Source: Hephaestia mangrovi (lineage in GTDB: Bacteria > Pseudomonadota > Alphaproteobacteria > Sphingomonadales > Sphingomonadaceae). From it: a stretch of 64,000 nt of DNA. The DNA lies in contig NZ_JAINVU010000003.1 of the NCBI RefSeq assembly GCF_019880555.1, forward strand, positions 302,001 to 366,000, read 5' to 3'. Shown in pieces: positions 1-64,000 of this stretch. The translations under genes and the position numbers were made by a program. The notes under the pieces are model-generated. The model did not search any database, was not told where the DNA came from, and was given only the letters and a program-made list of their open reading frames with translations. Position 1 is the first letter of the stretch; every line of letters starts with the position of its first letter.

Positions 1-265
1 CCTGGAGATGGCGGGTGTATTTGGCGACATCGCGATCGTTGAGCACGCCGTTGGTGGCGCTCAGCTTGCCCGCCCTGGCGAGATCGTCGAGCTTGCCGTA
101 ATCGTCGCCGAGCACCTCGAGCTGGCCGATCTTCTCCTCAAGCGTCATGCGCGCGATGAGGCCATCGACCTTGGCGTGCATCGCGGCGGCATCGTCGGCG
201 GGTGATTGAGCCTGCGCGGGCATGGCGAGCGCGGCGGCGGCCAGGGCGATCAGCATCCTCTTCAT
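1..265 (-). CDS. Glycoside hydrolase family 3 beta-glucosidase, N-terminal part (runs off the window)
   Basis: The visible 88 residues begin with a Sec signal peptide (MKRMLIALAAAALA, then a cleavage-like AQA-Q) and continue into VDGLIARMTLEEKIGQLEVL, the start of the catalytic region of GH3 beta-glucosidases of the BglX type. In these enzymes a periplasmic (alpha/beta)8 barrel plus a second domain cleaves terminal beta-glucosyl residues. The catalytic Asp and acid/base residue lie beyond the left edge, so the substrate cannot be judged. The start ATG at 265 is the only one before the signal peptide. The gene is divergent from the SDR gene at 342. The family call rests on the MTLEEKIGQL segment alone. 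Confidence 0.8.
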   Translation of the reverse strand, partial: MKRMLIALAAAALAMPAQAQSPADDAAAMHAKVDGLIARMTLEEKIGQLEVLGDDYGKLDDLARAGKLSATNGVLNDRDVAKYTRHLQ

Positions 266-341
266 GTGGAAACGGTTACATGGATGCGCCCGCCTTGGCC
301 AGTGGCTCGACTTTGCCGCGCCGGTCGCGGATAGGAAGGCC

Positions 342-1046
342 ATGACGACGCATATTCTATTGACCGGATCGAGCCGCGGCATCGGCGCGGCGATCGCCGC
401 CGCCTTCGACCGCGACGACGATGTCGTGCTGGCCGGGCACGGCACCAACAGCGGCCTCGCCGCCGATTTCAGCGCGCCGGGCGCCGCATCCTTGCTGTGG
501 CAAAAGGCGCTCGACAGGTTCGACGGGCGGATCGACGTGCTGATCAACAATGCCGGGGTGTTCGAAGCCTCGCCGCTCGATCAGCCGCACGAGGCGTGGC
601 TGGCCGACTGGGAACGCACGATGCGGATCAACCTGACCGCCTCGGCCGAACTGTGCCGGCTGGCCGTGCGGCACTGGCAGGAACGCGGCGCGGCAGGGCG
701 GATCGTCAACATCGCCAGCCGCGCGGCCTATCGCGGCGATTCGCCGGCGCACTGGCATTATGCGGCGTCGAAGGCCGGCATGGTGGCGATGACCAAGACG
801 ATCGCGCGCGGCTATGCCGCCATCGGCATACTCGCATTCGCCATCTGCCCCGGCTTCACGATGACCGGCATGGCGGAGGATTATCTGGAAAGCCGCGGCG
901 GCGAGAAGCTGCTCGCCGATATCCCGCTGGGCCGCGTCGCAACGCCGGACGAAGTGGCGAACGTGGCGCGCTATCTGGCGCTGCAGGCCCCGCCCTCGAT
1001 GACCGGCGCGGTGCTCGACGTGAACGGGGCGAGCTATGTCCGATAG
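342..1046 (+). CDS. SDR family NAD(P)-dependent oxidoreductase
   Basis: A 234-residue classical short-chain dehydrogenase/reductase. The nucleotide-binding TGSSRGIG lies at residues 8-15, NNAG at 69-72, the catalytic Ser at 126, and the Tyr-x3-Lys pair at 140 and 144 (YAASK). The C-terminal PGFTMTGM and G-x-V-L-D-V-N-G segments are also typical (3-oxoacyl-ACP reductase-like). The ATG at 342 was preferred to an upstream one at 222 because TGSSRGIG normally sits near residue 10 and AGGAAGG precedes this ATG by a few bases. It overlaps prmA by 11 bases, so the two are probably translated together. The substrate cannot be inferred. Confidence 0.88.
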   Translation: MTTHILLTGSSRGIGAAIAAAFDRDDDVVLAGHGTNSGLAADFSAPGAASLLWQKALDRFDGRIDVLINNAGVFEASPLDQPHEAWLADWERTMRINLTASAELCRLAVRHWQERGAAGRIVNIASRAAYRGDSPAHWHYAASKAGMVAMTKTIARGYAAIGILAFAICPGFTMTGMAEDYLESRGGEKLLADIPLGRVATPDEVANVARYLALQAPPSMTGAVLDVNGASYVR

Positions 1047-1977
1047 CTGGAAACTGACCTTGCCCTGCACCAAGGCAGAGGCCGAGGCGATCGAGATCGA
1101 CATGGAGGCGCTTGCCGCGCTGGATCCGCCGCCGGTGCTGATGACGCGCGAGGCGACGCCCGACGATCCCGAGGACTGGCGGCTGGAGGCCTATTTCGAG
1201 GGCAAGCCCGACAAGAAGACAATCACCGCGATCCGCGACCTGGTGCCGAGCGGATCGGCCGCCAAGGCCACGCCGGAGCGGATTGCCGACATGGATTGGG
1301 TGACGCTGAGCCAGGCCGGCCTCGAACCGGTGCGCGCCGGGCGCTTCTTCGTCCATACCTCGACTCATCCGCCATCGTCCGAACCGGGAGTGCGCAATTT
1401 CCTGGTCGAGGCGAGCCGGGCCTTCGGCACCGGGCATCACGAAACCACCAGCGGGTGCCTGATGATGCTCGACGCGATGCGGCGGCGCGGCGCGCGTGTC
1501 GACAATCTGATCGACCTCGGCACCGGCACCGGGCTGCTCGCCTTTGCCGGGGTGCACCTCTGGCCCCGCGCTTATGCGACCGCGACCGATATCGATCCGG
1601 TTGCGATCGACGTGACGGCGGAGAATGCCGAGGCGAACGGCGTGGCACTGGGGCTCGGCATGGGCCGGCTGGCGCTGACCGTCGCCGACGGCACCGACGA
1701 CGCGCTGGTGGCGCGCCGCGCGCCTTACGATCTCGTCATCGCCAACATCCTTGCCGGGCCGCTGATCGACCTCGCGGCGGACGTGGCCGCGATCGCGGCG
1801 CCGCGCAGCCAGCTGGTGCTGGCCGGTTTGCTGCAGACACAGGCGGCAGCAGTAGCGCGCGCCTATCGACGGCAAGGCTATCGCCTCGCCGAACGGCTAA
1901 ACCTCGGCGATTGGGCGATCCTGCGGCTCAGGAAGCGGTCAACGCGAAGGTTTGCCGCCCCTGAGGTCGCTTCCTAG
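1036..1977 (+). CDS. prmA: Ribosomal protein L11 methyltransferase PrmA
   Basis: A 313-residue class I SAM-dependent methyltransferase of the PrmA family, which trimethylates N-terminal and lysine amines of ribosomal protein L11 in the cytoplasm. The signature AFGTGHHETT is at residues 129-138, the SAM-binding DLGTGTG at 160-166, and the ANIL motif at about 236-239. The less conserved first 120 residues correspond to the L11-binding domain. Translation starts inside the end of the SDR gene (11-base overlap). The 3' end overlaps the convergent phhA gene by 4 bases, leaving no room for a separate terminator. Confidence 0.93.
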   Translation: MSDSWKLTLPCTKAEAEAIEIDMEALAALDPPPVLMTREATPDDPEDWRLEAYFEGKPDKKTITAIRDLVPSGSAAKATPERIADMDWVTLSQAGLEPVRAGRFFVHTSTHPPSSEPGVRNFLVEASRAFGTGHHETTSGCLMMLDAMRRRGARVDNLIDLGTGTGLLAFAGVHLWPRAYATATDIDPVAIDVTAENAEANGVALGLGMGRLALTVADGTDDALVARRAPYDLVIANILAGPLIDLAADVAAIAAPRSQLVLAGLLQTQAAAVARAYRRQGYRLAERLNLGDWAILRLRKRSTRRFAAPEVAS

Positions 1978-2864
1978 GCGAGCACCGCCTGCTGCTCGCC
2001 GCGGCGGCTGCGGGCATATTCCTGGGTGCCGGTGGTAATCACCGAATCATCGGGCATTATGTGCCCTATCTGAATATCCGGCTTGCCGCCGATTGCGCGA
2101 TAGAGCGGCGCAAAATCGGTCTCCACCGTCACCCGGAGCAGTTCGTCGAAACTCGGGATCACGAAATAATTCTGCTGGAAATCGTCGATCCGATATTGCG
2201 TGCGCATCACCCGCGCGAGATCGAAGCGGATGCGGTTGGGGCTGGGATCGTCGAGCGCGAAGCGGCTTTCGGCGAAGCTCGAAACGATGCCCGATCCATA
2301 GATGCGCAGGCCATCCGCTTCCTCGATCAGGCCGAACTCGACCGTGTACCAATAGAGGCGGCCGAGATATTTGAGCGCGTCATATTCCATCGCGCGGAGC
2401 CCGCCACGGCCATAGGCGGCAAGATAATCGGCGAACACGGGATCGGCGAGCATCGGCACATGGCCGAACACGTCATGAAAGACGTCGGGTTCCTGCAGAT
2501 AATCGAGCTGATCGGGGCGGCGGATGAAATTGCCGGCGACGAAGCGGCGATTGGCCATGTGATCGAAGAACACCTCGTCGGGAACGAGGCCGGGCACGGC
2601 GACGACCTGCCACCCGGTCAGCTTCATCAGCCGTTCGGACAATTCCTCGAAATCGGGAATGCCGGGCTTCGATAGCTTGAGCACGTCGAGCCCGCGCAGA
2701 TAGGCTTCCGACGCGCGGCCGGGCAGCAGTTTCGCCTGCCGTTCGAACAGCTTGTCCCACGTCTCATGCTCTTCGCGCGTGTAATGCGCCCAATTCTGCG
2801 GAATCGTCCAGTCGGCGGCGGCGCCGGGCGGCGGCTTGTCCAATACGTGTGTTCCCTCTGCCAT
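1974..2864 (-). CDS. phhA: Phenylalanine 4-monooxygenase (phenylalanine hydroxylase)
   Basis: A 296-residue bacterial, monomer-type aromatic amino acid hydroxylase that converts L-phenylalanine to tyrosine with O2, Fe(II) and a pterin. The family signature PDVFHDVFGHVP places the iron-binding His at residues 130 and 135, and the third ligand Glu is at 176 in WYTVEFGL. The 46-residue gap between the first His and the Glu matches short bacterial enzymes. There is no regulatory ACT domain, as expected for bacterial PhhA. It stands alone on the minus strand, with no pterin dehydratase (phhB) next to it. Confidence 0.95.
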   Translation of the reverse strand: MAEGTHVLDKPPPGAAADWTIPQNWAHYTREEHETWDKLFERQAKLLPGRASEAYLRGLDVLKLSKPGIPDFEELSERLMKLTGWQVVAVPGLVPDEVFFDHMANRRFVAGNFIRRPDQLDYLQEPDVFHDVFGHVPMLADPVFADYLAAYGRGGLRAMEYDALKYLGRLYWYTVEFGLIEEADGLRIYGSGIVSSFAESRFALDDPSPNRIRFDLARVMRTQYRIDDFQQNYFVIPSFDELLRVTVETDFAPLYRAIGGKPDIQIGHIMPDDSVITTGTQEYARSRRGEQQAVLA

Positions 2865-2904
2865 GACATCAGGATAGCACAGAGATTTGGCGCCGGGAAA
2901 TCGC

Positions 2905-3591
2905 GTGGTGACGGCAATCTGGAGGAAATCGGGACGGTGGATCGGCGGGCTCGTACTCGGGCTCGTCGTGCTGGCACTCGCTTACGGCACGGCCGGGCTG
3001 ATCGGCGGCGCGATCCCGGCCAATGCCGGGTGGCGGCCGCCGGCCCGGGGCGTGACCATCTATGTCGAGACCAACGGCGTGCATACCGATCTCGTCCTGC
3101 CGGTGGCGGCGGAAGGGATCGACTGGCGCGATCTGGTGCGCCCCGGCGATATCGCCGATCCGCGCTACGCCGATTACGATCACCTCGCCTTCGGCTGGGG
3201 CGAAGCGCGCTTCTATCTCGAGACGCCGACCTGGGCCGACGTGCGGCCGGGCACCGTACTGCGCGCCGCAATCGGCAGCGACCGGACATTGGTGCATGTC
3301 GAGCATATTCCGGCGCCGGAAACCGGCCCCGACGCGCGGTCGATCGTGCTGCGGCCCGACGAATATCGGCGGCTCGCGGCGTTCATCCGGGCAAGCTTCG
3401 CGCACGTGCCGCCGGGCACGCGACCGAAAATTTTTCCCGGCTATGCGAATTACGATGCGTTCTATTCAGGTTTCGGGCGTTATGACGCTTTGATGACATG
3501 CAACGCCTGGACCGGAGCGGCGTTGCGCGCGGCCGGTGTCCGGGTCGGAATCTGGACGCCGTTCGCGGTGACGGTGATGGGATGGTATTGA
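2905..3591 (+). CDS. DUF2459 / TIGR02117 family membrane-anchored protein
   Basis: About 228 residues: one N-terminal membrane segment (WIGGLVLGLVVLALAYGTAG) followed by an exported domain. The segment VTIYVETNGVHTDLVLPV and the later LAFGWGEARFYLETPTWADV are hallmarks of the TIGR02117/DUF2459 family, whose biochemical role is unknown; some members lie near polyhydroxyalkanoate genes. Possible starts are TTG 2887, GTG 2905 and GTG 2908. I took GTG 2905 because GGGA precedes it at usable spacing. The stop shares one base with the next start (TGATG at 3589-3593), so the downstream hydrolase is probably co-translated. Confidence 0.75.
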   Translation: MVTAIWRKSGRWIGGLVLGLVVLALAYGTAGLIGGAIPANAGWRPPARGVTIYVETNGVHTDLVLPVAAEGIDWRDLVRPGDIADPRYADYDHLAFGWGEARFYLETPTWADVRPGTVLRAAIGSDRTLVHVEHIPAPETGPDARSIVLRPDEYRRLAAFIRASFAHVPPGTRPKIFPGYANYDAFYSGFGRYDALMTCNAWTGAALRAAGVRVGIWTPFAVTVMGWY

Positions 3592-4316
3592 TGGCGACCG
3601 CGACGCGAGACTTGATCCACGAGGCCCCTTCGAAGCTGGCGATGGCGGCGGAATTGCCACGCGCGGCGTGGACGCTGGGGACGCTCGCCTTCTCGCGCGC
3701 GATGCTGATGCAGGCGCCGAAGGGCGACGGCCGGCCGGTATTGCTGTTGCCCGGCCTGTTCACCTCGGACGCGTCGAACGTGGTGCTCAAGCGCTATCTC
3801 GAGACCCTGGGCTATCGCGCGTTCGGCTGGGAACTCGGTCATAATTTCTCGCTGCGCACGATCGGGGCGGACGGCGAGCGGCTGCGCGCGCGGATCATCG
3901 CGGTGTCCGAGCAGGCGGGCGGCGGTGCGGTAACGCTGGTCGGCGTCAGTCTCGGCGGGGTGATGGCGCGGTTCGCGGCGCAACGCTGGCCCGATCTGGT
4001 GCGCGAGGTGATCACGGTGAGCGCGCCGTTCGCGGGATCGCCGCGCGCGACCAATTTGTGGCGCACCTATCAATGGCTGACCGGCGAGCGGATCGACAGC
4101 GCGGATGCGCAGGCGCTGCTCGCCGAATGCGCGGCGCCGCTGCCCGTCCCGGCTACCGCGATCTGGAGCCGCAGCGACGGCTTCGTCAACGGCATGATCT
4201 GTCACGATCCGGACGACGCGACCTGCCGCTGCATTCACATCGACAGCAGCCACATGGGCGTGCAGCTCAAGCCCGAGGTGATGCGCGCGGTCGCCGGCGT
4301 CTTGGGCGGCGAGTAA
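3591..4316 (+). CDS. Alpha/beta-hydrolase (lipase/esterase-like)
   Basis: A 241-residue alpha/beta-hydrolase. The oxyanion-loop segment PVLLLPGLFTSD (49-60) precedes a nucleophile elbow GVSLGG with Ser120, and candidates for the rest of the triad are Asp196 (SRSDGFV) and His221 (SSHMG). SAPFAGSPRATNLW resembles lipase-type members. There is no signal peptide, so it is probably cytoplasmic. The start at 3591 forms a TGATG junction with the DUF2459 gene; an in-frame ATG nine bases upstream (3582) is an alternative. The substrate is unknown. Confidence 0.8.
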   Translation: MATATRDLIHEAPSKLAMAAELPRAAWTLGTLAFSRAMLMQAPKGDGRPVLLLPGLFTSDASNVVLKRYLETLGYRAFGWELGHNFSLRTIGADGERLRARIIAVSEQAGGGAVTLVGVSLGGVMARFAAQRWPDLVREVITVSAPFAGSPRATNLWRTYQWLTGERIDSADAQALLAECAAPLPVPATAIWSRSDGFVNGMICHDPDDATCRCIHIDSSHMGVQLKPEVMRAVAGVLGGE

Positions 4317-4322
4317 CCCGGC

Positions 4323-4613
4323 TCAGTTGTCGTAGCCGGCGCGATAGCCGGTATATTGGTCGCAGCCGTCCGCATCGGGATGCTTGTGGCACTTCTTTTC
4401 CCACTTCTCGCGCTCGCGGCCTTCCGCGGCCTCCTGCTTGCGCATCTTGCGGCCGTAATTGCGATCGGCCTCGTCCTGGCTGGTCGTCGTCCAGTCGACT
4501 ACCTGGCCGCCCGCCTTGATCGGCGCGGTGGCGACATTGTACGCGGTCTTGGCCAGGCAACCGCCGGCCAGCAGCGGCAGCGACGCAGCGGCGAGGATCG
4601 GCAGGATACGCAT
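4323..4613 (-). CDS. Small lipoprotein, function unknown
   Basis: A 96-residue protein with a lipoprotein signal peptide (MRILPILAAASLPLLAGGC; lipobox LAGGC), so it is predicted to be lipidated at the Cys and held in an envelope membrane. The mature part is short and charged (REREKWEKKCHKH) with two more Cys that could form a disulfide. The ATG at 4613 is preferred over GTG 4622 because GGAG sits eight bases before it. It starts five bases after the GDPD stop, so the two exported lipoproteins form an operon. I recognise no family. Confidence 0.7.
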   Translation of the reverse strand: MRILPILAAASLPLLAGGCLAKTAYNVATAPIKAGGQVVDWTTTSQDEADRNYGRKMRKQEAAEGREREKWEKKCHKHPDADGCDQYTGYRAGYDN

Positions 4614-4618
4614 AATAC

Positions 4619-5704
4619 TCACTCCGGTTCGGCGTGCGTTCCATCGAACGACGCACGCGCTTCTACCCCGATTTCGGGAAAATCGGTGAAAAATCCGTCG
4701 ATTCCCATCGCCAGCGCGGCCTCGATCTCGCGATCGAGATGGCCGTGGCCGCGCGGGTTGATGCCCTTGCGGTAGCGCCAGGGGAGGAAATAATTCTCCG
4801 CGCGGAAGGTCCAGGGGTGGACGCGCAGCCCGGCGGCATGGGCGTCGCCGACCAGCCGACCGTCGGTTACCATGCCCCTGTTGGGGCCGATCCCCCAGGC
4901 ATAATGCGCGATCGCCTTCAGCCCGTCCGCGCTTGCCATGTCGGCGTAGCTGGTGCGGGCGCCGTCGGCCGGCGCGCCCGAATCGTCGAGCAACTGGATC
5001 AGGCGGATGCCGGTCAGGCCATGGAGCTTGCGGAGATTCTCGACCTCGAAAGACTGGATGAACACCGGTGCCGAGGCCGTGCGCCAGCCGGCGGCATGAA
5101 GCTCGGCGACCAGCGGCTCGTCGGTGGCAAGGCCGATCCCGGCGAAATAGGTCGGGTGTTTGGTTTCGGGATAGATGCCGATCGTGCGGCCGCGCGCGAT
5201 CGATTCGCGCTTGGCGAGCGCGATGATCTCGCCCAGCGTCGGAATCTCGAAGCGGCCGTCGTAAGCGGTATTGTCGGGCCGCAGCAGCGGCAGGCGTTCT
5301 TTCGCGCGCAGCGTCTTGAGCTCGTCGAGCGTGAAATCCTCGGTGAACCAGCCGGTGATCTTCTTGCCATCGATGGTCTTGGTCATGCGGCGATCGGCGA
5401 ACTCGGGATGCGCGGCGACGTCGGTCGTGTCCGAAATGTCGTTCTCGTGGCGCGCGACGAGGGCGCCGTCACTGGTCGGAACGAGATCGGGCTCGATAAA
5501 GTCCGCGCCCTGCTCGATCGCCAGTTCGTAGCTCGCCAGCGTATGTTCCGGGCGGAGCCCGCTGGCGCCGCGATGGGCGATGACGATCGGGGCGGAGAGC
5601 GACGGCTCCTGGGGCTGCATCGCGATACTCTGCCGCGTCGCGCAGCCCGACGCCAGCAGGAAAGCGCCTGCACCGGCTTGACGGCGGGAAACCTCCATGG
5701 CCAC
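4619..5704 (-). CDS. glpQ: Glycerophosphodiester phosphodiesterase, lipoprotein form
   Basis: About 361 residues. The GDPD TIM-barrel motifs are clear: IAHRGASG with His44-Arg45, then EPD (Glu71, Asp73) for metal binding, then RHE with the second catalytic His86, and later YPETKHP and GIDGFFTDFP. The enzyme hydrolyses glycerophosphodiesters to glycerol-3-phosphate and an alcohol. The N terminus SRRQAGAGAFLLASGC has a twin-arginine pair and a lipobox, suggesting a Tat-exported lipoprotein. The GTG at 5704 is chosen because GAGGA lies six bases upstream; ATG 5698 is the alternative. The symbol follows the periplasmic family, and the true substrate is not shown. Confidence 0.85.
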   Translation of the reverse strand: MAMEVSRRQAGAGAFLLASGCATRQSIAMQPQEPSLSAPIVIAHRGASGLRPEHTLASYELAIEQGADFIEPDLVPTSDGALVARHENDISDTTDVAAHPEFADRRMTKTIDGKKITGWFTEDFTLDELKTLRAKERLPLLRPDNTAYDGRFEIPTLGEIIALAKRESIARGRTIGIYPETKHPTYFAGIGLATDEPLVAELHAAGWRTASAPVFIQSFEVENLRKLHGLTGIRLIQLLDDSGAPADGARTSYADMASADGLKAIAHYAWGIGPNRGMVTDGRLVGDAHAAGLRVHPWTFRAENYFLPWRYRKGINPRGHGHLDREIEAALAMGIDGFFTDFPEIGVEARASFDGTHAEPE

Positions 5705-5760
5705 GGGCGTTCCTCGATCGGACCAGACGGGGCACGGTATGAAGCGGGCAAGGCAAAAAC

Positions 5761-6714
5761 ATGACGATGGCAAACCGGCGCGCGGGCAGCATGGCCGATA
5801 ACGACGCGGTGATCGCCGCCGCGCGCGCCTGGGCCGGCGCGCCGATCGCGCTGGCGACGGTCGTCTCCACCTGGGGATCGGCGCCGCGGCCGAGGGGCAG
5901 CCACATGATCGTCCACGCCGACGGCCGGTTCGAAGGATCGGTGTCGGGCGGCTGCGTCGAGAGCGATATCCTGACGACGGCGGCCGAGGTGATCGCCGGC
6001 GCGCCGTTCGTGGTGAAGGATTATGGCGTCGCCGACGCGGCGGCATGGGAAGTCGGGCTGCCGTGCGGCGGCGAGATCGCGGTGATGGTGCAGCCGGTAT
6101 CGGCGCAAGGCTTCGACCCCGAATTGTTCGACCGCATCGCCGAGGCGCGCGGCCGTGGCGCGGCACTGACGGTGACCACCGACCTCGATACCGGGCAAAG
6201 CAGCCTGCGGCCGCAGGAAACGGCGCGGGTCTTCGTCAATCGCTACGATCCGCCGCGACAGTTGCTGATCGTCGGCGCGGTGCAGATCGCGCAGGCGCTG
6301 GCCGGGCTGGCGCGGGAGATCGGGGTCGCCACCACGGTGATCGATCCGCGCGGCCGCTTCCTGACCGAGGAGCGCTTCCCCGGCGTGGCGCTCGACGATC
6401 GCTGGCCCGACGAGGCGATCGCCGCCCGCGCGCCGGGGCCGGCCACCGCGGTGGTGACGCTGTCCCACGACATCAAGATCGACGATCCGGCGCTGATTGC
6501 CGCGCTGGCTACCGATACCGGCTATGTCGGCGCGCTGGGATCGCGCCGCAGCCACGCTGCCCGGCTCGAGCGGCTTGCCGCGGCGGGGGTTTCAGAGGAC
6601 AATCTACGGCGCATCGACGGGCCGGTCGGGCTCGATATCGGCGCGATCGGCCCGGCGGAAATCGCCCTGTCGATCGCCGCGGCAATGGTGAGGACGTTCC
6701 ATGATCAAGCCTGA
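5761..6714 (+). CDS. xdhC: XdhC/CoxI family protein (molybdenum cofactor insertion)
   Basis: A 317-residue XdhC/CoxI protein. VSTWGSAPRPRGSHM and the SGGCVESD segment form the N-terminal XdhC domain; QLLIVGAVQIAQALAGLA and GALGSRRSHAARLERL form the C-terminal Rossmann-like domain. Family members bind molybdenum cofactor and help insert the sulfurated cofactor into xanthine dehydrogenase-type enzymes. AAGG precedes the ATG at 5761. It overlaps the MocA-like gene by 14 bases. No xanthine, CO or aldehyde dehydrogenase structural gene lies in the window, so the client enzyme is encoded elsewhere. Confidence 0.87.
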   Translation: MTMANRRAGSMADNDAVIAAARAWAGAPIALATVVSTWGSAPRPRGSHMIVHADGRFEGSVSGGCVESDILTTAAEVIAGAPFVVKDYGVADAAAWEVGLPCGGEIAVMVQPVSAQGFDPELFDRIAEARGRGAALTVTTDLDTGQSSLRPQETARVFVNRYDPPRQLLIVGAVQIAQALAGLAREIGVATTVIDPRGRFLTEERFPGVALDDRWPDEAIAARAPGPATAVVTLSHDIKIDDPALIAALATDTGYVGALGSRRSHAARLERLAAAGVSEDNLRRIDGPVGLDIGAIGPAEIALSIAAAMVRTFHDQA

Positions 6715-7276
6715 CGAAACCGCGCTGATCCTGCTCGCCGCCGGCAAATCCGAGCGGTTCGGCGAGCGTGACAAGCTGCAGGAGGAATATCTCGGCAATC
6801 CGCTGGCGTTCCATGTCGTGACGGCGCTGGAAGCAGTGCCGTTCGCAAACCGGATCGCAGTCGTTTCGGGAACCGCGCTCGATTTCGCGTCGCGGGACTA
6901 TGCGGTGGTCCGGAACGAGCATCCGGGCGAGGGGCTGTCGAGCTCGGTACGGCTCGGCGTCGAGGCGGCGCGGGCGAGCGATCCGCGCGCGGTGCTGGTC
7001 GCGCTGGCGGACATGCCGCGAGTGACCGCCGCGCACATCTATCGCCTGCTTGATTACGCCGATGGCGACGACACCATCCTTGCCTCGTCGGACGGCCGGC
7101 GGCCGCGCCCCCCGGCCGTGTTCGGGCGCAATCATTTCGACTGGCTGCTGAGCCTGACCGGCGACAAGGGCGCGCGCGAGATGATCGCCAAGGCGCATCA
7201 TATGATCGCGGTGGCCAACGAACTGATCGATATCGACACGCCCGAGGATCTCGATCGCCTGCGCGCGCTTGTTTGA
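6701..7276 (+). CDS. mocA: MobA-like nucleotidyltransferase (MocA-type molybdenum cofactor cytidylyltransferase)
   Basis: A 191-residue NTP-transferase-fold protein. The nucleotide-binding loop LLAAGKSERFG (11-21) is followed by a Lys (DKL), and the metal-binding LADMP occurs near residue 106. Fusion-free partners of XdhC with this fold are usually MocA-type enzymes that add CMP to molybdopterin for xanthine dehydrogenase-family enzymes. The 14-base overlap with xdhC supports this. A guanylyl-transferring MobA is less likely from the pairing, but the substrate nucleotide cannot be read with certainty. Confidence 0.8.
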   Translation: MIKPDETALILLAAGKSERFGERDKLQEEYLGNPLAFHVVTALEAVPFANRIAVVSGTALDFASRDYAVVRNEHPGEGLSSSVRLGVEAARASDPRAVLVALADMPRVTAAHIYRLLDYADGDDTILASSDGRRPRPPAVFGRNHFDWLLSLTGDKGAREMIAKAHHMIAVANELIDIDTPEDLDRLRALV

Positions 7277-7279
7277 GGA

Positions 7280-7293
7280 GCGCGGTACCGCGC
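7280..7293. terminator. GC-rich 14-bp perfect palindrome between convergent genes
   Basis: GCGCGGTACCGCGC is its own reverse complement and occupies most of the 21-base gap between the MocA-like gene and the convergent efflux permease. There is no T-run on either strand, so it is at best a weak or factor-assisted terminator. Confidence 0.3.
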
Positions 7294-7297
7294 CCTA

Positions 7298-8506
7298 CTA
7301 TTCGTGTCGCAGCGCGTCGATCGGGTTGAGTGCGGCCGCGCGGCGTGCGGGGAAATAGCCGAACACCACGCCGATCGCCGCGGAAATCGCGAAAGCGATG
7401 AAGTTGATGCCGGGATAGAAGACCCAATCGACCCTCATCACCGGTGCCAGCGCCGCGACCGCGATCTGGGCGATGACCAGCCCGATCAATCCGCCGAGGC
7501 ACGACAACGCCACCGCCTCGACCAGGAACTGCATCAGCACTTCGCGCGCGACCGCGCCGATCGCGAGGCGGATGCCGATCTCACGCGTCCGTTCAGTGAC
7601 CGACACCAGCATGATGTTCATGATGCCGATCCCGCCGACCACCAGGCTGATCCCGGCGACCGCGGTGACGATGCTGGTCAACAGCGTGGTCGTGCCGGTC
7701 AGCGTGTCGGAAATCTGCTTGGTATCGAAGATGTTGAAATCATTGTCCTGCCCCGGCTGGACCTTGCGCCGTTCGCGCAACAGGCTGGTCAGCGAGGCCT
7801 GGACCTGCTCGCTGTCATAGGCGGCATCGGTGCCGACCAGCATCATGCGGATATCGGTCGAGCCGGTGAACCGGCGCTGGACGGTCTTGATCGGCATGAT
7901 GATGACATCATCCTGATCGCCGCCGAACCCCTGCGAGCCTTTGGTGGTGAGCAATCCGATCACATCGCACGATACGTCACCGGCGCGGAAGCGCTTGCCG
8001 ATCGGGTCTTCACTGGCGAACAGGTTGGTCTTGACCGTGCTGCCGATGATGCACACCGCCTTGCCGGCATCCTCCTCCGCCTGGGTGAAGATACGGCCTT
8101 CCTCGAGCGGCCAGGGCTGCACCTCGAAATAGGCATCGGTGGTGCCGTTGATCGTGGTCGACCAGTTGCGGCCGTTATAGATCGCGGTGACGCTGGTCTG
8201 TGCTTGCGGCGCGACCGCGGTGACGCCGGCGACCTGCTGCGCGACCGCCTCGACATCCTCGGGCTTGAAATCGGCCGGGCGCGGGCCACCGCCGCCGCGG
8301 CCAAAGCCCTGGCCGGGCCGCACCATCAGCATGTTGGTGCCGAGGCTGGCGATCTGCTTCTGCACCGCCGCGGTGGTCGCGTTGCCCAACGTCACCATCG
8401 TCACCACCGCGGCGACGCCGATGACGATGCCGAGGATGGTCAGGAACGAGCGCAGCAGATGCCGCCGGATCGAGCGCAGCGCGAGGACGAGCGTGGTGCC
8501 GAGCAT
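7298..8506 (-). CDS. MacB-like ABC transporter permease
   Basis: A 402-residue permease with the MacB topology: one N-terminal membrane helix (residues about 18-42), a large periplasmic domain (about 45-270) and three C-terminal helices starting near TTLLTSIVTAVAGISLVVGG. The end PARRAAALNPIDALRHE is typical of FtsX/MacB permeases. It is the inner-membrane half of a mechanotransmission efflux pump powered by the ATPase at 8506-9240. Its start shares one base with the ATPase stop. Unlike E. coli MacB, the ATPase is a separate polypeptide. The cargo is unknown. Confidence 0.88.
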   Translation of the reverse strand: MLGTTLVLALRSIRRHLLRSFLTILGIVIGVAAVVTMVTLGNATTAAVQKQIASLGTNMLMVRPGQGFGRGGGGPRPADFKPEDVEAVAQQVAGVTAVAPQAQTSVTAIYNGRNWSTTINGTTDAYFEVQPWPLEEGRIFTQAEEDAGKAVCIIGSTVKTNLFASEDPIGKRFRAGDVSCDVIGLLTTKGSQGFGGDQDDVIIMPIKTVQRRFTGSTDIRMMLVGTDAAYDSEQVQASLTSLLRERRKVQPGQDNDFNIFDTKQISDTLTGTTTLLTSIVTAVAGISLVVGGIGIMNIMLVSVTERTREIGIRLAIGAVAREVLMQFLVEAVALSCLGGLIGLVIAQIAVAALAPVMRVDWVFYPGINFIAFAISAAIGVVFGYFPARRAAALNPIDALRHE

Positions 8507-9240
8507 CAGTGCATCTCCGGCCGCTGGCCGGGCCTGTGGCTGGCGTCGATGCTCTCGACCAGCCCGTCCTTGAAGTTGACGATGGTGTGCGCGAACGCCG
8601 CCATATCGGGCTCGTGCGTGACCATCAGCACAGTGATGCCGCTTTCCTCGTTGAGCCGAGTCAGCAACTCCATGATCTCGCGCGACCGCTCCGAATCGAG
8701 GTTACCGGTCGGCTCGTCGGCGAGCAGCACGTCGGGCTGGGTGACGATCGCGCGGGCGATCGCGACGCGTTGCTGCTGGCCGCCGGAAAGCTCGGCCGGG
8801 GTATGATCCCACCAATCCTTGAGGCCGACCTGATCGAGCGCGGCCATCGCCTGGTCACGGCGCTCTGCACGGGGCTCGCCGCGATAAAGCAAGGGCAGCT
8901 CGACATTCTCGAGCGCGCTGGTGCGCGACAGGAGGTTGAAGCCCTGAAAGACGAAGCCGAGATATTTGCGGCGCAGCAGCGCGCGCTGATCGCGATCGAG
9001 CAGCTCGATATGATGGCCGCGGAAGAGATATTCGCCCTCGGTCGGCACGTCGAGACAGCCGAGGATGTTCATCGTCGTCGATTTGCCCGAGCCCGACGCG
9101 CCCATCACCGCGACGAAATCGCTCGCGACGATATCGAGATCGATGCCCTTCAACGCCTGGAACGCCGTCGCCCCGGTGCCATAGACCTTGGTGACGCCGC
9201 GCAGGCTGATCAGCGGATCGGCGGCGGGAGTGCTCGCCAC
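8506..9240 (-). CDS. MacB/LolD-type ABC transporter ATP-binding protein
   Basis: A 244-residue ABC ATPase with a complete motif set: Walker A GASGSGKST (47-55), Q-loop FVFQGFNLL, signature LSGGQQQR, Walker B VLLADEPTGNLDS and an H-loop His in VTHEPD. The sequence fits the MacB subfamily. It lies between the adaptor gene (1-base gap) and the permease (1-base overlap) in a four-gene operon read from the minus strand. Which substrate is exported (peptide, macrolide-like compound or other) cannot be read from the sequence. Confidence 0.92.
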   Translation of the reverse strand: MASTPAADPLISLRGVTKVYGTGATAFQALKGIDLDIVASDFVAVMGASGSGKSTTMNILGCLDVPTEGEYLFRGHHIELLDRDQRALLRRKYLGFVFQGFNLLSRTSALENVELPLLYRGEPRAERRDQAMAALDQVGLKDWWDHTPAELSGGQQQRVAIARAIVTQPDVLLADEPTGNLDSERSREIMELLTRLNEESGITVLMVTHEPDMAAFAHTIVNFKDGLVESIDASHRPGQRPEMH

Positions 9241-9241
9241 C

Positions 9242-10636
9242 TTATTTGCCGCCGCCCGCCGGCGCCGCGCCCTTGCCGCCCGAGACGCCCTTCTTGCCGG
9301 ACAACTGCCCGGTGATGACCTTCATCCCCGGCTTGAGATTGCCGTCGGTGATCGCTGTCATCGTACCGTTGGTCTGCCCGGTCGTCACCTTGACCGGCTT
9401 CGGATTGCCGTCGTCGCCGAGCACATAGACGGTGTGCTGACCGCCATTCTCCACCGCCGCCGCGGTGTCGCTGCCATTATCGCCGCCGTGCCGCCGGCGG
9501 TGCGGCACCAGCGCGCCGGTGATACCGCCGCCCCCGCTTGCCGCCGCCGCGCCGGCCTTCTCAGGCACGAAGCGCAACGCGGCATTGGGCACCAGCAGCG
9601 CGCCGTTGACTTGCGACGTGACGATGTCAGCGGTCGCCGTCATGCCCGGCCGCAGCTCCAGCGTCGGATTGCTGACGCTGAGATCGGCGGCATAGGAGAC
9701 GACCTGGCCGGTGGTCGAACTGCTGCTCGAACTCGAAGAGGACGATGAGGAAGACGCATCCTGCACCGTCAGATTGGAGCCGAGATCGACTCGGGTAATC
9801 TCGGCCGGAAAGGTGCGGCCCGGAAAGGCATCGACGGTGAAGCTCGCCTTCTGCCCGCGCTTGATCTGCCCGACATCGGCCTCGTCGACCTGCACCTCGA
9901 GCTTCATCTGCGACAGATCCTCGGCGATCACGAACAAGGTCGGCGTGTTGAACGACGCCGCGACCGTCTGGCCCGGATCGACCTGGCGTGCGAGCACCAC
10001 GCCCGTCACCGGCGAGCGGATGATCGCGCGCGACCGCTGCGTCTGATATTGCGACAGCGAGGCGTTGGCCGCCTGGACATTGGCCTGCGCGACCTTGAGC
10101 GCGCCCGCCGCGCGGTCACGATCGGCGATCGCGGTTTCCATCTCGGTCTTGGCGGGCACGCGACCGCCCGACAGCTTGCTCACCTCGCGATAGCGATCGA
10201 GCGTCGCCTGCGATTGCTGGAGCGTCGCCTTCGCTTCGTTGACCGCCGCCTGGTTCGACGCGAGCTGCGCCTTGGCCTGGCGGATCTGGTCGTCGATCTG
10301 CTCGGGATCGATCAGCGCCAGCGCCTGGCCCTTGGTGACGTGATCGTTGACGTCGACCGCGACCTCGGTGACCAGCCCGGACAATTGCGAGCCCACCGTC
10401 ACCTGGTTGACCGGGGCGAGCTTGCCGGTTGCCGAGACGGTGGTGGTGAGCGATCCGGTCTTGACCGGTTGCGTCGCATAGCCGGCGGCATCGCTCGGCT
10501 GCGTGAAGTGGCGGATGAGCAGCAACAGTACGATCACGCCGATCGCGATCGCCGCCCATTTCGCCCAGCGCTGCCATGCCGGCGCGGGTTTGACGCCGAG
10601 GAACTCGTCGGTGTCGGTGAGGGTCTGGTCGGCCAT
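9242..10636 (-). CDS. MacA-like efflux periplasmic adaptor subunit
   Basis: A 464-residue membrane fusion protein: one N-terminal membrane helix (27-43), a lipoyl/hairpin region rich in Ala, Gln and Leu (about 60-190), then beta-barrel domains (SPVTGVVLARQVDPGQTV). It would link the MacB-like pump to the outer-membrane factor. An unusual run of thirteen serines (residues 295-307) interrupts the beta-barrel region, and it uses all six serine codons. A Gly/His-rich stretch (about 365-385) is a second low-complexity insert. The gene abuts the outer-membrane factor gene with no spacer. Confidence 0.9.
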   Translation of the reverse strand: MADQTLTDTDEFLGVKPAPAWQRWAKWAAIAIGVIVLLLLIRHFTQPSDAAGYATQPVKTGSLTTTVSATGKLAPVNQVTVGSQLSGLVTEVAVDVNDHVTKGQALALIDPEQIDDQIRQAKAQLASNQAAVNEAKATLQQSQATLDRYREVSKLSGGRVPAKTEMETAIADRDRAAGALKVAQANVQAANASLSQYQTQRSRAIIRSPVTGVVLARQVDPGQTVAASFNTPTLFVIAEDLSQMKLEVQVDEADVGQIKRGQKASFTVDAFPGRTFPAEITRVDLGSNLTVQDASSSSSSSSSSSSSTTGQVVSYAADLSVSNPTLELRPGMTATADIVTSQVNGALLVPNAALRFVPEKAGAAAASGGGGITGALVPHRRRHGGDNGSDTAAAVENGGQHTVYVLGDDGNPKPVKVTTGQTNGTMTAITDGNLKPGMKVITGQLSGKKGVSGGKGAAPAGGGK

Positions 10637-12130
10637 TTATCGGTCCTCGGACGGGCTGGTCGCGGTCGGGATGACGGGCGGCGTAACGGGCGCGACCAGC
10701 ACGGCCGAACTGTCCCAGCCGCCGCCAAGCGCGAGATAGAGCTGAACCAGCGCGGTCGCCTCGTCGGCCTTGGCCTGGGTGAAGCCGTTGCGCGCCGAGA
10801 TCAGCGAACTTTCCGCGGTGTTGAGCGTGGTGAAATCGGTGAGCCCCGCGCGATATTGCTCGCGCGACAGGATCGCGCTGTTGTTCGCGGCATCGAGCGC
10901 GATGGCATATTGCTTTTCACGCTCGCGTGCCGAATCGAGCGCGACGATCGCGTTCTCGACATCTTCCAGCGCGGTCAGCACGGTCGATTTGTAGAGCGCG
11001 AAGGCGCCTTGCGCGGCCGCTTCGTTGGAGCGCACCTGCGCGTTGAGGCGGCCGCCGTTGAAGATCGCCTGGCTGATCCCGCCGAACACGCTGCCGGTAA
11101 TCACCTTGAACAGATCGTCGAACACGTTCGACGAGGTGGCGATGTTGCCGGTGATGTTGAGCGCGGGATAGAGCGCCGCCTTGGCCACGCCGATCTCGGC
11201 GGTGGCGGCGGCGAGGCCGCGTTCCGCGCTCATCACGTCGGGGCGCTGACGCAACGTATCGGCGGGGATGCCGACCGCGATATCCGCCGGGCCCTGCGGG
11301 ATCGGCTCCACCTTGGCCATCGCCTGCTTGAGCGCGCCGGGCGCCTGCCCGGTCAGCACGCCGAGGCGCGACACCGCCTGATTATACGATTGCTCGAGGC
11401 TGGGGATCGAGGCGGCGGTCTGCGCACGGGCGGCGCGCGCCGATTCCTGGTCGAGCGACGAGACCAGCCCGGCCTGGACGCGCCATCCCGCGATCTGGAG
11501 ATTGTCGTCCTCGATCGCCAGCGACGCGCGGGCGTTGGCCAGTTGCACCTGGTAGAGGCGCGCGAGGATATAGTTGCGCGCGACCTCCGATTCGGTCGAG
11601 GTGAGGACGGAGGCGTAATCGTAGCCGGCGCCCTGATATTGCGCTTTGCTCGCCTCGACGGTGCGGCGGATCTCGCCGAACAGCCCGACCTGATAGGAAA
11701 CGTCGCCGGAAACCGAAAAGCTGTTCCGGCTCTGCGAGATCGAGGTGACGGTGCCGTCGGGCAGCGTGACCGTGCTGGTGCCGCCGGCGACGTTGAAACT
11801 GCGCGAATAGCCCGCCGAGGCATCGACGCTGGGAAACAGCTGCGCGCGCGACTGGATCAACGCCTCGTGCGCCTGGCGCAGCCGCGCGACCGCCTGCGCG
11901 ATATCGAGGTTCGAACTGCGCGCCTGCTCGACCAGCCGGGTCAACAACGGGTCGTCGAACTGCGTCCACCATTGCCGGAAATCGCCCCGCGTCGCGCCGT
12001 CGGCAGGAACCGAATAGTGATCGGGGACACCCAGTGCACCAGGCGACGCCGGCTTGTAATCGGGGCCGACGGTGCATGCCGCCAACGGCAGCGCCATCAC
12101 GGCGATCGAGGCGAAGCGCGACCTTTTCAT
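10637..12130 (-). CDS. NodT-family efflux outer-membrane lipoprotein (TolC-like)
   Basis: A 497-residue outer-membrane factor. MKRSRFASIAVMALPLAAC is a lipoprotein signal (lipidated Cys19), and CTVGPDYKPA right after it is the NodT-family start. Two related halves with long heptad-rich helices (RSSNLDIAQAVARLRQA and VSRLGVLTGQAPGAL) fit the TolC alpha-barrel. The ATG at 12130 is preferred over an upstream in-frame ATG at 12184 because it directly precedes the signal peptide. It is the promoter-proximal gene of the efflux operon, which gives a complete envelope-spanning pump. Confidence 0.9.
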   Translation of the reverse strand: MKRSRFASIAVMALPLAACTVGPDYKPASPGALGVPDHYSVPADGATRGDFRQWWTQFDDPLLTRLVEQARSSNLDIAQAVARLRQAHEALIQSRAQLFPSVDASAGYSRSFNVAGGTSTVTLPDGTVTSISQSRNSFSVSGDVSYQVGLFGEIRRTVEASKAQYQGAGYDYASVLTSTESEVARNYILARLYQVQLANARASLAIEDDNLQIAGWRVQAGLVSSLDQESARAARAQTAASIPSLEQSYNQAVSRLGVLTGQAPGALKQAMAKVEPIPQGPADIAVGIPADTLRQRPDVMSAERGLAAATAEIGVAKAALYPALNITGNIATSSNVFDDLFKVITGSVFGGISQAIFNGGRLNAQVRSNEAAAQGAFALYKSTVLTALEDVENAIVALDSAREREKQYAIALDAANNSAILSREQYRAGLTDFTTLNTAESSLISARNGFTQAKADEATALVQLYLALGGGWDSSAVLVAPVTPPVIPTATSPSEDR

Positions 12131-12235
12131 CGCGCCGATCAATGGCCTGCGGGTCGCGGCGCGTCCATCAAAATAGTGTCGCAAGTTGTAACGACCCCGG
12201 CCGAATTGCCGTCGGGGCGCGACAATTCGAACCTG

Positions 12236-14368
12236 TCATTCCAGTTCGAGGATGACCTCGTCGACCGCCAGGCTGTCGCCGGGGTGGGCGTTGACCTTGG
12301 CGATGGTGCCGGCCTTTTCGGCGCGCAGGATATTCTCCATCTTCATCGCTTCGACCACCGCGAGCGGCTGGCCGGGCTCGACCGCATCGCCCTCCCCAAC
12401 GTCGAGCCGGACGAGCAGGCCCGGCATCGGGCACAGCAGGAATTTCGAGAGATCGGGCGGGACTTTCTCGATCATGTGGGTGGCATAAACGCCGACGCGG
12501 GCCGGGAGCACCCGCGCGACGTGGCTGGCGCCGCGCGTGGTGAGCCGCCAGCCCGAACGGACCGGCGCGATCCGCACGGTGAGCGTCGAGATGACCTCGC
12601 GTTCACCGTCTGCATCCTCTTGCTCATCGAGCAGATCGGCGTCGATCATGCGATCGCCGGGGGTGTATTCCATCGCCAGCGGCAGCTCTTCGCCGTCGAC
12701 GACGATGCCGTCGGTCGAGACCGAGACATGGTGATCCGTGCCGTCGATCGTCACCATCCAGTCGCCCGGCGGCGGCAATGTGCGGCCGAGCTGGCCATCG
12801 ATCCGGCGCGCGCGATCGGCCTGCGCGGTGGCGGCGAAGGCGGCGATCGCGGCGAGCTGACGGAGCAACTCGGGCGAGGCCGGCGCGCCGTGGAAACCGT
12901 CGGGATATTCCTCGGCAATGAAGCCGGTGGTGAGGTCGCCCGAGCGGAAGCGGGGGTGTTGCATCAGCGCCGACAGGAAGTCGATATTGTGCCCCGGCCC
13001 CTCGATCTCGAACGCGTCGAGGGCTGCGACCTGCGCATCGGCGGCCGCCTCGCGGGTCGGCGCCCAGGTGACCAGCTTGGCGATCATCGGATCGTAGAAC
13101 ATGCTGACCTCGCCGCCCTCGGCAACACCGTCGTCGACGCGGATGATCGGCTCATGCTCGTCGCTGCCGCCCTCCCCGCCGTTCGTGCTGAGCGAAGTCG
13201 AAGCACGCGACGACCCATCCGCGTGCCCTTCGACTTCGCTCAGGGCGAACGGCTGTTGGCGCCTGTCGGCAGCCGGCGGATTATACCGCACCAGCCGCCC
13301 GATGCTGGGCAGGAAGCCGCGATACGGGTCCTCGGCATAAACGCGCGTCTCGATCGCCCAGCCGTTGATGGTGAGGTCATCCTGCGTGAAGGCAAGTTTC
13401 TCGCCCGCCGCCACCCGGATCATCTGCTCGACGAGATCGAGCCCGGTGATCTCCTCGGTCACCGGATGCTCGACCTGCAGCCGGGTGTTCATCTCGAGGA
13501 AGTAGAAGCTCTCGCCGGTGGTGTCGGCGCCCGAGACGATCAGCTCGACCGTGCCCGCGCTGTAATAGCCAACCGCCTTGGCCAGCGCGACCGCCTGCTC
13601 GCCCATCGCCTTGCGCATCTTGGGCGTGACGAACGGCGACGGCGCTTCCTCGACCACCTTCTGGTGGCGGCGCTGGATCGAGCATTCGCGCTCGTGCAAG
13701 TAAACGACATTGCCGTGCTGGTCGCCGAGGACCTGGATTTCGATGTGGCGCGGGCTCTCGATGAACTTCTCGATGAACACGCGGTCGTCGCCGAAGCTGG
13801 CGAGTCCCTCGCGCTTGGTCGCCTCGAACCCCTCGCGCACGTCCTGCTCGGACCAGGCGAGCCGCATCCCCTTGCCGCCGCCGCCCGCGCTCGCCTTCAT
13901 CATCACCGGGAAGCCGATGTCCTTGGCGATCCTGACCGCTTCGTCGGTATCGGCGATCTCGCCGAGATAGCCGGGCACCACATTGACGCCCGCTTCCTTG
14001 GCAAGCTTCTTCGATTCGATCTTGTCGCCCATTGCGGCGATGGCCTTCGGGGGTGGCCCGATGAAGGCGATGCCGGCGTCGGCGCACGCCTTGGCGAAGC
14101 TCTCGCGCTCGGACAGGAAGCCGTAGCCGGGATGGATCGCGTCGGCGCCGGTTTCCTTCGCAGCGGCAAGGATCAGATCGGCCTTGAGATAGCTTTCGGC
14201 GGCCGGCGGAGGGCCGAGCCGGACGCTCTCGTCGGCCATCAGCACATGCGGCGCGCGCGCGTCGGCGTCGGAATAGACCGCGACGGTCGCGATCCCCATC
14301 CGCTTAGCGGTGCGCATCACACGGCAGGCAATTTCGCCGCGATTAGCGACCAGGATTTTCTTAAACAC
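12236..14368 (-). CDS. pccA: Propionyl-CoA carboxylase alpha subunit (biotin carboxylase + biotin carrier), with in-frame repeat
   Basis: A 710-residue protein: biotin carboxylase domains at the N terminus (FKKILVANRGEIACRV, then GGGGKGMR), and a C-terminal carrier domain with EAMKMEN whose Lys676 is the biotinylation site. With PccB it carboxylates propionyl-CoA to methylmalonyl-CoA. It is about 40 residues longer than typical homologues because a palindromic repeat supplies residues about 372-397 (see 13178-13253). Translation starts at GTG 14368 with AAGGAG ten bases upstream, inside the end of orf74 (8-base overlap). An acetyl- or 3-methylcrotonyl-CoA carboxylase is possible by sequence alone; context favours propionyl-CoA. 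Confidence 0.9.
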   Translation of the reverse strand: MFKKILVANRGEIACRVMRTAKRMGIATVAVYSDADARAPHVLMADESVRLGPPPAAESYLKADLILAAAKETGADAIHPGYGFLSERESFAKACADAGIAFIGPPPKAIAAMGDKIESKKLAKEAGVNVVPGYLGEIADTDEAVRIAKDIGFPVMMKASAGGGGKGMRLAWSEQDVREGFEATKREGLASFGDDRVFIEKFIESPRHIEIQVLGDQHGNVVYLHERECSIQRRHQKVVEEAPSPFVTPKMRKAMGEQAVALAKAVGYYSAGTVELIVSGADTTGESFYFLEMNTRLQVEHPVTEEITGLDLVEQMIRVAAGEKLAFTQDDLTINGWAIETRVYAEDPYRGFLPSIGRLVRYNPPAADRRQQPFALSEVEGHADGSSRASTSLSTNGGEGGSDEHEPIIRVDDGVAEGGEVSMFYDPMIAKLVTWAPTREAAADAQVAALDAFEIEGPGHNIDFLSALMQHPRFRSGDLTTGFIAEEYPDGFHGAPASPELLRQLAAIAAFAATAQADRARRIDGQLGRTLPPPGDWMVTIDGTDHHVSVSTDGIVVDGEELPLAMEYTPGDRMIDADLLDEQEDADGEREVISTLTVRIAPVRSGWRLTTRGASHVARVLPARVGVYATHMIEKVPPDLSKFLLCPMPGLLVRLDVGEGDAVEPGQPLAVVEAMKMENILRAEKAGTIAKVNAHPGDSLAVDEVILELE
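13178..13253. repeat. Palindromic repeat inserted in frame in pccA
   Basis: Two near-identical inverted arms (13178-13209 and 13220-13253) with a core CTGAGCGAAGTCGAAG flank a 10-base loop. The arms differ by two mismatches and a 2-base gap. On the coding strand it reads as PFALSEVEGH and STSLSTNG, with no stop and no frame change. Peptides of this type are familiar in sphingomonad proteins. It sits between YNPPAA and IIRVDDGV in a loop of the biotin carboxylase part. Confidence 0.85.
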
Positions 14369-14585
14369 CAGAATACCGCTCCTTGAGGCGTCTATAGATT
14401 CGCCGCTCTGCGATCGGCGTAATGATCAACCAGAAAACGGCCGACGGAATGAGCGCAACCACTAGCGGGAAATTTGGCAGCAATTGTATCGCAGTTAGCG
14501 CCAATACGATTGCGACCGGTAGCGAGACGACCGTCACACCGATCGCGGTGAGCACACGCAAATAAAGATTGCGCCTCCAAGTCAC
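14361..14585 (-). CDS. Small membrane protein coupled to pccA, function unknown
   Basis: A 74-residue protein with two predicted membrane helices (VLTAIGVTVVSLPVAIVLAL and PLVVALIPSAVFWLIITPI) and a basic C terminus (RRIYRRLKERY). The start is GTG 14585 with GAGG about ten bases before it. Its last 8 bases overlap the start of pccA, and its 3' end carries the pccA ribosome-binding site AAGGAG, so translation of the two is probably coupled. The helices are unusual for a metabolic operon. I recognise no family. Confidence 0.6.
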   Translation of the reverse strand: MTWRRNLYLRVLTAIGVTVVSLPVAIVLALTAIQLLPNFPLVVALIPSAVFWLIITPIAERRIYRRLKERYSGV

Positions 14586-14610
14586 TTCCGCATGGCCTCA
14601 ACCAACGCTT

Positions 14611-14696
14611 CGTCATGCCGGGCTTGACCCGGCATCAGGCTGCCTTTTCCACCGTCGAAGAAGAAGCCTGACCCCGGCTCAAGGCCGGGGTGACGA
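14611..14696. repeat. Intergenic palindromic repeat between bioB and orf74
   Basis: Imperfect inverted arms (about 14611-14641 and 14666-14695), each with its own smaller hairpin (CCGGGCTTGACCCGG and CCCCGGCTCAAGGCCGGGG), fill most of the gap after the bioB stop. It could act as a partial terminator or mRNA stabiliser. It belongs to a different sequence family from the elements inside pccA, bioB and mcm. Confidence 0.75.
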
Positions 14697-14709
14697 GAGG
14701 GGCAGAAAA

Positions 14710-15804
14710 TCACTCCGCCGCCTCACACGCCCGCATCGGCTCTTCGCCGCGCATCGGACTCAGCCCGAGCTTGGCCATCATCGCGGCGTCCTTGTCGTCG
14801 CCGGCATTGGCGGCGGTGAGGAGCTTGTCGCCGGTGAAGATCGAGTTGGCGCCGGCCATGAAGCACAACGCCTGGGTCGCCTCCGACATGCTCTCGCGGC
14901 CCGCCGACAAGCGCACCATCGAGCGCGGCATGGTGATCCGCGCGACCGCCACCGTTCGCACGAACTCGATATCGTCGATCTTGGCCATCGGCGTGTCGGC
15001 GAGCATGTCGCCGAGCGGCGTGCCCTTGACCGGCACCAGCGCGTTGACCGGTACGCTCTCGGGATGCCGCGGCAGCGTGGCGAGCGCGTGGACGAAGCCG
15101 ACGCGGTGCGCCCGCGTCTCGCCCATGCCGACGATCCCGCCCGAGCAGACGTTGATCCCGGCTTCCCGCACGTTCGCCAGCGTGTCGATCCGCTCCTCGA
15201 AGCTGCGCGTGGTGATCACGTTCTCGTAATTCTCCGGCGCGGTGTCGATATTGTGGTTGTAATAATCGAGGCCCGCGTCCTTGAGCTGCGCCGCCTGGGT
15301 CGGCGTCAGCATGCCGAGCGTCATGCAGGTTTCCATCCCCATCGCGCGCACGCCCTGGACGATCTCAACGATCGCCGGCATGTCGCGGTCCTTGGGATTG
15401 CGCCACGCCGCCCCCATGCAGAAACGCTGCGATCCGGCGTCCTTCGCCTGCGCTGCGGCCTGGAGGACAGCGCGCACGTCCATCAGCTTGGTCGCCTCGA
15501 CCCCGCTGTCGGCGGAGGCTGATTGCGAGCAATAGCCGCAATCCTCCGGGCAGCCGCCGGTCTTGATCGACAGCAACGTGCAGAGCTGCACCTCGTCGGG
15601 CGCGTGGTGGGCGCGGTGGACGGTGGCGGCGCGGAACAGGAGGTCGGTGAAGGGCAGATCGAACAGCGCGGCGATCTCGTCGCGGGTCCAGTCGGTACGC
15701 ACCTCGCTGTTCCCCCGCGCAGGCGGGGGTCCAGAGTCGCAAGCACCGCCTTCGGGGCTCTGGGCTCCCGCCTGCGCGGGAGCACATGTCTCAGTCAAAC
15801 TCAC
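14710..15804 (-). CDS. bioB: Biotin synthase, with repeat-encoded N-terminal segment
   Basis: A 364-residue radical SAM enzyme that inserts sulfur into dethiobiotin. The CPEDCGYC motif binds the [4Fe-4S]-SAM cluster, and [13 protein letters not shown] and [11 protein letters not shown] are conserved BioB segments. The first conserved block ([17 protein letters not shown]) is displaced by about 28 residues encoded by a palindromic repeat. The annotated GTG start overlaps the mcm stop (GTGA, 15801-15804), which argues for translation through the repeat. A second start, GTG 15702 just after the repeat with a GGGGGA upstream, is possible. Location in the propionyl-CoA operon suggests biotin supply matched to carboxylase demand. 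Confidence 0.92.
15711..15781. repeat. Palindromic repeat inserted in frame near the bioB start
   Basis: Inverted arms 15711-15736 and 15758-15781 (core CGCGCAGGCGGG) surround a 21-base centre. Each arm also folds on itself (CCCGCCTGCGCGGG). The coding strand gives [12 protein letters not shown] and DSGPPPARG. It lies at codons about 8-32 of bioB, before the conserved part of the enzyme, and keeps the frame open. Confidence 0.85.
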
Positions 15805-18083
15805 TCGGCAGCCTCCTCGATCGGGGGCAGGTTGTGGCCGAGCAGCTTCAGGACTTCGCCCGCCGCGTCGACCAGGTTGGTGCCGGGTCCGAAGATCGCC
15901 TGCACACCGGCCTGCCGTAAAAAGTCATAATCCTGTGGCGGAATCACCCCGCCGGCGACGACCTTGATGTCGGCGCGGCCCGCTTCCTTCAACAGCGCGA
16001 TGAGTTCGGGGATCAGCGTCTTGTGCCCGGCCGCCAGGCTGGAGGCGCCGACGATGTCCACGTCCTTTTCCAGCGCAAGGTCACGCGCCTCGGCGGGGGT
16101 CTGGAACAGCGGGCCGGAGATCACCTCGAACCCCATGTCGGCGAACGCGCTGGCGACCACGTTGGCGCCGCGATCGTGGCCGTCCTGCCCCATTTTGGCG
16201 ATCAGGATGCGGGGCTTGCGGCCCATGCGATTGCCGACCGCGGCGATGCCGTCGACCGCGCGGGACCAGCCGGCATCATCCTGATGCGCGGGGCCGTACA
16301 CGCCGGTGACCGGCGTGACACCGACCGCGTGGCGGCCGAACGCGGCCTCCATCGCGGCGGACATTTCGCCCAAGGTGCAGCGCGCGCGGGCGGCTTCGAT
16401 GCAGAGCGCGAGAAGGTTGGTGTCCGATCCTCCCTGAGCTTTGCTCGGGGAGGGGGACCGCGCGGCGGCGCCGCGTGGTGGAGGGGCTATGCCGCTGGCG
16501 GAATCGGTCGTGGCTGAGGCCCCTCCACCAGCCTGCGGCTGGTCCCCCTCCCCCCGCTGCGCGCGGGGAGGATCGAGGAGGGCGCCCTTGCGCAGCGCCT
16601 CCAGCGCGGCGGCGGCTTTGGCGGGATCGCGTTCGGCCTTGACGCGCTCGATGCGGCGGATCTGGTCGGCGCGGACCTTGGCGTTATCGATGTCGAGGAT
16701 GTCGATCGCGTCCTCGTCCTTCAGACGATATTTGTTGACGCCGACGATCACGTCCTCACCGCGATCGATCCGCGCCTGGCGGGCGGCGGCGGCGCGTTCG
16801 ATATGCTCCTTGGGGATGCCCTTTTCGACCGCGTGCGTCATGCCGCCGGCGGCTTCGACTTCCTCGATCAGCGCCCAGGCCTTGTCGGCGAGCTCCTTGG
16901 TCAATGCCTCGACATAATAGCTGCCGCCGAGCGGATCGACGACGTGCGTCATGCCCGTTTCTTCCTGGAGGATCAGCTGCGTGTTGCGGGCGATGCGCGC
17001 GGAGAAGTCGGTCGGCAGCGCGACCGCCTCGTCGAGGCTGTTGGTGTGGAGCGACTGCGTGCCGCCGAAGGTCGCCGCCATCGCCTCGATCGTGGTGCGC
17101 ACGACGTTGTTGTACGGGTCCTGCTCGGTAAGCGACACGCCCGACGTCTGGCAATGCGTCCGCAAGGTCTGGCTGCGCGCATTGCCGCCGAAGCCAGCGA
17201 TGATCTTCGACCAGAGCGTGCGCGCGGCGCGGAGCTTGGCGACCTCCATGAAGAAGTTCATGCCGATGCCGAAGAAGAACGAGAGCCGCCCGGCGAACGC
17301 GTCGATATCGAGCCCGCGATCGAGCGCGGCGCGCACGTACGCCATGCCGTCGGCGAGCGTGAAGGCGAGCTCCTGCACCGCCGTCGCCCCGGCCTCGTGC
17401 ATGTGATAGCCGCTGATCGAGATCGAGTTGAAGCGCGGCATGTGCGCGGACGTGTAAGCGATGATGTCCGCAACGATCCGCATCGAAGGCTCGGGCGGAT
17501 AGATATAGGTGTTGCGGACCATGAACTCCTTGAGGATGTCGTTCTGGATCGTGCCCGAAAGCTGATCCTGGCTGACGCCCTGTTCTTCCGCGGCGACGAT
17601 GTAGAAGGCGAGGCATGGCAGCACCGCGCCGTTCATGGTCATACTGACGCTCATCTTGTCGAGCGGGATACCGTCGAACAGGATCTTCATGTCGTCGATC
17701 GTGTCGATCGCGACGCCCGCCTTGCCGACATCGCCAGTGACGCGCGGATGATCCGAATCATAGCCGCGATGCGTCGCGAGGTCGAACGCGACCGACAGGC
17801 CCTTCTGCCCGGCGGCGAGGTTGCGCCGGTAGAAGGCGTTCGATTCCTCGGCGGTCGAGAAGCCGGCGTACTGGCGGATCGTCCAGGGGCGGCCGGCATA
17901 CATCGTCGCCTTCACCCCGCGGGTGAACGGAGCAAGGCCGGGCAGGCCCGGATCGGGGGCGTCGTCCGCGGTGTAGAGCGGCTTGACGGCGATCCCCTCC
18001 GGCGTGTGCCAGGTGAGATCCGCGCCTTTGACTTCCTTGTCGGCGAGGGTCTGCCAGTCGGTGAGGGTCGGTTTGTCGGTCAT
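15801..18083 (-). CDS. mcm: Methylmalonyl-CoA mutase, with in-frame repeat in the interdomain linker
   Basis: A 760-residue adenosylcobalamin-dependent mutase (substrate barrel plus B12 domain in one chain) that converts (R)-methylmalonyl-CoA to succinyl-CoA. The N-terminal [15 protein letters not shown] and [10 protein letters not shown] segments mark the TIM barrel. [13 protein letters not shown] carries the base-off His ligand of cobalamin. It is about 50 residues longer than usual because a palindromic repeat encodes residues about 503-553, exactly in the linker between the two domains. The stop overlaps bioB. No MeaB-type chaperone gene is present in the window. Confidence 0.94.
16425..16575. 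repeat. 151-bp composite palindromic repeat inserted in frame in mcm
   Basis: Arms beginning and ending with CGATCCTCCC (and its complement) face each other across about 150 bases. Each arm has further hairpins: GAGCTTTGCTC and GGCGGCGCCGC on one side, CCAGCCTGCGGCTGG and GCTGCGCGC on the other. The coding strand reads [39 protein letters not shown] without a stop. It adds about 50 residues to the linker between the barrel and the B12 domain. Confidence 0.88.
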
Positions 18084-18115
18084 GTCACTTCAAACACTGG
18101 GTGCGGCGCGATGGG

Positions 18116-18901
18116 TCATTCGCCACGAAATTCGGGTTTGCGCTTCTGCAGGAAGGCCATGCCGCCCTCCATCGAATCCTTCGAGCCGCGGGCGCGGCGC
18201 TGGTTTTCGGCCTCATTGCGCATCGCCGCAGCATAGTCACATTCGAAAGCGTGCTGCAGCCCCTGCCGGATCAAGCCGAGCGCGACCGTCGGCCCCGCCG
18301 CCAACCGCTCCGCCAGCGCCATCGCCTCGGCATCGAGCGCCTCATCGGCCACGATCTTGTGGATCATCCCCCACTCCAGCGCCTTGGCGGCCGGCACCCG
18401 CTCGCCGAGCATCATCATCTCGGTGGCGCGGGCGCGGCCGATCAGGCGCGGCAGCATCCAGCTCGCGCCGCCATCGGGGACGAGGCCGATATTGACGAAC
18501 GCCTGCAGGAAATAGGCGCTCTCGCTGGCGACGCAGAAATCGGCCGTGAGCGCCAGGCTGCACCCGATCCCCGCCGCCGGCCCGCGCACCGCGGAAACAA
18601 CCGGCACCGGCAGCGCGGCGATGGCCTCCATCAGCGGATTGTAATGTTCGGTGAGCGCCAGGAAGGTCGCCTCGCCCGGATTGTCGCTGCCGAGCGCGCC
18701 GCCGGCGATATCCGCGCCCGAACAGAAGGCCCGCCCCGCGCCCGCCAGCAGCACCGCGCGCGCGCCGTCGAGATCGGCAAGCACCGCGCCGATCTCGTCG
18801 AACATCAACGGCGGCGCGGCGTTGAGCCGATCGGGCCGATTGAGCGTGATCGCCAGCACATCGCCCCGCCGCTCGGTCAGGATGGTTTCGTAAACCGCCA
18901 T
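18116..18901 (-). CDS. Enoyl-CoA hydratase/isomerase family protein (PaaG-like)
   Basis: A 261-residue crotonase-fold enzyme. RAFCSGADI and RGPAAGIGCSLALTAD form the CoA-binding oxyanion hole, and GLVPDGGASWMLPRLIG resembles the segment of PaaG-type ring-opening isomerases, with Asp at the position of the second catalytic acid. A classical hydratase is possible, but the first glutamate (as in PEINLG) is replaced here by FVNIG. It lies between mce and mcm in the propionyl-CoA operon, so it may feed short-chain acyl-CoA degradation. AGAGGG precedes the ATG with only 3 bases between. Confidence 0.85.
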   Translation of the reverse strand: MAVYETILTERRGDVLAITLNRPDRLNAAPPLMFDEIGAVLADLDGARAVLLAGAGRAFCSGADIAGGALGSDNPGEATFLALTEHYNPLMEAIAALPVPVVSAVRGPAAGIGCSLALTADFCVASESAYFLQAFVNIGLVPDGGASWMLPRLIGRARATEMMMLGERVPAAKALEWGMIHKIVADEALDAEAMALAERLAAGPTVALGLIRQGLQHAFECDYAAAMRNEAENQRRARGSKDSMEGGMAFLQKRKPEFRGE

Positions 18902-18913
18902 ATTCCCTCTCTT

Positions 18914-18934
18914 CCTCTCCCTCGACGGGAGAGG
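18914..18934. repeat. Short hairpin repeat in the mce-ech gap
   Basis: CCTCTCCC-TCGAC-GGGAGAGG forms an 8-bp perfect stem with a 5-base loop, filling most of the 36-base gap between the mce stop and the enoyl-CoA hydratase start. Read on the minus strand it lies just ahead of the purine-rich ribosome-binding site, so it may affect mRNA processing or initiation. There is no T-run. Confidence 0.65.
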
Positions 18935-18937
18935 AGG

Positions 18938-19357
18938 TCAATGCCCGCCCTTCGGCGTTTCCATCAATTCGGTGAGCACGCCGCCCATGTCCTTCGGGTG
19001 GACGAACAGCACCAACGTCCCGTGCGCGCCGATGCGCGGTTCGCCGAGCACCTTCGCGCCCTTCGCCTCCAGCTCGGCCTTGGCGGCGTGGATGTCGGGC
19101 ACCTCGAAACAGACATGATGCTGCCCGCCGGCAGGGTTCTTCTCGAGGAACTTCGCGATCGGCGAGTCGTCGCCCAGCGGCTCGAGCAATTCGATCTGGC
19201 TGTTGGGCGCATCGACGAAGCACACGCGCACCTTCTGCGCCGGCAGATCGAACGCCTCGCCGACCTTCTCCGCACCGAGCAACGCGCGATACCGCGCCAC
19301 CGCGTCTGGGATAGACGGCGTGGCGATGCCGAGGTGGTTGAGGGGGCCGAGTTTCAT
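18938..19357 (-). CDS. mce: Methylmalonyl-CoA epimerase
   Basis: A 139-residue vicinal-oxygen-chelate fold protein. LNHLGIATPSI (metal ligand His8), GGQHHVCFEVPD (His near 80-81) and LTELMETP with Glu130 are the metal-binding and catalytic positions of methylmalonyl-CoA epimerases. The enzyme interconverts the (S) product of propionyl-CoA carboxylase and the (R) substrate of the mutase encoded downstream. The ATG at 19357 follows GAGGA at good spacing. An in-frame extension further upstream would be translated repeat DNA and is rejected. Confidence 0.93.
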   Translation of the reverse strand: MKLGPLNHLGIATPSIPDAVARYRALLGAEKVGEAFDLPAQKVRVCFVDAPNSQIELLEPLGDDSPIAKFLEKNPAGGQHHVCFEVPDIHAAKAELEAKGAKVLGEPRIGAHGTLVLFVHPKDMGGVLTELMETPKGGH

Positions 19358-19368
19358 TTGTCCTCTTT

Positions 19369-19398
19369 CGTCATTGCGAGCGGAGCGAAGCAATCCAG
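19369..19398. repeat. Half-copy of the palindromic repeat on the 3' side of the GIY-YIG gene
   Basis: A 30-base single arm (starts CGTCATTGCGAGCGGAGCG, ends GCAATCCAG) that matches the arms of the full element at 19709-19785. It lies between the GIY-YIG stop and the ribosome-binding site of mce. Confidence 0.8.
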
Positions 19399-19408
19399 AT
19401 GCGGAGCC

Positions 19409-19714
19409 TCAGTCATGTGCAATCCGTTCGTATAGATCGTCCCATCGCGGGTTGAACGCCTCGATGAGTGCGACTTTCCTCGCCCGAGAGCCGGCCTTGA
19501 TCTGCTTCTCGCGCACGATCGCCGATTCCATCGTCTGCGCCATTTCGTACCACACGAGCAGCTTGCAGTCGTACCGCCTGGTGAACCCTTCGACCGCGCC
19601 GGTGCGATGCTGCCATGCCCGTTGCGGAAGGTTGGATGTCACGCCGGTATAGATCGTGCCGTTCCGCTTGTTGGCCATGATGTAGACCGCAGGCTGCCGC
19701 TCGCGTTTCGTCAT
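19409..19714 (-). CDS. Small GIY-YIG nuclease-domain protein embedded between repeat copies
   Basis: A 101-residue protein made almost entirely of one GIY-YIG domain: VYIMANKRNGTIYTGVTSN has the two Tyr positions (VYI and YTG), LPQRAWQHR a basic residue, REKQIK the metal-binding Glu, and NPRW the usual end. Stand-alone proteins of this kind (UPF0213/YhbQ-like) are common in sphingomonads and have no settled function. The start ATG at 19714 lies inside the flanking repeat, with no clear ribosome-binding site. It splits the otherwise tight pccB-mce junction, which suggests late insertion together with the repeat. Confidence 0.82.
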   Translation of the reverse strand: MTKRERQPAVYIMANKRNGTIYTGVTSNLPQRAWQHRTGAVEGFTRRYDCKLLVWYEMAQTMESAIVREKQIKAGSRARKVALIEAFNPRWDDLYERIAHD

Positions 19715-19785
19715 TGCGAGGAGCCGGAGGCGACGAAGCAATCCATCAGGACGCTCTGGATTGCTTCGCTCCGCTCGCAATGACG
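19709..19785. repeat. Full palindromic repeat upstream of the GIY-YIG gene
   Basis: Two inverted arms (19709-19746 and 19757-19785) share CGTCATTGCGAG at the outer ends and GAAGCAATCCA at the inner ends. The left arm overlaps the start codon of the GIY-YIG gene by six bases; the right arm ends five bases from the pccB stop. The same sequence recurs as a single arm at 19369-19398, so the nuclease gene is bracketed. Confidence 0.85.
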
Positions 19786-19789
19786 AAGA

Positions 19790-21316
<1,527 letters not shown>

Positions 21317-21365
21317 CCATTTCTCCTTCGCGCGGCCGCCCCTCTCTTTCGTCTCGCCGCGCCGA

Positions 21366-21409
21366 TTGCAAATGTGAACTTGCGAAGTTGCGAATGCGCC
21401 GGTTGCGAA
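21366..21409. promoter_or_regulatory. Putative PccR operator: four TTGC(A/G)AA boxes
   Basis: TTGCAAA at 21366-21372 and TTGCGAA at 21380-21386, 21388-21394 and 21403-21409, all in the same orientation, lie in the 106-base region between the divergent pccB and pccR starts. The related regulator PccR of Rhodobacter sphaeroides is reported to bind TTTGCAAA pairs, and these boxes are close variants. One box coincides with the -35 of pccR, which suggests autoregulation. Confidence 0.7.
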
Positions 21410-21416
21410 ATATGAT
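21388..21416 (+). promoter_or_regulatory. Predicted pccR promoter giving a leaderless mRNA
   Basis: TTGCGA (21388-21393), a 17-base spacer and TATGAT (21411-21416; five of six bases of the -10 consensus). The next purine at normal distance is the A of the pccR ATG at 21423, so transcription would start at or next to the start codon. No ribosome-binding site is visible, as expected for a leaderless message. Confidence 0.6.
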
Positions 21417-21422
21417 GTGCTT

Positions 21423-22817
21423 ATGCCGCAAACCCGCCTCTACGCCGGCCGCCGGCTGCGCGCGCTGCGCCACGGACTGGGGCTCAACCAGGCGGCGATG
21501 GCGAAGCAACTGGGCATCTCGATCAGCTATCTCTCGCAGATCGAAACCGATACCCGCCCGCTGACGGCAACGGTGATCGCGACGCTGCGGCGGCACCATC
21601 CGGCGGTGATGGCGGCGATCGAGGGCGAAGCCCCGGCGCAACGGATGGGCGCGCTCGCCGACGCGCTGACCGATCCGGTGCTCGCCGCGCCGCTCGATCC
21701 CGACGCGATCCAGCGCCTTGCCGGCGAGCGCCCCGACGTTGCCGACCGGGTGATCGCGCTGCACGAGGCGATGCGCGACGCCGACGCGCGGCTGCAGATG
21801 ATGGAGGAGGTGCTGGTTTCCGGCACCGGCGCGCGGATGCCGTGGGAGGCGGTGCGCGACTGGTTCCACGCGGCGGGCAATTACGTCGATCCGCTGGACC
21901 GCGCTGCCGAGGCGCTGGCGGGCGAGATCGCCGGCGACGTGGCGGTAAGCGACGCCGCGCTGATCCGCCGCCTCGCCGCAGAGGGCATCGCGATCGCCGA
22001 CAGCGCCGACGAGGCCGCGCCGATGCGCCGTTTCGATGCCGCGCGCGGGCTGCTGACGATCAACAGCGCGTTGCCGCCCGAAAGCCGTCGCTTCCTGCTC
22101 GCGCATCAATTGACCGCGACCGCCTTTGCTGGCCGCATCGCCGCGATCGTCGCGGGCGCCGAGGTGGGCGGCGACGCCGGCCGGACGTTGCTCGGCATTG
22201 GCCTCGCCAATTACGCGGCCGGCGCGCTGATGATGCCCTATGCCCGCTTTCGCGCCGCCGCGCGGGGGCTGCGCCACGATATCGACCGGTTATCGCGCCG
22301 CTTCGGCGTCAGCTTCGAGCAGGCATGCCATCGCCTCTCGACGCTGCAACGGCCGGGCGCCGAGGGCGTGCCCTTCTATTTCTGCCGCGTCGACATGGCG
22401 GGCAACATCACCAAGCGCCATTCCGCCACCCGCCTGCAATTCGCCCGTTTCGGCGGCGCCTGCCCGCTGTGGATGGTGCACGAGGCGGTGGCGATCCCCG
22501 ACCGCATCCTCGTTCAGCATGCCGAGACGCCCGATGGCGTCCGCTATGTGTCGATGGCGAAGGGGCTGGTGAAGCCGTCGGGCAGCTTCACCCGCAATCC
22601 GCGCCGTTATGCCGTCGCGCTGGGCTGCGAAGCGGATCAGGCGGGCGACTTCGTTTATGCCGATGCGATCGATCGCGCCGCGCCACCGACGCCGATCGGC
22701 ATTTCCTGTCGGCTGTGCCCACGGGCCGATTGCGACCAGCGCGCCTTCCCGCCCGCCGACCGCGCGATCGAGGTCGATCCGGCTATTCGCGCAGTGGTGC
22801 CATATCGCGTCGTTTAG
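21423..22817 (+). CDS. pccR: Short-chain fatty acyl-CoA regulator, PccR/RamB family
   Basis: A 464-residue regulator: an N-terminal XRE helix-turn-helix ([33 protein letters not shown]), a middle region with a degenerate M78/IrrE-like motif ([11 protein letters not shown]), and a C-terminal DUF2083-type part ending in [15 protein letters not shown], whose Cys cluster is a family hallmark. Members sense acyl-CoA esters and control propionyl-CoA carboxylase or glyoxylate-bypass genes. Divergence from pccB and TTGC(A/G)AA boxes between them support a PccR role. ATG 21423 is chosen over GTG 21417 because the promoter places the transcript start at this ATG. Confidence 0.87.
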
Positions 22818-22841
22818 GGTGTGCGGCGGATGTCCGAGCCG

Positions 22842-23195
22842 TCAGGCGCGTTCGGCTTCGAGCAGGTCGGCGGCGGCGAGCCCGAGCAGATCGATATGCG
22901 CCTTCACCCGTGGCCAGACATTGGCGACGAAATCATCGCGCTCGGCCACTTTCAGGCGCTCGACCGCGCCGGGCAGCACGAACATGCCGACGCCGCGACG
23001 GACCTCGACATAGCCGTCGTCCTGGAAGCTCTGATACGCCTTGGCGACGGTCAGCGGATTGGCGCCATGCTCGGCAGCGAAAGCGCGCACCGAGGGAAGC
23101 TGGTCGCCAGCGCGATAATCACCGCGCAGGATCGCCTCCGCGATGATCGCACGCAGGCGGAGATAGACCGGGCTGTCTTCGCTAAGGACCGTCAT
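22842..23195 (-). CDS. GntR family regulator, YtrA type
   Basis: A 117-residue protein with a GntR winged helix (PVYLRLRAIIAEAILRGDY, then LPSVRAFAAEHGANPLTVAKAYQ) and a short C-terminal helical part of about 45 residues. That is the YtrA layout, without a ligand-binding FadR or UTRA domain. YtrA-type regulators usually adjoin ABC transporter genes, but none is adjacent here. It is convergent with pccR and upstream of nothing on its strand within 20 bases, so its target cannot be inferred. The start is the ATG at 23195. Confidence 0.85.
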   Translation of the reverse strand: MTVLSEDSPVYLRLRAIIAEAILRGDYRAGDQLPSVRAFAAEHGANPLTVAKAYQSFQDDGYVEVRRGVGMFVLPGAVERLKVAERDDFVANVWPRVKAHIDLLGLAAADLLEAERA

Positions 23196-23295
23196 GCCGA
23201 CTTAATACACCACCTGACGCCTTCTGGCTAGCGTTGGATTCGGCGTAGCTGAATCGGCTCGGCGCCGGTCCTCTCCACACAAGTGGATCAACCCC

Positions 23296-23874
23296 TTAGC
23301 GCGATTCCGGCCAATGGGCCACGATCTGCGCCGGATCGGGACGCGGCCGCTCGCTGAGCGCGTTGGCGGGCGTGCCGAGGAACAGGAACCCGGCGATCCG
23401 CTCGGGCGCTGTGCCCAGCGCATCGCGCACGACATCCGAATAGGCCGCCCAGCCGGTCAGCCAGCCGCCGGCGAAGCCCAGCGCGTGCGTGGCGTGGAGC
23501 AGGTTCATGCACGCGGCGCCGGCGGACAGTTCCTGCTCCCACAGGGGAATCGGGCTGTCCTTCTTGGGAGACGACATCGCGACGACCAGCACCGGCGCCT
23601 GATGCGCGAACTGCTCGACCACCGTGAGATCGGCGTCGCGGGTTTCGGGCCGCTCCGCCCGGAACGCCCGCCCGAGCAGCGCGGCGAAAGCCTCGCGATC
23701 GTCGATCACCACGAAGCGCCACGGCGCGATCTTGCCATGATCGGGAGTCCGCATCGCGATATCGAGGATCTGGCGGAGCTGATCGGCATCGGGGCCCGGC
23801 GCGACGAGATCGCGGGGCTTGCCCGAACGGCGGGTGGCGAGAGCGGCAAGTGGGGTCGAACGGTCATTGAACAT
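23296..23874 (-). CDS. Nitroreductase family protein (YdjA/RutE-like)
   Basis: A 192-residue flavin-dependent nitroreductase-fold protein. LATRRSGKPRDLVAPGP (FMN phosphate-binding start), MRTPDHGKIAPWRFVVIDDRE and SAGAACMNLLHATHALGFAGGWLTGW are typical of the YdjA branch, which reduces nitro compounds or related electrophiles with NAD(P)H. The ATG at 23874 places the RRS motif near residue 15, as usual; a longer reading with ATG 24042 would add an unrelated tail overlapping the POT gene. It is divergent from the POT transporter. The natural substrate is unknown. Confidence 0.85.
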   Translation of the reverse strand: MFNDRSTPLAALATRRSGKPRDLVAPGPDADQLRQILDIAMRTPDHGKIAPWRFVVIDDREAFAALLGRAFRAERPETRDADLTVVEQFAHQAPVLVVAMSSPKKDSPIPLWEQELSAGAACMNLLHATHALGFAGGWLTGWAAYSDVVRDALGTAPERIAGFLFLGTPANALSERPRPDPAQIVAHWPESR

Positions 23875-23986
23875 AGGCCGCGCAGATAGGCGCGGTGCCG
23901 CGGGATTTACACCCCGCCTTTTGCCGTTAGTCTCGCGCGCCATCACGCCGCATTCGACGGCGACACGACTTTCAGGGAGTGCTTGT

Positions 23987-25792
23987 ATGGTGGAAACCCC
24001 GACGGCCGACAGTCCGGCCGAGCCGGATATCAGCCACGTCAATCCGATGTCCGAAAAGACCTGGATGGGCCATCCGAAGCAGCTTGCGCGGCTGTTCTCG
24101 ATCGAGATGTGGGAGCGGTTCGGCTTCTACGGCATGCGCGCGCTGCTGGTGCTCTATCTGACCAAGCACTTCCTGTTCCAGGACCATGAAGCGAACGGCC
24201 TGGTCGGCGGCTACCTCAGCCTCGTCTATCTGACCCCGGTGGTCGGCGGATTGCTCGCCGATCGCTATCTCGGTTCGAAACGCGCGGTGAAATGGGGCGC
24301 GATCGTCATGGCGATCGGCTATTTCATGCTGTGTTTCGGCGGCCAGCAAGCCAAGCCCTATGCGACGATCGACGGCACCCGATATGAGGTGTCGCAGGCC
24401 CCCGCGGCAACAACGCTGACCCCCAACACCGCGCCGCAGACGATCGCCGTCAACGGCGAGACGCTGACCATTCATGGCCTACCGGACGGATCGGTCGAGC
24501 TGCTCGCGCCGAACGGACAAGTCACGCGGACGCTGAGCGCCGACCAGTTCGTCGCCGGCGCCGATCGCTCGCCGTTCAACACCACGCTGCTGCTGTTCGC
24601 GCTGGGCCTGATCGTGATCGGCAACGGCTTCTTCAAACCCAATATCTCGACCATTGTCGGCGCGCTCTACGCGCCCGGCGACAAGCGCCGCGATGCCGGG
24701 TTCACGATCTTCTACGCCGGGATCAACATCGGCTCGATCCTCGGCCAGATCGCCTGCCCATTCCTGGCCAACCATTTCGGCTGGTGGGCCGGCTTCCTGT
24801 GCGTCTCGGTGGTGCTGCTGGTGGGCTGGGCGACCGCGCATTTCGACGGCGGCCGGCTCGACGGCTATGGCGAGCCGCCGACGCACGAGGGGCCGGACCG
24901 GGCGCTTCTGATCTACGTGCTGTCGATCGTCTCGGTGGTCGTGTTCTGGCTGATCTTCCGCAACGTGATGACCACGCCAGAGGCGGCCGCGGGTAGCGGC
25001 ATCTGGGGCTATATCGTCGCCACCCCGCTGCTCGGCAAGGCGCTGCTGGTGATCTTCCTGGCGGCGGTGATCGGCATCCCGATCTGGTCATGGAAGGTCG
25101 GCGATACCGTCGAATTCCAGATGATGCTCGCGGCGATCATCCTCGTCATCTTCAACGTCACCTTCTGGGCGCTGTTCGAACAGGCCGCCTCCTCGCTGAC
25201 GCTGTTCGCGGACCGCAACACGACGCTGGAGCTGTTCGGCTTCTCGATGAACGCCGCGACGACGCAGCAGTTCAACCCGATCGTCGTGGTGCTGTTCGCA
25301 CCGGTGATGAGCTATCTGTGGCTATGGCTGGCCAAGCGCGGCTGGGAACCGTCGATCCAGGTCAAGTTCGCGCTGGCGCTGATGCTGGTCGGGCTGGGTT
25401 TCGTCGTGCTGTCCTGGTCCGGCACCACCGCCAACGAGGCGTTCCGCGTGTCGCTTTGGTGGCTGGTGCTGACCTATTTCCTCCACTCGATCGCCGAATT
25501 GTGCATCTCTCCGGTGGGCCTGAGCATGATTACCAAGCTCGCCATCGCGCGCGTCGTCGGCATGATGATGGGGGTGTGGTTCCTGTCGATCTCGGTCGGC
25601 GAGTATCTCGCCGGCGCCGCCGCGCAGGCCGCCTCGGTCGAGACGGTGGGGGGCCAGGTGACCAACCCCGAGCTGGCGCTGCACACCTATATGCACACCT
25701 TCATGACTGGCGGCGAGCTGACGATCGGCGCCGGCGTGGTGCTGCTGGTGATTTCGCCGTGGCTGAAGAAGCTGATGCACGGCGTCACCTGA
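23987..25792 (+). CDS. POT-family proton-dependent oligopeptide transporter
   Basis: A 601-residue inner-membrane symporter with about 14 helices. ERFGFYGMRALLVLYL is the first-helix ExxERFxYY-type signature for proton coupling, GLVGGYLSLVYLTPVVGGLLADRYLG is the second motif, and FFKPNISTIVGALY and FYAGINIGSILG follow. An extra-membrane insert of about 75 residues (roughly 125-200) is found in many proteobacterial members. AGGGAG lies eight bases before ATG 23987. A strong terminator follows at 25823-25854. Di- and tripeptides are the likely cargo. Confidence 0.92.
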   Translation: MVETPTADSPAEPDISHVNPMSEKTWMGHPKQLARLFSIEMWERFGFYGMRALLVLYLTKHFLFQDHEANGLVGGYLSLVYLTPVVGGLLADRYLGSKRAVKWGAIVMAIGYFMLCFGGQQAKPYATIDGTRYEVSQAPAATTLTPNTAPQTIAVNGETLTIHGLPDGSVELLAPNGQVTRTLSADQFVAGADRSPFNTTLLLFALGLIVIGNGFFKPNISTIVGALYAPGDKRRDAGFTIFYAGINIGSILGQIACPFLANHFGWWAGFLCVSVVLLVGWATAHFDGGRLDGYGEPPTHEGPDRALLIYVLSIVSVVVFWLIFRNVMTTPEAAAGSGIWGYIVATPLLGKALLVIFLAAVIGIPIWSWKVGDTVEFQMMLAAIILVIFNVTFWALFEQAASSLTLFADRNTTLELFGFSMNAATTQQFNPIVVVLFAPVMSYLWLWLAKRGWEPSIQVKFALALMLVGLGFVVLSWSGTTANEAFRVSLWWLVLTYFLHSIAELCISPVGLSMITKLAIARVVGMMMGVWFLSISVGEYLAGAAAQAASVETVGGQVTNPELALHTYMHTFMTGGELTIGAGVVLLVISPWLKKLMHGVT

Positions 25793-25822
25793 GCCTGCCG
25801 CCGGCAGCGGCGATGTGATACA

Positions 25823-25854
25823 AGCTCCCCGGCCGCAAGACCGGGGAGCTTTTT
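25823..25854 (+). terminator. Rho-independent terminator overlapping the nnrU ribosome-binding site
   Basis: A perfect 10-bp stem (AGCTCCCCGG / CCGGGGAGCT), an 8-base loop and TTTTT. It ends the POT gene. The 3' arm contains GGGGAG, which lies eight bases before the ATG of the next gene (25856), so the same bases would serve as Shine-Dalgarno sequence. Confidence 0.85.
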
Positions 25855-25855
25855 C

Positions 25856-26548
25856 ATGGGCACGGTGACGATGGTTGTGGTGGCAACGGCCGCCTTCGTG
25901 GGGACGCATTTCATCCTGTCGCATCCGCTGCGAGCGCCGCTGGTATCGACGCTCGGCGAGCGCGGTTTCGCAGGCGTCTATTCGCTCGTTTCGATCGCGA
26001 CGCTGGCGTGGATCGTGCTGGCATATCGCGCGGCGCCGACGACACCATTGCTCTGGCCGGTCGGCGATGTGCTCTGGGCGATCGTGACGATCGTCATGCT
26101 GATCGCCAGCCTGCTGCTGATGGGATCGCTGATCGGCAATCCGGCGCTGCCCGATCCCGGCGGCAAACCCAGGGTGCCCGGTGAAGCGCGCGGCGTGTTC
26201 GCGATCACCCGGCATCCGATGTTATGGGCGTTCGCCTTATGGGGCGTGTGCCACATCGCGATCTTCCCGATGGCGGCCAATATCGTCGTCGCCGCCGGCA
26301 TCATCATTTTGTCACTCGCCGGCGCGGCATTGCAGGACAGGAAGAAGGAACGGCTGCAGCCCGTGGCGTGGCGGGACTGGGAAGCGAAGACGAGCTTCTG
26401 GCCATTCGCCGCGATCGCCGGCGGCCGGGCGCGTTTGGGCGGCTTCCGGCCGCACGATTGGGCCGGCGCGATCGTCATCTGGCTGGCCGCAACCTGGGCG
26501 CACATCCCGCTGGCCGGGTGGGCCGCGGGCGTATGGCGGTGGATATAA
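25856..26548 (+). CDS. NnrU family membrane protein
   Basis: A 230-residue polytopic membrane protein with about six helices. FVGTHFILSHPLRAPLV near the start and FAITRHPMLWAFALWGVCH in the middle are NnrU-family features (the second also recalls isoprenylcysteine methyltransferase-like and MAPEG-like membrane enzymes). NnrU was linked to nitric oxide reductase expression in Rhodobacter, but no denitrification gene lies nearby, so a role here is open. It begins two bases after the POT terminator, with the terminator's 3' arm as its only visible ribosome-binding site. Confidence 0.8.
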   Translation: MGTVTMVVVATAAFVGTHFILSHPLRAPLVSTLGERGFAGVYSLVSIATLAWIVLAYRAAPTTPLLWPVGDVLWAIVTIVMLIASLLLMGSLIGNPALPDPGGKPRVPGEARGVFAITRHPMLWAFALWGVCHIAIFPMAANIVVAAGIIILSLAGAALQDRKKERLQPVAWRDWEAKTSFWPFAAIAGGRARLGGFRPHDWAGAIVIWLAATWAHIPLAGWAAGVWRWI

Positions 26549-26568
26549 CAGGATCAGGGCAAGAAAAT

Positions 26569-26645
<77 letters not shown>

Positions 26646-26748
26646 ATCCGGCCACGGCCTTATGATAGCGACGGGCGAAAGGGCAATAGCCAATAGCGCA
26701 CCGGACTATTACGGCAGCGCCAACCGCCAGCAGCCGCGATGCACCCCG

Positions 26749-26934
26749 CTATCGCCGGCGGCGCTTCTTCTCGAACTGCGAGCGCGGGCCTGCGCCGGCA
26801 CGGCGGCGCGTTTCGAGACGGCTGGCCTTGATGCTACGCACCCATGCTATCGCGCCCGCGCCGATCAACCCGGCAAGCAGCAGATAGGCGATCGTCGTGC
26901 GATCCAGAACGCCCCCCAAGATCGAATCTGTCAT
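26749..26934 (-). CDS. Small single-pass membrane protein, function unknown
   Basis: A 61-residue reading frame between two tRNA genes. MTDSILGGVLDRTTIAYLL leads into one hydrophobic helix (YLLLAGLIGAGAIAWV) and a very basic tail ending in KKRRRR, which fits an inner-membrane protein with a cytoplasmic, possibly nucleic-acid-binding, end. No good ribosome-binding site is seen. An in-frame ATG 36 bases further upstream exists. It could be a chance frame, but the helix-plus-basic-tail pattern favours a real gene. Confidence 0.5.
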   Translation of the reverse strand: MTDSILGGVLDRTTIAYLLLAGLIGAGAIAWVRSIKASRLETRRRAGAGPRSQFEKKRRRR

Positions 26935-26999
26935 GCAGGATTTCTTATGATCGGGCGCGGTGCCATGCAAGTACGCACGATTCGATCCGCGCGGGAAAA

Positions 27000-27075
27000 T
27001 GGTGGGCCCGGCAGGACTCGAACCCGCAACCTAGCCGTTATGAGCGGCCAGCTCTAACCATTGAGCTACAGGCCC
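27000..27075 (-). tRNA. tRNA with CAU anticodon, most likely tRNA-Ile2 (lysidine type)
   Basis: A 76-nt cloverleaf on the minus strand: acceptor GGGCCTG pairs with CGGGCCC (one T-G pair), the D-arm region GCTCAATGGTTAGAGC, anticodon loop CTCATAA, T loop TTCGAGT, and encoded CCA. C4-G69 and C5-G68 are the pairs that TilS recognises in E. coli tRNA-Ile2, and the D arm resembles that tRNA more than elongator tRNA-Met. Identity as Ile2 is an inference; the tRNA itself is certain. Confidence 0.9.
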
Positions 27076-27090
27076 ACGCGGGCGACAGCG

Positions 27091-28134
27091 TTAGGCGGCG
27101 GCTTCGCGCGAGGCAAGCACCGCGTCGGCCGCGGCCACGATGCCATCGAGCATGATCGCCCGCGCGCCGCGTTGCGCAAGCAAGCCGAGCACGCGATCCC
27201 ACCAATCGTAGAAGATGCGCAGATCGGCGGCATCGCGCACGTAAGGCGTGTGGCCAGGCGCGACCGACGGCGAATGGAATGCGAAATTGAGGATCGCCAC
27301 CCCTTCGCCAAGCGCGATGCGCACGGCCTCCATCGCGTCCGCCACCGGCATGTCCTCCGGCGTCAGCGCGACGCGGGCGAGCAGACCGCTTCGCGCGAAC
27401 ACGCCGCGACCATGGGGCAGCCTGGCAAGCCAACGGTCGAGCGCGGCGCCGGCGCGGCGCGCCCGGCCCGTGAATACCGTCGTCAGGGGCAATTCGACGA
27501 TCGCCCCGTCGGGGCCGGCGCGGAAGGCATGGCTGCCGATCTCGGTGAAATCGGGGCCTGCTGCCTTGCTGTAATCATATCGCGCGCGCATCGAGCTATC
27601 GAGCCGATACCCCCGCGACGCAAGAAGGGCGAATGTCGCCGGGCCGATGCCGTAGCGCCCGGCGCGATAGGCCATCGGACGGACGCCGATGCGATCGGCG
27701 ATCAGCGCGGTCAGGCGATCGAGCTTGGCAGCCTCGAGCGCCGGGGGCAGGTTGCCGGGAAAGCTGTTCGCCTCTGAAAGGGGCTCGTCGAATGGCGGAT
27801 TGACCCAGGGATGAAGCTGGGTGCCGATACCGGCCCCTTGATCGGCCGCCATCGCCCGCAGCGTCTCGGCAGCGGCATCCGATGCCGCGACCGGCCAATC
27901 GACCATATAGGCAAGCTCGGCGCCGGCCTCGCGCAGGCGGCGATGGGCGTCGGGCAGCGCCGCGATCGTTGCCGTGGCATGGCCTTCGCGCGCGAGCGGC
28001 GCCTGCCAGTCGAATTCCTCTTCGGTGTCGACGGTGATGATGAACCGCTGTCCGAAGTCCGCCGGCCAGTCGATCAGCGCAGCAGACGTGGGCGGCGCGG
28101 GCCGGAACGGCCTCGGGATCGCGTCGCTCGGCAC
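27091..28134 (-). CDS. Polysaccharide deacetylase-like protein (WalW type)
   Basis: A 347-residue protein with a NodB-like fold of the WalW subgroup. RFIITVDTEEEFDW (Asp36) stands where the catalytic DD motif of polysaccharide deacetylases occurs, GIGTQLHPWVNPPFDE supplies metal-binding His, and FRAGRYGIG-like YRAGRYGIGPATFALL is the next conserved block; FHSPSVAPGHTPYV ends the barrel. There is no signal peptide. Such proteins lie in polysaccharide or capsule loci elsewhere. GTG 28134 follows the kinase stop by one base, so the two are one operon. Confidence 0.8.
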   Translation of the reverse strand: MPSDAIPRPFRPAPPTSAALIDWPADFGQRFIITVDTEEEFDWQAPLAREGHATATIAALPDAHRRLREAGAELAYMVDWPVAASDAAAETLRAMAADQGAGIGTQLHPWVNPPFDEPLSEANSFPGNLPPALEAAKLDRLTALIADRIGVRPMAYRAGRYGIGPATFALLASRGYRLDSSMRARYDYSKAAGPDFTEIGSHAFRAGPDGAIVELPLTTVFTGRARRAGAALDRWLARLPHGRGVFARSGLLARVALTPEDMPVADAMEAVRIALGEGVAILNFAFHSPSVAPGHTPYVRDAADLRIFYDWWDRVLGLLAQRGARAIMLDGIVAAADAVLASREAAA

Positions 28135-28135
28135 G

Positions 28136-29821
28136 TCAGTTGATCGAAACCTGCTCCATCGTCGCTGTCTCGGCTGCCGGCAGCCGCAAAGTCAAGCGCC
28201 GCTCGTCGATCGTCAGGTTGCCGCCAAGCTCGCCGGCAAGGTTACGGACCAGCCGCAGCGCGAAGCCGGTGCCGAGCAACGGCGCGCCGTCGCCATGCGC
28301 CTCGCCATCGTCGATCGCCAACAGGCCGTCGTCGCCGCGCACCACGAGTGCTGCCGGGCGATCGAAGACGCATACGATTTCGCTCCGATCGCGCGACGCG
28401 GTGACGCCGATCGCCTCGTCGCGCCCGCCGGCGGCGACCAACGCGGCAAGCAACCGGCCGATCAGCCGCTCGATCGCCCGCTCGTCGCCCGCGATCTCCA
28501 GCGTCGGCGCGTCGCGATCGAGCGCCACACGCGTGCCGCGCAATTCGGCCAGCGGCGCCAGATCGGCGGCGACGCGATCGAGCAGCGGTGCGAGCGCGAC
28601 CCGGCCCACGCGCAGATCGAGGGCCTTGCTCTCGATCCGCGCTGCGAGATCGAGGTCATCGATCGCCGCCAGCAGCTCGCGCGCCTGATCGCGAATCGTC
28701 GCCGCGCGCGCGCGATAGGGCGAGGCGACCGGGCCGAGCAGCTGCGTCTCGATCATCTCGGCAAAGCCCGCGATCGCGTTGGTCGGCGTGCGCAGCTCGT
28801 GAACCAGCTGACGCAGCGCATCGGGCGGCATGCCGGTGCGCTCCACAGGCGCCGCCTGCTCGTCGCTACGCGGCCGCCGCGCCGTGCCCCGATAGCCGAT
28901 GAAGCGGCCGCTGTCGGGGTCGAACATCGGGAAGCCGTCGATCCGCCAGTCGCCGCCCGCATCCGAATCGCTCTCGACGATCAGCCTCGCGCTGGCAAAG
29001 GCGGCACGGCGGCGGAATGCCCCGGCCGCGACGCCGTCTACACGCGAACCGGAACCGGTCTGCGACGAGGCGAGATCGAGCGACAGGCCGATCAACGGCC
29101 CGCGATTGACGCCCTCCACCCAGCGCACGACGCCCGCCGCGTCGGTCTCGAAATGGAAGCCGTGGCGCACCGAGGATGACGGCGACGCCACGGGCTCATG
29201 CTCCCGCTTCTGCTGATAGGCGGCGATCCGCGCAACCAGATCAGCAATCTGAAACGGACCTGACGGCTTGGTGGCCGGCGCCGCTTCGGGTTCGGCGGCG
29301 GACAGGCTGCGCCGCGCGGCTTCGCCGAGCGAAACGAACGAATCGGGCGCGAGCGGCGCATTGGGTGGTGGTGCCGGCGCTGCCGCCTGTGCCGCATCAC
29401 CGCCCAGCACGAAATCGGCACGGCCGAACCCGTCGAGCGCGCGCGTCACCGTGTCGCTGAGATCGCGCCGGTGCCGCAACACCGCCCGCGTGCGCGGCGT
29501 CAGCGCGGGCAGCAGCGCGACCCATTCGTCATCCGAAAGGCGCGCGCCACGCAAGACGGGGGCCGCGATATCCGCCTCGTCGGCAGCGAAGAAGCGGACG
29601 AGCTCTGCCGGTGGCGTAGCATGTTCGAGCGTACGCGCGCTCGACGCGCGGATCTGCGCGGATACCTTGCCGCGCAGCATATCGAGGCGGGGCAGCGCCG
29701 CAGCAACGGGAACGCGCCGGCGGCCAGCCAGATCGACCAGCTGCCGCCACGCCACCTCGGCACCGAGCGGCGTATCGATGTCGGCGGCCAGCACCGTGTC
29801 GAGACTGTCGTCGAAACGCAA
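28136..29821 (-). CDS. Sensor histidine kinase with N-terminal DUF2336-like region
   Basis: A 561-residue kinase without membrane helices. The N-terminal 120 residues (FAADEADIAAPVLRGARLSDDEW) resemble DUF2336. A PAS-like region (about 220-320) includes RWVEGVNRGPLIGLSL and FPMFDPDSGRFIGYRGTARR. The HisKA motif LVHELRTPTNAIAGF places phosphorylatable His341. The ATPase domain is short: GTGFALRLVRNLAGELGG is visible, but the N-box is weak. TTG 29821 is chosen because GGGAAGG lies six bases before it; the frame extends to a TTG at 29926 that has no ribosome-binding site. No response regulator is adjacent. Confidence 0.8.
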   Translation of the reverse strand: MRFDDSLDTVLAADIDTPLGAEVAWRQLVDLAGRRRVPVAAALPRLDMLRGKVSAQIRASSARTLEHATPPAELVRFFAADEADIAAPVLRGARLSDDEWVALLPALTPRTRAVLRHRRDLSDTVTRALDGFGRADFVLGGDAAQAAAPAPPPNAPLAPDSFVSLGEAARRSLSAAEPEAAPATKPSGPFQIADLVARIAAYQQKREHEPVASPSSSVRHGFHFETDAAGVVRWVEGVNRGPLIGLSLDLASSQTGSGSRVDGVAAGAFRRRAAFASARLIVESDSDAGGDWRIDGFPMFDPDSGRFIGYRGTARRPRSDEQAAPVERTGMPPDALRQLVHELRTPTNAIAGFAEMIETQLLGPVASPYRARAATIRDQARELLAAIDDLDLAARIESKALDLRVGRVALAPLLDRVAADLAPLAELRGTRVALDRDAPTLEIAGDERAIERLIGRLLAALVAAGGRDEAIGVTASRDRSEIVCVFDRPAALVVRGDDGLLAIDDGEAHGDGAPLLGTGFALRLVRNLAGELGGNLTIDERRLTLRLPAAETATMEQVSIN

Positions 29822-29926
29822 CGCGAACCTTCCCGAGCGGCCGGCCCCATGCCGGCGATGGTGAACACTAGACCTTAGCGGCGGCGGCGTGAACTGCTGA
29901 AATTGCCACGTCGCAATGTGGGACAA

Positions 29927-29954
29927 TTGCGTTACAAAGAAATTATCTTATGTT
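29927..29954 (+). promoter_or_regulatory. Candidate promoter of the Lrp/AsnC gene
   Basis: TTGCGT (29927-29932), a 16-base AT-rich spacer and TATGTT (29949-29954). The region (GTTACAAAGAAATTATC) is clearly more AT-rich than its surroundings. A transcript starting near 29962 would include the palindrome at 29967-29982. Confidence 0.4.
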
Positions 29955-29966
29955 CGCCGCGACGAA

Positions 29967-29982
29967 GACGTTTGAAAACGTC
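29967..29982. promoter_or_regulatory. 16-bp palindrome, candidate Lrp-type operator
   Basis: GACGTTT-GA-AAACGTC has two perfect 7-base arms. It lies between the predicted -10 and the ATG of the Lrp/AsnC gene (30001), with A/T at the centre, as in many autoregulatory Lrp-family sites. It could also form a small hairpin ahead of the ribosome-binding site. Confidence 0.5.
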
Positions 29983-30000
29983 GGATTTCTGGGGAGTGGC

Positions 30001-30468
30001 ATGACTTTTGACCGAATCGACCGGCAGATTCTCGACCTTCTCCAGGAAGACGGGCGGATGACCAACGTCGAACTCGCCGAACGCGTCGGGCTGACGGCGC
30101 CGCCCTGCCTGCGCCGTGTGCGCGCGCTCGAGGAGGCCGGCGCGATCCGGGGTTACCACGCCGAACTCGACGCGGCGACACTCGGCTATCCGATCACCGT
30201 GTTCGCGATGGTCAGCCTCAAGAGCCAGGCCGAACGCGACCTTGCCGATTTCGAACACCACGTCGCCTCGATTCCCGAAATCCGCGAATGCCACATGCTC
30301 AATGGCGAGATCGATTTCATCCTGAAGATCGTCGCCGCCGATCTGAAGTCGTTCCAGGAAATCCTGACCACGCACCTGACGCCGGCGCCCAACGTCGCCA
30401 GCGTCAAGACGTCGCTGACGATCCGGACGTCGAAACATCAACCGGGCATTCCGGTCGGCGCCAGCTAA
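30001..30468 (+). CDS. Lrp/AsnC family transcriptional regulator
   Basis: A 155-residue regulator: helix-turn-helix at residues 5-50 (FDRIDRQILDLLQEDGRMTNVELAERVGLTAPPCLRRVRALEE) and a C-terminal RAM domain (about 65-140, SLKSQAERDLADFEHHVASIPEIRECHMLNGEIDFILKIVA). Members bind amino acids at the RAM dimer interface and often control their own gene. GGGGAG lies four bases before ATG 30001; an upstream in-frame TTG or ATG is not needed. It is divergent from the histidine kinase gene and is followed by a terminator. The effector is unknown. Confidence 0.93.
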   Translation: MTFDRIDRQILDLLQEDGRMTNVELAERVGLTAPPCLRRVRALEEAGAIRGYHAELDAATLGYPITVFAMVSLKSQAERDLADFEHHVASIPEIRECHMLNGEIDFILKIVAADLKSFQEILTTHLTPAPNVASVKTSLTIRTSKHQPGIPVGAS

Positions 30469-30489
30469 CCCATCCTTCCCACCAACGAA

Positions 30490-30516
30490 AAGGGCGCCCC
30501 GGCCGGGAGCGCCCTT
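30490..30516. terminator. Hairpin between convergent Lrp and TPR genes
   Basis: AAGGGCGC and GCGCCCTT are perfect 8-base arms around an 11-base GC-rich loop; short A- and T-rich flanks lie on both sides (ACGAAAAGGG). It sits between two convergent stops (30468 and 30538) and could terminate both transcripts. Confidence 0.65.
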
Positions 30517-30537
30517 CGTCGTCGGAACGGCGTGGAC

Positions 30538-31854
30538 TCAGTTCGCCGCTGCCGCCGGGGCGGCTGCAGCCTGGCCGGCACCGGAAACGTACGCTGTCCA
30601 CAGGCTGGCAACGTCCTTCGCCGGAGCATTCTGCACCGCGGCGAAGCTGGTCTGCGCCGACGCCTTGTCGCCCGACATCGCCTCGGCAATGCCGAGGTGC
30701 AGGTTGGTCTCGTCCTTGTTGGTCACGCCCTTTTGCAGCGCCAGCTTGTAGAGCTCGATCGCCTTGGCGTAATTGCCCTGACCGAGATAAGCGTCGGCGG
30801 TCTGCTGCGCGAGATCGCCCTTCGCCGACGATGCGGCCTTGGTCGCCAGCGAGCTCAACGAACCTTCGTTGGCGATCCCCTTTGAGGCCGTTGCACTGAT
30901 CGAATTCGCATCGCTGTCGCTGGCCGGGATCTTGCCCGCCGCCTTGCCCTTGGCGATCACCGTCTTGGCTTCATCGGGCAGGCCGAGATCGTTGGCATAT
31001 TGCGCATATTCGATATAGTCGCCGCGATCGGCCAGCGATCCGGTCGCGCTCATCAGCCGGTAGAGATCGACCTTGTCGGCCTTCTTGAGCTGCGCGGCGG
31101 TCGGCCCCTGGAAGCCGAACACGATGATCGCGTTGCGCCAATTCTCGGTCGACGGATAAGCGGCAAGCCAGCGCTTGACCCAATCAAGCGTCGTGGCGCG
31201 ATCGTTGGTCTTGTAGAGATTGGCAACAGCATATTTGTACACGTCTTCGGGCGGCTTCTGGCCCTTGGCCTCGTCCGCCTTCACGACCTGATCGATCGCG
31301 GCGATGCCGCCGTTGATGTCGCCGGTCTGCATTTTCGCCTTGGCGATGGCCAGCGTCATGTCGGGATTGTCATAGCCGGCCTGCTGCGCCATCGTGTAAT
31401 ATTTGATCGCGCCAGCATAATCCTTCTCGTTGAAGGCGATCTGGCCGCGGGCATTGGCAAGCTTGCCGCGCTGTTCGGCGGGCGTCTTGGGATTGTTCAG
31501 CAGCTCATCGAGCGGCGCCTTGTACGCCGCGTCGGCCTTGGCCATCGATGCCGCATCGGTCGCCCCCGCGGCATTCTGCTTGGCGAGCAGCTGCAAGCGC
31601 AGCTCAGCAGCGATATATTTCTCATCATCGGTCTTGGCGGCAGCTTCCGTCGCCGTGATGCCGGTTTCAGCGGCAGCGAGATCGCCCGATTCCAACGCTT
31701 TTTGAGCGGGCGCCGCGGCGGCACGGAATTCCTTGCTGAGCTGCAGCTGCTGCTTCTGATCCTGCTTGTCCTTGGCGACAGCAGGCGACGCTGCCAGCGC
31801 GCTCGACCCAGCGAGCAGAAGCGCAGCCAGCGCAGCCTTCGAAATCTTCGTCAT
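30538..31854 (-). CDS. Exported TPR-like protein, function unknown
   Basis: A 438-residue protein with a Sec signal peptide (MTKISKAALAALLLAGSSALAASPAVA) and helical repeats of TPR type, e.g. ARGQIAFNEKDYAGAIKYYTMAQQAG (about 135-160), and ADAYLGQGNYAKAIELYKLALQKG near 355-380. The composition is very rich in Ala and Lys with few aromatics, and the tail is an Ala/Pro run (GQAAAAPAAAAN). It is probably a periplasmic scaffold. No partner gene is adjacent: the yaaA gene upstream is divergent. Sphingomonad homologues are usually annotated as hypothetical. Confidence 0.8.
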   Translation of the reverse strand: MTKISKAALAALLLAGSSALAASPAVAKDKQDQKQQLQLSKEFRAAAAPAQKALESGDLAAAETGITATEAAAKTDDEKYIAAELRLQLLAKQNAAGATDAASMAKADAAYKAPLDELLNNPKTPAEQRGKLANARGQIAFNEKDYAGAIKYYTMAQQAGYDNPDMTLAIAKAKMQTGDINGGIAAIDQVVKADEAKGQKPPEDVYKYAVANLYKTNDRATTLDWVKRWLAAYPSTENWRNAIIVFGFQGPTAAQLKKADKVDLYRLMSATGSLADRGDYIEYAQYANDLGLPDEAKTVIAKGKAAGKIPASDSDANSISATASKGIANEGSLSSLATKAASSAKGDLAQQTADAYLGQGNYAKAIELYKLALQKGVTNKDETNLHLGIAEAMSGDKASAQTSFAAVQNAPAKDVASLWTAYVSGAGQAAAAPAAAAN

Positions 31855-32035
31855 CGGATAGTCTCTCCTGTTGCGGGCGGTCGCCGCGAGCGAGGCTCGC
31901 TCTACCGAGCGCGCCAGCGCGGTTCAAGCGGCGGCGGCCTTACGAATTGGACCCGGAGCGCTGAACCGGATTTGAACGGGCAAATATCCTCTCCGGCTTT
32001 GACCAGCGCCTGGCGGACGGTTAGGCGCACGACGC

Positions 32036-32791
32036 ATGATCGCCGTGCTCTCTCCTGCCAAGACGCTCGACTATGCAAGCCCGTTCCCGTCAGTCCAGCC
32101 GACATCGCCGCGCTTCGCCGCGGATGCGACGAACCTTGCCGCCGCTGCGGCGAAACTCGGGAACAAGCGCCTGGCCGGGCTGATGAGGATTTCCGACAAG
32201 CTCGCCACGCTCAACGATACGCGGTTCAAGACCTTCGCCGAGCAGCCGACCCGGCCGGCGCTCTACGCCTTCGCCGGCGACGTCTATACCGGGTTCGAGG
32301 CGCGCACGCTCGAGGCGCCGGCGATCGACTTCGCGCAGGATCACTTGCGGCTGCTTTCCGGGCTCTACGGCCTGCTCCGCCCGCTCGACGCGATCCGGCC
32401 GTATCGGCTCGAGATGGGCACGCGCTGGGCCCCGCGGAAGAAGACGCTGTATGACTGGTGGGGCGATCGCATCGCCGACGCGCTAGCCGAGGACGTGGCG
32501 GCGGAAGGGTCGGGCGTGGTGCTCAACCTCGCCAGCCAGGAATATTGGCATGCGGTCGACGGGCGGCTGCCCAGCGGCATTCGCATGGTTGAGGTCGATT
32601 TCCGCGAGCCCGGCCCCGACGGCCCGCGCTTCGTCAGCTTCCACGCCAAGAAGGCGCGCGGGATGATGGCACGCTGGCTGTGCGAGCATCGTATCACCGA
32701 CATCGAGGCGATGAAGGGCTTCGACAGCGCCGGCTATGCCTTCGACGCCGACGAGAGCAGCGCCGATCACTGGCGGTTCGCTCGGGCATGA
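32036..32791 (+). CDS. yaaA: Peroxide stress protein YaaA (DUF328)
   Basis: A 251-residue YaaA protein. The opening MIAVLSPAKTLDY is diagnostic, and ALYAFAGDVYTGFEARTL, LLSGLYGLLRPLDAIRPYRLEMGTRW and LNLASQEYWHAV are further conserved blocks. In E. coli, YaaA lowers free iron during hydrogen peroxide stress and belongs to the OxyR regulon; it also has a DNA-binding fold. It overlaps the following SDR gene by 4 bases (ATGA). The 181 bases before it (31855-32035) hold no recognisable element apart from short GC-rich inverted repeats. Confidence 0.95.
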   Translation: MIAVLSPAKTLDYASPFPSVQPTSPRFAADATNLAAAAAKLGNKRLAGLMRISDKLATLNDTRFKTFAEQPTRPALYAFAGDVYTGFEARTLEAPAIDFAQDHLRLLSGLYGLLRPLDAIRPYRLEMGTRWAPRKKTLYDWWGDRIADALAEDVAAEGSGVVLNLASQEYWHAVDGRLPSGIRMVEVDFREPGPDGPRFVSFHAKKARGMMARWLCEHRITDIEAMKGFDSAGYAFDADESSADHWRFARA

Positions 32792-33483
32792 CCAGCGTCG
32801 TGATCATCGGCGCCTCGGGCGGGATCGGCGGTGCCCTGGCCGACGCGATCGAGGACGAGGGTGCGTACGATCATGTCTGGCGTTTCGCTCGCTCGTTTGT
32901 TGGCGACGATCGCCTCGATCTCGATGACGAGGCGAGCATTGCGGCGGCGGCTGAGCGCGTGGCGACGGTCGAATCCCCATCGCTGGTGATCGTCGCGACC
33001 GGGCTGCTGCACGACGAAAGCCGCGGCCCTGAAAAAGCGATGCGCCAGCTCGATCCCGCTTGGCTCGCGCGTCAGTTCGCGATCAACGCCGTCGGCCCCG
33101 CGCTGGTCGCCAAGCATTTCCTGCCGATCATGGCGAAGACCGGCACGCCCGTCTTCGCTGCGCTGTCGGCGCGGGTCGGCAGCATTTCGGACAATCGGCT
33201 GGGCGGCTGGTATGGCTATCGCGCGGCCAAGGCGGCGCTCAACCAGTTGATCGCCACGCTCGCGGTCGAGCAGCGGCGGCATTACGAGCGCTCGATCATC
33301 GTCGGCCTGCATCCCGGCACGGTCGATACCGCCTTGTCGAAGCCGTTCCAGGGCAATGTCCGCCCCGGCCAGCTCCTCGCGCCCGATCGCGCGGCGATGC
33401 AATTGCTCGACGTGATCGACGGCCTCAAACCCGCCGACAGCGGCAAATTGTTTGCCTGGGACGGCAGCAAGATCGAGCCCTGA
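32788..33483 (+). CDS. SDR family NAD(P)-dependent oxidoreductase
   Basis: A 231-residue short-chain dehydrogenase. GASGGIGG at residues 8-15 binds the nucleotide; AALSARVGSIS holds the catalytic Ser, and WYGYRAAKAALNQL the Tyr-x3-Lys pair. The pattern (C-factor/CsgA-like) resembles carbonyl reductases of unknown substrate rather than FabG. The ATG at 32788 overlaps the yaaA stop (ATGA), so both are read from one message, possibly a stress-linked pair. It ends 6 bases before the alternating GC tract upstream of gyrA. Confidence 0.87.
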   Translation: MTSVVIIGASGGIGGALADAIEDEGAYDHVWRFARSFVGDDRLDLDDEASIAAAAERVATVESPSLVIVATGLLHDESRGPEKAMRQLDPAWLARQFAINAVGPALVAKHFLPIMAKTGTPVFAALSARVGSISDNRLGGWYGYRAAKAALNQLIATLAVEQRRHYERSIIVGLHPGTVDTALSKPFQGNVRPGQLLAPDRAAMQLLDVIDGLKPADSGKLFAWDGSKIEP

Positions 33484-33489
33484 TCCCCT

Positions 33490-33513
33490 CGCGCGCGTAC
33501 GCGCGCACGCGTG
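33490..33513. other. 24-bp alternating purine-pyrimidine tract (possible Z-DNA) before gyrA
   Basis: From 33490 to 33513 every base alternates pyrimidine and purine, mostly CG steps (CGCGCGCGTACGCGCGCACG then CGTG). It includes the perfect 16-bp palindrome GCGCGCGTACGCGCGC at 33491-33506. Such tracts adopt left-handed or cruciform DNA under negative supercoiling. It touches the predicted -35 of gyrA. Confidence 0.85.
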
Positions 33514-33540
33514 GACATGAGCGGTCGGACCGGCTAGAAC
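33512..33540 (+). promoter_or_regulatory. Predicted gyrA promoter
   Basis: TGGACA (33512-33517, five of six consensus bases), a 17-base spacer and TAGAAC (33535-33540). The expected start near 33547 gives a leader of about 33 bases. It begins inside the last bases of the alternating tract at 33490-33513. Confidence 0.55.
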
Positions 33541-33579
33541 CGCCATACAACTGAAACACACATCCGAAAGCGTGAAATC

Positions 33580-36375
33580 TTGACCGACGAGACCATCCTC
33601 GCCGACCCCTCGGACATTACCCCGATCTCCATCGTCGAGGAAATGAAGACCTCCTACCTCGATTACGCGATGAGCGTGATCGTGGCGCGCGCCTTGCCCG
33701 ACGTGCGTGACGGCCTGAAGCCGGTGCATCGCCGCATCCTGTTCTCGGCGGGCGAAAGCGGCTTCTATTACAACCGGCCCTACCGCAAATCGGCGCGCAT
33801 CGTCGGTGACGTGATCGGTAAATATCACCCGCACGGCGATACCGCGATCTACGACGCATTGGCGCGGATGACGCAGGACTGGTCGATGCGCGTGCCGTTG
33901 ATCGACGGCCAGGGCAATTTCGGCTCGATGGACCCCGATCCGCCCGCGGCGATGCGCTACACCGAAGCGCGCCTCGCCAAGGTGGCGGGCGCGCTGTTGA
34001 CCGATCTCGACAAGGATACGGTCGACTTCCAGCCCAATTACGACGGCAGCGAAAGTGAGCCGCAGGTGCTCCCCGCGGCCTTCCCCAACCTGCTGGTCAA
34101 CGGCGCGGGCGGGATCGCGGTCGGCATGGCGACCAACATTCCGCCGCATAACCTTGGCGAAGTGATCGACGCGTGCCTCGCGTATATCGACAATGGTGCG
34201 ATCAGCATCGAGGAACTGATGGAGATCGTGCCGGGGCCGGATTTCCCGACCGGCGCGCTGATCCTCGGCCGGTCGGGCGCACGCTCGGCCTATCAGACCG
34301 GGCGCGGCTCGATCATCGTGCGCTCGCGGCACACGGTCGAGGAAGGGCGCGGCGACCGGCGCTCGATCGTGCTCACCGAAATCCCGTACCAGCAGGGCAA
34401 GAACGCGCTGGTCGAGAAGATCGCCGAGGCGGTAAAGGACAAGCGCATCGAGGGCGTCAGCGACATTCGCGACGAATCGAACCGCGAAGGCGTGCGCATC
34501 GTCATCGACCTGAAGCGCGACGCAACGCCCGAGGTGGTGGTCAACCAATTGTGGCGGCATACGCCGGCGCAAGGCAGCTTCCCGGCCAACATGCTGGCGA
34601 TCCGCGGCGGCCGGCCCGAGACGCTCAACCTGCGCGACATCATCGAGGCGTTCGTCAAGTTCCGCGAAGAGGTCATCACGCGGCGCGCCAAGTTCGAGCT
34701 GCTCAAGGCCCGCGAGCGGGCGCACATCTTGCTCGGCCTCGTCATCGCCGTCACCAATCTCGACGAAGTCGTGCGGATCATCCGCGGGTCCGCCTCGCCG
34801 GCCGAGGCGCGTGCCGCATTGCTCGCCCGCGAATGGCCGATCGCCGAAATCGCGCAATATATCCGCCTGGTCGAAGCCGTCGAAACCGAAATTGAGGGCG
34901 ACACCTACAAACTCTCCGAAACGCAAGTCCGCGCGATCCTCGACTTGCGCCTGCATCGTCTGACGGCACTTGGTCGCGACGAAATCGGCGACGAGCTCAA
35001 GCAACTCGCCGATTCGATCACCGAATTGCTCGAAATCCTCTCCAATCGCGTGAAGCTGTACGAGGTGATGCGCGGCGAGCTCACCGCGATCCGCGACGAA
35101 TTCGCCACGCCGAGGCGGACCGAGATCGCCGCCGCCGCCGATGGCATCGAGGACGAGGATCTGATCGAGCGCGAGGACATGGTCGTCACCGTGACCATGG
35201 AGGGGTATATCAAGCGCACCCCGCTCGACACCTTCCGCGCGCAGAAGCGCGGCGGCAAGGGCCGCGCTGGCATGGCGACCAAGGACGAGGACGTCGTCAC
35301 CGAATTGTTCGTCACCTCGACGCACACGCCGGTCTTGTTCTTCTCCACCGCCGGCAAGGTCTATCGCCTGAAGGTGTGGAAGCTGCCCGAGGGCGGGCCC
35401 GCGACGCGCGGACGGCCGATGGTCAATTTGCTACCGCTTGCGGCTGGCGAGACGATCTCGACGGTGTTGCCGCTGCCCGAGGATGAGGCGGAATGGGGCA
35501 AGCTCCACGTCATGTTCGCCACCGCCAACGGCACCGTGCGGCGCAACTCGATGGACGCGTTCACCAACGTGCCGTCGAACGGCAAGATCGCGATGCGCTT
35601 CGATGATGACAGCGACGATCGGCTGATCGGCGTCGCGCTGCTGACCGAAACCGATGACGTGCTGCTGGCCACCCGGCAGGGTCGCGCGATCCGCTTCGAA
35701 GCGACCGCGGTGCGCGAATTCCAGAGCCGCACCTCGACGGGTGTGCGCGGCATCACGCTGAAGGACGGCGATCAGGTGATTTCGCTATCGATCCTGCGCG
35801 GCTTCGAGGCGACGACTGAGGAACGCGACGCCTACCTGCGCGCGGCACCGTGGAAGGAAGGCGAGCGCGAGGTGACACTGAGCCCCGAGCGCATGGCGGA
35901 GTTCGAGGCGGACGAGGAATTTCTGCTCACCGTCACCGCCAATGGCTATGGCAAGCGCACCTCGGCTTATGAATATCGCCGCACCGGCCGCGGTGGCCAG
36001 GGCATCACCAACATCGTGATGTCCGATCGCAACGGCCCGGTCGTCGCCAGCTTCCCGGCGCATAACGGCGAGCAGCTCATGCTCGTCACCGATCAGGCTA
36101 AGCTGATTCGCACCACCGTTGGCGACATCCGCATCGCCGGCCGCAACACGCAGGGCGTGACGATCTTCCGTGTCGCGAACGGCGAGCACGTCGTGTCTGC
36201 CGCCAAGATCGACGAGGAGGAAGAGCCGGAGAACGAGGCCGAAGCGCTGGTCGCCGAGGATCGGGCGCGCCACGCCGGCGAGGGGCCGAAGGACGCCATC
36301 CAGCTCGATGACGGCACCGGCCCGCAGACTATGGACGAGCAGGTCGACGAGAGCGGCGACGAGGACGAGGCGTGA
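33580..36375 (+). CDS. gyrA: DNA gyrase subunit A
   Basis: A 931-residue GyrA. The N-terminal breakage-reunion domain includes [12 protein letters not shown] (quinolone-resistance region; Thr88 and Asp92 correspond to E. coli Ser83 and Asp87), and [10 protein letters not shown] holds the catalytic Tyr127. The GyrA box QKRGGKG (555-561) and the following blades form the DNA-wrapping C-terminal domain, which identifies gyrase rather than ParC. The end is strongly acidic ([11 protein letters not shown], then DESGDEDEA). It starts at TTG 33580, an uncommon start that may limit translation. The downstream DUF952 gene is coupled (GTGA). Gyrase introduces negative supercoils with GyrB, encoded elsewhere. 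Confidence 0.97.
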
Positions 36376-36716
36376 CGCCCAACCTCGCCTACAAGGTGTT
36401 GACCGACGACCAGATGAAGGAGCTCGAGACCGGCTCCTTCAACGGCGCGCCGATCGACGTGGTGGACGGCTATATCCACCTCTCGACCGCCGATCAGCTG
36501 ACCGAGACGGTCGACAAGCATTTCGCCGGGCAAACGGACCTGTGGGTCGCCGCGGTCGATCTCGCCGCGCAGGATGATGTGCGGTGGGAGGAATCGCGCG
36601 GCGGCGCGCTGTTTCCGCACCTCTACGGCGGGCCGCTGCTGCTAGAAACCGTAATCGCTTACGGCCCGCTGGAACGAGAACGAGACGGCCGCGTGGCGTT
36701 ACCTGTTGCCGGTTGA
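36372..36716 (+). CDS. DUF952 domain protein
   Basis: A 114-residue protein recognised by YKVLTDDQMKELETGSFNGAPIDVVDGYIHLSTADQLTETVDKHFAG (DUF952; the GYIHLS block is diagnostic) and RGGALFPHLYGGPLLL. The fold is related to ADP-ribose-binding or transferase folds, but the function is unknown. GTG 36372 overlaps the gyrA stop by 4 bases, so it is translated after gyrA. Its 3' end overlaps the convergent gene at 36699 by 18 bases. Confidence 0.85.
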   Translation: MTPNLAYKVLTDDQMKELETGSFNGAPIDVVDGYIHLSTADQLTETVDKHFAGQTDLWVAAVDLAAQDDVRWEESRGGALFPHLYGGPLLLETVIAYGPLERERDGRVALPVAG

Positions 36717-37901
36717 GCGCCGGCCGCGCTCGCGCAGACGCTCGATCGCCGCAGCGAGGCCGGCCGCGGCGTAACCGGCGCCGGCGATCAACCCGGCCAG
36801 CGGCAGCCCGCACAACGTCAACACCATGACGACAACAAGATAGGCGATCGGGCTGCCCCACCAATGCGGCCGCGCGCGATCGGGCGCCGCGCGCTCGGTC
36901 AGCGCGCCGGCGACGAGCAACGCCGCCGCTGCCAGCCAGCCGCTCGCCGTGCCGCTATCGTGACTGAGTACGCCGCCGAGCAGCACCACCGCCACGGCAG
37001 CAAGCCCGCCGATCACCCAATCGTGCCGCCGCGCCGCGCGATCGACACCGCCGAGCCAGGCGATACCCTGCCCGAAACTCAGGAAAACCGCGCCAAGCGT
37101 GGCGAGCACCATGCCGGCGCCTGGCCAGCGCGCGACGATCAGCGCGGCGCCGACCAGCCCAAGCAGCCCGCCGCCGCCCGTCGCCCAGGGCCAGGCCACG
37201 CCGCGATCGACCAGCGGCGGCAGCACGAGCCGGGCGAGCGGCGTCAGCACGAACCGGTCGATCCATGGGCGCCGTTGCGCCAGCCGCGCACCAAGCGCGC
37301 GCCGCCCACGCTGCGCCAGCGCACGCGAGTCACGCTCGATACCATGCCCGGCGCGAACCGCCGCGGGATCGAGCTCGACGACCTCGGGCTGCCCCTGCGC
37401 GACGACGCGCAGGAGCGTCGACTGCAGATCATATTCCTCGGGCAGGCGCGCCGCATCCGCCAGTCGTCGCGGCCCGGCCCGCGCGATGCCCGCCCAGAGC
37501 AAGGTGGCATCGAGCCGTTCCAAGCCCGGCAGGCCGGCTGAATCCTCGACCACCAGCAGAGCATCGCCTTCGCCGTCGGTCATCTGCCGGACGGTTTCTT
37601 CGCCGGCGATCAAACCGTCGGCGATGGCGATCAGCGTCGCCAGCGGATGCGTCTTTTCCAATGCTTCGGCGGCGGTGCGCACGACATCGACCGGGACGCC
37701 GGCCTTGCGGATACGATTGACCGCGCCGACCAGCTCGGGCGTCGCACGGGTCACGGCGACCAGAATCTGCGCCGCGCCGGCGCCGATCAGCAAGCGCGCC
37801 TGATATTCGATCAGCGTGCCGCCGGCGAACGGCAAGGTCGCCGCCAGAAGGTTCGGACGGTCATCAGCGTCATGATTGGCGAACAGCAGCCCCGCAAGCA
37901 T
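36699..37901 (-). CDS. NTP-transferase-like / multi-helix membrane protein, function unknown
   Basis: A 400-residue two-part protein. The first 200 residues (AATLPFAGGTLIEYQARLLIGAGAAQILVAV) look like a nucleotidyltransferase fold that lacks the usual GxGxR loop. The second half has about six hydrophobic segments from LARLVLPPLVDRGVAW to GLPLAGLIAGAGYAAAGLAAA. This layout recalls bifunctional inositol-phosphate cytidylyltransferase / CDP-alcohol phosphotransferases, but the DGxxAR catalytic motif is not evident (LGGVDRAARRHD stands roughly there). It may be a degenerate or diverged member. It is convergent with DUF952. Confidence 0.65.
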   Translation of the reverse strand: MLAGLLFANHDADDRPNLLAATLPFAGGTLIEYQARLLIGAGAAQILVAVTRATPELVGAVNRIRKAGVPVDVVRTAAEALEKTHPLATLIAIADGLIAGEETVRQMTDGEGDALLVVEDSAGLPGLERLDATLLWAGIARAGPRRLADAARLPEEYDLQSTLLRVVAQGQPEVVELDPAAVRAGHGIERDSRALAQRGRRALGARLAQRRPWIDRFVLTPLARLVLPPLVDRGVAWPWATGGGGLLGLVGAALIVARWPGAGMVLATLGAVFLSFGQGIAWLGGVDRAARRHDWVIGGLAAVAVVLLGGVLSHDSGTASGWLAAAALLVAGALTERAAPDRARPHWWGSPIAYLVVVMVLTLCGLPLAGLIAGAGYAAAGLAAAIERLRERGRRSTGNR

Positions 37902-37952
37902 CCACAGGCTGTTAGTCGGTCATGCCGCACAAGGCAAAGCGGCAATCGCGGT

Positions 37953-38246
37953 TTACAGCCGTTCGATCGCGCGCCGGATGCGATTGATCGTAAGGATGTC
38001 ACCCGGCTGCGCCTGGCTGGCATCGGTCGCCAGCCCCATCAGCCGCACCGCGCCGAAGCTGGCGGCAAGCCCCTTGAGCCGCCAGGCGGCGCTGCGCCAG
38101 CCATCATCGTCATCCGCCGCTTCGAGTGTTTCGACGACGCGCGTCGCACTGTCGAGAAACGCGTCGCGCAATTCGGCGATCAGCGCCGGGTCATCACCGA
38201 CGGCTGCCGCCAGGGTCGCATCGATCGCTCCGGGATCATAAGCCAT
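37953..38246 (-). CDS. Hpt-fold protein lacking the phosphorylatable histidine
   Basis: A 97-residue helical protein. The order of helices and the block AAWRLKGLAASFGAVRLMGLA match the Hpt (histidine phosphotransfer) domain, whose consensus is A-H-x-L-K-G-x-x-x-x-x-G; here the His is Trp57 or a neighbour, so it cannot carry phosphate in the usual way. It could bind a response regulator or kinase without phosphotransfer. It is divergent from the coiled-coil gene at 38330, with a TTAA-N7-TTAA box in between. The start is ATG 38246. Confidence 0.75.
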   Translation of the reverse strand: MAYDPGAIDATLAAAVGDDPALIAELRDAFLDSATRVVETLEAADDDDGWRSAAWRLKGLAASFGAVRLMGLATDASQAQPGDILTINRIRRAIERL

Positions 38247-38271
38247 GCGTTCAACGCTAATCTGGAACAGG

Positions 38272-38286
38272 TTAAAGCATCGTTAA
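38272..38286. promoter_or_regulatory. CtrA-like box TTAA-N7-TTAA
   Basis: TTAA (38272-38275), seven bases, TTAA (38283-38286): the full-site spacing recognised by the alphaproteobacterial cell-cycle regulator CtrA. It lies in the 83-base gap between the divergent Hpt-like and coiled-coil genes. I noticed no second copy elsewhere while reading the window, and such a match is rare by chance at this GC content. Confidence 0.6.
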
Positions 38287-38329
38287 GCTATTTGCTTTGC
38301 CCGTGGCGGTTTCGTGGTAGAGTTCGCGG

Positions 38330-40654
38330 ATGACTGGGGGCTCACGCATCTACGACCTGCGCGCCAGCCGCGACGCGGTCGATCCGCCGGCCGATACGGC
38401 CGAACCCGCGATCGAGATCGAGGAGGAAGCCGCGCTCCCTGAGGAGCCGGCACCGCAACCGATCTTCAACGACGAGGACGAGGGCGACGACCTGGGTCGC
38501 TCACCGCGCTGGCCGATCGTTCTTGCGACTGTCGTTTGCCTGGCCTGGCTCGGGTCCATGCTGTGGCTCGCGGCCCCCAGCCTTCAGGCCGGCGTTGAGC
38601 CGATCCAGCTCGCCGAGTTCATTGCGGCGCTCTGCGTGCCGCCGGTGCTGATCGGCATCGTCTGGCTGCTTGTGCTCAGGACCAGCACCGCCGAGGCACA
38701 TCGTTTCGGCCGCACCGCCGCGGCGATGCGGGCGGAAGCCGCCAGTCTCGAGCGCACCATCGCGGTGCTTTCGACGCATCTCGACGACAATCGCGAGAAG
38801 CTCGCCGACCAGACAACGACGCTGATGGCGATGGGCGACACCGCCGCCGAACGGCTTGCCGCCGTGCGTGAATCGATGGCCGACGAGGTTGCGCGCGCCG
38901 ACATGCAGGCGCGCCGCCTGACCGACGCGACCAACGCCGCGCAATCGAGCCTCGGCGTGTTGCTGTCGTCGCTCCCGCGCGCGCACAGCGAAACGGCCGA
39001 GATGGCCAAGACGCTGGCCTCGACCGGTCTCACCGCCAGCGAGCACGCCGCCGCGCTCGACGCGCAGCTCGTCGCGCTGGCCGAGCGCGGGCGCGAGGCC
39101 GATGCCGTCGCGGGCGGCGCCGCGCAGAAGCTCGCCGCGCATATCCAGCGGATGGAAGCGACCAGCGACGCTGCCGGCGCGCGGCTCGAATCGGTAACGG
39201 GGGAAATGTCCGCCGCGGTCGACGGGCTGCTCGATCGCACTGCAGGCGCGGTCGACGAAGCGCGCAAGGGCATCACCGCGCAGGGCGAAGCGATGCTGGC
39301 GATGCTCGAGACCAACCAGGCCGCGCTCGATCGGGCGACGCGCGATTCGGTCGAGGCGCTGGCGGAGCGGATCACGGCGGTCGAGCAAGTGATCGATCGC
39401 TTGTCCGGGCGGCTCGGCGAGCAACATGAAGCGGCGAGCACGCTGTTCGCCGATCTCGACCAGGGCGTGACGCAGATCGATACGCGGCTCGGCACGCTGC
39501 ATCACGACGGCACGACGCGCATCCAGGAACTTGCCGCGACGTTGAGCGCGCTGGGCGGATCGGCCGACGCGATGACCGAATCGCTGCGCGCGGGCGACAC
39601 GGTCGCGCGCGAGGTGATCGCCACGGCCGAGCAATTGCTCGTTGCCCTCGACGCTTCCGCGCGCGAGATCGACGAAACCTTGCCCGACGCGCTTGCCCGG
39701 CTCGATCAGCGGATCGGCGCCAGCCGCGAGGTGGTCGGCGCCGCCAAGCCCGAATTGCTCTCGCTGGTTACCGCGGCGGAAAGCACCCATGACGCGATCG
39801 AAGCGATCGCCGAGGTCATCGCCGGCCAGCGTTCGACGCTCGACCAGCTTTCGCAGACCATGGCCGCGACGCTCGATTCGGGCCGCGAAAAGGCCGATGC
39901 GCTCGGCAAGATGATGGACGAGACGATCGGCCGCACGCAGAATTTCGCACAGGATGCCGCGCCGCGCCTGGTCGAGGCGCTGATCCGTGTTCGCGAAACC
40001 GCCAGCAACGCGGCGGACCGGGCCCGTGAGACGCTCGACGCCGTGATTCCGGAAGCGGCCAAGTCGCTCGAAACCGCCAGCGCCGAGGCGATGCGCCGCG
40101 CGACCGACGCCAGCGTCGGCCAGCATGTCGCCGCGATCACCGAGGCGACGCAATCCGCGGTCGATGCCGCGGGCCGGGCGTCGGAGCGCCTCTCCGCGCA
40201 GCTTCAGGCGATCGAGGCGGCGACCGCGACGATCGACTCCCGCATCGAGACCGCGCGCAGCGAACGCGAAGACGCCGAGCGCGACAATTTCGCCCGCCGC
40301 GCCTCGCTGCTGATCGAAGCGCTCAATTCAGGCGCGATCGACATCACCAAGAGCTTCTCGGCGGAAGTCACCGACAGTGCCTGGGCAGCCTATCTCAAGG
40401 GCGATCGGGGCGTCTTCACGCGTCGCGCGGTTCGCCTGCTCGACAATAGCGACGCGCATGCCATCGCCGGGCGATATGACGAGGACGAGCGCTTCCGCGA
40501 TCAGGTCAATCGCTACATCCACGATTTCGAAGCGATGCTGCGCGGCGTGCTGACCGAACGCGACGGATCACCGCTGGGCGTGACATTGTTGTCGTCGGAC
40601 ATGGGCAAGCTCTACGTCGCGCTGGCCCAGGCGATCGAGCGGCTGCGGACCTGA
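38330..40654 (+). CDS. Large membrane-anchored coiled-coil protein, function unknown
   Basis: A 774-residue protein: an acidic, Pro-rich N terminus (about 1-60, EIEEEAALPEEPAPQP), two membrane helices (about 64-84 and 95-117), then nearly 500 residues of Ala-rich heptads with regular hydrophobic spacing (about 130-640), and a compact conserved-looking C-terminal domain (about 650-774, RASLLIEALNSGAIDITKSF ... YLKGDRGVFTRR). The layout resembles alphaproteobacterial polarity or division scaffolds such as TipN, but I see no homology that proves it. The CtrA-like box upstream fits a cell-cycle role. Confidence 0.75.
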   Translation: MTGGSRIYDLRASRDAVDPPADTAEPAIEIEEEAALPEEPAPQPIFNDEDEGDDLGRSPRWPIVLATVVCLAWLGSMLWLAAPSLQAGVEPIQLAEFIAALCVPPVLIGIVWLLVLRTSTAEAHRFGRTAAAMRAEAASLERTIAVLSTHLDDNREKLADQTTTLMAMGDTAAERLAAVRESMADEVARADMQARRLTDATNAAQSSLGVLLSSLPRAHSETAEMAKTLASTGLTASEHAAALDAQLVALAERGREADAVAGGAAQKLAAHIQRMEATSDAAGARLESVTGEMSAAVDGLLDRTAGAVDEARKGITAQGEAMLAMLETNQAALDRATRDSVEALAERITAVEQVIDRLSGRLGEQHEAASTLFADLDQGVTQIDTRLGTLHHDGTTRIQELAATLSALGGSADAMTESLRAGDTVAREVIATAEQLLVALDASAREIDETLPDALARLDQRIGASREVVGAAKPELLSLVTAAESTHDAIEAIAEVIAGQRSTLDQLSQTMAATLDSGREKADALGKMMDETIGRTQNFAQDAAPRLVEALIRVRETASNAADRARETLDAVIPEAAKSLETASAEAMRRATDASVGQHVAAITEATQSAVDAAGRASERLSAQLQAIEAATATIDSRIETARSEREDAERDNFARRASLLIEALNSGAIDITKSFSAEVTDSAWAAYLKGDRGVFTRRAVRLLDNSDAHAIAGRYDEDERFRDQVNRYIHDFEAMLRGVLTERDGSPLGVTLLSSDMGKLYVALAQAIERLRT

Positions 40655-40691
40655 TACGCGGCGCCGTTCCAGCGCCGCTTTCAGGCAAACT

Positions 40692-40952
40692 CTACGCGCC
40701 GCCGGTGACGTCCAGCATCTGCCAGGTGATCCAGCCGAAATGCTGATCGAGCAGCAGCAGCGCGAACATCGCGGTGCCGAGCAGCGTCGCGCGGATTACC
40801 GTCGCCTTGCCGTCGAAGCGCGACGGCGCGCTGTCGGCCTGGCCCGGCACGATCGGCTCATCCTCGTCCCTGCTATAGGCAAAGGGCAGCACCAGCAGCA
40901 GCGCCAGCATCCACAAGGAGACGTAGACCGAGATCAGCCCGACGACGCCCAC
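40692..40952 (-). CDS. DUF1467 family membrane protein
   Basis: An 86-residue protein with two membrane helices (VVGLISVYVSLWMLALLLVLPFAY and TLLGTAMFALLLLDQHFGWI) joined by a short charged loop (SRDEDEPIVPGQADSAP). DUF1467 members follow the coaX-rnj genes in many alphaproteobacteria; the function is unknown. It starts at GTG 40952, five bases after the rnj stop, and is the last gene of the nuo-birA-coaX-rnj transcript seen here. Confidence 0.8.
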   Translation of the reverse strand: MGVVGLISVYVSLWMLALLLVLPFAYSRDEDEPIVPGQADSAPSRFDGKATVIRATLLGTAMFALLLLDQHFGWITWQMLDVTGGA

Positions 40953-40957
40953 CGCGC

Positions 40958-42592
40958 TCAGCCCTCGACGATCAACACGTCGACGATCGGCTTCTTGCCC
41001 GTCCAGCGCGTCGCGACATGGCGAACAGCCAGCCGAACGCCCTCGCGCAATCCCTCACCGGGGCGCTTGCCCTCGCGCACCGCTCGTTCGACGGCCTCGA
41101 TCGCCTCGTCGAGGAAGGGCTCGCGATCCTCTTCGATCGGCACCCCCTGCAGGCGGATTTGCGGTTCGCCGAACAGCTTGCCGTTGCTCAACGCCACCGC
41201 GACCGAGATCTGCCCGTTCATGCCGAGCTTGCGCCGCTCGTTGATCGTCGAGCCGTCGGCGGGCAGGATGACGTCGCCATCGAGCACCAGTCGCCCGATC
41301 GGGGCGTGTCCGACCTTCTCCGGCATACCGGGTGCGAGGCGGACGATGTCGCCATCGGTCTGCACCAGCGCTTGTGGGATGCCTTGCGCCAGGCCGAAGC
41401 GTGCGTGTTCCTTCAGATGCCGCATCTCGCCATGGACCGGCACCAGCAGCTCCGGCCGGATCCACTTGTACATCTGTGCGAGTTCCGGGCGCCCGGGGTG
41501 CCCCGAAACGTGGATATGCGCCTGCCGCTCGGTGATCGTCTCGACGCCCTGCGCGGCGAGCTGGTTCATGATCCGCCCGATCGCCAGCTCGTTGCCGGGG
41601 ATCTGCTTCGAGGAGAAAACGACGCGGTCGCCTTCCTCGAGCTTGATCGGATGCGTGCCGTCGGCGATCCGCGCCAGCGCGGCGCGCGCCTCGCCCTGGC
41701 CGCCAGTGGCGACGATCATCACCTCATTGCGCGGCAGCGCCATCGCGGCATCGAAATCGACCAGCTTGGGGAATTTCTTGAGGTAGCCGGTCGCCTGCGC
41801 CACCCGCAGGATGCGATCGAGCGAGCGGCCGGCAAGGCACAGCTTGCGCCCGGTCGCCTTGGCGACCTCGCCCAGCGTGTGCAGCCGCGACGCATTCGAT
41901 GCGAAAGTGGTGACGAGCACCCTGCCCCGCGCCGCCGCCACGACCTCGTGCAGCCCCGCCTTGACGCTCTCTTCGGAGCCCGAGGCTTCGGCGTTGAACA
42001 CGTTGGTCGAATCGCACACCAGCGCGAGCACGCCCTGGTCACCGATCGCGCTCAGCGTTTCGGCATTGGCCGGATCGCCGAGCACCGGCGCATCGTCGAG
42101 CTTCCAGTCGCCGGTGTGGAGCACGCGCCCATAAGGCGTCTCGATCAGCATCGCATTGCCTTCGGGGATCGAGTGCGAGACGGGCACGAAGGTCACGCCG
42201 AACGGCCCCATCTCGAAACGCTCGCCGGGTTCGACGATGCGCAGATCGACCTTGTCGGCAATGCCTTCCTCGTCGAGCTTGCCGCGGATCAGCCCCGCGG
42301 TGAACGCTGAGGCATAGAGCGGCACGCCGAGATCGAGCGCGAGATAGGGAAGCGCACCGATATGATCCTCGTGACCATGGGTCAGGACGATCCCGGTGAG
42401 GCCGTCGAGCTGGTCCTCGATGAAGCCGAGATCGGGCAGGATCACGTCGATGCCGGGATAATAGGGATCGGCGAAGGTCACGCCGCAATCGACCATCATC
42501 CACTGGCCGTCGCAGCCGTAGAGATTGACGTTCATGCCGATCTCGCCCGAGCCGCCGAGCGCGCAAAAGAGCAATTCGTTATTGGGGGTCAT
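40958..42592 (-). CDS. rnj: Ribonuclease J
   Basis: A 544-residue metallo-beta-lactamase/beta-CASP nuclease. HGHEDH at residues 72-77 binds two zinc ions; SHSIPEG, HTGDWKLD and the beta-CASP segments VSGHPGRPELAQMYKWIRPELLVPVHGE complete the site. RNase J has 5'-exonuclease and endonuclease activity and matures rRNA and mRNA. Alphaproteobacteria usually carry it alongside RNase E. Position after coaX and before DUF1467 is the conserved order. A 60-base gap separates it from coaX. Confidence 0.95.
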   Translation of the reverse strand: MTPNNELLFCALGGSGEIGMNVNLYGCDGQWMMVDCGVTFADPYYPGIDVILPDLGFIEDQLDGLTGIVLTHGHEDHIGALPYLALDLGVPLYASAFTAGLIRGKLDEEGIADKVDLRIVEPGERFEMGPFGVTFVPVSHSIPEGNAMLIETPYGRVLHTGDWKLDDAPVLGDPANAETLSAIGDQGVLALVCDSTNVFNAEASGSEESVKAGLHEVVAAARGRVLVTTFASNASRLHTLGEVAKATGRKLCLAGRSLDRILRVAQATGYLKKFPKLVDFDAAMALPRNEVMIVATGGQGEARAALARIADGTHPIKLEEGDRVVFSSKQIPGNELAIGRIMNQLAAQGVETITERQAHIHVSGHPGRPELAQMYKWIRPELLVPVHGEMRHLKEHARFGLAQGIPQALVQTDGDIVRLAPGMPEKVGHAPIGRLVLDGDVILPADGSTINERRKLGMNGQISVAVALSNGKLFGEPQIRLQGVPIEEDREPFLDEAIEAVERAVREGKRPGEGLREGVRLAVRHVATRWTGKKPIVDVLIVEG

Positions 42593-42652
42593 TCAAGTCT
42601 TTCGTGAAAATTCGTGAGAAGCGCCCGCAGGCCAGACCGGCGCGAGCGTCGT

Positions 42653-43435
42653 TCAGGACGATATATGGGCCCGCGCGTACATCATCGCCAGCCCTTGAAT
42701 GGTGAGATCGGGTTCGATGGCGTCGAACACGTCGGTATGCCGCTCGAACAACACCGCGAGTCCGCCGGTGCTGATCACTTTCACCGGGCGTCCGATCTCC
42801 GCTTTCAACCGCGCCGCCAGCCCCTCGATCATGGCGATATAGCCCCAGTAGATGCCGACGGTCATCTGGTCCTTGGTGTTGCGGCCGATCACCGACTTGT
42901 TTTCCGGGGCCGCGATCGCGATGCGCGGCAATTGCGCCGCCGCCGACACCAAGGCGTCAAGCGACAGGTTGATCCCCGGTGCGATGATCCCGCCTTTGTA
43001 CGCGCCGCGATAATCGACCACGTCGAAAGTCGTCGCGGTGCCGAAATCGATGATGATCAGATCCCCTTCATGCAGCGCGTGCGCCGCAATCGCGTTGACC
43101 GCCCGATCGGCGCCGAGATTCTGCGGCTCGTCGACGTCGAGCGCCATGCCCCATTCGACCGGAGCGCGTCCGGCGACGAGCGGCGTGACGCCGAAATATT
43201 TCTCGGCGAGCACTTCGAGGTTGTGGAGAGCACGCGGGACGACGGTGGAGATGATCACAGCCTGGATGTCGTCACGGCTATGACCTTCGAGTTGGAGGAG
43301 CTGGTTGAGCCACACCGCATATTCATCGGCAGTGCGGCGCGGATCGGTGGCGATCCGCCAGCGCGCCTTGATCGCCTCGCCCTCCACCAGCGCGAACACG
43401 ACGTTGGTATTGCCGACATCGAGCGCGAGCAGCAT
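42653..43435 (-). CDS. coaX: Type III pantothenate kinase
   Basis: A 260-residue ASKHA-fold kinase. LALDVGNTN (4-11) is the phosphate-1 loop, GADR (108-111) binds pantothenate, [11 protein letters not shown] (about 128-138) is the phosphate-2 loop, and GGIIAPGI and STGGLA are further CoaX motifs. It phosphorylates pantothenate in the first step of CoA synthesis and is insensitive to CoA feedback, unlike type I enzymes. The start ATG 43435 lies 11 bases after the birA stop. CoA supply ties in loosely with the acyl-CoA enzymes in this window, but clustering with birA and nuo is ancestral. Confidence 0.95.
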
Positions 43436-43446
43436 GGCAATCCTCT

Positions 43447-44157
43447 TCAGATCAGGAACACGTCGCCAGCGTGAATGACACGCCTGGTGCCGTCCGCCAA
43501 GCGCAGGATCAGCGCACCGTCCGCATCGAGCCGTTCGAACAGGCCGTCGATGCTGCTCCCGTCGGGCAGTCGCGCGGTGAGCGCGGTGCCCGCGGGGTGC
43601 GCGCGTTCGACCCAGCGATCGCGGACGACGACGACGCCCTCGCTGCGCCAGCGCGAGAGCCAGCGTGCGAAGGTTTCGGCGAGAATCTCGAGAAACGCGC
43701 CGGGCTCGACCGCCACGCCGTGCGCCGAGAGGCTGGTGGCGACGCGATCGGTATCGGTCGGATAATGCGCCAGATTGACGCCGAAGCCGATCACCACCGC
43801 ATCCTCCGCGCGCTCGAGCAGGATGCCGGAGAGCTTGGCGCCATCGAGCAGCAGGTCGTTGGGCCATTTCAGGATCGGCGCAGGGTACCGTAGGAACTGG
43901 CGAACCGTCTCCTCCAGCGCTACCGCTGCGACCAGCGCCAGCGTTGCCGCCGGCGGATCGGCGGGGTGCAGCCGTGCGATCGTGCTCGCGTAGAGATTGC
44001 CGGTCGGCGACACCCATGCCCGGCCTTGCCGGCCCCGCCCGGCGAGCTGGCGCTCGGCGCGCAGCCACAGGCCCCCGGCCGCGCCATCGCGAGCCAGCGC
44101 CAGCACATCAGCGTTGGTCGAGCCGGTTTCGGCGACCGTCCGGATCGTGACCGTCAG
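43447..44157 (-). CDS. birA: Biotin-[acetyl-CoA-carboxylase] ligase, apparent CTG start
   Basis: About 236 residues if read from CTG 44157. The catalytic domain is complete: ETGSTNAD (10-17), GRGRQGRAW (40-48), [17 protein letters not shown] (catalytic Lys near 98) and GFGVNL. It attaches biotin to carrier lysines such as Lys676 of PccA. There is no N-terminal repressor domain (class I BirA). The first ATG, GTG or TTG in frame is GTG 44106, which would delete the conserved ETGSTN motif; upstream only CTG 44157, overlapping the nuoN stop (CTGA), and ATC 44145 could serve. Confidence 0.85.
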
Positions 44158-45593
44158 AACAGCGCCTTGGCGGCGACCATCGACCAGCCGCCGATCAGCG
44201 GGATCAGCAGATAGCCGAGCGGCGAGACGAACAACGCGGTGATCGCGATCAGCCCGCCCTCGACCACGCCTTCGTTCTTCGGGAAGGCGGGTGCCGCCTC
44301 ATCGAAGAACATCGTCTTGACGATGCGCAGGTAATAATAAGCGCCGATTACCGAGGCGGCGATACCGAATACGGCGAGCGGGAACAGCCCGGCCGCGACG
44401 GCGGCGTGGAACACCGCGAACTTGGCGTAGAAGCCGAACAGCGGCGGGATGCCGGCAAGGCTGAACATGAAGGTCGCCAGCGCCCAGGCGAGGCCGGGGC
44501 GCGTCGTCGACATGCCCGACAGGCTGTCGATCGTCTCGACCGGCTGGCCGTCGGCATCGCGCATCTGCAGGACGACGAGGAACGAGCCGAGCGTCATCGC
44601 CAGATAGATGGTCAGGTACATCAGCACCGAGGCGACGCCTTCCTGCGTGCCGGCGGCGAGGCCGATCAGCGCGAAGCCGATATTGTTGATCGACGAATAA
44701 GCGAGCAGCCGCTTGATGTTGCGCTGCCCGATCGCCGCGACCGCGCCGAGGATGATCGAGGCGAGTGCGGCGAAGATCACCACCTGCCGCCATTGATCGA
44801 CCGCCGGGCCCATCGCATCGACCGCGACGCGCACCGCAAGGCCAAGCGCGGCCACCTTGGGCGCCGACGCGAAGAACGCGGTGACCGGGGTCGGCGCGCC
44901 TTCGTAGACGTCCGGCGTCCACATGTGGAACGGCACCGCCGACATCTTGAACGCGAGGCCTGCGAACACGAACACCAGCCCGAACATCAGCCCCAGCGAA
45001 TGCCCCGAGCCGTAGCTCGACGCAATCGCGCTGAACAACGTCGTGCCGCTGAACCCGTAAACCAGCGAGATGCCGTAGAGCAGCAAGCCCGAAGCGAGCG
45101 CGCCGAGCACGAAATACTTCAGGCCCGCCTCGGCCGAACGCGTATCGCGGCGCATGAAGCTCGCCAGCACATAGGCGGCCAAGCTCTGCAACTCGAGCCC
45201 GACGTAGAGGCTGAGGAGATCGCCCGCCGACACCATGATCCCCATGCCGACCGCCGAAAGCAGGATCAACACCGGATATTCGGGGCGCAGATCGTCGCCC
45301 GAGGTGCGCTGGAAGAAGTTGGGCGCCATCACGATCGCAATCGCGGCGGCAACGTAGATCAGCACCTTGGCAAAGGTCGCGAACGCATCGACCAGCAGCA
45401 GCCCGTCGAACGCCGCGCCCTGCGGCGTCGCGAACAACGCGATTCCCGCACCGAGCAGCACCGCGACCGAGCACCACGATACCGCGCGGGTCGAGCGCTG
45501 CCCGCCCCACGCCGCGACCAGCATCAGCACCAGCGCGCCGAGCGACAGAATGTCTTCGGGCAGCGCCATGCGCACGGAAGCCAGATAATCCAT
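44154..45593 (-). CDS. nuoN: NADH-quinone oxidoreductase subunit N
   Basis: A 479-residue antiporter-like membrane subunit of complex I with about 14 helices. GLELQSLAAYVL holds the conserved Glu of helix 5, and VPFHMWTPDVYEGAPTPVTAFFASAPKVAAL is the helix 7-8 signature with the proton-channel Lys. The end is ALF. It starts at ATG 45593, sharing one base with the nuoM stop (TAATG), and its stop overlaps the apparent birA start. Confidence 0.96.
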   Translation of the reverse strand: MDYLASVRMALPEDILSLGALVLMLVAAWGGQRSTRAVSWCSVAVLLGAGIALFATPQGAAFDGLLLVDAFATFAKVLIYVAAAIAIVMAPNFFQRTSGDDLRPEYPVLILLSAVGMGIMVSAGDLLSLYVGLELQSLAAYVLASFMRRDTRSAEAGLKYFVLGALASGLLLYGISLVYGFSGTTLFSAIASSYGSGHSLGLMFGLVFVFAGLAFKMSAVPFHMWTPDVYEGAPTPVTAFFASAPKVAALGLAVRVAVDAMGPAVDQWRQVVIFAALASIILGAVAAIGQRNIKRLLAYSSINNIGFALIGLAAGTQEGVASVLMYLTIYLAMTLGSFLVVLQMRDADGQPVETIDSLSGMSTTRPGLAWALATFMFSLAGIPPLFGFYAKFAVFHAAVAAGLFPLAVFGIAASVIGAYYYLRIVKTMFFDEAAPAFPKNEGVVEGGLIAITALFVSPLGYLLIPLIGGWSMVAAKALF

Positions 45594-47119
45594 TATTCGG
45601 CCTCCGCCTGGGTGGCAGGCGCGGGCGCCGCCTTGGTCGTCATCAGGTGCGAGTCGCCCGCCGGCTTGGCGCGCTCGATCCGCGCCATCAGGATATCGGC
45701 ATCCTTGCGCATCGGCGCGAGGAAGCTCTCCGGATAGACGCCCATCCACAGCACCACCGCCGCAATCGGCGCGAGCAGCGCGACTTCGCGCAAGCTGAGA
45801 TCGGGCATCAGCTTGACGTCGTCATGCTTCACCTCACCGAAGCAGATGCGCCAGTAGAGATAGAGCATATACGCCGCGCCGAGGATGATCCCGGTCGTGC
45901 AGAGCAGCGCCGTCCAGGTCGAGACCTGATAAGTGCCCATCAGCGACAGGAATTCGCCGACGAACCCGCTGGTCGCCGGCAGCCCGATCGAGGCCATCGT
46001 GAACAGCATGAACAGCACCGCATATTTGGGCATCACGAACGCGACCCCGCCATAGCGGCTGATCTCGCGGGTGTGCAGTCGATCGTAGATCACGCCGACG
46101 CACAGGAACAGCGCGCCCGAGACGAGGCCGTGGCTCAGCATCACGATCATCGCGCCCTGAATGCCGTAGACGTTGAACGCGAACAGACCGATCGTCACGA
46201 TCGCCATGTGCGCGACCGACGAATAAGCGATCAGCTTCTTCATGTCCTGCTGCACCAGCGCGACCAGCGACGTGTAGATCACCGCCACCGCCGACAGCCC
46301 GAACACCAGCCAGATGAATTGGTGGCTCGCCTCCGGGAACATCGGCAGCGAGAAGCGCAGGAAGCCGTATCCGCCGAGCTTCAGCAACACACCCGCCAGG
46401 ATCACCGACCCCGCGGTCGGCGCCTGCACGTGCGCGTCGGGCAACCAGGTATGGACCGGCCACATCGGCATCTTCACCGCGAACGAAGCGAAGAAAGCGA
46501 GCCACAGCCACATCTGCGCGTGGACCGGGAAATCGTAATTGAGCAGCACCGGGATGCTCGTCGTGCCGGCGTGGATCGCCATCCACAGCATGGCGATGAA
46601 CATCAGCACCGAGCCGAGCAGCGTGTAGAGGAAGAACTTGTAGCTCGCGTAAATCCGGTTCGGCCCGCCCCAGATACCGATGATCAGGAACATCGGAATC
46701 AGGCCGCCTTCGAAGAAGATGTAGAACAGGAACAGATCCTGCGCGGCGAAGGTGCCGATCATCAGCAATTCGGTGAACAGGAACGCCGACATATATTCGG
46801 GCACACGCGTCTGGATCGCCTGCCAGCTTGCGCCGATGCAGATCGGCATCAGGAATACGCTGAGCATGATCAACATGAGCGCGAAACCGTCGATACCGAG
46901 CGCCCAGCCGAAGCTGCCGAACAGCGGCACGTTCTCCTGGAACTGCCACTGCGCGCCGCCGATGTCGAAATGCGCCCACAGCACGATGCCGAGCACGAGA
47001 TCGACCAGCGTCGCGATCAGCGCCAGCCAGCGCGCCGCATTGGCGCTGAGGAACAGGCACGCGACCGCCGCCACGGCGGGAATCGCGAGCATTACCGAAA
47101 GGATAGGAAAGCCGTTCAT
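45593..47119 (-). CDS. nuoM: NADH-quinone oxidoreductase subunit M
   Basis: A 508-residue antiporter-like subunit. FEGGLIPMFLIIGIWGG contains the key Glu of helix 5, and FAVKMPMWPVHTWLPDAHVQAPTAGSVILAGVLLKLGGYG is the classical NuoM/ND4 channel region with Lys. It moves protons as part of the membrane arm. ATG 47119 is preceded by GGGGGA. The C-terminal tail (about 480-508) is rich in Lys, Ala and Glu (TKAAPAPATQAEAE), longer than in E. coli. The nuoL gene lies 11 bases upstream. Confidence 0.96.
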   Translation of the reverse strand: MNGFPILSVMLAIPAVAAVACLFLSANAARWLALIATLVDLVLGIVLWAHFDIGGAQWQFQENVPLFGSFGWALGIDGFALMLIMLSVFLMPICIGASWQAIQTRVPEYMSAFLFTELLMIGTFAAQDLFLFYIFFEGGLIPMFLIIGIWGGPNRIYASYKFFLYTLLGSVLMFIAMLWMAIHAGTTSIPVLLNYDFPVHAQMWLWLAFFASFAVKMPMWPVHTWLPDAHVQAPTAGSVILAGVLLKLGGYGFLRFSLPMFPEASHQFIWLVFGLSAVAVIYTSLVALVQQDMKKLIAYSSVAHMAIVTIGLFAFNVYGIQGAMIVMLSHGLVSGALFLCVGVIYDRLHTREISRYGGVAFVMPKYAVLFMLFTMASIGLPATSGFVGEFLSLMGTYQVSTWTALLCTTGIILGAAYMLYLYWRICFGEVKHDDVKLMPDLSLREVALLAPIAAVVLWMGVYPESFLAPMRKDADILMARIERAKPAGDSHLMTTKAAPAPATQAEAE

Positions 47120-47130
47120 GTCCCCCGCGC

Positions 47131-49230
47131 TCAGCTTGCCATCGCCCAGGTGACCGCGGCGGTCAGCCCGATCAGCATCACAAAGGCATAAGTGTAGATA
47201 TATCCGCTCTGCAGGCGACCGGCGACGCGGCTGGTGCCGGCCACGACCCACGCCGCGCCGTTCGGCCCGAAACGGTCGATCGTCTTCTCGTCACCGCGAC
47301 GCCAGAAGAACCGGCCGATCGCGAAAGCGGGGCGGACGAAGATGAAATTGTAGAGCTCGTCAAAATACCATTTGTTGAGCAGGAAGCGGTACAGCACCTC
47401 GAACGTGCTGGCGGCGCGCGCCGGGACGTCGGTCTTGCGGATGTAGGCATACCAGGCGACCGCGAGGCCGATCAGCATCACCACCGTCGGCCCGAGCTTC
47501 ACCCACACCGGGATCGCCTCCATCGCCTCCATCAGGTGCGGCGAGAACCACACCGCGCCGTGCCAATAGTTTTCGCCGGCTTCGGGGCTGATGAAGAAGT
47601 GCTGGAAGATGAAGCCCGCCGCGACCGCGCCGACCGACAGCAGGATCAGCGGGATCAGCATGTTGAGCGGGCTTTCGTGCGGATGATAGCCGCCGGTGCC
47701 GTGCGGCACCTCGTGCTGGCCGGCGCCGTGGACGTGCGGCTCGTCGCCGGCATCCTCACCCGCCGGATGCGCCTCGTGCCCGCTCTCCTGATGGTGCCGA
47801 TGGCCATGCGCATCGTGCACGGCATGCTGGATATGCTCGGAGCCCGCCCAGCGCGGCGCGCCGAAAAAGGTCATGAAGATCAGGCGCCACGAATAGAAGC
47901 TGGTGAGCAGCGCGGCGATCGTGCCGACCCACCAGGCGATCTCGCCGCCGCCGCCCGAGGCATAGGCCGCCTCGAGGATGCCGTCCTTCGAATGGAAGCC
48001 GGCGAAACCGATCTGCGGCAAGCCCCCGATACCGGGAAGGCCGACGCCGGTGATCGCCAGCGTGCCGGCGACCATCGCCCAGAAGGTGAGCGGGATCTTC
48101 TTCCGCAGGCCGCCGTAATAGCGCATGTCCTGCTCGTGGTGCATCGCGTGGATCACCGAGCCGGCGCACAGGAACAGCAGTGCCTTGAAGAAGGCGTGCG
48201 TGAACAGGTGGAACATCGCCCCGCCGAACGCACCGACGCCGGCGGCGAAGAACATGTAGCCGAGCTGCGAGCAGGTCGAATAAGCGATGACGCGCTTGAT
48301 GTCGGTCTGCACGCAGCCGATCGTCGCGGCGAACAGGCAGGTCGCGGCCCCGATGAAGGTGACGAAGCCGAGCGCTGTCGGGCTGGTCTCGAACATCGGC
48401 GACAATCGGCACACCATGAACACGCCCGCCGTCACCATCGTCGCCGCATGGATCAGTGCCGAGACCGGAGTCGGGCCTTCCATCGCGTCGGGCAACCAGG
48501 TGTGCAGGCCAAGCTGCGCCGATTTGCCCATCGCGCCGATGAACAACAGGATGCACAGCACCGTCATCGTGTCGGCGCGGAACCACAGGAAGCCGATCGT
48601 CGAATGCGCCATCGAGGGCGCCGCGGCCAGAATCTCCGGGATCGAGATGGTGTGGAACACCAGATACGTCCCGAAGATACCGAGCATGAAGCCGAGATCG
48701 CCGACGCGGTTGACAACGAACGCCTTGATCGCCGCGGCATTGGCGCTGGGCTTGTAGAACCAGAAGCCGATCAGCAGGTAGCTGGCGAGGCCGACGCCTT
48801 CCCAGCCGAAGAACATCTGGACCAGATTGTCGGCGGTCACCAGCATCAGCATCGCGAAGGTGAACAGCGACAGATAGGCGAAGAAGCGCGGCTGATCCGG
48901 ATCCTCGGCCATATAGCCCCAGCTATACAGATGGACGAGGAACGACACGCTGGTGACGACGACGAGCATCACCGCCGTCAACGAATCAACCCGCAGCGCC
49001 CATTCGACGTGCATCCCGCCGACATTGATCCAGTCGAACACCGGCGTGACAACCGGCCCCATCGTGCCGGCGAGATATTCGATGAAGATCGGCCAGGCGA
49101 GCACGCAGGAAATGAACAGCGCGCCGGTCGTCACCGATTTGGCGACGACATTGCCGATCATGCGGTTGCCGAACCCGGCGATTGCCGCCGCCAGCAGCGG
49201 CAGGAAAACGAGGAAAAGAATGGAAGTCAC
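47131..49230 (-). CDS. nuoL: NADH-quinone oxidoreductase subunit L, with His-rich loop
   Basis: A 699-residue distal proton-pumping subunit with 16 or so helices. [15 protein letters not shown] marks helix 5, and [29 protein letters not shown] the channel. The long amphipathic HL helix lies at the C terminus. Between helices near residues 467-513 is a strongly His-rich stretch ([18 protein letters not shown] and more, ending HPHESP) not found in E. coli NuoL, which could bind metal ions. It is separated from nuoK by 7 bases. Confidence 0.96.
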
Positions 49231-49237
49231 CGAACGA

Positions 49238-49543
49238 TCACCCCTTCATCCGGTTGACGTCATCGACCGCGATCGTGCCGCGGCCACGGAAATAAATCAC
49301 CAGGATCGCCAGACCGATCGCCGCCTCGCCGGCCGCGACCGTCAACACGAACATCGCGAACACCTGGCCGACGAGATCGTGCAGCGCCGCCGAGAAGGCG
49401 ACGAGGTTGAGGTTCACCGCAAGCAGGATCAGCTCGATCGCCATCAGGATGACGATGATGTTCTTGCGGTTGAGGAAGATGCCGAGCACCCCCATTACGA
49501 ACAGGATCGCCGCGACGACGATATAATGCGTGAGGCCGATCAC
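49238..49543 (-). CDS. nuoK: NADH-quinone oxidoreductase subunit K
   Basis: A 101-residue subunit with three membrane helices. The Glu residues in [19 protein letters not shown] and [14 protein letters not shown] match the conserved acids that take part in the proton path. It starts at GTG 49543, which overlaps the nuoJ stop by 4 bases (GTGA). The length is normal for the family. Confidence 0.96.
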
Positions 49544-50151
49544 AGCTCCACCCCCTGGCCCACGGCCGGCTTGACGTTGCGGGTCGCGTCCTGCGGCCGG
49601 CGAGCGACCTGACGCGAAATGATCTGCGGCCGAACGCCGGCGCGCTTGCGGTGCGTCAGCACGATCGCGCCGATCATCGCCACCAGCAGCACCAGCCCGG
49701 CCGCTTCGAACACGAACAGATAGCGCGTGTAGAGCAGGTCGCCGATCGCCTGGATATTCGGCGTCTGCTCGGCAATCGGCGCGATGCGCTTCGACAAGTT
49801 CACTCCGCCGACCGACCATGCCCCAACGCCGATGATGACCTCGGCCAGCAGGGCAACCGCCAGCGCGAGGCCGAGCGGCAGGTAGCGAACGAACCCGGCG
49901 CGCAGCTCACTGAAATCGATATCGAGCATCATCACGACGAACAGGAACAGCACCGCGACCGCGCCGACATAGACGATGACGAGCAGCATCGCGATGAACT
50001 CGGCCCCCGCGAGCACCATCAGCCCCGCCGCGTTGAAGAAGGCGAGGATCAGCCACAGCACCGAGTGGACCGGGTTGCGCGACGATATCGTCAACGCAGC
50101 CGACGCGATCATCACGACCGCGAAGATGTAAAAGGCGATTGCTTGGATCAC
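49540..50151 (-). CDS. nuoJ: NADH-quinone oxidoreductase subunit J
   Basis: A 203-residue subunit with five membrane helices. [51 protein letters not shown] is the conserved core including the pi-bulge helix 3. The C terminus carries a basic extension ([20 protein letters not shown]) typical of alphaproteobacteria. It begins 33 bases after the nuoI stop, one of the larger gaps in the operon, and overlaps nuoK by 4 bases. Confidence 0.95.
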
Positions 50152-50184
50152 GGAATCGGCGAGCCCCTGAAAGTCGGTTGGCGC

Positions 50185-50670
50185 TTAACGGTAGGGTGCG
50201 TCGGCGGCAAGGTTCGCGGCGATCGCGCGCTCCCAGCGATCGCCGTTATCGAGCAGCTTGGCCTTGTCGTAGATCAGCTCCTCGCGCGTTTCGGTCGAAA
50301 ATTCGAAATTCGGCCCCTCGACCACGGCATCGACCGGGCACGCCTCGGCGCACAGCCCGCAATAGATGCATTTGGTCATGTCGATGTCGTAGCGCGTCGT
50401 GCGGCGCGAGCCGTCGTCGCGCGGTTCCGCCTCGATCGTGATCGCCTGCGCCGGGCAGATCGCCTCGCACAATTTGCACGCGATACACCGCTCCTCGCCG
50501 TTGGGATAGCGGCGCAGCGCATGCTCGCCCCGGAACCGCGGCGAGATCGGGTTCTTCTCGTACGGATAGTTGATCGTCGCCTTGGCCTTGAAGAAGTAGC
50601 GCAGCGTCTTCAGGTGCGCGCCGATGAACTCCCACAGGGTGAAGGCTTTGACATATTGAGCAACGCTCAT
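50185..50670 (-). CDS. nuoI: NADH-quinone oxidoreductase subunit I
   Basis: A 161-residue peripheral-arm subunit with two [4Fe-4S] clusters. Ligand sets are Cys62, 65, 68, 111 and Cys72, 101, 104, 107 by the usual ferredoxin crossover ([12 protein letters not shown] and [12 protein letters not shown]). These are N6a and N6b, which pass electrons to NuoB. The start ATG 50670 overlaps the nuoH stop (ATGA). The N-terminal amphipathic stretch anchors it to the membrane arm. Confidence 0.97.
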
Positions 50671-51716
50671 GACGGAACTCCCACGCGGGTCAGCATCAGG
50701 AAGCCGGACACCAGGAACACCCAGAACAGCGACAGCGGCAGGAACACCTTCCAGCCCAGCCGCATCAGCTGGTCGTAGCGGTACCTCGGCACCGTGGCCT
50801 TCACCCACGAGAACACGAAGAAGAAGAACAGCATCTTGGCGAGCAGCCAGATGATGCCGGGCACGAAATACAGCGGCGCCCAGTCGAACGGCGGCAGATA
50901 GCCACCCCAAAACAGGCTGGCGTTCAATGCGCACATCAGGATGACGTTGGCATATTCACCCAACCAGAACAAAGCGAACGCCATCGACGAATATTCGGTC
51001 TGGTAACCGGCGACGAGCTCGCTTTCCGCCTCGGTGAGGTCGAACGGTGCGCGCTGCGTCTCGGCCATCGACGAGATCAGGAACACGATCGCCATCGGGA
51101 ACAGCAGCGGATTGGCCCAATTGCCGTTGATGAAGCCGTACAGCCCCCTTTGTGCCTCGACGATGCCGGTCAGGTTGAACGTCCCCGCCCACAGCACCAC
51201 CGAGATCAACACGAAGCCGATCGAGACTTCGTAACTGACCATCTGCGCGGCGGCTCGAAGCGCCGAATAGAAGGGATATTTGGAGTTCGACGCCCAGCCC
51301 GAGATGATGATCCCGTAGACGCCGATCGACGACGCCGCGAGGACGTAGAGCAAGCCGACATTGATGTTGGACAGCACCACGCCCGGCTGGAACGGCACCA
51401 CCGCCCAGACGATCAGCGCGACGGTGAAGGTGATGATCGGCGCGAGCAGGAACAGCCCGCGATTGGCCGCCGCCGGGATGATCGTTTCCTGCAGGAACAC
51501 CTTCAATCCGTCGGCGAAGCTCTGCAAAATGCCGAGCGGCCCGACCACGTTGGGGCCGCGGCGCAGCGCCATCGCCGCCCAGATCTTGCGGTCGGCATAG
51601 ATGATCAGCGCAACCGCGAGCATCACCGGCAGCGCGATCACCAGGATACCGATGATCGTCGCCAGGAACCACGCCCAGCCGTATGCCATGCCCCAGGAAG
51701 TGAAGAGTGCGGTCAT
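50667..51716 (-). CDS. nuoH: NADH-quinone oxidoreductase subunit H
   Basis: A 349-residue membrane subunit with eight or nine helices that forms part of the quinone site. [27 protein letters not shown] and [24 protein letters not shown] are the family signatures; the latter supplies conserved acids of the E-channel. ATG 51716 overlaps the nuoG stop by 4 bases. Confidence 0.97.
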
Positions 51717-53716
51717 TCCGCGGCCTCCGCAAGCTCATCGCCATGCAGCAGTTCAGCCGAGCAGAGCTGCATCGTCGGGCTGGCGCGGCAGATGGCGTTG
51801 GTCAGGTAGAAATCCTTGATCGGATACGCGTCGATCGTGCCCACGGCGGTATCGGACAGCGCCGGCGGGTTCCATTCGAAGCTGGCGAGGCCTTCCTTGG
51901 CCAGCGCCGGCACGTCGCGGCCCATATCGGCGCGCAGTTCCTCGATCGTGTCGAACGGCAGCGTCTGGCCGAGCTTCTCGGAGAGCGCGCGGAAGATCGT
52001 CCAATCCTCGCGCGCGTCGCCCGGCGGGAACACCGCGCGCTCGCCGCGCTGGACGCGCCCTTCCAGATTGACCCAGGTGCCCGATTTCTCGGCATAGCTC
52101 GCGCCGGGCAGGATCACGTCGGCGTGATGCGCGCCGTGATCGCCATGATGGCCGACATAGACCTTGAAGCTCTTGTCGAACTTGCTGAAATCAACCTCGT
52201 CCGCGCCGAGGAAGAACACCAGCTTGGGCTTGCCCGCGACGACATCGGCGATGCCGCCCTTCTGTGCGTAACCGAGCATCAGCCCGCCCATCCGCGCCGC
52301 CGAGAAATGGACGACGTTGAAGCCGTTCCAGCCGTCGCGCACAAGCTTGAGCGATTTGGCGAGTTTCAACGCCGCGCCATGCGCGCTCCTCAACGCCGCA
52401 CCACCGACGATCATTATCGGCCTCTCGGCGCCCTTGAAGGCATCCGCGACGTTCTTCGGCAGCTTGCCAAGCACCGACAGGTCATTGCCCAGCCACTCGA
52501 CGCGGTAGGTGAGATCGACCTCGGGCCCGATCGCGAACACCTTCGCGCCCTTCTTGATCGCCTTGCGGATCCGCGTGTTCACCAGCGGCGCTTCCCAGCG
52601 CAGATTAGTACCGACCAGCAGGATCGCGTCGGCCTCTTCGGTGCCGGCGATCGTGGTGTTGAAATTGACCGCCGCGAGACTCGACGTGTCGTAATCCATG
52701 CCGGTCTGCCGGCCCTCGAGCAGCGAGCCGCCCATCGCCGTCACCAGCGCCTTGGCCGCGTACATCGTCTCGCAATCGACGAGGTCGCCCGCCACCGCCG
52801 CGACGCTGCTGCCGGCGTTCACCGCCGCGATCGCCGCGAACGCCTCTTCCCACGTCGCGGGGACCAGCTTGCCGTCACGCCGCACATAAGGCTTGTCCAA
52901 CCGCCGGCGCACCAGACCGTCGACGGCGTGACGCGTCTTGTCGGTCGCCCACTCCTCGTTGACGTCCTCATTGATGCGCGGGAGGCAGCGCAGCACCTGA
53001 CGCCCACGGCTATCGAGCCGGATGTTGGTGCCGACCGCGTCCATCACGTCGATCGTCAGCGTCTTCTTCAATTCCCACGGCCGCGCCTCGAACGCATAGG
53101 GTTTCGAGGTCAGCGCGCCGACCGGACACAGATCGACGACATTGCCCGACAGCTCGCTGGTCACCGCATGTTCGAGATACGAGGTGATCTGCATGTCCTC
53201 GCCGCGCCCGATCGCGCCGATTTCCTCGACGCCGGCGACTTCCTCGGCAAAGCGGACGCAGCGCGTGCACTGGATGCAGCGCGTCATCACCGTCTTGACG
53301 ATCGGCCCCATATATTTCTCGGTGACCGCGCGCTTGTTCTCCTGAAAGCGCGACTGGCCGCGGCCATAAGCGATCGACTGGTCCTGCAGGTCGCACTCGC
53401 CGCCCTGATCGCAGATCGGGCAATCGAGCGGGTGGTTGATCAGCAGGAACTCCATCATGCCTTCGCGGGCATGCTTGACCATCGGCGTGGTGGTGAAGAT
53501 CTCCTGATTGTCCGCCGCCGGCAGCGCGCAAGACGCCTGCGGCTTGGGCGGCCCGGGCTTCACCTCGACCAGGCACATGCGGCAATTGCCGGCGATCGAC
53601 AGCCGCTCGTGATAGCAGAAGCGCGGGATCTCCTTGCCGGCAAGCTCGCACGCCTGCAGCACGGTGGCGCCGGCCGGCACCTCGATCTCTACGCCGTCGA
53701 CTTTAACCTTCGGCAT
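51713..53716 (-). CDS. nuoG: NADH-quinone oxidoreductase subunit G
   Basis: A 667-residue subunit. Cys34, 45, 48 and 63 bind the [2Fe-2S] N1b; His95 with Cys99, 102 and 108 bind N5; Cys147, 150, 153 and 197 bind N4. The rest is a molybdopterin-oxidoreductase-like domain without a cofactor. There is no N7 Cys set (CxxCxxxC...C) in the 215-260 region that I can see, as in mitochondrial-type enzymes. The start lies at ATG 53716, sharing one base with the nuoF stop. The length is nearer the mitochondrial 75-kDa subunit than the 900-residue E. coli protein. Confidence 0.96.
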
Positions 53717-55020
53717 TACTCAGCCGCCTCCATCATCGGTTCGAGACCGCCGCCGCGATTGTCCTTGATGCGCCGCTCCATCTCCGGGCGGAAATGGCGG
53801 ATCAGGCCCTGGATCGGCCAGGCCGCCGCGTCGCCGAGCGCGCAGATCGAATGGCCCTCGACTTGCTTGGTCACCTGGTAGAGCGTGTCGATCTCGCTGA
53901 TCTCGGCGTCACCGGTGCGCATTCGCTCCATCACGCGCCACATCCAGCCAGTGCCCTCACGGCACGGCGTGCACTGGCCGCAGCTTTCGTGGCGGTAGAA
54001 ATAGCTGATCCGGCTGATCGCGCGGACGATGTCGGTCGACTTGTCCATCACGATCACCGCCGCGGTGCCGAGGCCCGAGCCGAGCGCCTTCAGCCCGTCG
54101 AAATCCATCGGGCAATCCATGATCTGCTCGGCCGGGACCAGCGGCACCGACGAGCCGCCCGGGATTACCGCCAGCAAATTATCCCAGCCGCCGCGGATGC
54201 CGCCGGCATGCTTCTCGATCAGCTCGCGGAACGGGATCGACATCGCCTCTTCGACGACGCAGGGCTTGTTCACATGGCCGGAGATCTGGAAGAGCTTGGT
54301 GCCCTTGTTGTTTTCGGCACCAAAGCTGGCGAACCATTCCGGCCCGCGCCGCAGGATCGTCGGCACCACCGCGATCGATTCGACGTTGTTGACCGTCGTC
54401 GGGCAGCCATAGAGGCCGGCGCCCGCCGGGAACGGCGGTTTGAGGCGCGGCTGGCCCTTCTTGCCCTCGAGGCTTTCGAGCATCGCGGTCTCTTCGCCGC
54501 AGATATAGGCGCCGGCGCCGCGATGGACGAAGACGTCGAAATCATAGCCCGATCCGGCGGCATTCTTGCCGAGGAAGCCCTTTTCATAGGCTTCCGCGAC
54601 GGCGGTGAACAAATTCTCCGCCTCGCGGATGAACTCGCCGCGGATGTAGATGTAGGCGGCGCGTGCGCGCATCGCGAAGCCGGCGATCAGCGCGCCCTCG
54701 ATCAGCTTTTGCGGATCGTGGCGGATGATCTCGCGGTCCTTGCAACTGCCGGGCTCGGACTCGTCGGCGTTGATGACGAGAAAATTGGGCCGATCGGGCT
54801 TCGGCTCCTTGGGCATGAACGACCATTTCATGCCGGTCGGGAAGCCCGCGCCGCCGCGGCCGCGCAGCCCCGATGCCTTGATCTTGTCGATGATGGCGTC
54901 CTGCCCGATCGCCATCAGATCCTTGGTATTGTCCCAATCGCCGCGCTTGATCGCGGCATCGATGTGCCACGACTGGAAGCCGTAGACGTTGGTGAAGATG
55001 CGGTCCTTGTTAGCGAGCAT
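53716..55020 (-). CDS. nuoF: NADH-quinone oxidoreductase subunit F
   Basis: A 434-residue NADH- and FMN-binding subunit. [13 protein letters not shown] (51-63) binds [16 protein letters not shown] (168-179) FMN, and Cys347, 350, 353 (ESCGQCTPC) with Cys393 bind the [4Fe-4S] N3. It oxidises NADH at the tip of the peripheral arm. ATG 55020 lies five bases after the stop of the small ORF at 55026; AAGGGG near the end of that ORF is its likely ribosome-binding site. Confidence 0.97.
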
Positions 55021-55025
55021 GGCTG

Positions 55026-55175
55026 TCAGCGCCCCTTTCCGATCAGCTTCTCAGCGATGAAATAGGCAACCACCGCCACGGCCAGGCCGAGCACGATCGC
55101 CAGCACGCCGAGCGCGAGCTTCAGGAAGATGATGAGGACGATGATCCCCAGGATGACGGCGACGAGCGCGCTCAC
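55026..55175 (-). CDS. 49-residue membrane protein between nuoE and nuoF
   Basis: Reading the minus strand from GTG 55175 gives [20 protein letters not shown], then [19 protein letters not shown] and a basic end ([10 protein letters not shown]): two hydrophobic segments in 49 residues. Its GTG overlaps the nuoE stop by 4 bases (GTGA), and its stop is five bases from the nuoF ATG, so it has the same coupled spacing as the nuo genes. An ATG two codons upstream (55181) is also possible. It could be a complex I accessory or assembly protein; no family is recognised. Confidence 0.7.
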
Positions 55176-55840
55176 GCCCATTCGCCCCGGTAATCGTGGT
55201 TTTCGGAGACCATTTCCTTGAGCGTGGTCGGGCCGCCTTCGGGCGCGCTGGTCTGGCGATCGATCTGCGGGCCGGGCTTGGGCGTCTCGCCGCGTGCCAG
55301 CGCCTCGAGGATCGCGGTCATGCTGTCGTAATCAAGATCTTCATAATTATCGTCGTTGATCTGCACCATCGGCGCGTTGGTGCAGGCACCGAGGCACTCG
55401 ACCTCGGTCAGCGTGAATAGGCCGTCGGGCGTGGTCTTGCCCTTGGCGAGGCCGTGGTTCTTGCACGCCGCCAGCACGTCGTCGGAACCGCGCAGCATGC
55501 ACGGCGTCGTGCCGCACACCTGCACATGATAGCGGCCGACCGGCACGAGGTTGAACATCGTGTAGAAGGTGACGACCTCGAACACGCGCATGTACGGCAT
55601 GTCGAGCTCACGCGCGACGAACTCGATCACCGGGACCGGCAGCCACCCTTGCGTCTTGGTTTCGGCGCCGACCTGGCGCTGCGCGAGATCGAGCAGCGGC
55701 AGCGACGCCGATGCCTGGCGACCGGCCGGATAGCGGCCAATGATCTCTTTGGCCTTCACGGCGTTTTCCGTGGTCCAGGCAAAACCGCCCCACCGCGCGC
55801 GGGTTTCGGCCTCATCCGGGATTTGGGGTGCTTCAGCCAC
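55172..55840 (-). CDS. nuoE: NADH-quinone oxidoreductase subunit E
   Basis: A 222-residue thioredoxin-fold subunit. Cys109, 114, 149 and 153 (CGTTPC and CLGAC) bind the [2Fe-2S] N1a. The N terminus (WTTENAVKAKEIIGRYPAGRQASASLPLLDLAQRQ) is a helical bundle typical of the 24-kDa subunit. A C-terminal tail of about 40 residues (PKPGPQIDRQTSAPEGGPTTL) is alphaproteobacterial. GTG 55840 shares a base with the stop of orf130 (TAGTG). Confidence 0.96.
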   Translation of the reverse strand: MAEAPQIPDEAETRARWGGFAWTTENAVKAKEIIGRYPAGRQASASLPLLDLAQRQVGAETKTQGWLPVPVIEFVARELDMPYMRVFEVVTFYTMFNLVPVGRYHVQVCGTTPCMLRGSDDVLAACKNHGLAKGKTTPDGLFTLTEVECLGACTNAPMVQINDDNYEDLDYDSMTAILEALARGETPKPGPQIDRQTSAPEGGPTTLKEMVSENHDYRGEWA

Positions 55841-56232
55841 TAGTCCGCTTTCATTAAATCAACATTGTGAGTTTCGATCTTCTCAATCTTGGTCCCACTG
55901 AAAACCAAGGTTAAGCCGACCGGGGTCTCCGCAGGAACACCCTTGCATTTCCACCCAATTATAATTTCGTCAGGAACCTCAACATACGCTCCCGGTTTTT
56001 GCGGAGTATCGTTGACCAGGTGACTGGTATATCTATACCTGCATTTTGCGAACGACGCGAAGAACTGCTTATCCTTTTCTCGCAATGGCGTTACGAAATC
56101 AGAATCTTCATAGTCTCGCTTGTCCTGAACCGCAGCCACGAACCGCTTGGCCACCGCATCCTGCTCGCTCTTATTAGCGCCGGCCTGTGCGGCCAAAAGA
56201 ACTGCGATTGTAGTGGCCATGGCCCACATCAC
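55840..56232 (-). CDS. Exported protein of unknown function inserted between nuoD and nuoE
   Basis: A 130-residue protein with a short signal peptide ([21 protein letters not shown]) and a mature part containing two Cys (AKCRYRY and GWKCKG) and a [18 protein letters not shown] ending. I recognise no family. The base composition differs from its surroundings: two 60-base blocks counted here (55861-55980) are 43% and 52% GC against mid-60s for the nuo genes, and codons such as AAA, AAT and ATT are common. It is coupled at both ends (ATGA with nuoD, TAGTG with nuoE), so it is translated with the operon. Confidence 0.75.
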
Positions 56233-57515
56233 CGGTCACACTCCCCGAACACGATGTCGATCGCGCCGAGGATGGCGGTCGTATCGGCGAGCATGTGGCC
56301 GCGCGACATGAAATCCATCGCCTGCAGATGGCTGAACGCGGTCGGCCGGATCTTGCAGCGATAGGGTTTGTTCGAGCCGTCGGCGACCATGTAGATCCCG
56401 AACTCGCCCTTCGGGCTCTCGGTGCCGACATACACTTCGCCGGCGGGGACGTGATAGCCTTCGGTATAGAGCTTGAAGTGATGGATCAGCGCTTCCATCG
56501 AATGCTTCATCTCGCCGCGCTTGGGCGGTACGACCTTGCGATCGAGGCTGGCGATCGGGCCCTCGGGCATCTCCGCGAGGCATTGCTTGATGATCCGCGC
56601 CGACTGGCGGACCTCCTCGACGCGGACCATGAAGCGATCGTAGCAATCACCCTTGGTGCCGACCGGAATCTCGAAATCCATGCGATCGTAAACGTCATAG
56701 GGCTGCGACTTGCGCAGGTCCCACGGAATGCCCGCCGCGCGAATCATCGGGCCGGAGAAGCCCCAGCGGATCGCGTCCTCACGGCTCACCACCGCGATAT
56801 CGACGTTGCGCTGCTTGAAGATGCGATTGTCGACGACGAGGCTCATCGCGTCCTCGAACAGGCGCGGCAGCCGCGTGTCGAGCCAGTCGCCGATATCGGC
56901 GAGCAGCTTCAAGGGCGCGTCCTGATGCACGCCCCCGACGCGGAAATAGTTCGAGTGCATGCGGGCGCCCGACACGCGCTCGAAGAAGTTGAGGCAATCC
57001 TCGCGGATCTCGAACAGCCACAGGTTCGGCGTCATCGCGCCGACGTCCATCACATGGCTGCCGATGTTGAGCATGTGGTTCGAGATGCGCGTCAGCTCGG
57101 CGAACAGCACGCGGAGGTATTGCGCACGCAGCGGCACCTCGAGATCGAGCAGCTTCTCGACCGCGAGCACGAAGCTGTGCTCCATGCACAAGGGCGAGCA
57201 ATAATCGAGGCGATCCATGTACGGGAGCGCCTGCGCATAGGTCTTGTATTCGATCAGCTTCTCGGTGCCGCGATGCAGCAGGCCGACGTGCGGATCGATG
57301 CGATCGATGATCTCGCCGTCGAGCTCCATGACGAGGCGTAGCACGCCGTGCGCCGCCGGGTGCTGCGGGCCGAAGTTGATCGTATAGTTCTGGATCGCGA
57401 CGTCGCCGGTGGTCGGATCGATCGCGTCCTTGTCCCCGAGCAACTGCTCGAGATACGGATCGTCGGTCGTGCCGATCGGCGGCGCGGTGTCCGTGGTGAT
57501 CGTTTCGTCGGTCAT
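56229..57515 (-). CDS. nuoD: NADH-quinone oxidoreductase subunit D
   Basis: A 428-residue subunit that lines the quinone cavity next to Nuo[23 protein letters not shown] holds the His that contacts quinone, and the hydrogenase-related segments [14 protein letters not shown] and [49 protein letters not shown] end it. The N-terminal 35 residues are variable. ATG 57515 overlaps the nuoC stop by 4 bases. Confidence 0.97.
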
Positions 57516-58393
57516 TTCTTCGGCTCCTTGGCCGGAGCAGACTTGGCGGCGGTCTTGGCCTTGGGCGCGGCCACCTTCTTCGGCGCCGGCTTCTTGGCAG
57601 TGCTGGGCTTCTTCGGCGTCTTCGCCTTGGTGGCCTTGCCGTCACCGGTATCAGCCGGGGTCTCGGTCGCCTTGGGCGTCGGCGCCGGGTCCGCCTTCTT
57701 CGATTGCTCGGCGTCGGCCTTCTTGATCTCGTCAGCCTTGAGCGGCGTCGGCGCGCCCTTGGCTTCGGGCAACATACCCTTCTCGTCGCCCGGCAGGATA
57801 TATTCTGCACCTTCCCACGGGCTCATGAAGTCGAACGTGCGGAAATCTTGCGCCAGCTGCACCGGCTCATAGACGACGCGCTTGGCCTCTTCGGAATAGC
57901 GCAGCTCGACATAGCCGGTCAGCGGGAAGTCCTTGCGCTGCGGATGGCCGCGGAAGCCGTAATCGGTCAGGATGCGGCGCAGGTCCGGATTGCCGTCGAA
58001 CAGCACGCCGTACATGTCGTACACTTCGCGCTCGAGCCAGCCGGCGACCGGCCAGACGCTGGTCACCGACGGCACCGGCTTCACCTCATCGGTGTTGACC
58101 CGCACCTGGATACGATGATTGCGCGTCAGGCTGAGCAGGCAATAAACGCATTCGAACCGCTCCTCGCGATCCGGGTAATCGACGCCGGCAATTTCCATGA
58201 GCTGCTGGTATTCGAGGCCCGGCGTATCGCGCAGCGCGATCATCGCCGGGATCAGCTGCTGGCGATCGACATAGAGCGTCACCTCGCCGACACGATCCTG
58301 CGCCCGCACCAGCATATCGCCAAGCGCCCTGGTCGCCGCCTCGATCGTCTCGCCGTTGAGATCGGCGGCATAGGCGGGAGCCGGCGCCCTCAT
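57512..58393 (-). CDS. nuoC: NADH-quinone oxidoreductase subunit C, with Lys/Ala/Pro tail
   Basis: A 293-residue subunit. The core (about 10-205) is the 30-kDa domain: [56 protein letters not shown] is the signature. After residue 212 comes an 80-residue low-complexity tail rich in Lys, Ala, Pro and Thr ([20 protein letters not shown]), resembling histone H1 tails. The core alone is the usual length. The start ATG overlaps nuoB. Confidence 0.96.
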
Positions 58394-58950
58394 CGTTCGA
58401 TCGTCCCGCTGCGGCGAATCTTCCGCTGCAGCTGCATGATGCCGTAAAGCAGCGCCTCGGCGGTCGGCGGGCAGCCGGGCACGTAAATGTCGATCGGCAC
58501 GATGCGGTCGCAGCCGCGCACCACCGAATAGCTGTAATGGTAATAGCCGCCGCCATTGGCGCAGCTACCCATCGAGATGACGTATTTCGGGTTCGACATC
58601 TGGTCGTAGACCCGACGCAGCGCCGGCGCCATCTTGTTGCACAAGGTGCCCGCGACGATCATCACGTCCGACTGGCGCGGCGATGCGCGCGGCGCGGCGC
58701 CGAAGCGCTCGAGGTCGTACCGCGGCATGTTGACGTGAATCATCTCGACCGCGCAGCAGGCGAGCCCGAAGGTCATCCACCAAAGCGAGCCGGTGCGCGC
58801 CCATTTGAACAGTTCCTCGGTCGAGGTGACCAGGAAACCCTTGTCGGTGAGCTCACCGTTCAGATCGTTGAAGAACGCCTGATCGGGCGGGACGATCGCC
58901 CCGCCCGCTGCCGAGCGTTGCAGCTCGACCGGGCCGGAGTGCGGTTTCAT
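58390..58950 (-). CDS. nuoB: NADH-quinone oxidoreductase subunit B
   Basis: A 186-residue subunit that holds cluster N2, the last carrier before quinone. Cys65, Cys66 (GLACCAVEM), Cys130 (GSCANGG) and Cys160 (VPGCPP) are the four ligands. [10 protein letters not shown] and YVISMGSCA are invariant. ATG 58950 overlaps the nuoA stop by 4 bases. The end ([12 protein letters not shown]) is basic. Confidence 0.97.
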
Positions 58951-59321
58951 TCCCAATCCAACGCTCCCTTCTTCCACGCATACACAAGGCCGAGCGCCAA
59001 TTCGGCGATGAACACCATCATCGCGAACCACGCCGTCCAGCCGAGGTGAAACACCGATACCGCCCACGGGTAGATGAACGCCGCTTCCAGATCGAACACG
59101 ATGAACAGGATCGCGACGAGATAGAAGCGCACGTCGAACTGGCTGCGCGGATCCTCGAACGCCGGAAAGCCGCACTCATATTCGGCCAGCTTGTCCGGGT
59201 TGGGCTGGTGGGCGCCGGTCGCACGGGCAGCCAGCATCGGCAACACCACGAATGCAGTCGACAATAAGAGCGCGACGCCGAGAAACAAGAGAATCGGCAG
59301 GAATTGGATCAGTTCTGACAC
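58947..59321 (-). CDS. nuoA: NADH-quinone oxidoreductase subunit A
   Basis: A 124-residue subunit with three membrane helices. [41 protein letters not shown] is the diagnostic ND3 loop with the Cys and acids that move during catalysis. It starts at GTG 59321 with AAGG close before it. It is the first gene of the operon; the predicted promoter lies at 59358-59386. Confidence 0.96.
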
Positions 59322-59357
59322 TGGCCTTCTCGCAGGTGCGAATAACGGTTGGCCGGG

Positions 59358-59386
59358 CTTCTAGGACGATGGCCCGAGGCGGGCAA
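59358..59386 (-). promoter_or_regulatory. Candidate promoter of the nuo operon
   Basis: On the minus strand: TTGCCC (59386-59381), a 17-base spacer and TAGAAG (59363-59358), with a start expected near 59350 and a leader of about 30 bases. It lies in the 175-base gap between nuoA and the inositol-phosphatase-like gene, the only sizeable gap upstream of nuoA. Both hexamers match the consensus only partly. Confidence 0.4.
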
Positions 59387-59496
59387 GGCCCGCATCCGTG
59401 AGAATGAATCGCAATAAAGCGCCTGGGCCAGGATATTGCGCTTAACCGTCTCTGAACGGCCGGCACGCGCGCGAATGCCGGCGCGCGGCGATCGTC

Positions 59497-60309
59497 TCAG
59501 CGCAACGCGGCGGCGACCAGCTTGTGCAGCTTCGAATGCAGCGCGTCGTTGGCAGCAAGGAACTCGTTGCGGTCGATCGCGCGATCACCGCCGCGATAAT
59601 CGGTGATGAAGCCACCGGCTTCCTTGACCAGCAGCATGCCGGCCGCGACGTCCCAGCGGTTGAGATCCGATTCCCAATAGCCGTCGAACCGGCCCGCCGC
59701 GACCCAGGCGAGATCGAGCGCCGCCGAGCCGAAGCGGCGGATGCCGGCGACTTCGGGGGCGATCGCACCGAAGATGCGGCTCCATTCGGCGAAATTGCCG
59801 TGGCCGAGAAACGGAATGCCGGTGGCGATCAGCGCTTCGGACAGATCGCGGCGCGACGAAACGCGCAGCCGCTGGTCCTGCAACCACGCGCCGCGCCCCT
59901 TCTCCGCCCAGAAACTCTCGTCGGTGAGCGGCTGATAGACCAGCGCGGCCATCGGCTCCCAACGGCCGTCGGGACGTTGCTCCTCGGCGGCGATCGAAAT
60001 CGCGAAATGCGGAATGCCGTGGAGGAAGTTCGAGGTGCCGTCGAGCGGATCGACGATGAAGCGGCCCTTGCCCTCGGCGCCGGCGATTTCACCGCGCTCC
60101 TCCATCACGAAGCCCCAATCGGGGCGCGCGCGCGACAATTCCTCGAACAAGGTCTGTTCGGCGCGCTGATCGGCCATCGACACGAAATCGGCCGGCCCCT
60201 TGCGGCTGACCTGCAGATGCTGGACCTCGTTGAAATCACGCCGCAGGCGCGGCCCCGCCTTGCGCGCGGCACGCTCCATCACGGTGATCAGGCCCGAATG
60301 CGCGACCAT
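59497..60309 (-). CDS. Inositol monophosphatase family protein (SuhB-like)
   Basis: A 270-residue Mg-dependent, Li-sensitive-type phosphatase. VMEERG supplies Glu70 and Glu71, DPLDGTSNFLHGIPHFAISIA (Asp87 and Asp90) the metal site, and WDVAAGMLLVKEAGG the third Asp. Members dephosphorylate inositol-1-phosphate or related sugars, and SuhB also binds the transcription complex in E. coli. It precedes the nuo operon on the same strand but is separated by a 175-base gap with a promoter. It is last in the efp - small exported protein - phosphatase set. Confidence 0.9.
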   Translation of the reverse strand: MVAHSGLITVMERAARKAGPRLRRDFNEVQHLQVSRKGPADFVSMADQRAEQTLFEELSRARPDWGFVMEERGEIAGAEGKGRFIVDPLDGTSNFLHGIPHFAISIAAEEQRPDGRWEPMAALVYQPLTDESFWAEKGRGAWLQDQRLRVSSRRDLSEALIATGIPFLGHGNFAEWSRIFGAIAPEVAGIRRFGSAALDLAWVAAGRFDGYWESDLNRWDVAAGMLLVKEAGGFITDYRGGDRAIDRNEFLAANDALHSKLHKLVAAALR

Positions 60310-60312
60310 CGC

Positions 60313-60681
60313 TCAGCGGCCCTTCGGCGCAGCCTTGGGCGCGGCGCCCGCCGCTGCCTTGGGCATCGGCGCGCCACAGATTTCGGCGATGACGACGAGC
60401 TGTTGCGTCGGGTTCGATTCGTCGATCTTGCCCTTGTTCTTGGCCAGCACCTCGTCGCGCGCGGTCGAGATCTTGCTCAGCGAATTCTCGTAGAGACAGC
60501 CGAACAGGCCGTTCTTCATCTCGGTCGGCACGTCCTTCGAATTGATCGCGCTGATGATGTAGCTCAGTGTCTGCTGCGCGCTCTTGAGCTGCGCCTGGGT
60601 CGGCTTGGCCGGCGTCTTGTCGGCGGCAAGCGCAGGCGCGGCAAGCGCAGCGGCGGCGATCAGAGGCAGGAAAATTCGCAT
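60313..60681 (-). CDS. Small exported protein of unknown function
   Basis: A 122-residue protein with a Sec signal peptide (MRIFLPLIAAAALAAPALAA). The mature part has two Cys (GLFGCLYE and AEICGAPM) that may form a disulfide, and an Ala/Pro/Lys tail (KAAAGAAPKAAPKGR). The ATG at 60681 lies four bases after the efp stop, and the stop is three bases before the phosphatase start, so all three are one operon. I recognise no family; sphingomonad homologues are usually called hypothetical. Confidence 0.7.
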   Translation of the reverse strand: MRIFLPLIAAAALAAPALAADKTPAKPTQAQLKSAQQTLSYIISAINSKDVPTEMKNGLFGCLYENSLSKISTARDEVLAKNKGKIDESNPTQQLVVIAEICGAPMPKAAAGAAPKAAPKGR

Positions 60682-60685
60682 AAAC

Positions 60686-61249
60686 TCAGTCCGCACGCTT
60701 CACATAGGTTTGTTCGTAGACATCGACGACGATCCTGGTGCCCGCCGAGATGTGCGGCGGCACCATGATGCGCACGCCGTTGTCCAGGATCGCCGGCTTG
60801 TAGCTCGACGAGGCGGTCTGCCCCTTCACCACGGCGTCGGCCTCGACGATCGTCGCCTCGATCTGGTCGGGAAGCTGCACACTGATCGGCTTTTCGTCGT
60901 GAAGCTCCATCACCACGTCCATGCCGTCCTGCAGGAACGCCGCGGCGTCGCCCAGCAGGTCGGTCGGCAGCGTGATCTGCTCGTAGGTATCCTTGTCCAT
61001 GAAGGTCAGCATGTCGCCGTCGGCGAACAGGAACTGGAAGTCCTTGGTGTCGAGCCGCACGCGCTCGACCGTCTCGGCGGAACGGAAGCGGACGTTGGTC
61101 TTGCGGCCGTCGATGAGGTTCTTCATCTCGACCTGCATATAGGCGCCGCCCTTGCCGGGCTGGGTGTGCTGGATCTTCACCGCGCGCCAGATGCCGCCTT
61201 CATATTCGATGATGTTGCCGGGACGGATGTCCACGCCGCTGATCTTCAT
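60686..61249 (-). CDS. efp: Translation elongation factor P
   Basis: A 187-residue EF-P, which relieves ribosomes stalled on polyproline. The KOW-like first domain holds [19 protein letters not shown] with the tip residue Lys33, the position modified by EpmA/EpmB in other bacteria. [16 protein letters not shown] and [30 protein letters not shown] form the two OB domains and the conserved end. Neither epmA nor epmB lies in the window. Several Pro-rich proteins here (NuoC, coiled-coil protein) would be expected clients. Confidence 0.96.
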
Positions 61250-61310
61250 GGGGATACACCTGCTGGAAAGAGCTCTTGGGCAGCCTGCACGACCGCCGAA
61301 GGGCGCCCCT

Positions 61311-61937
61311 TTAACGGTCGGGCACCGTTCTCGCAAGCAACGGGTAGGGATTGACCGCCTGCCCCTGCCACCAGCCATCGCCGGGTCGCATGAACGACAG
61401 GCCGAAATGAAGGTGAAACACCCCGGCCGGCGCATCGCCGCTGTCGCCGACATAAGCCAGCGTATCGCCGGCATCGACTCGCTGTCCCTCGTGCACGCCC
61501 GCGGCATAGCCCGAGAGATGGGCATAATAATATTGCCACTGTCCGTCCGGCGATCGTTCGTAGAGGGTCGTCCCGCCCTTGTCGGAGTGAAACAGCTTCT
61601 CGATTGTGCCCGGCGCGGCGGCGATCACCGGCGTGCCTTCGGGCGCAGGTATATCGATGCCGTGGTGCAGGCGCCGGCCGTCCTCGCGCGGATCGCCCCA
61701 ATCGTCGGACAACCGGTCCGGCGAGACGCCTTCGACGGGCACGATCAGGCGCGGCAGGCCGGGATGCCCGGTTGCCCGGACGGCGATCGGCGATGCCGCC
61801 GGTTGGGGCGCGGCGGCGGGTCCGGGCGCGGAGGAGCCGGGTGCGGAAGGAGCCGCCCCGCCGACGCGCAGCATCGACAGGAAGCCGCCGATGACGATCA
61901 CGGCAAGGATCAGGAAGGTCCAGCCGATCCGCGTCAC
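61311..61937 (-). CDS. M23-family (LytM) peptidase, membrane-anchored
   Basis: A 208-residue protein: one N-terminal membrane anchor ([20 protein letters not shown]), an Ala/Pro-rich linker (30-55), and a LytM domain. [24 protein letters not shown] has the HxxxD zinc site, and [11 protein letters not shown] the HxH. The enzyme would cut peptide cross-links in peptidoglycan. The linker and single domain suggest a periplasmic hydrolase active without coiled-coil activators. It is 4 bases from the L,D-transpeptidase gene, so the two wall enzymes form an operon. Confidence 0.9.
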
Positions 61938-61941
61938 CCTG

Positions 61942-62946
61942 CTATTCCTGAAACACCACCGGCGTGCCCGGCTTGACCATCAGCGCCAGCCGCGCCGCAT
62001 TCCAGTTGGTCAGCCGCACGCAACCGTGGCTCTCGGTCCGCCCGATCAACTGCGGCTCGGACGTGCCGTGGATGCCGTAATGCTCCTTCGACAGGTCGAG
62101 CCAGACGACACCGACCGGCCCGTTCGGCCCCGGCGGCAGCATCGCCTTGGTATCGCTCGACTTGGCGTCCCAGAACAGCGCAGGATTATAATGGAATTTC
62201 GGATTGTAGTCCGCCGCGTTGATCTTCCAGTGCCCGATCGGCAGCGGATCGTGGGTGCTCCCGGTCGTCACCTGGAACTGGCGCACGAGCTTGCCCTGAT
62301 CGTCATAGACCTTGAGCACCTTTTCCGATTTGTCGACGACGATCTTCGCCGCCTGCGGCTCATTGGCGTCGACATTGAGCATATTGAGCGTATCGCGCCA
62401 ATGCTGCGGCAGATCGTCGGGATAATCGCGTGAGGTCGGCAGCGCGTTGGGAAACACCACCCTGGTTCCCGGCGTCAGCGGCGTGCTCGGGCTGTTGAGC
62501 GCCATCAGCGTCTCGGGCGTCGTGTGGAACATCTCCGCCAGCTTCTCCATCGGCGAGCGATAATAGAGGCCGGGCAGCTTGGCCTGCTTGTCCTCGCCAT
62601 GCGGGATCGGGTTGATATAGGGCCCGGCGAGCGCCTGCCGGCTGAGCACCAGCGTCTTGGTCGGCGTCCAGCCCTCATAGGGCTTGAGCGCAGCAAGCGT
62701 GGCCGCATCCACCTCGCCGGTCTGCTTTAGGTCTCGGCTTTCCTGGAAGCCCTTGATCGCCGCGGTCAGCGACATGCCCTTCTTGCCGTCGAGCACGCCC
62801 GGGGAGAAACCGAGGTGATCGAGGATCACCTGGACGTGGAGGACGCCCATGTCGATGCCCTGCTGCGGGCTGGCGGCAGGCGCCTGTGCAGCGGCGGGCG
62901 CGGCAATGCTGGCCAGCAAGAGCGCGGCGGCGGCGATTCTCGGCAT
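61942..62946 (-). CDS. L,D-transpeptidase (YkuD/ErfK family)
   Basis: A 334-residue exported protein with a signal peptide (MPRIAAAALLLASIAAPAAAQ), an N-terminal peptidoglycan-binding-like helical region (VLHVQVILDHLGFSPGVLDG, about 34-80), and the YkuD catalytic domain (about 200-334). The active site is IHGTSEPQLIGRTESHGCVRL, with catalytic Cys309. Such enzymes make 3-3 cross-links or attach lipoproteins to peptidoglycan. It is paired with the M23 peptidase downstream. Confidence 0.92.
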   Translation of the reverse strand: MPRIAAAALLLASIAAPAAAQAPAASPQQGIDMGVLHVQVILDHLGFSPGVLDGKKGMSLTAAIKGFQESRDLKQTGEVDAATLAALKPYEGWTPTKTLVLSRQALAGPYINPIPHGEDKQAKLPGLYYRSPMEKLAEMFHTTPETLMALNSPSTPLTPGTRVVFPNALPTSRDYPDDLPQHWRDTLNMLNVDANEPQAAKIVVDKSEKVLKVYDDQGKLVRQFQVTTGSTHDPLPIGHWKINAADYNPKFHYNPALFWDAKSSDTKAMLPPGPNGPVGVVWLDLSKEHYGIHGTSEPQLIGRTESHGCVRLTNWNAARLALMVKPGTPVVFQE

Positions 62947-63014
62947 GAATACAGGCTCCTCACTGATACGCGTGGAGCCAAGAACCGCCGAGGCGGCAGG
63001 TTGTATCCGTGCCG

Positions 63015-63425
63015 TTACAACCGCTCGCGCAACCGGTCGACGCTGCGCAACCGGCCGCGGCGCAGGTGAACGTCGCCGCTTTCATCCTCGATCGCGCGGC
63101 GAATCGCCTCGATTTCGGTATCGGTCTTGTGCTCGATGCCGATGAATTCGTTGCGCGCTTCGGCCACCGCGCGGATCAGCTCGTCGAGCTTGGCCTGCAT
63201 CGCCGCCGCGTCGCGGTTCTGCGAATTCTGGATCAGGAACACCATCAGGAAGGTGACGATCGTCGTCGCGGTGTTCACCACAAGCTGCCAGGTGTCCGAA
63301 TAATGGAACAGCGGGCCGGTGAAGCCCCAGATCACGATCAGCGCGACGGCGATGATGAAGGCCGACGGCCGCCCCGCGAACGAGGCGATGCCGGTGGCGA
63401 TGGCGGTGAACAGGCGGTCGAGCAT
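63015..63425 (-). CDS. Low-affinity iron permease family protein
   Basis: A 136-residue membrane protein of the iron_permease (PF04120-type) family. GRPSAFIIAVALIVIWGFTGPLFHYSDTWQLVVNTATTIVTFLMVFLIQNSQNRD is the family block with two helices, followed by a charged C-terminal coil (QAKLDELIRAVAEARNEFIGIE). Despite the name, direct evidence for iron transport is thin outside yeast. ATG 63425 has GGGAG upstream; it lies 14 bases after the thiE stop. Confidence 0.85.
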   Translation of the reverse strand: MLDRLFTAIATGIASFAGRPSAFIIAVALIVIWGFTGPLFHYSDTWQLVVNTATTIVTFLMVFLIQNSQNRDAAAMQAKLDELIRAVAEARNEFIGIEHKTDTEIEAIRRAIEDESGDVHLRRGRLRSVDRLRERL

Positions 63426-63439
63426 GGCCAATCTCCCGA

Positions 63440-64000
63440 TCAGCCGAGCACCTCGCTGAAAGCGCGAACCGCGGCGGCTTCGTCATCATTCCATATCGCG
63501 CCGCACACCGCGAGGAAATCCGCGCCCGCTGCAATCAGCGGCGGCGCGTTCTGCGGCGTGATTCCGCCGATCGCGACGCACGGCAGCTCGAACATCGTTG
63601 CCCACCAGGACAGGATCGAGGGATCGGGATGATGGCGCACCTGTTTGGTCGTGGTCGGGTAGAAGCTGCCGAACGCGACGTAATCGGCGCCCGCCTCGCC
63701 GGCCTCCATCGCCAGGTGGCGGCTGTCGTGGCAGGTAACGCCGATCTGCACCGACGGGCCGAGGATCGAGCGCGCCTCGCGCGGATCGCCGTCTTCCTGC
63801 CCGAGATGGACGCCATCGGCGCCGAGCCGCTTGGCCAGGCTCACGCTGTCGTTGACGATGAACGCAACGTCGTGATCGGCGCAGATCGCCTGTAACGGCT
63901 CGGCCAGCCGCGCCGCCTGATGCTGATCGACATGCTTGACGCGAAACTGGAACGCCGCAACCGGCCCCGAATCGATCGCCCGCTTGAGCCGTTCGGGAAA
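63440..64000 (-). CDS. thiE: Thiamine-phosphate synthase, C-terminal part (start lies beyond the window)
   Basis: The visible 186 residues are the body of a TIM-barrel ThiE, which joins HMP-pyrophosphate and thiazole phosphate. FQFRVKH is the first pyrophosphate-side strand, FIVNDSVSLAKRLGADGVHLGQED carries the conserved ND and HLGQED, then VTCHD, DYVAFGSFYPTTTK (trimethylated-pyrophosphate loop) and VAIGGIT. Close paralogues such as TenI lack several of these residues. The start and any TPP riboswitch lie past 64000. Confidence 0.93.
   Translation of the reverse strand, partial: FPERLKRAIDSGPVAAFQFRVKHVDQHQAARLAEPLQAICADHDVAFIVNDSVSLAKRLGADGVHLGQEDGDPREARSILGPSVQIGVTCHDSRHLAMEAGEAGADYVAFGSFYPTTTKQVRHHPDPSILSWWATMFELPCVAIGGITPQNAPPLIAAGADFLAVCGAIWNDDEAAAVRAFSEVLG

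Follow-up and report, generated by a model that had tools for sequence, protein, structure and literature searches.

The window analysed here is a 64,000-nucleotide stretch of a Hephaestia mangrovi contig (NZ_JAINVU010000003.1, positions 302,001 to 366,000), in which a small stand-alone GIY-YIG gene lies between genes for a pccB-like carboxylase and a methylmalonyl-CoA epimerase (mce), the minus-strand order being pccB, GIY-YIG gene, mce (Table 1). Together with its flanking repeats the gene forms a unit terminated by perfect inverted repeats of 31 bp, CGTCATTGCGAG...AATCCAGA, with CGTC outermost at both ends. The original prediction, made from the letters of the window, had described a palindrome-bracketed GIY-YIG gene that splits the pccB-mce junction and draws its ATG from the repeat, and this description is borne out, as is the predicted stand-alone protein of 101 residues (ATG at 19714-19712, 101 codons and a stop). 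The full palindrome on the 5' side and the half copy on the 3' side lie where they had been placed but are of a different nature: with two inverted monomers upstream of the gene and one downstream, they are a dimer and a monomer of a repetitive extragenic palindrome (REP). The 5' flank as a whole (19709-19785) folds with -44.2 kcal/mol (RNA parameters).

Table 1. Features of the repeat-bracketed unit and its two neighbouring genes (positions in the window)
Feature	Positions	Strand	Remarks
Whole unit, REP dimer - GIY-YIG gene - REP	19369..19785	-	417 bp
pccB-like carboxylase gene	19790..21316	-	upstream neighbour; name from the original prediction
Outer REP monomer, 5' side of gene	19755..19785	-	CGTCATTGCGAGCGGAGCGAAGCAATCCAGA
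Inner REP monomer of 5' dimer	19709..19747	+	inverted relative to outer monomer; tagged end contains the ATG of the gene
Stand-alone GIY-YIG nuclease gene	19409..19714	-	101 aa
Single REP monomer, 3' side of gene	19369..19399	+	CGTC facing away from gene
mce (methylmalonyl-CoA epimerase) gene	18938..19357	-	downstream neighbour; name from the original prediction

The tagged end of the inner monomer that holds the start codon reads GCAATGACG, and this ATG is the only one of the nuclease frame ahead of the conserved domain; an in-frame TTG at 19780, likewise within the repeat, would give a protein of 123 aa. The 26 loci with nucleases of the same clade (A clade, see below) do not in general draw their start codon from the repeat: a repeat-end ATG is used by only some of them, the window locus included, for example by L257, L267 and L269, which read ...AATCCATG. 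By eye, TAG-TCTT and AAAGAGGACAA-ATG are left outside the unit, so that the pccB-mce spacer without the unit would measure 15 bp, with AGAGG before the mce start. No target-site duplication was visible by eye at the window locus.

The protein matches the Pfam GIY-YIG family (PF01541) with 54.4 bits at a cut-off of 22.6. Residues Y11, Y22, R32, E69 and N88, which we take to be the catalytic residues of GIY-YIG enzymes, are invariant in an alignment of 46 sequences, and the AlphaFold2 model reaches a pLDDT of 94.3. By Pfam match, residues and modelled fold, the protein is a member of the GIY-YIG superfamily and a predicted nuclease. The best Foldseek matches in the PDB are 1zg2 (BH0048, UPF0213), Slx1 and the N-domain of UvrC, with E-values of only 1.3e-3 and weaker; a PDB sequence search gave weak matches only, to UvrC and BH0048, and no NCBIfam model matched any of four proteins searched. 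The structural neighbours include Slx1-Slx4, according to the entry title a branched-DNA nuclease, and as Slx1 acts on branched DNA, a hairpin or cruciform would be a plausible substrate for the window nuclease. In six close pairs of nucleases, four of them from one Bradyrhizobium-like set, dN/dS ranges from 0.04 to 0.18, which supports purifying selection on the gene.

When folded, the monomer leaves CGTC unpaired outside the stem, and the monomers end in AATCCAG, an unpaired tail fitting CCA. In its tag, palindromic stem and CCA tail the repeat fits the CGTC-tagged REPs as they are described in the text of Di Nocera et al. 2013 (PMC3733652), where the consensus families CGTC-1 to CGTC-4 are given, the class is reported from phyla including Proteobacteria and Chlorobi, and neisserial dRS3 and rickettsial RPE-4 and RPE-6 are counted among its members. 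According to the same text, these repeats apparently lack a dedicated transposase; they are reported not to be associated with transposase genes, and a possible mobilisation by other transposases is left open (PMC3733652). In the meningococcus, dRS3, whose pattern is given as ATTCCC(N8)GGGAAT, amounts to roughly 700 copies (PMC3898611).

A count of the exact core CGTCATTGCGAG across the host genome (3.79 Mb) gave 13 copies, and a reversed control gave 0. Three of these cores belong to the window locus; the rest are dispersed, several of them as dimers, and REP dimers of this repeat stand at at least three places in the genome. The original prediction had also suggested that repeats in neighbouring genes may owe their spread to such a nuclease, which does not hold for this repeat, as within the window the exact core GTCATTGCGAG is found at this locus only and a fourth match, at 56079, carries a mismatch. 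The four core matches obtained with one mismatch tolerated are within chance for the window, so that it is the arrangement that is unusual and not the local count. A second stand-alone GIY-YIG gene of the host genome (L006/L082) is bracketed by a different CGTC repeat, CGTCATGCTGAACTTGTTTCAGCATCCATGG (class B, see below), with 111 cores in the genome (at most one mismatch) vs 0 in the control; a third GIY-YIG match is UvrC-like, and these two are the only stand-alone genes that were found.

Elsewhere in the window, the pccA-like carboxylase gene (~13166-13258, minus strand) contains an in-frame palindromic insert, GTTCGCCCTGAGCGAAGTCGAAGGGC...GTGCTTCGACTTCGCTCAGCACGAACGG, translated as QQPFALSEVEGHADGSSRASTSLSTNGGEGG; RPEs occur inside rickettsial genes, and the insert resembles such repeats. 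Another repeat may be inserted in the methylmalonyl-CoA mutase frame, which has a proline- and glycine-rich stretch at ~16590 and further downstream (minus strand).

For a statistical comparison, 60 GIY loci were drawn from 119 genomes of the host's taxonomic family, each with flanks of about 8 kb, two of the loci being shortened by contig ends. Among the matches listed, they represent the even rows 24-150 of the score-ordered list plus rows 99 and 107, less the even rows 26, 38, 90, 106, 112 and 122, most of which lie near contig ends; row 112 is the window's own locus, which is therefore absent from the set, and the second GIY-YIG gene of the host genome is part of it. Sorting by a sequence motif gave, among the matches listed, 46 loci of the window type and 14 YhbQ-like loci. 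When the two flanks of each gene were simply compared for their best inverted match, inverted repeats bracketed 38 of the 46 window-type genes vs 5 of 1534 control window pairs, 4 of 514 other genes and none of 69 small genes; neither these bracketing tests nor the one on named loci described below uses any pattern. The excess over random genes that the original prediction had proposed to look for is thus present. Eight window-type genes fell under the cut-off, and 4 of the 14 YhbQ-like genes were bracketed as well.

CGTC-tagged palindromes, defined without naming any repeat family, were found within about 260 bp of 35 of the 46 window-type genes vs 93 of 1983 windows at distances above 2 kb. 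Named repeat families were present at 14 of 30 loci in the half not used for word counts vs 11 of 1278, a split that is no strict hold-out since the translated leaders of all 60 loci had been read before the patterns were written. In an intergenic control, repeats occurred in 49 of 77 intergenic regions beside the nuclease genes vs 25 of 275 other intergenic regions.

A first look at the 30 best-scoring loci of the family search had appeared to refute the association, TCATTGCGAG or TCATGCTGAA being found within 1.5 kb at none of the 30 and the half-core GCAATCCA alone at four. This was overturned, as most of these loci (21 of the 27 sorted) represent the YhbQ-like subfamily, which has another repeat. 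Within the same bacterial family, YhbQ-like genes (L014-L043, L046-L102) pair with TCGACA(A/G)GCTCAG, found by 7 of 14 loci vs 2 of 615 windows and by 10 of 21 loci vs 0 of 105; it was seen beside none of 46 and none of 6 genes of the window subfamily. Eleven YhbQ-like frames (L015, L016, L018, L019, L021, L023, L024, L026, L027, L030, L042) continue stop-free into an RNA methyltransferase-like domain, presumably TrmJ-like, with a stretch that reads ..VRPQLGENIGKAARAMLNFG.., which suggests a fusion with a repeat-derived linker.

A genome scan with the alignment of the 46 proteins yielded 586 related loci, the best 80 of which were listed with their organism names; with L156 left out, 79 entered the bracketing test. 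Inverted repeats bracketed 47 of these 79 (best 80 of 586) vs 5 of 853 controls, and a stricter cut left 35 vs 0 controls; the other 32 of the 79 were under the cut-off. Among these 32 and the eight window-type genes below the cut-off in the first test, several have short matching ends. The 47 bracketed loci include alpha-, beta-, gamma- and deltaproteobacteria, Legionellaceae, a Bdellovibrionales MAG and a Neisseria MAG. Contamination or a wrong name may affect some of the named records; 'Frankia' RB7 clusters with Bradyrhizobium in the tree. The repeat on either side of a Neisseria gonorrhoeae copy (L276), CGTCATTCCCGCGCAGGCGGGAATC, conforms to the dRS3 pattern as given in PMC3898611. In Sinorhizobium meliloti (L274) the gene lies between hflX and mazG, and the bracketing palindromes start with CCTCATCCCTGTG and not with CGTC, perhaps a Rhizobiaceae variant without the outer tag; no bracketing repeat was seen in the flanks of the Rhizobium K1/93 copy. 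In a sample of phyla, 250 of 397 genomes had a profile match, many of them weak matches that may be UvrC or YhbQ-like. Phages or plasmids as the main vehicle were rejected on 0 matches in 50,697 phage records and 34 matches in 72,556 records of a plasmid collection, all of the latter below 60% identity and several in chromosome-sized records.

The flanking repeats were assigned to four classes by their core, A (CATTGCGAG), B ((A/G)CTTG loop), D (GCGNANGC loop) and C (TCGACA(A/G)GCTCAG). With these patterns, which were drawn up after inspection of the flanks, an identical single class was found on both flanks at 103 of 171 loci (D 50, A 36, B 14, C 3), while 46 had a class on one side only, 5 a mixed label and 17 no class; two different single classes at one locus did not occur (0 of 171). 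Three pairs among the 171 loci are one gene fetched twice. After removal of identical proteins, 168 entered a tree, 146 of them with a single label; since the tree was built by FastTree on 100 columns, only strong branches count. On this tree the repeat class changes 9 times vs 63.9 times with shuffled labels (0 of 200 shufflings as low). A single group of 46 with a support of 97 takes in all 44 A-labelled proteins, its other two members having no single label; classes B and D are less clean, with 7 and 8 changes. The A group contains sphingomonads, Bradyrhizobium, Methylobacterium, Legionella, Bdellovibrionales, Thiobacillus and Pelodictyon, a genus of the Chlorobi, and this mixture of hosts indicates that the repeat class goes with the nuclease rather than with the host. 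At the level of sequence, the tree shows that each nuclease clade keeps its matching repeat class, as in an old and specific partnership.

The partnership extends to copy numbers. An A-clade nuclease, delimited by a cut at E 1e-35 that was set afterwards at a visible gap, is present in 26 of 298 genomes of the host's taxonomic family. These carriers hold a median of 39.5 A cores (minimum 2) and the 272 genomes without the nuclease a median of 0 (Mann-Whitney p ~1e-14; p = 2e-12 with three copies subtracted per carrier). Four carriers have fewer than 10 cores (2, 5, 7 and 9), and 37 of the 272 genomes without the nuclease have at least 10, from which it follows that the nuclease is not needed for persistence of the repeats. 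An outward-pointing A repeat stands on the 3' side at all 26 A-clade loci and A repeats on the 5' side at 24, vs none at the four next-best matches (55-64% identity); one of these (G635, 64% identity), just under the cut, has a flank without A repeat in a genome with 25 cores. In another genome, G103, with 120 A-type cores, nothing matched the window nuclease at 1e-20; there is only a short GIY frame (84 aa), perhaps the remnant of a lost partner.

As to mobility, the genes in the 1.5-kb flanks sort the 26 A-clade loci into 13 neighbourhoods, and nine loci from seven genera share the pccB-mce site of the window. Among nuclease pairs of at least 82% identity (same-gene pairs excluded), 13 of 16 share flanking DNA, which argues for a mostly vertical inheritance of the gene itself; in the remaining three (L158/L175, L177/L212, L183/L210) homology is limited to gene and repeats. 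Judged from these flanks, the nuclease gene is not a hopping element and would only rarely move itself. The minimal mobile unit of the original prediction, likened to RAYT transposases among REPs, is therefore upheld in its association (bracketing, class match and copy number) but not in its hopping.

A look for empty sites at the pccB-mce junction of relatives had likewise been proposed. In a genus sample (L104-L133, three loci without pccB left out), the nuclease was present at 2 of the 27 junctions with pccB in view, the window and L106, whose nuclease is 70% identical to that of the window and whose A repeats are present too. The 25 junctions without nuclease, with 46 to 1433 bp between the genes, mark the site as a variable slot; two of them (L109 and L126) measure 99 bp and hold a D-type CGTC repeat dimer and no gene. 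In Azospirillum lipoferum 4B the unit lies between sufB and sufC, and in 11 other Azospirillum records about 85% of the region is matched in two pieces, the unit being absent (six records read). Sphingobium plasmids with both flanks carry the unit in 7 of 11 records (four nearly identical) and lack it in 4. Among the three records with and four without the unit that were read, two empty sites hold a lone 29-bp CGTC...GACG palindrome, which looks like two unit ends fused, either remnant or founder; the other two empty sites are without it. In both genera the intergenic DNA at these sites is too diverged to decide on a duplication, and at the Azospirillum empty sites also too diverged for the ends to be fixed. 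Across 21 related-locus pairs and four 49.5-kb Sphingobium plasmid stretches, presence and absence of REPs were seen with ambiguous ends, and no clean REP insertion boundary was found.

We interpret the window locus as a REP-associated GIY-YIG nuclease unit, in which the predicted nuclease would recognise its own CGTC class and let it multiply and persist, and we put the probability of this reading at about two in three. Association and pairing are observed; cutting and mobilisation by the enzyme we infer. The pairing makes the nuclease a strong candidate for the enzyme that spreads CGTC repeats, and the simplest function would be that it acts on its matching repeat and thereby causes it to spread, a role assumed for RAYTs with the GTAG-tagged REPs, whose partner enzymes they are. 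In such a scheme a REP/REP dimer would first extrude as a hairpin or cruciform, for instance on the lagging-strand template, and the nuclease would cut at or near the unpaired CGTC tag. The cut could free the REP dimer or prime its copying, rarely that of the whole REP-gene-REP unit, and the piece would be joined in where intergenic DNA is broken, with no set target sequence; no common target and no target duplication were seen. The gene would stay long at one site under purifying selection while its REPs spread, and its later loss would leave orphan REPs; site conservation, low dN/dS and patchy distribution support this last step.

A different role is conceivable, in which the nuclease is a caretaker that trims or resolves REP cruciforms, which would otherwise stall replication or recombine, while REPs accumulate at its gene because they regulate or insulate it and some other enzyme spreads them. 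The mostly vertical inheritance at fixed sites and the purifying selection are as for a host gene, the structural neighbour Slx1-Slx4 acts on branched DNA, and the 37 genomes that retain at least 10 A cores without an A-clade nuclease are in keeping with spread by another enzyme. However, this explanation does not predict that the gene is bracketed by its own inverted REP in as many as 13 neighbourhoods for 26 loci, nor the presence or absence of whole units, and occurrence in only 26 of 298 family genomes is unlike a caretaker. We therefore consider it unlikely.

GIY-YIG enzymes also include homing endonucleases, and the gene might be a selfish nuclease of this type that cuts a target and is copied in by recombination, the REPs being travelling ends only. 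The splitting of the sufB-sufC operon in a single Azospirillum lineage would suit such an element, but 13 neighbourhoods, as defined by flanking genes, speak against one target, and the tens to hundreds of class-matched REPs elsewhere would go unexplained, which makes homing quite improbable. Nor do we give much credence to the gene being mere cargo of a classical transposase or RAYT that acts in trans on CGTC ends. The text of PMC3733652 leaves room for other transposases, and the host genome has a single weak Y1_Tnp match (C11:97711, 25.9 bits); against this, no other gene lies between the unit ends, that text reports no link of CGTC repeats with transposase genes, stating them to be unassociated (PMC3733652), and mere cargo would not be expected to pair with its repeats clade by clade. 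A RAYT identity of the protein itself was ruled out, as it is a GIY-YIG protein, the Y1_Tnp match lies on another contig and the REPs are CGTC-tagged. Finally, that REPs collect in any large intergenic region, where small GIY genes happen to lie, agrees with their extragenic location and with the chance-level count of one-mismatch cores in the window, but is practically dismissed by the intergenic control, by the absence of bracketing at other small genes and by the class match between flanks and with nuclease clade, which chance clustering would not produce.

Extending the preferred reading, in which the nuclease acts on its own repeat class, small GIY-YIG nucleases may be the missing dedicated enzymes of CGTC-tagged REPs including dRS3 and possibly the RPEs, co-diversified with them across several phyla and cutting at the CGTC tag, the YhbQ-like proteins being a parallel branch; we regard this broader view as slightly better than an even bet. 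Short palindromic repeats are a common feature of bacterial genomes, and the CGTC class includes dRS3 and RPEs; the clade-specific pairing of a 100-residue nuclease with CGTC repeats makes the question of a dedicated enzyme directly testable. If the interpretation is correct, a class of mobile palindromes would be driven by a GIY-YIG enzyme through a mechanism unlike that of any known transposase, a new enzyme chemistry would be added among DNA movers, and a role would be found for the many genes whose sole annotation is 'GIY-YIG nuclease family protein'. We know of no transposition chemistry for a GIY-YIG enzyme of the window type. A search of the open-access literature, judged mostly by listing and with bioRxiv and most subscription papers outside its scope, gave no paper linking GIY-YIG genes with REPs: in PMC9465073, the single paper with both 'GIY-YIG' and 'repetitive extragenic palindrom', the two occur separately, in a table and the reference list, and the text of a 2025 REP survey (PMC12306157) contains no words starting with 'nuclease', 'transposase' or 'RAYT'.

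The system described here resembles several known ones in part. With the CGTC-tagged REPs, as described in the text of PMC3733652, the window repeat shares CGTC tag, palindromic stem, CCA-fitting tail and occurrence as dimers; while those repeats apparently have no dedicated transposase, we propose a dedicated nuclease. Like an insertion sequence, the unit has terminal inverted repeats (31 bp, perfect), but by eye the target-site duplication is absent at the window locus. Short non-autonomous repeats that share their ends with a gene-bearing unit recall MITEs mobilised by insertion sequences, except that here no known transposase gene lies between the ends and no target duplication is seen. 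UPF0213-type stand-alone proteins (PDB 1zg2, 1ywl), which we take to be of the YhbQ type, have the same small GIY-YIG fold, the best Foldseek match being 1zg2; in the tree, the YhbQ-like subfamily is separate from that of the window, and it is the latter that pairs with CGTC REPs. The RAYT/REPtron, like the window unit, has one enzyme gene flanked by REPs whose class is scattered through the genome, and has REP dimers; for RAYTs, too, the type of enzyme corresponds to that of the repeat, and the gene, mostly present as one copy, is passed on mainly by vertical descent. The two differ in that the RAYT is an HUH tyrosine transposase (Y1_Tnp) acting with GTAG-tagged repeats, whereas the window unit combines a GIY-YIG nuclease of unrelated fold with a CGTC tag and a CCA tail.
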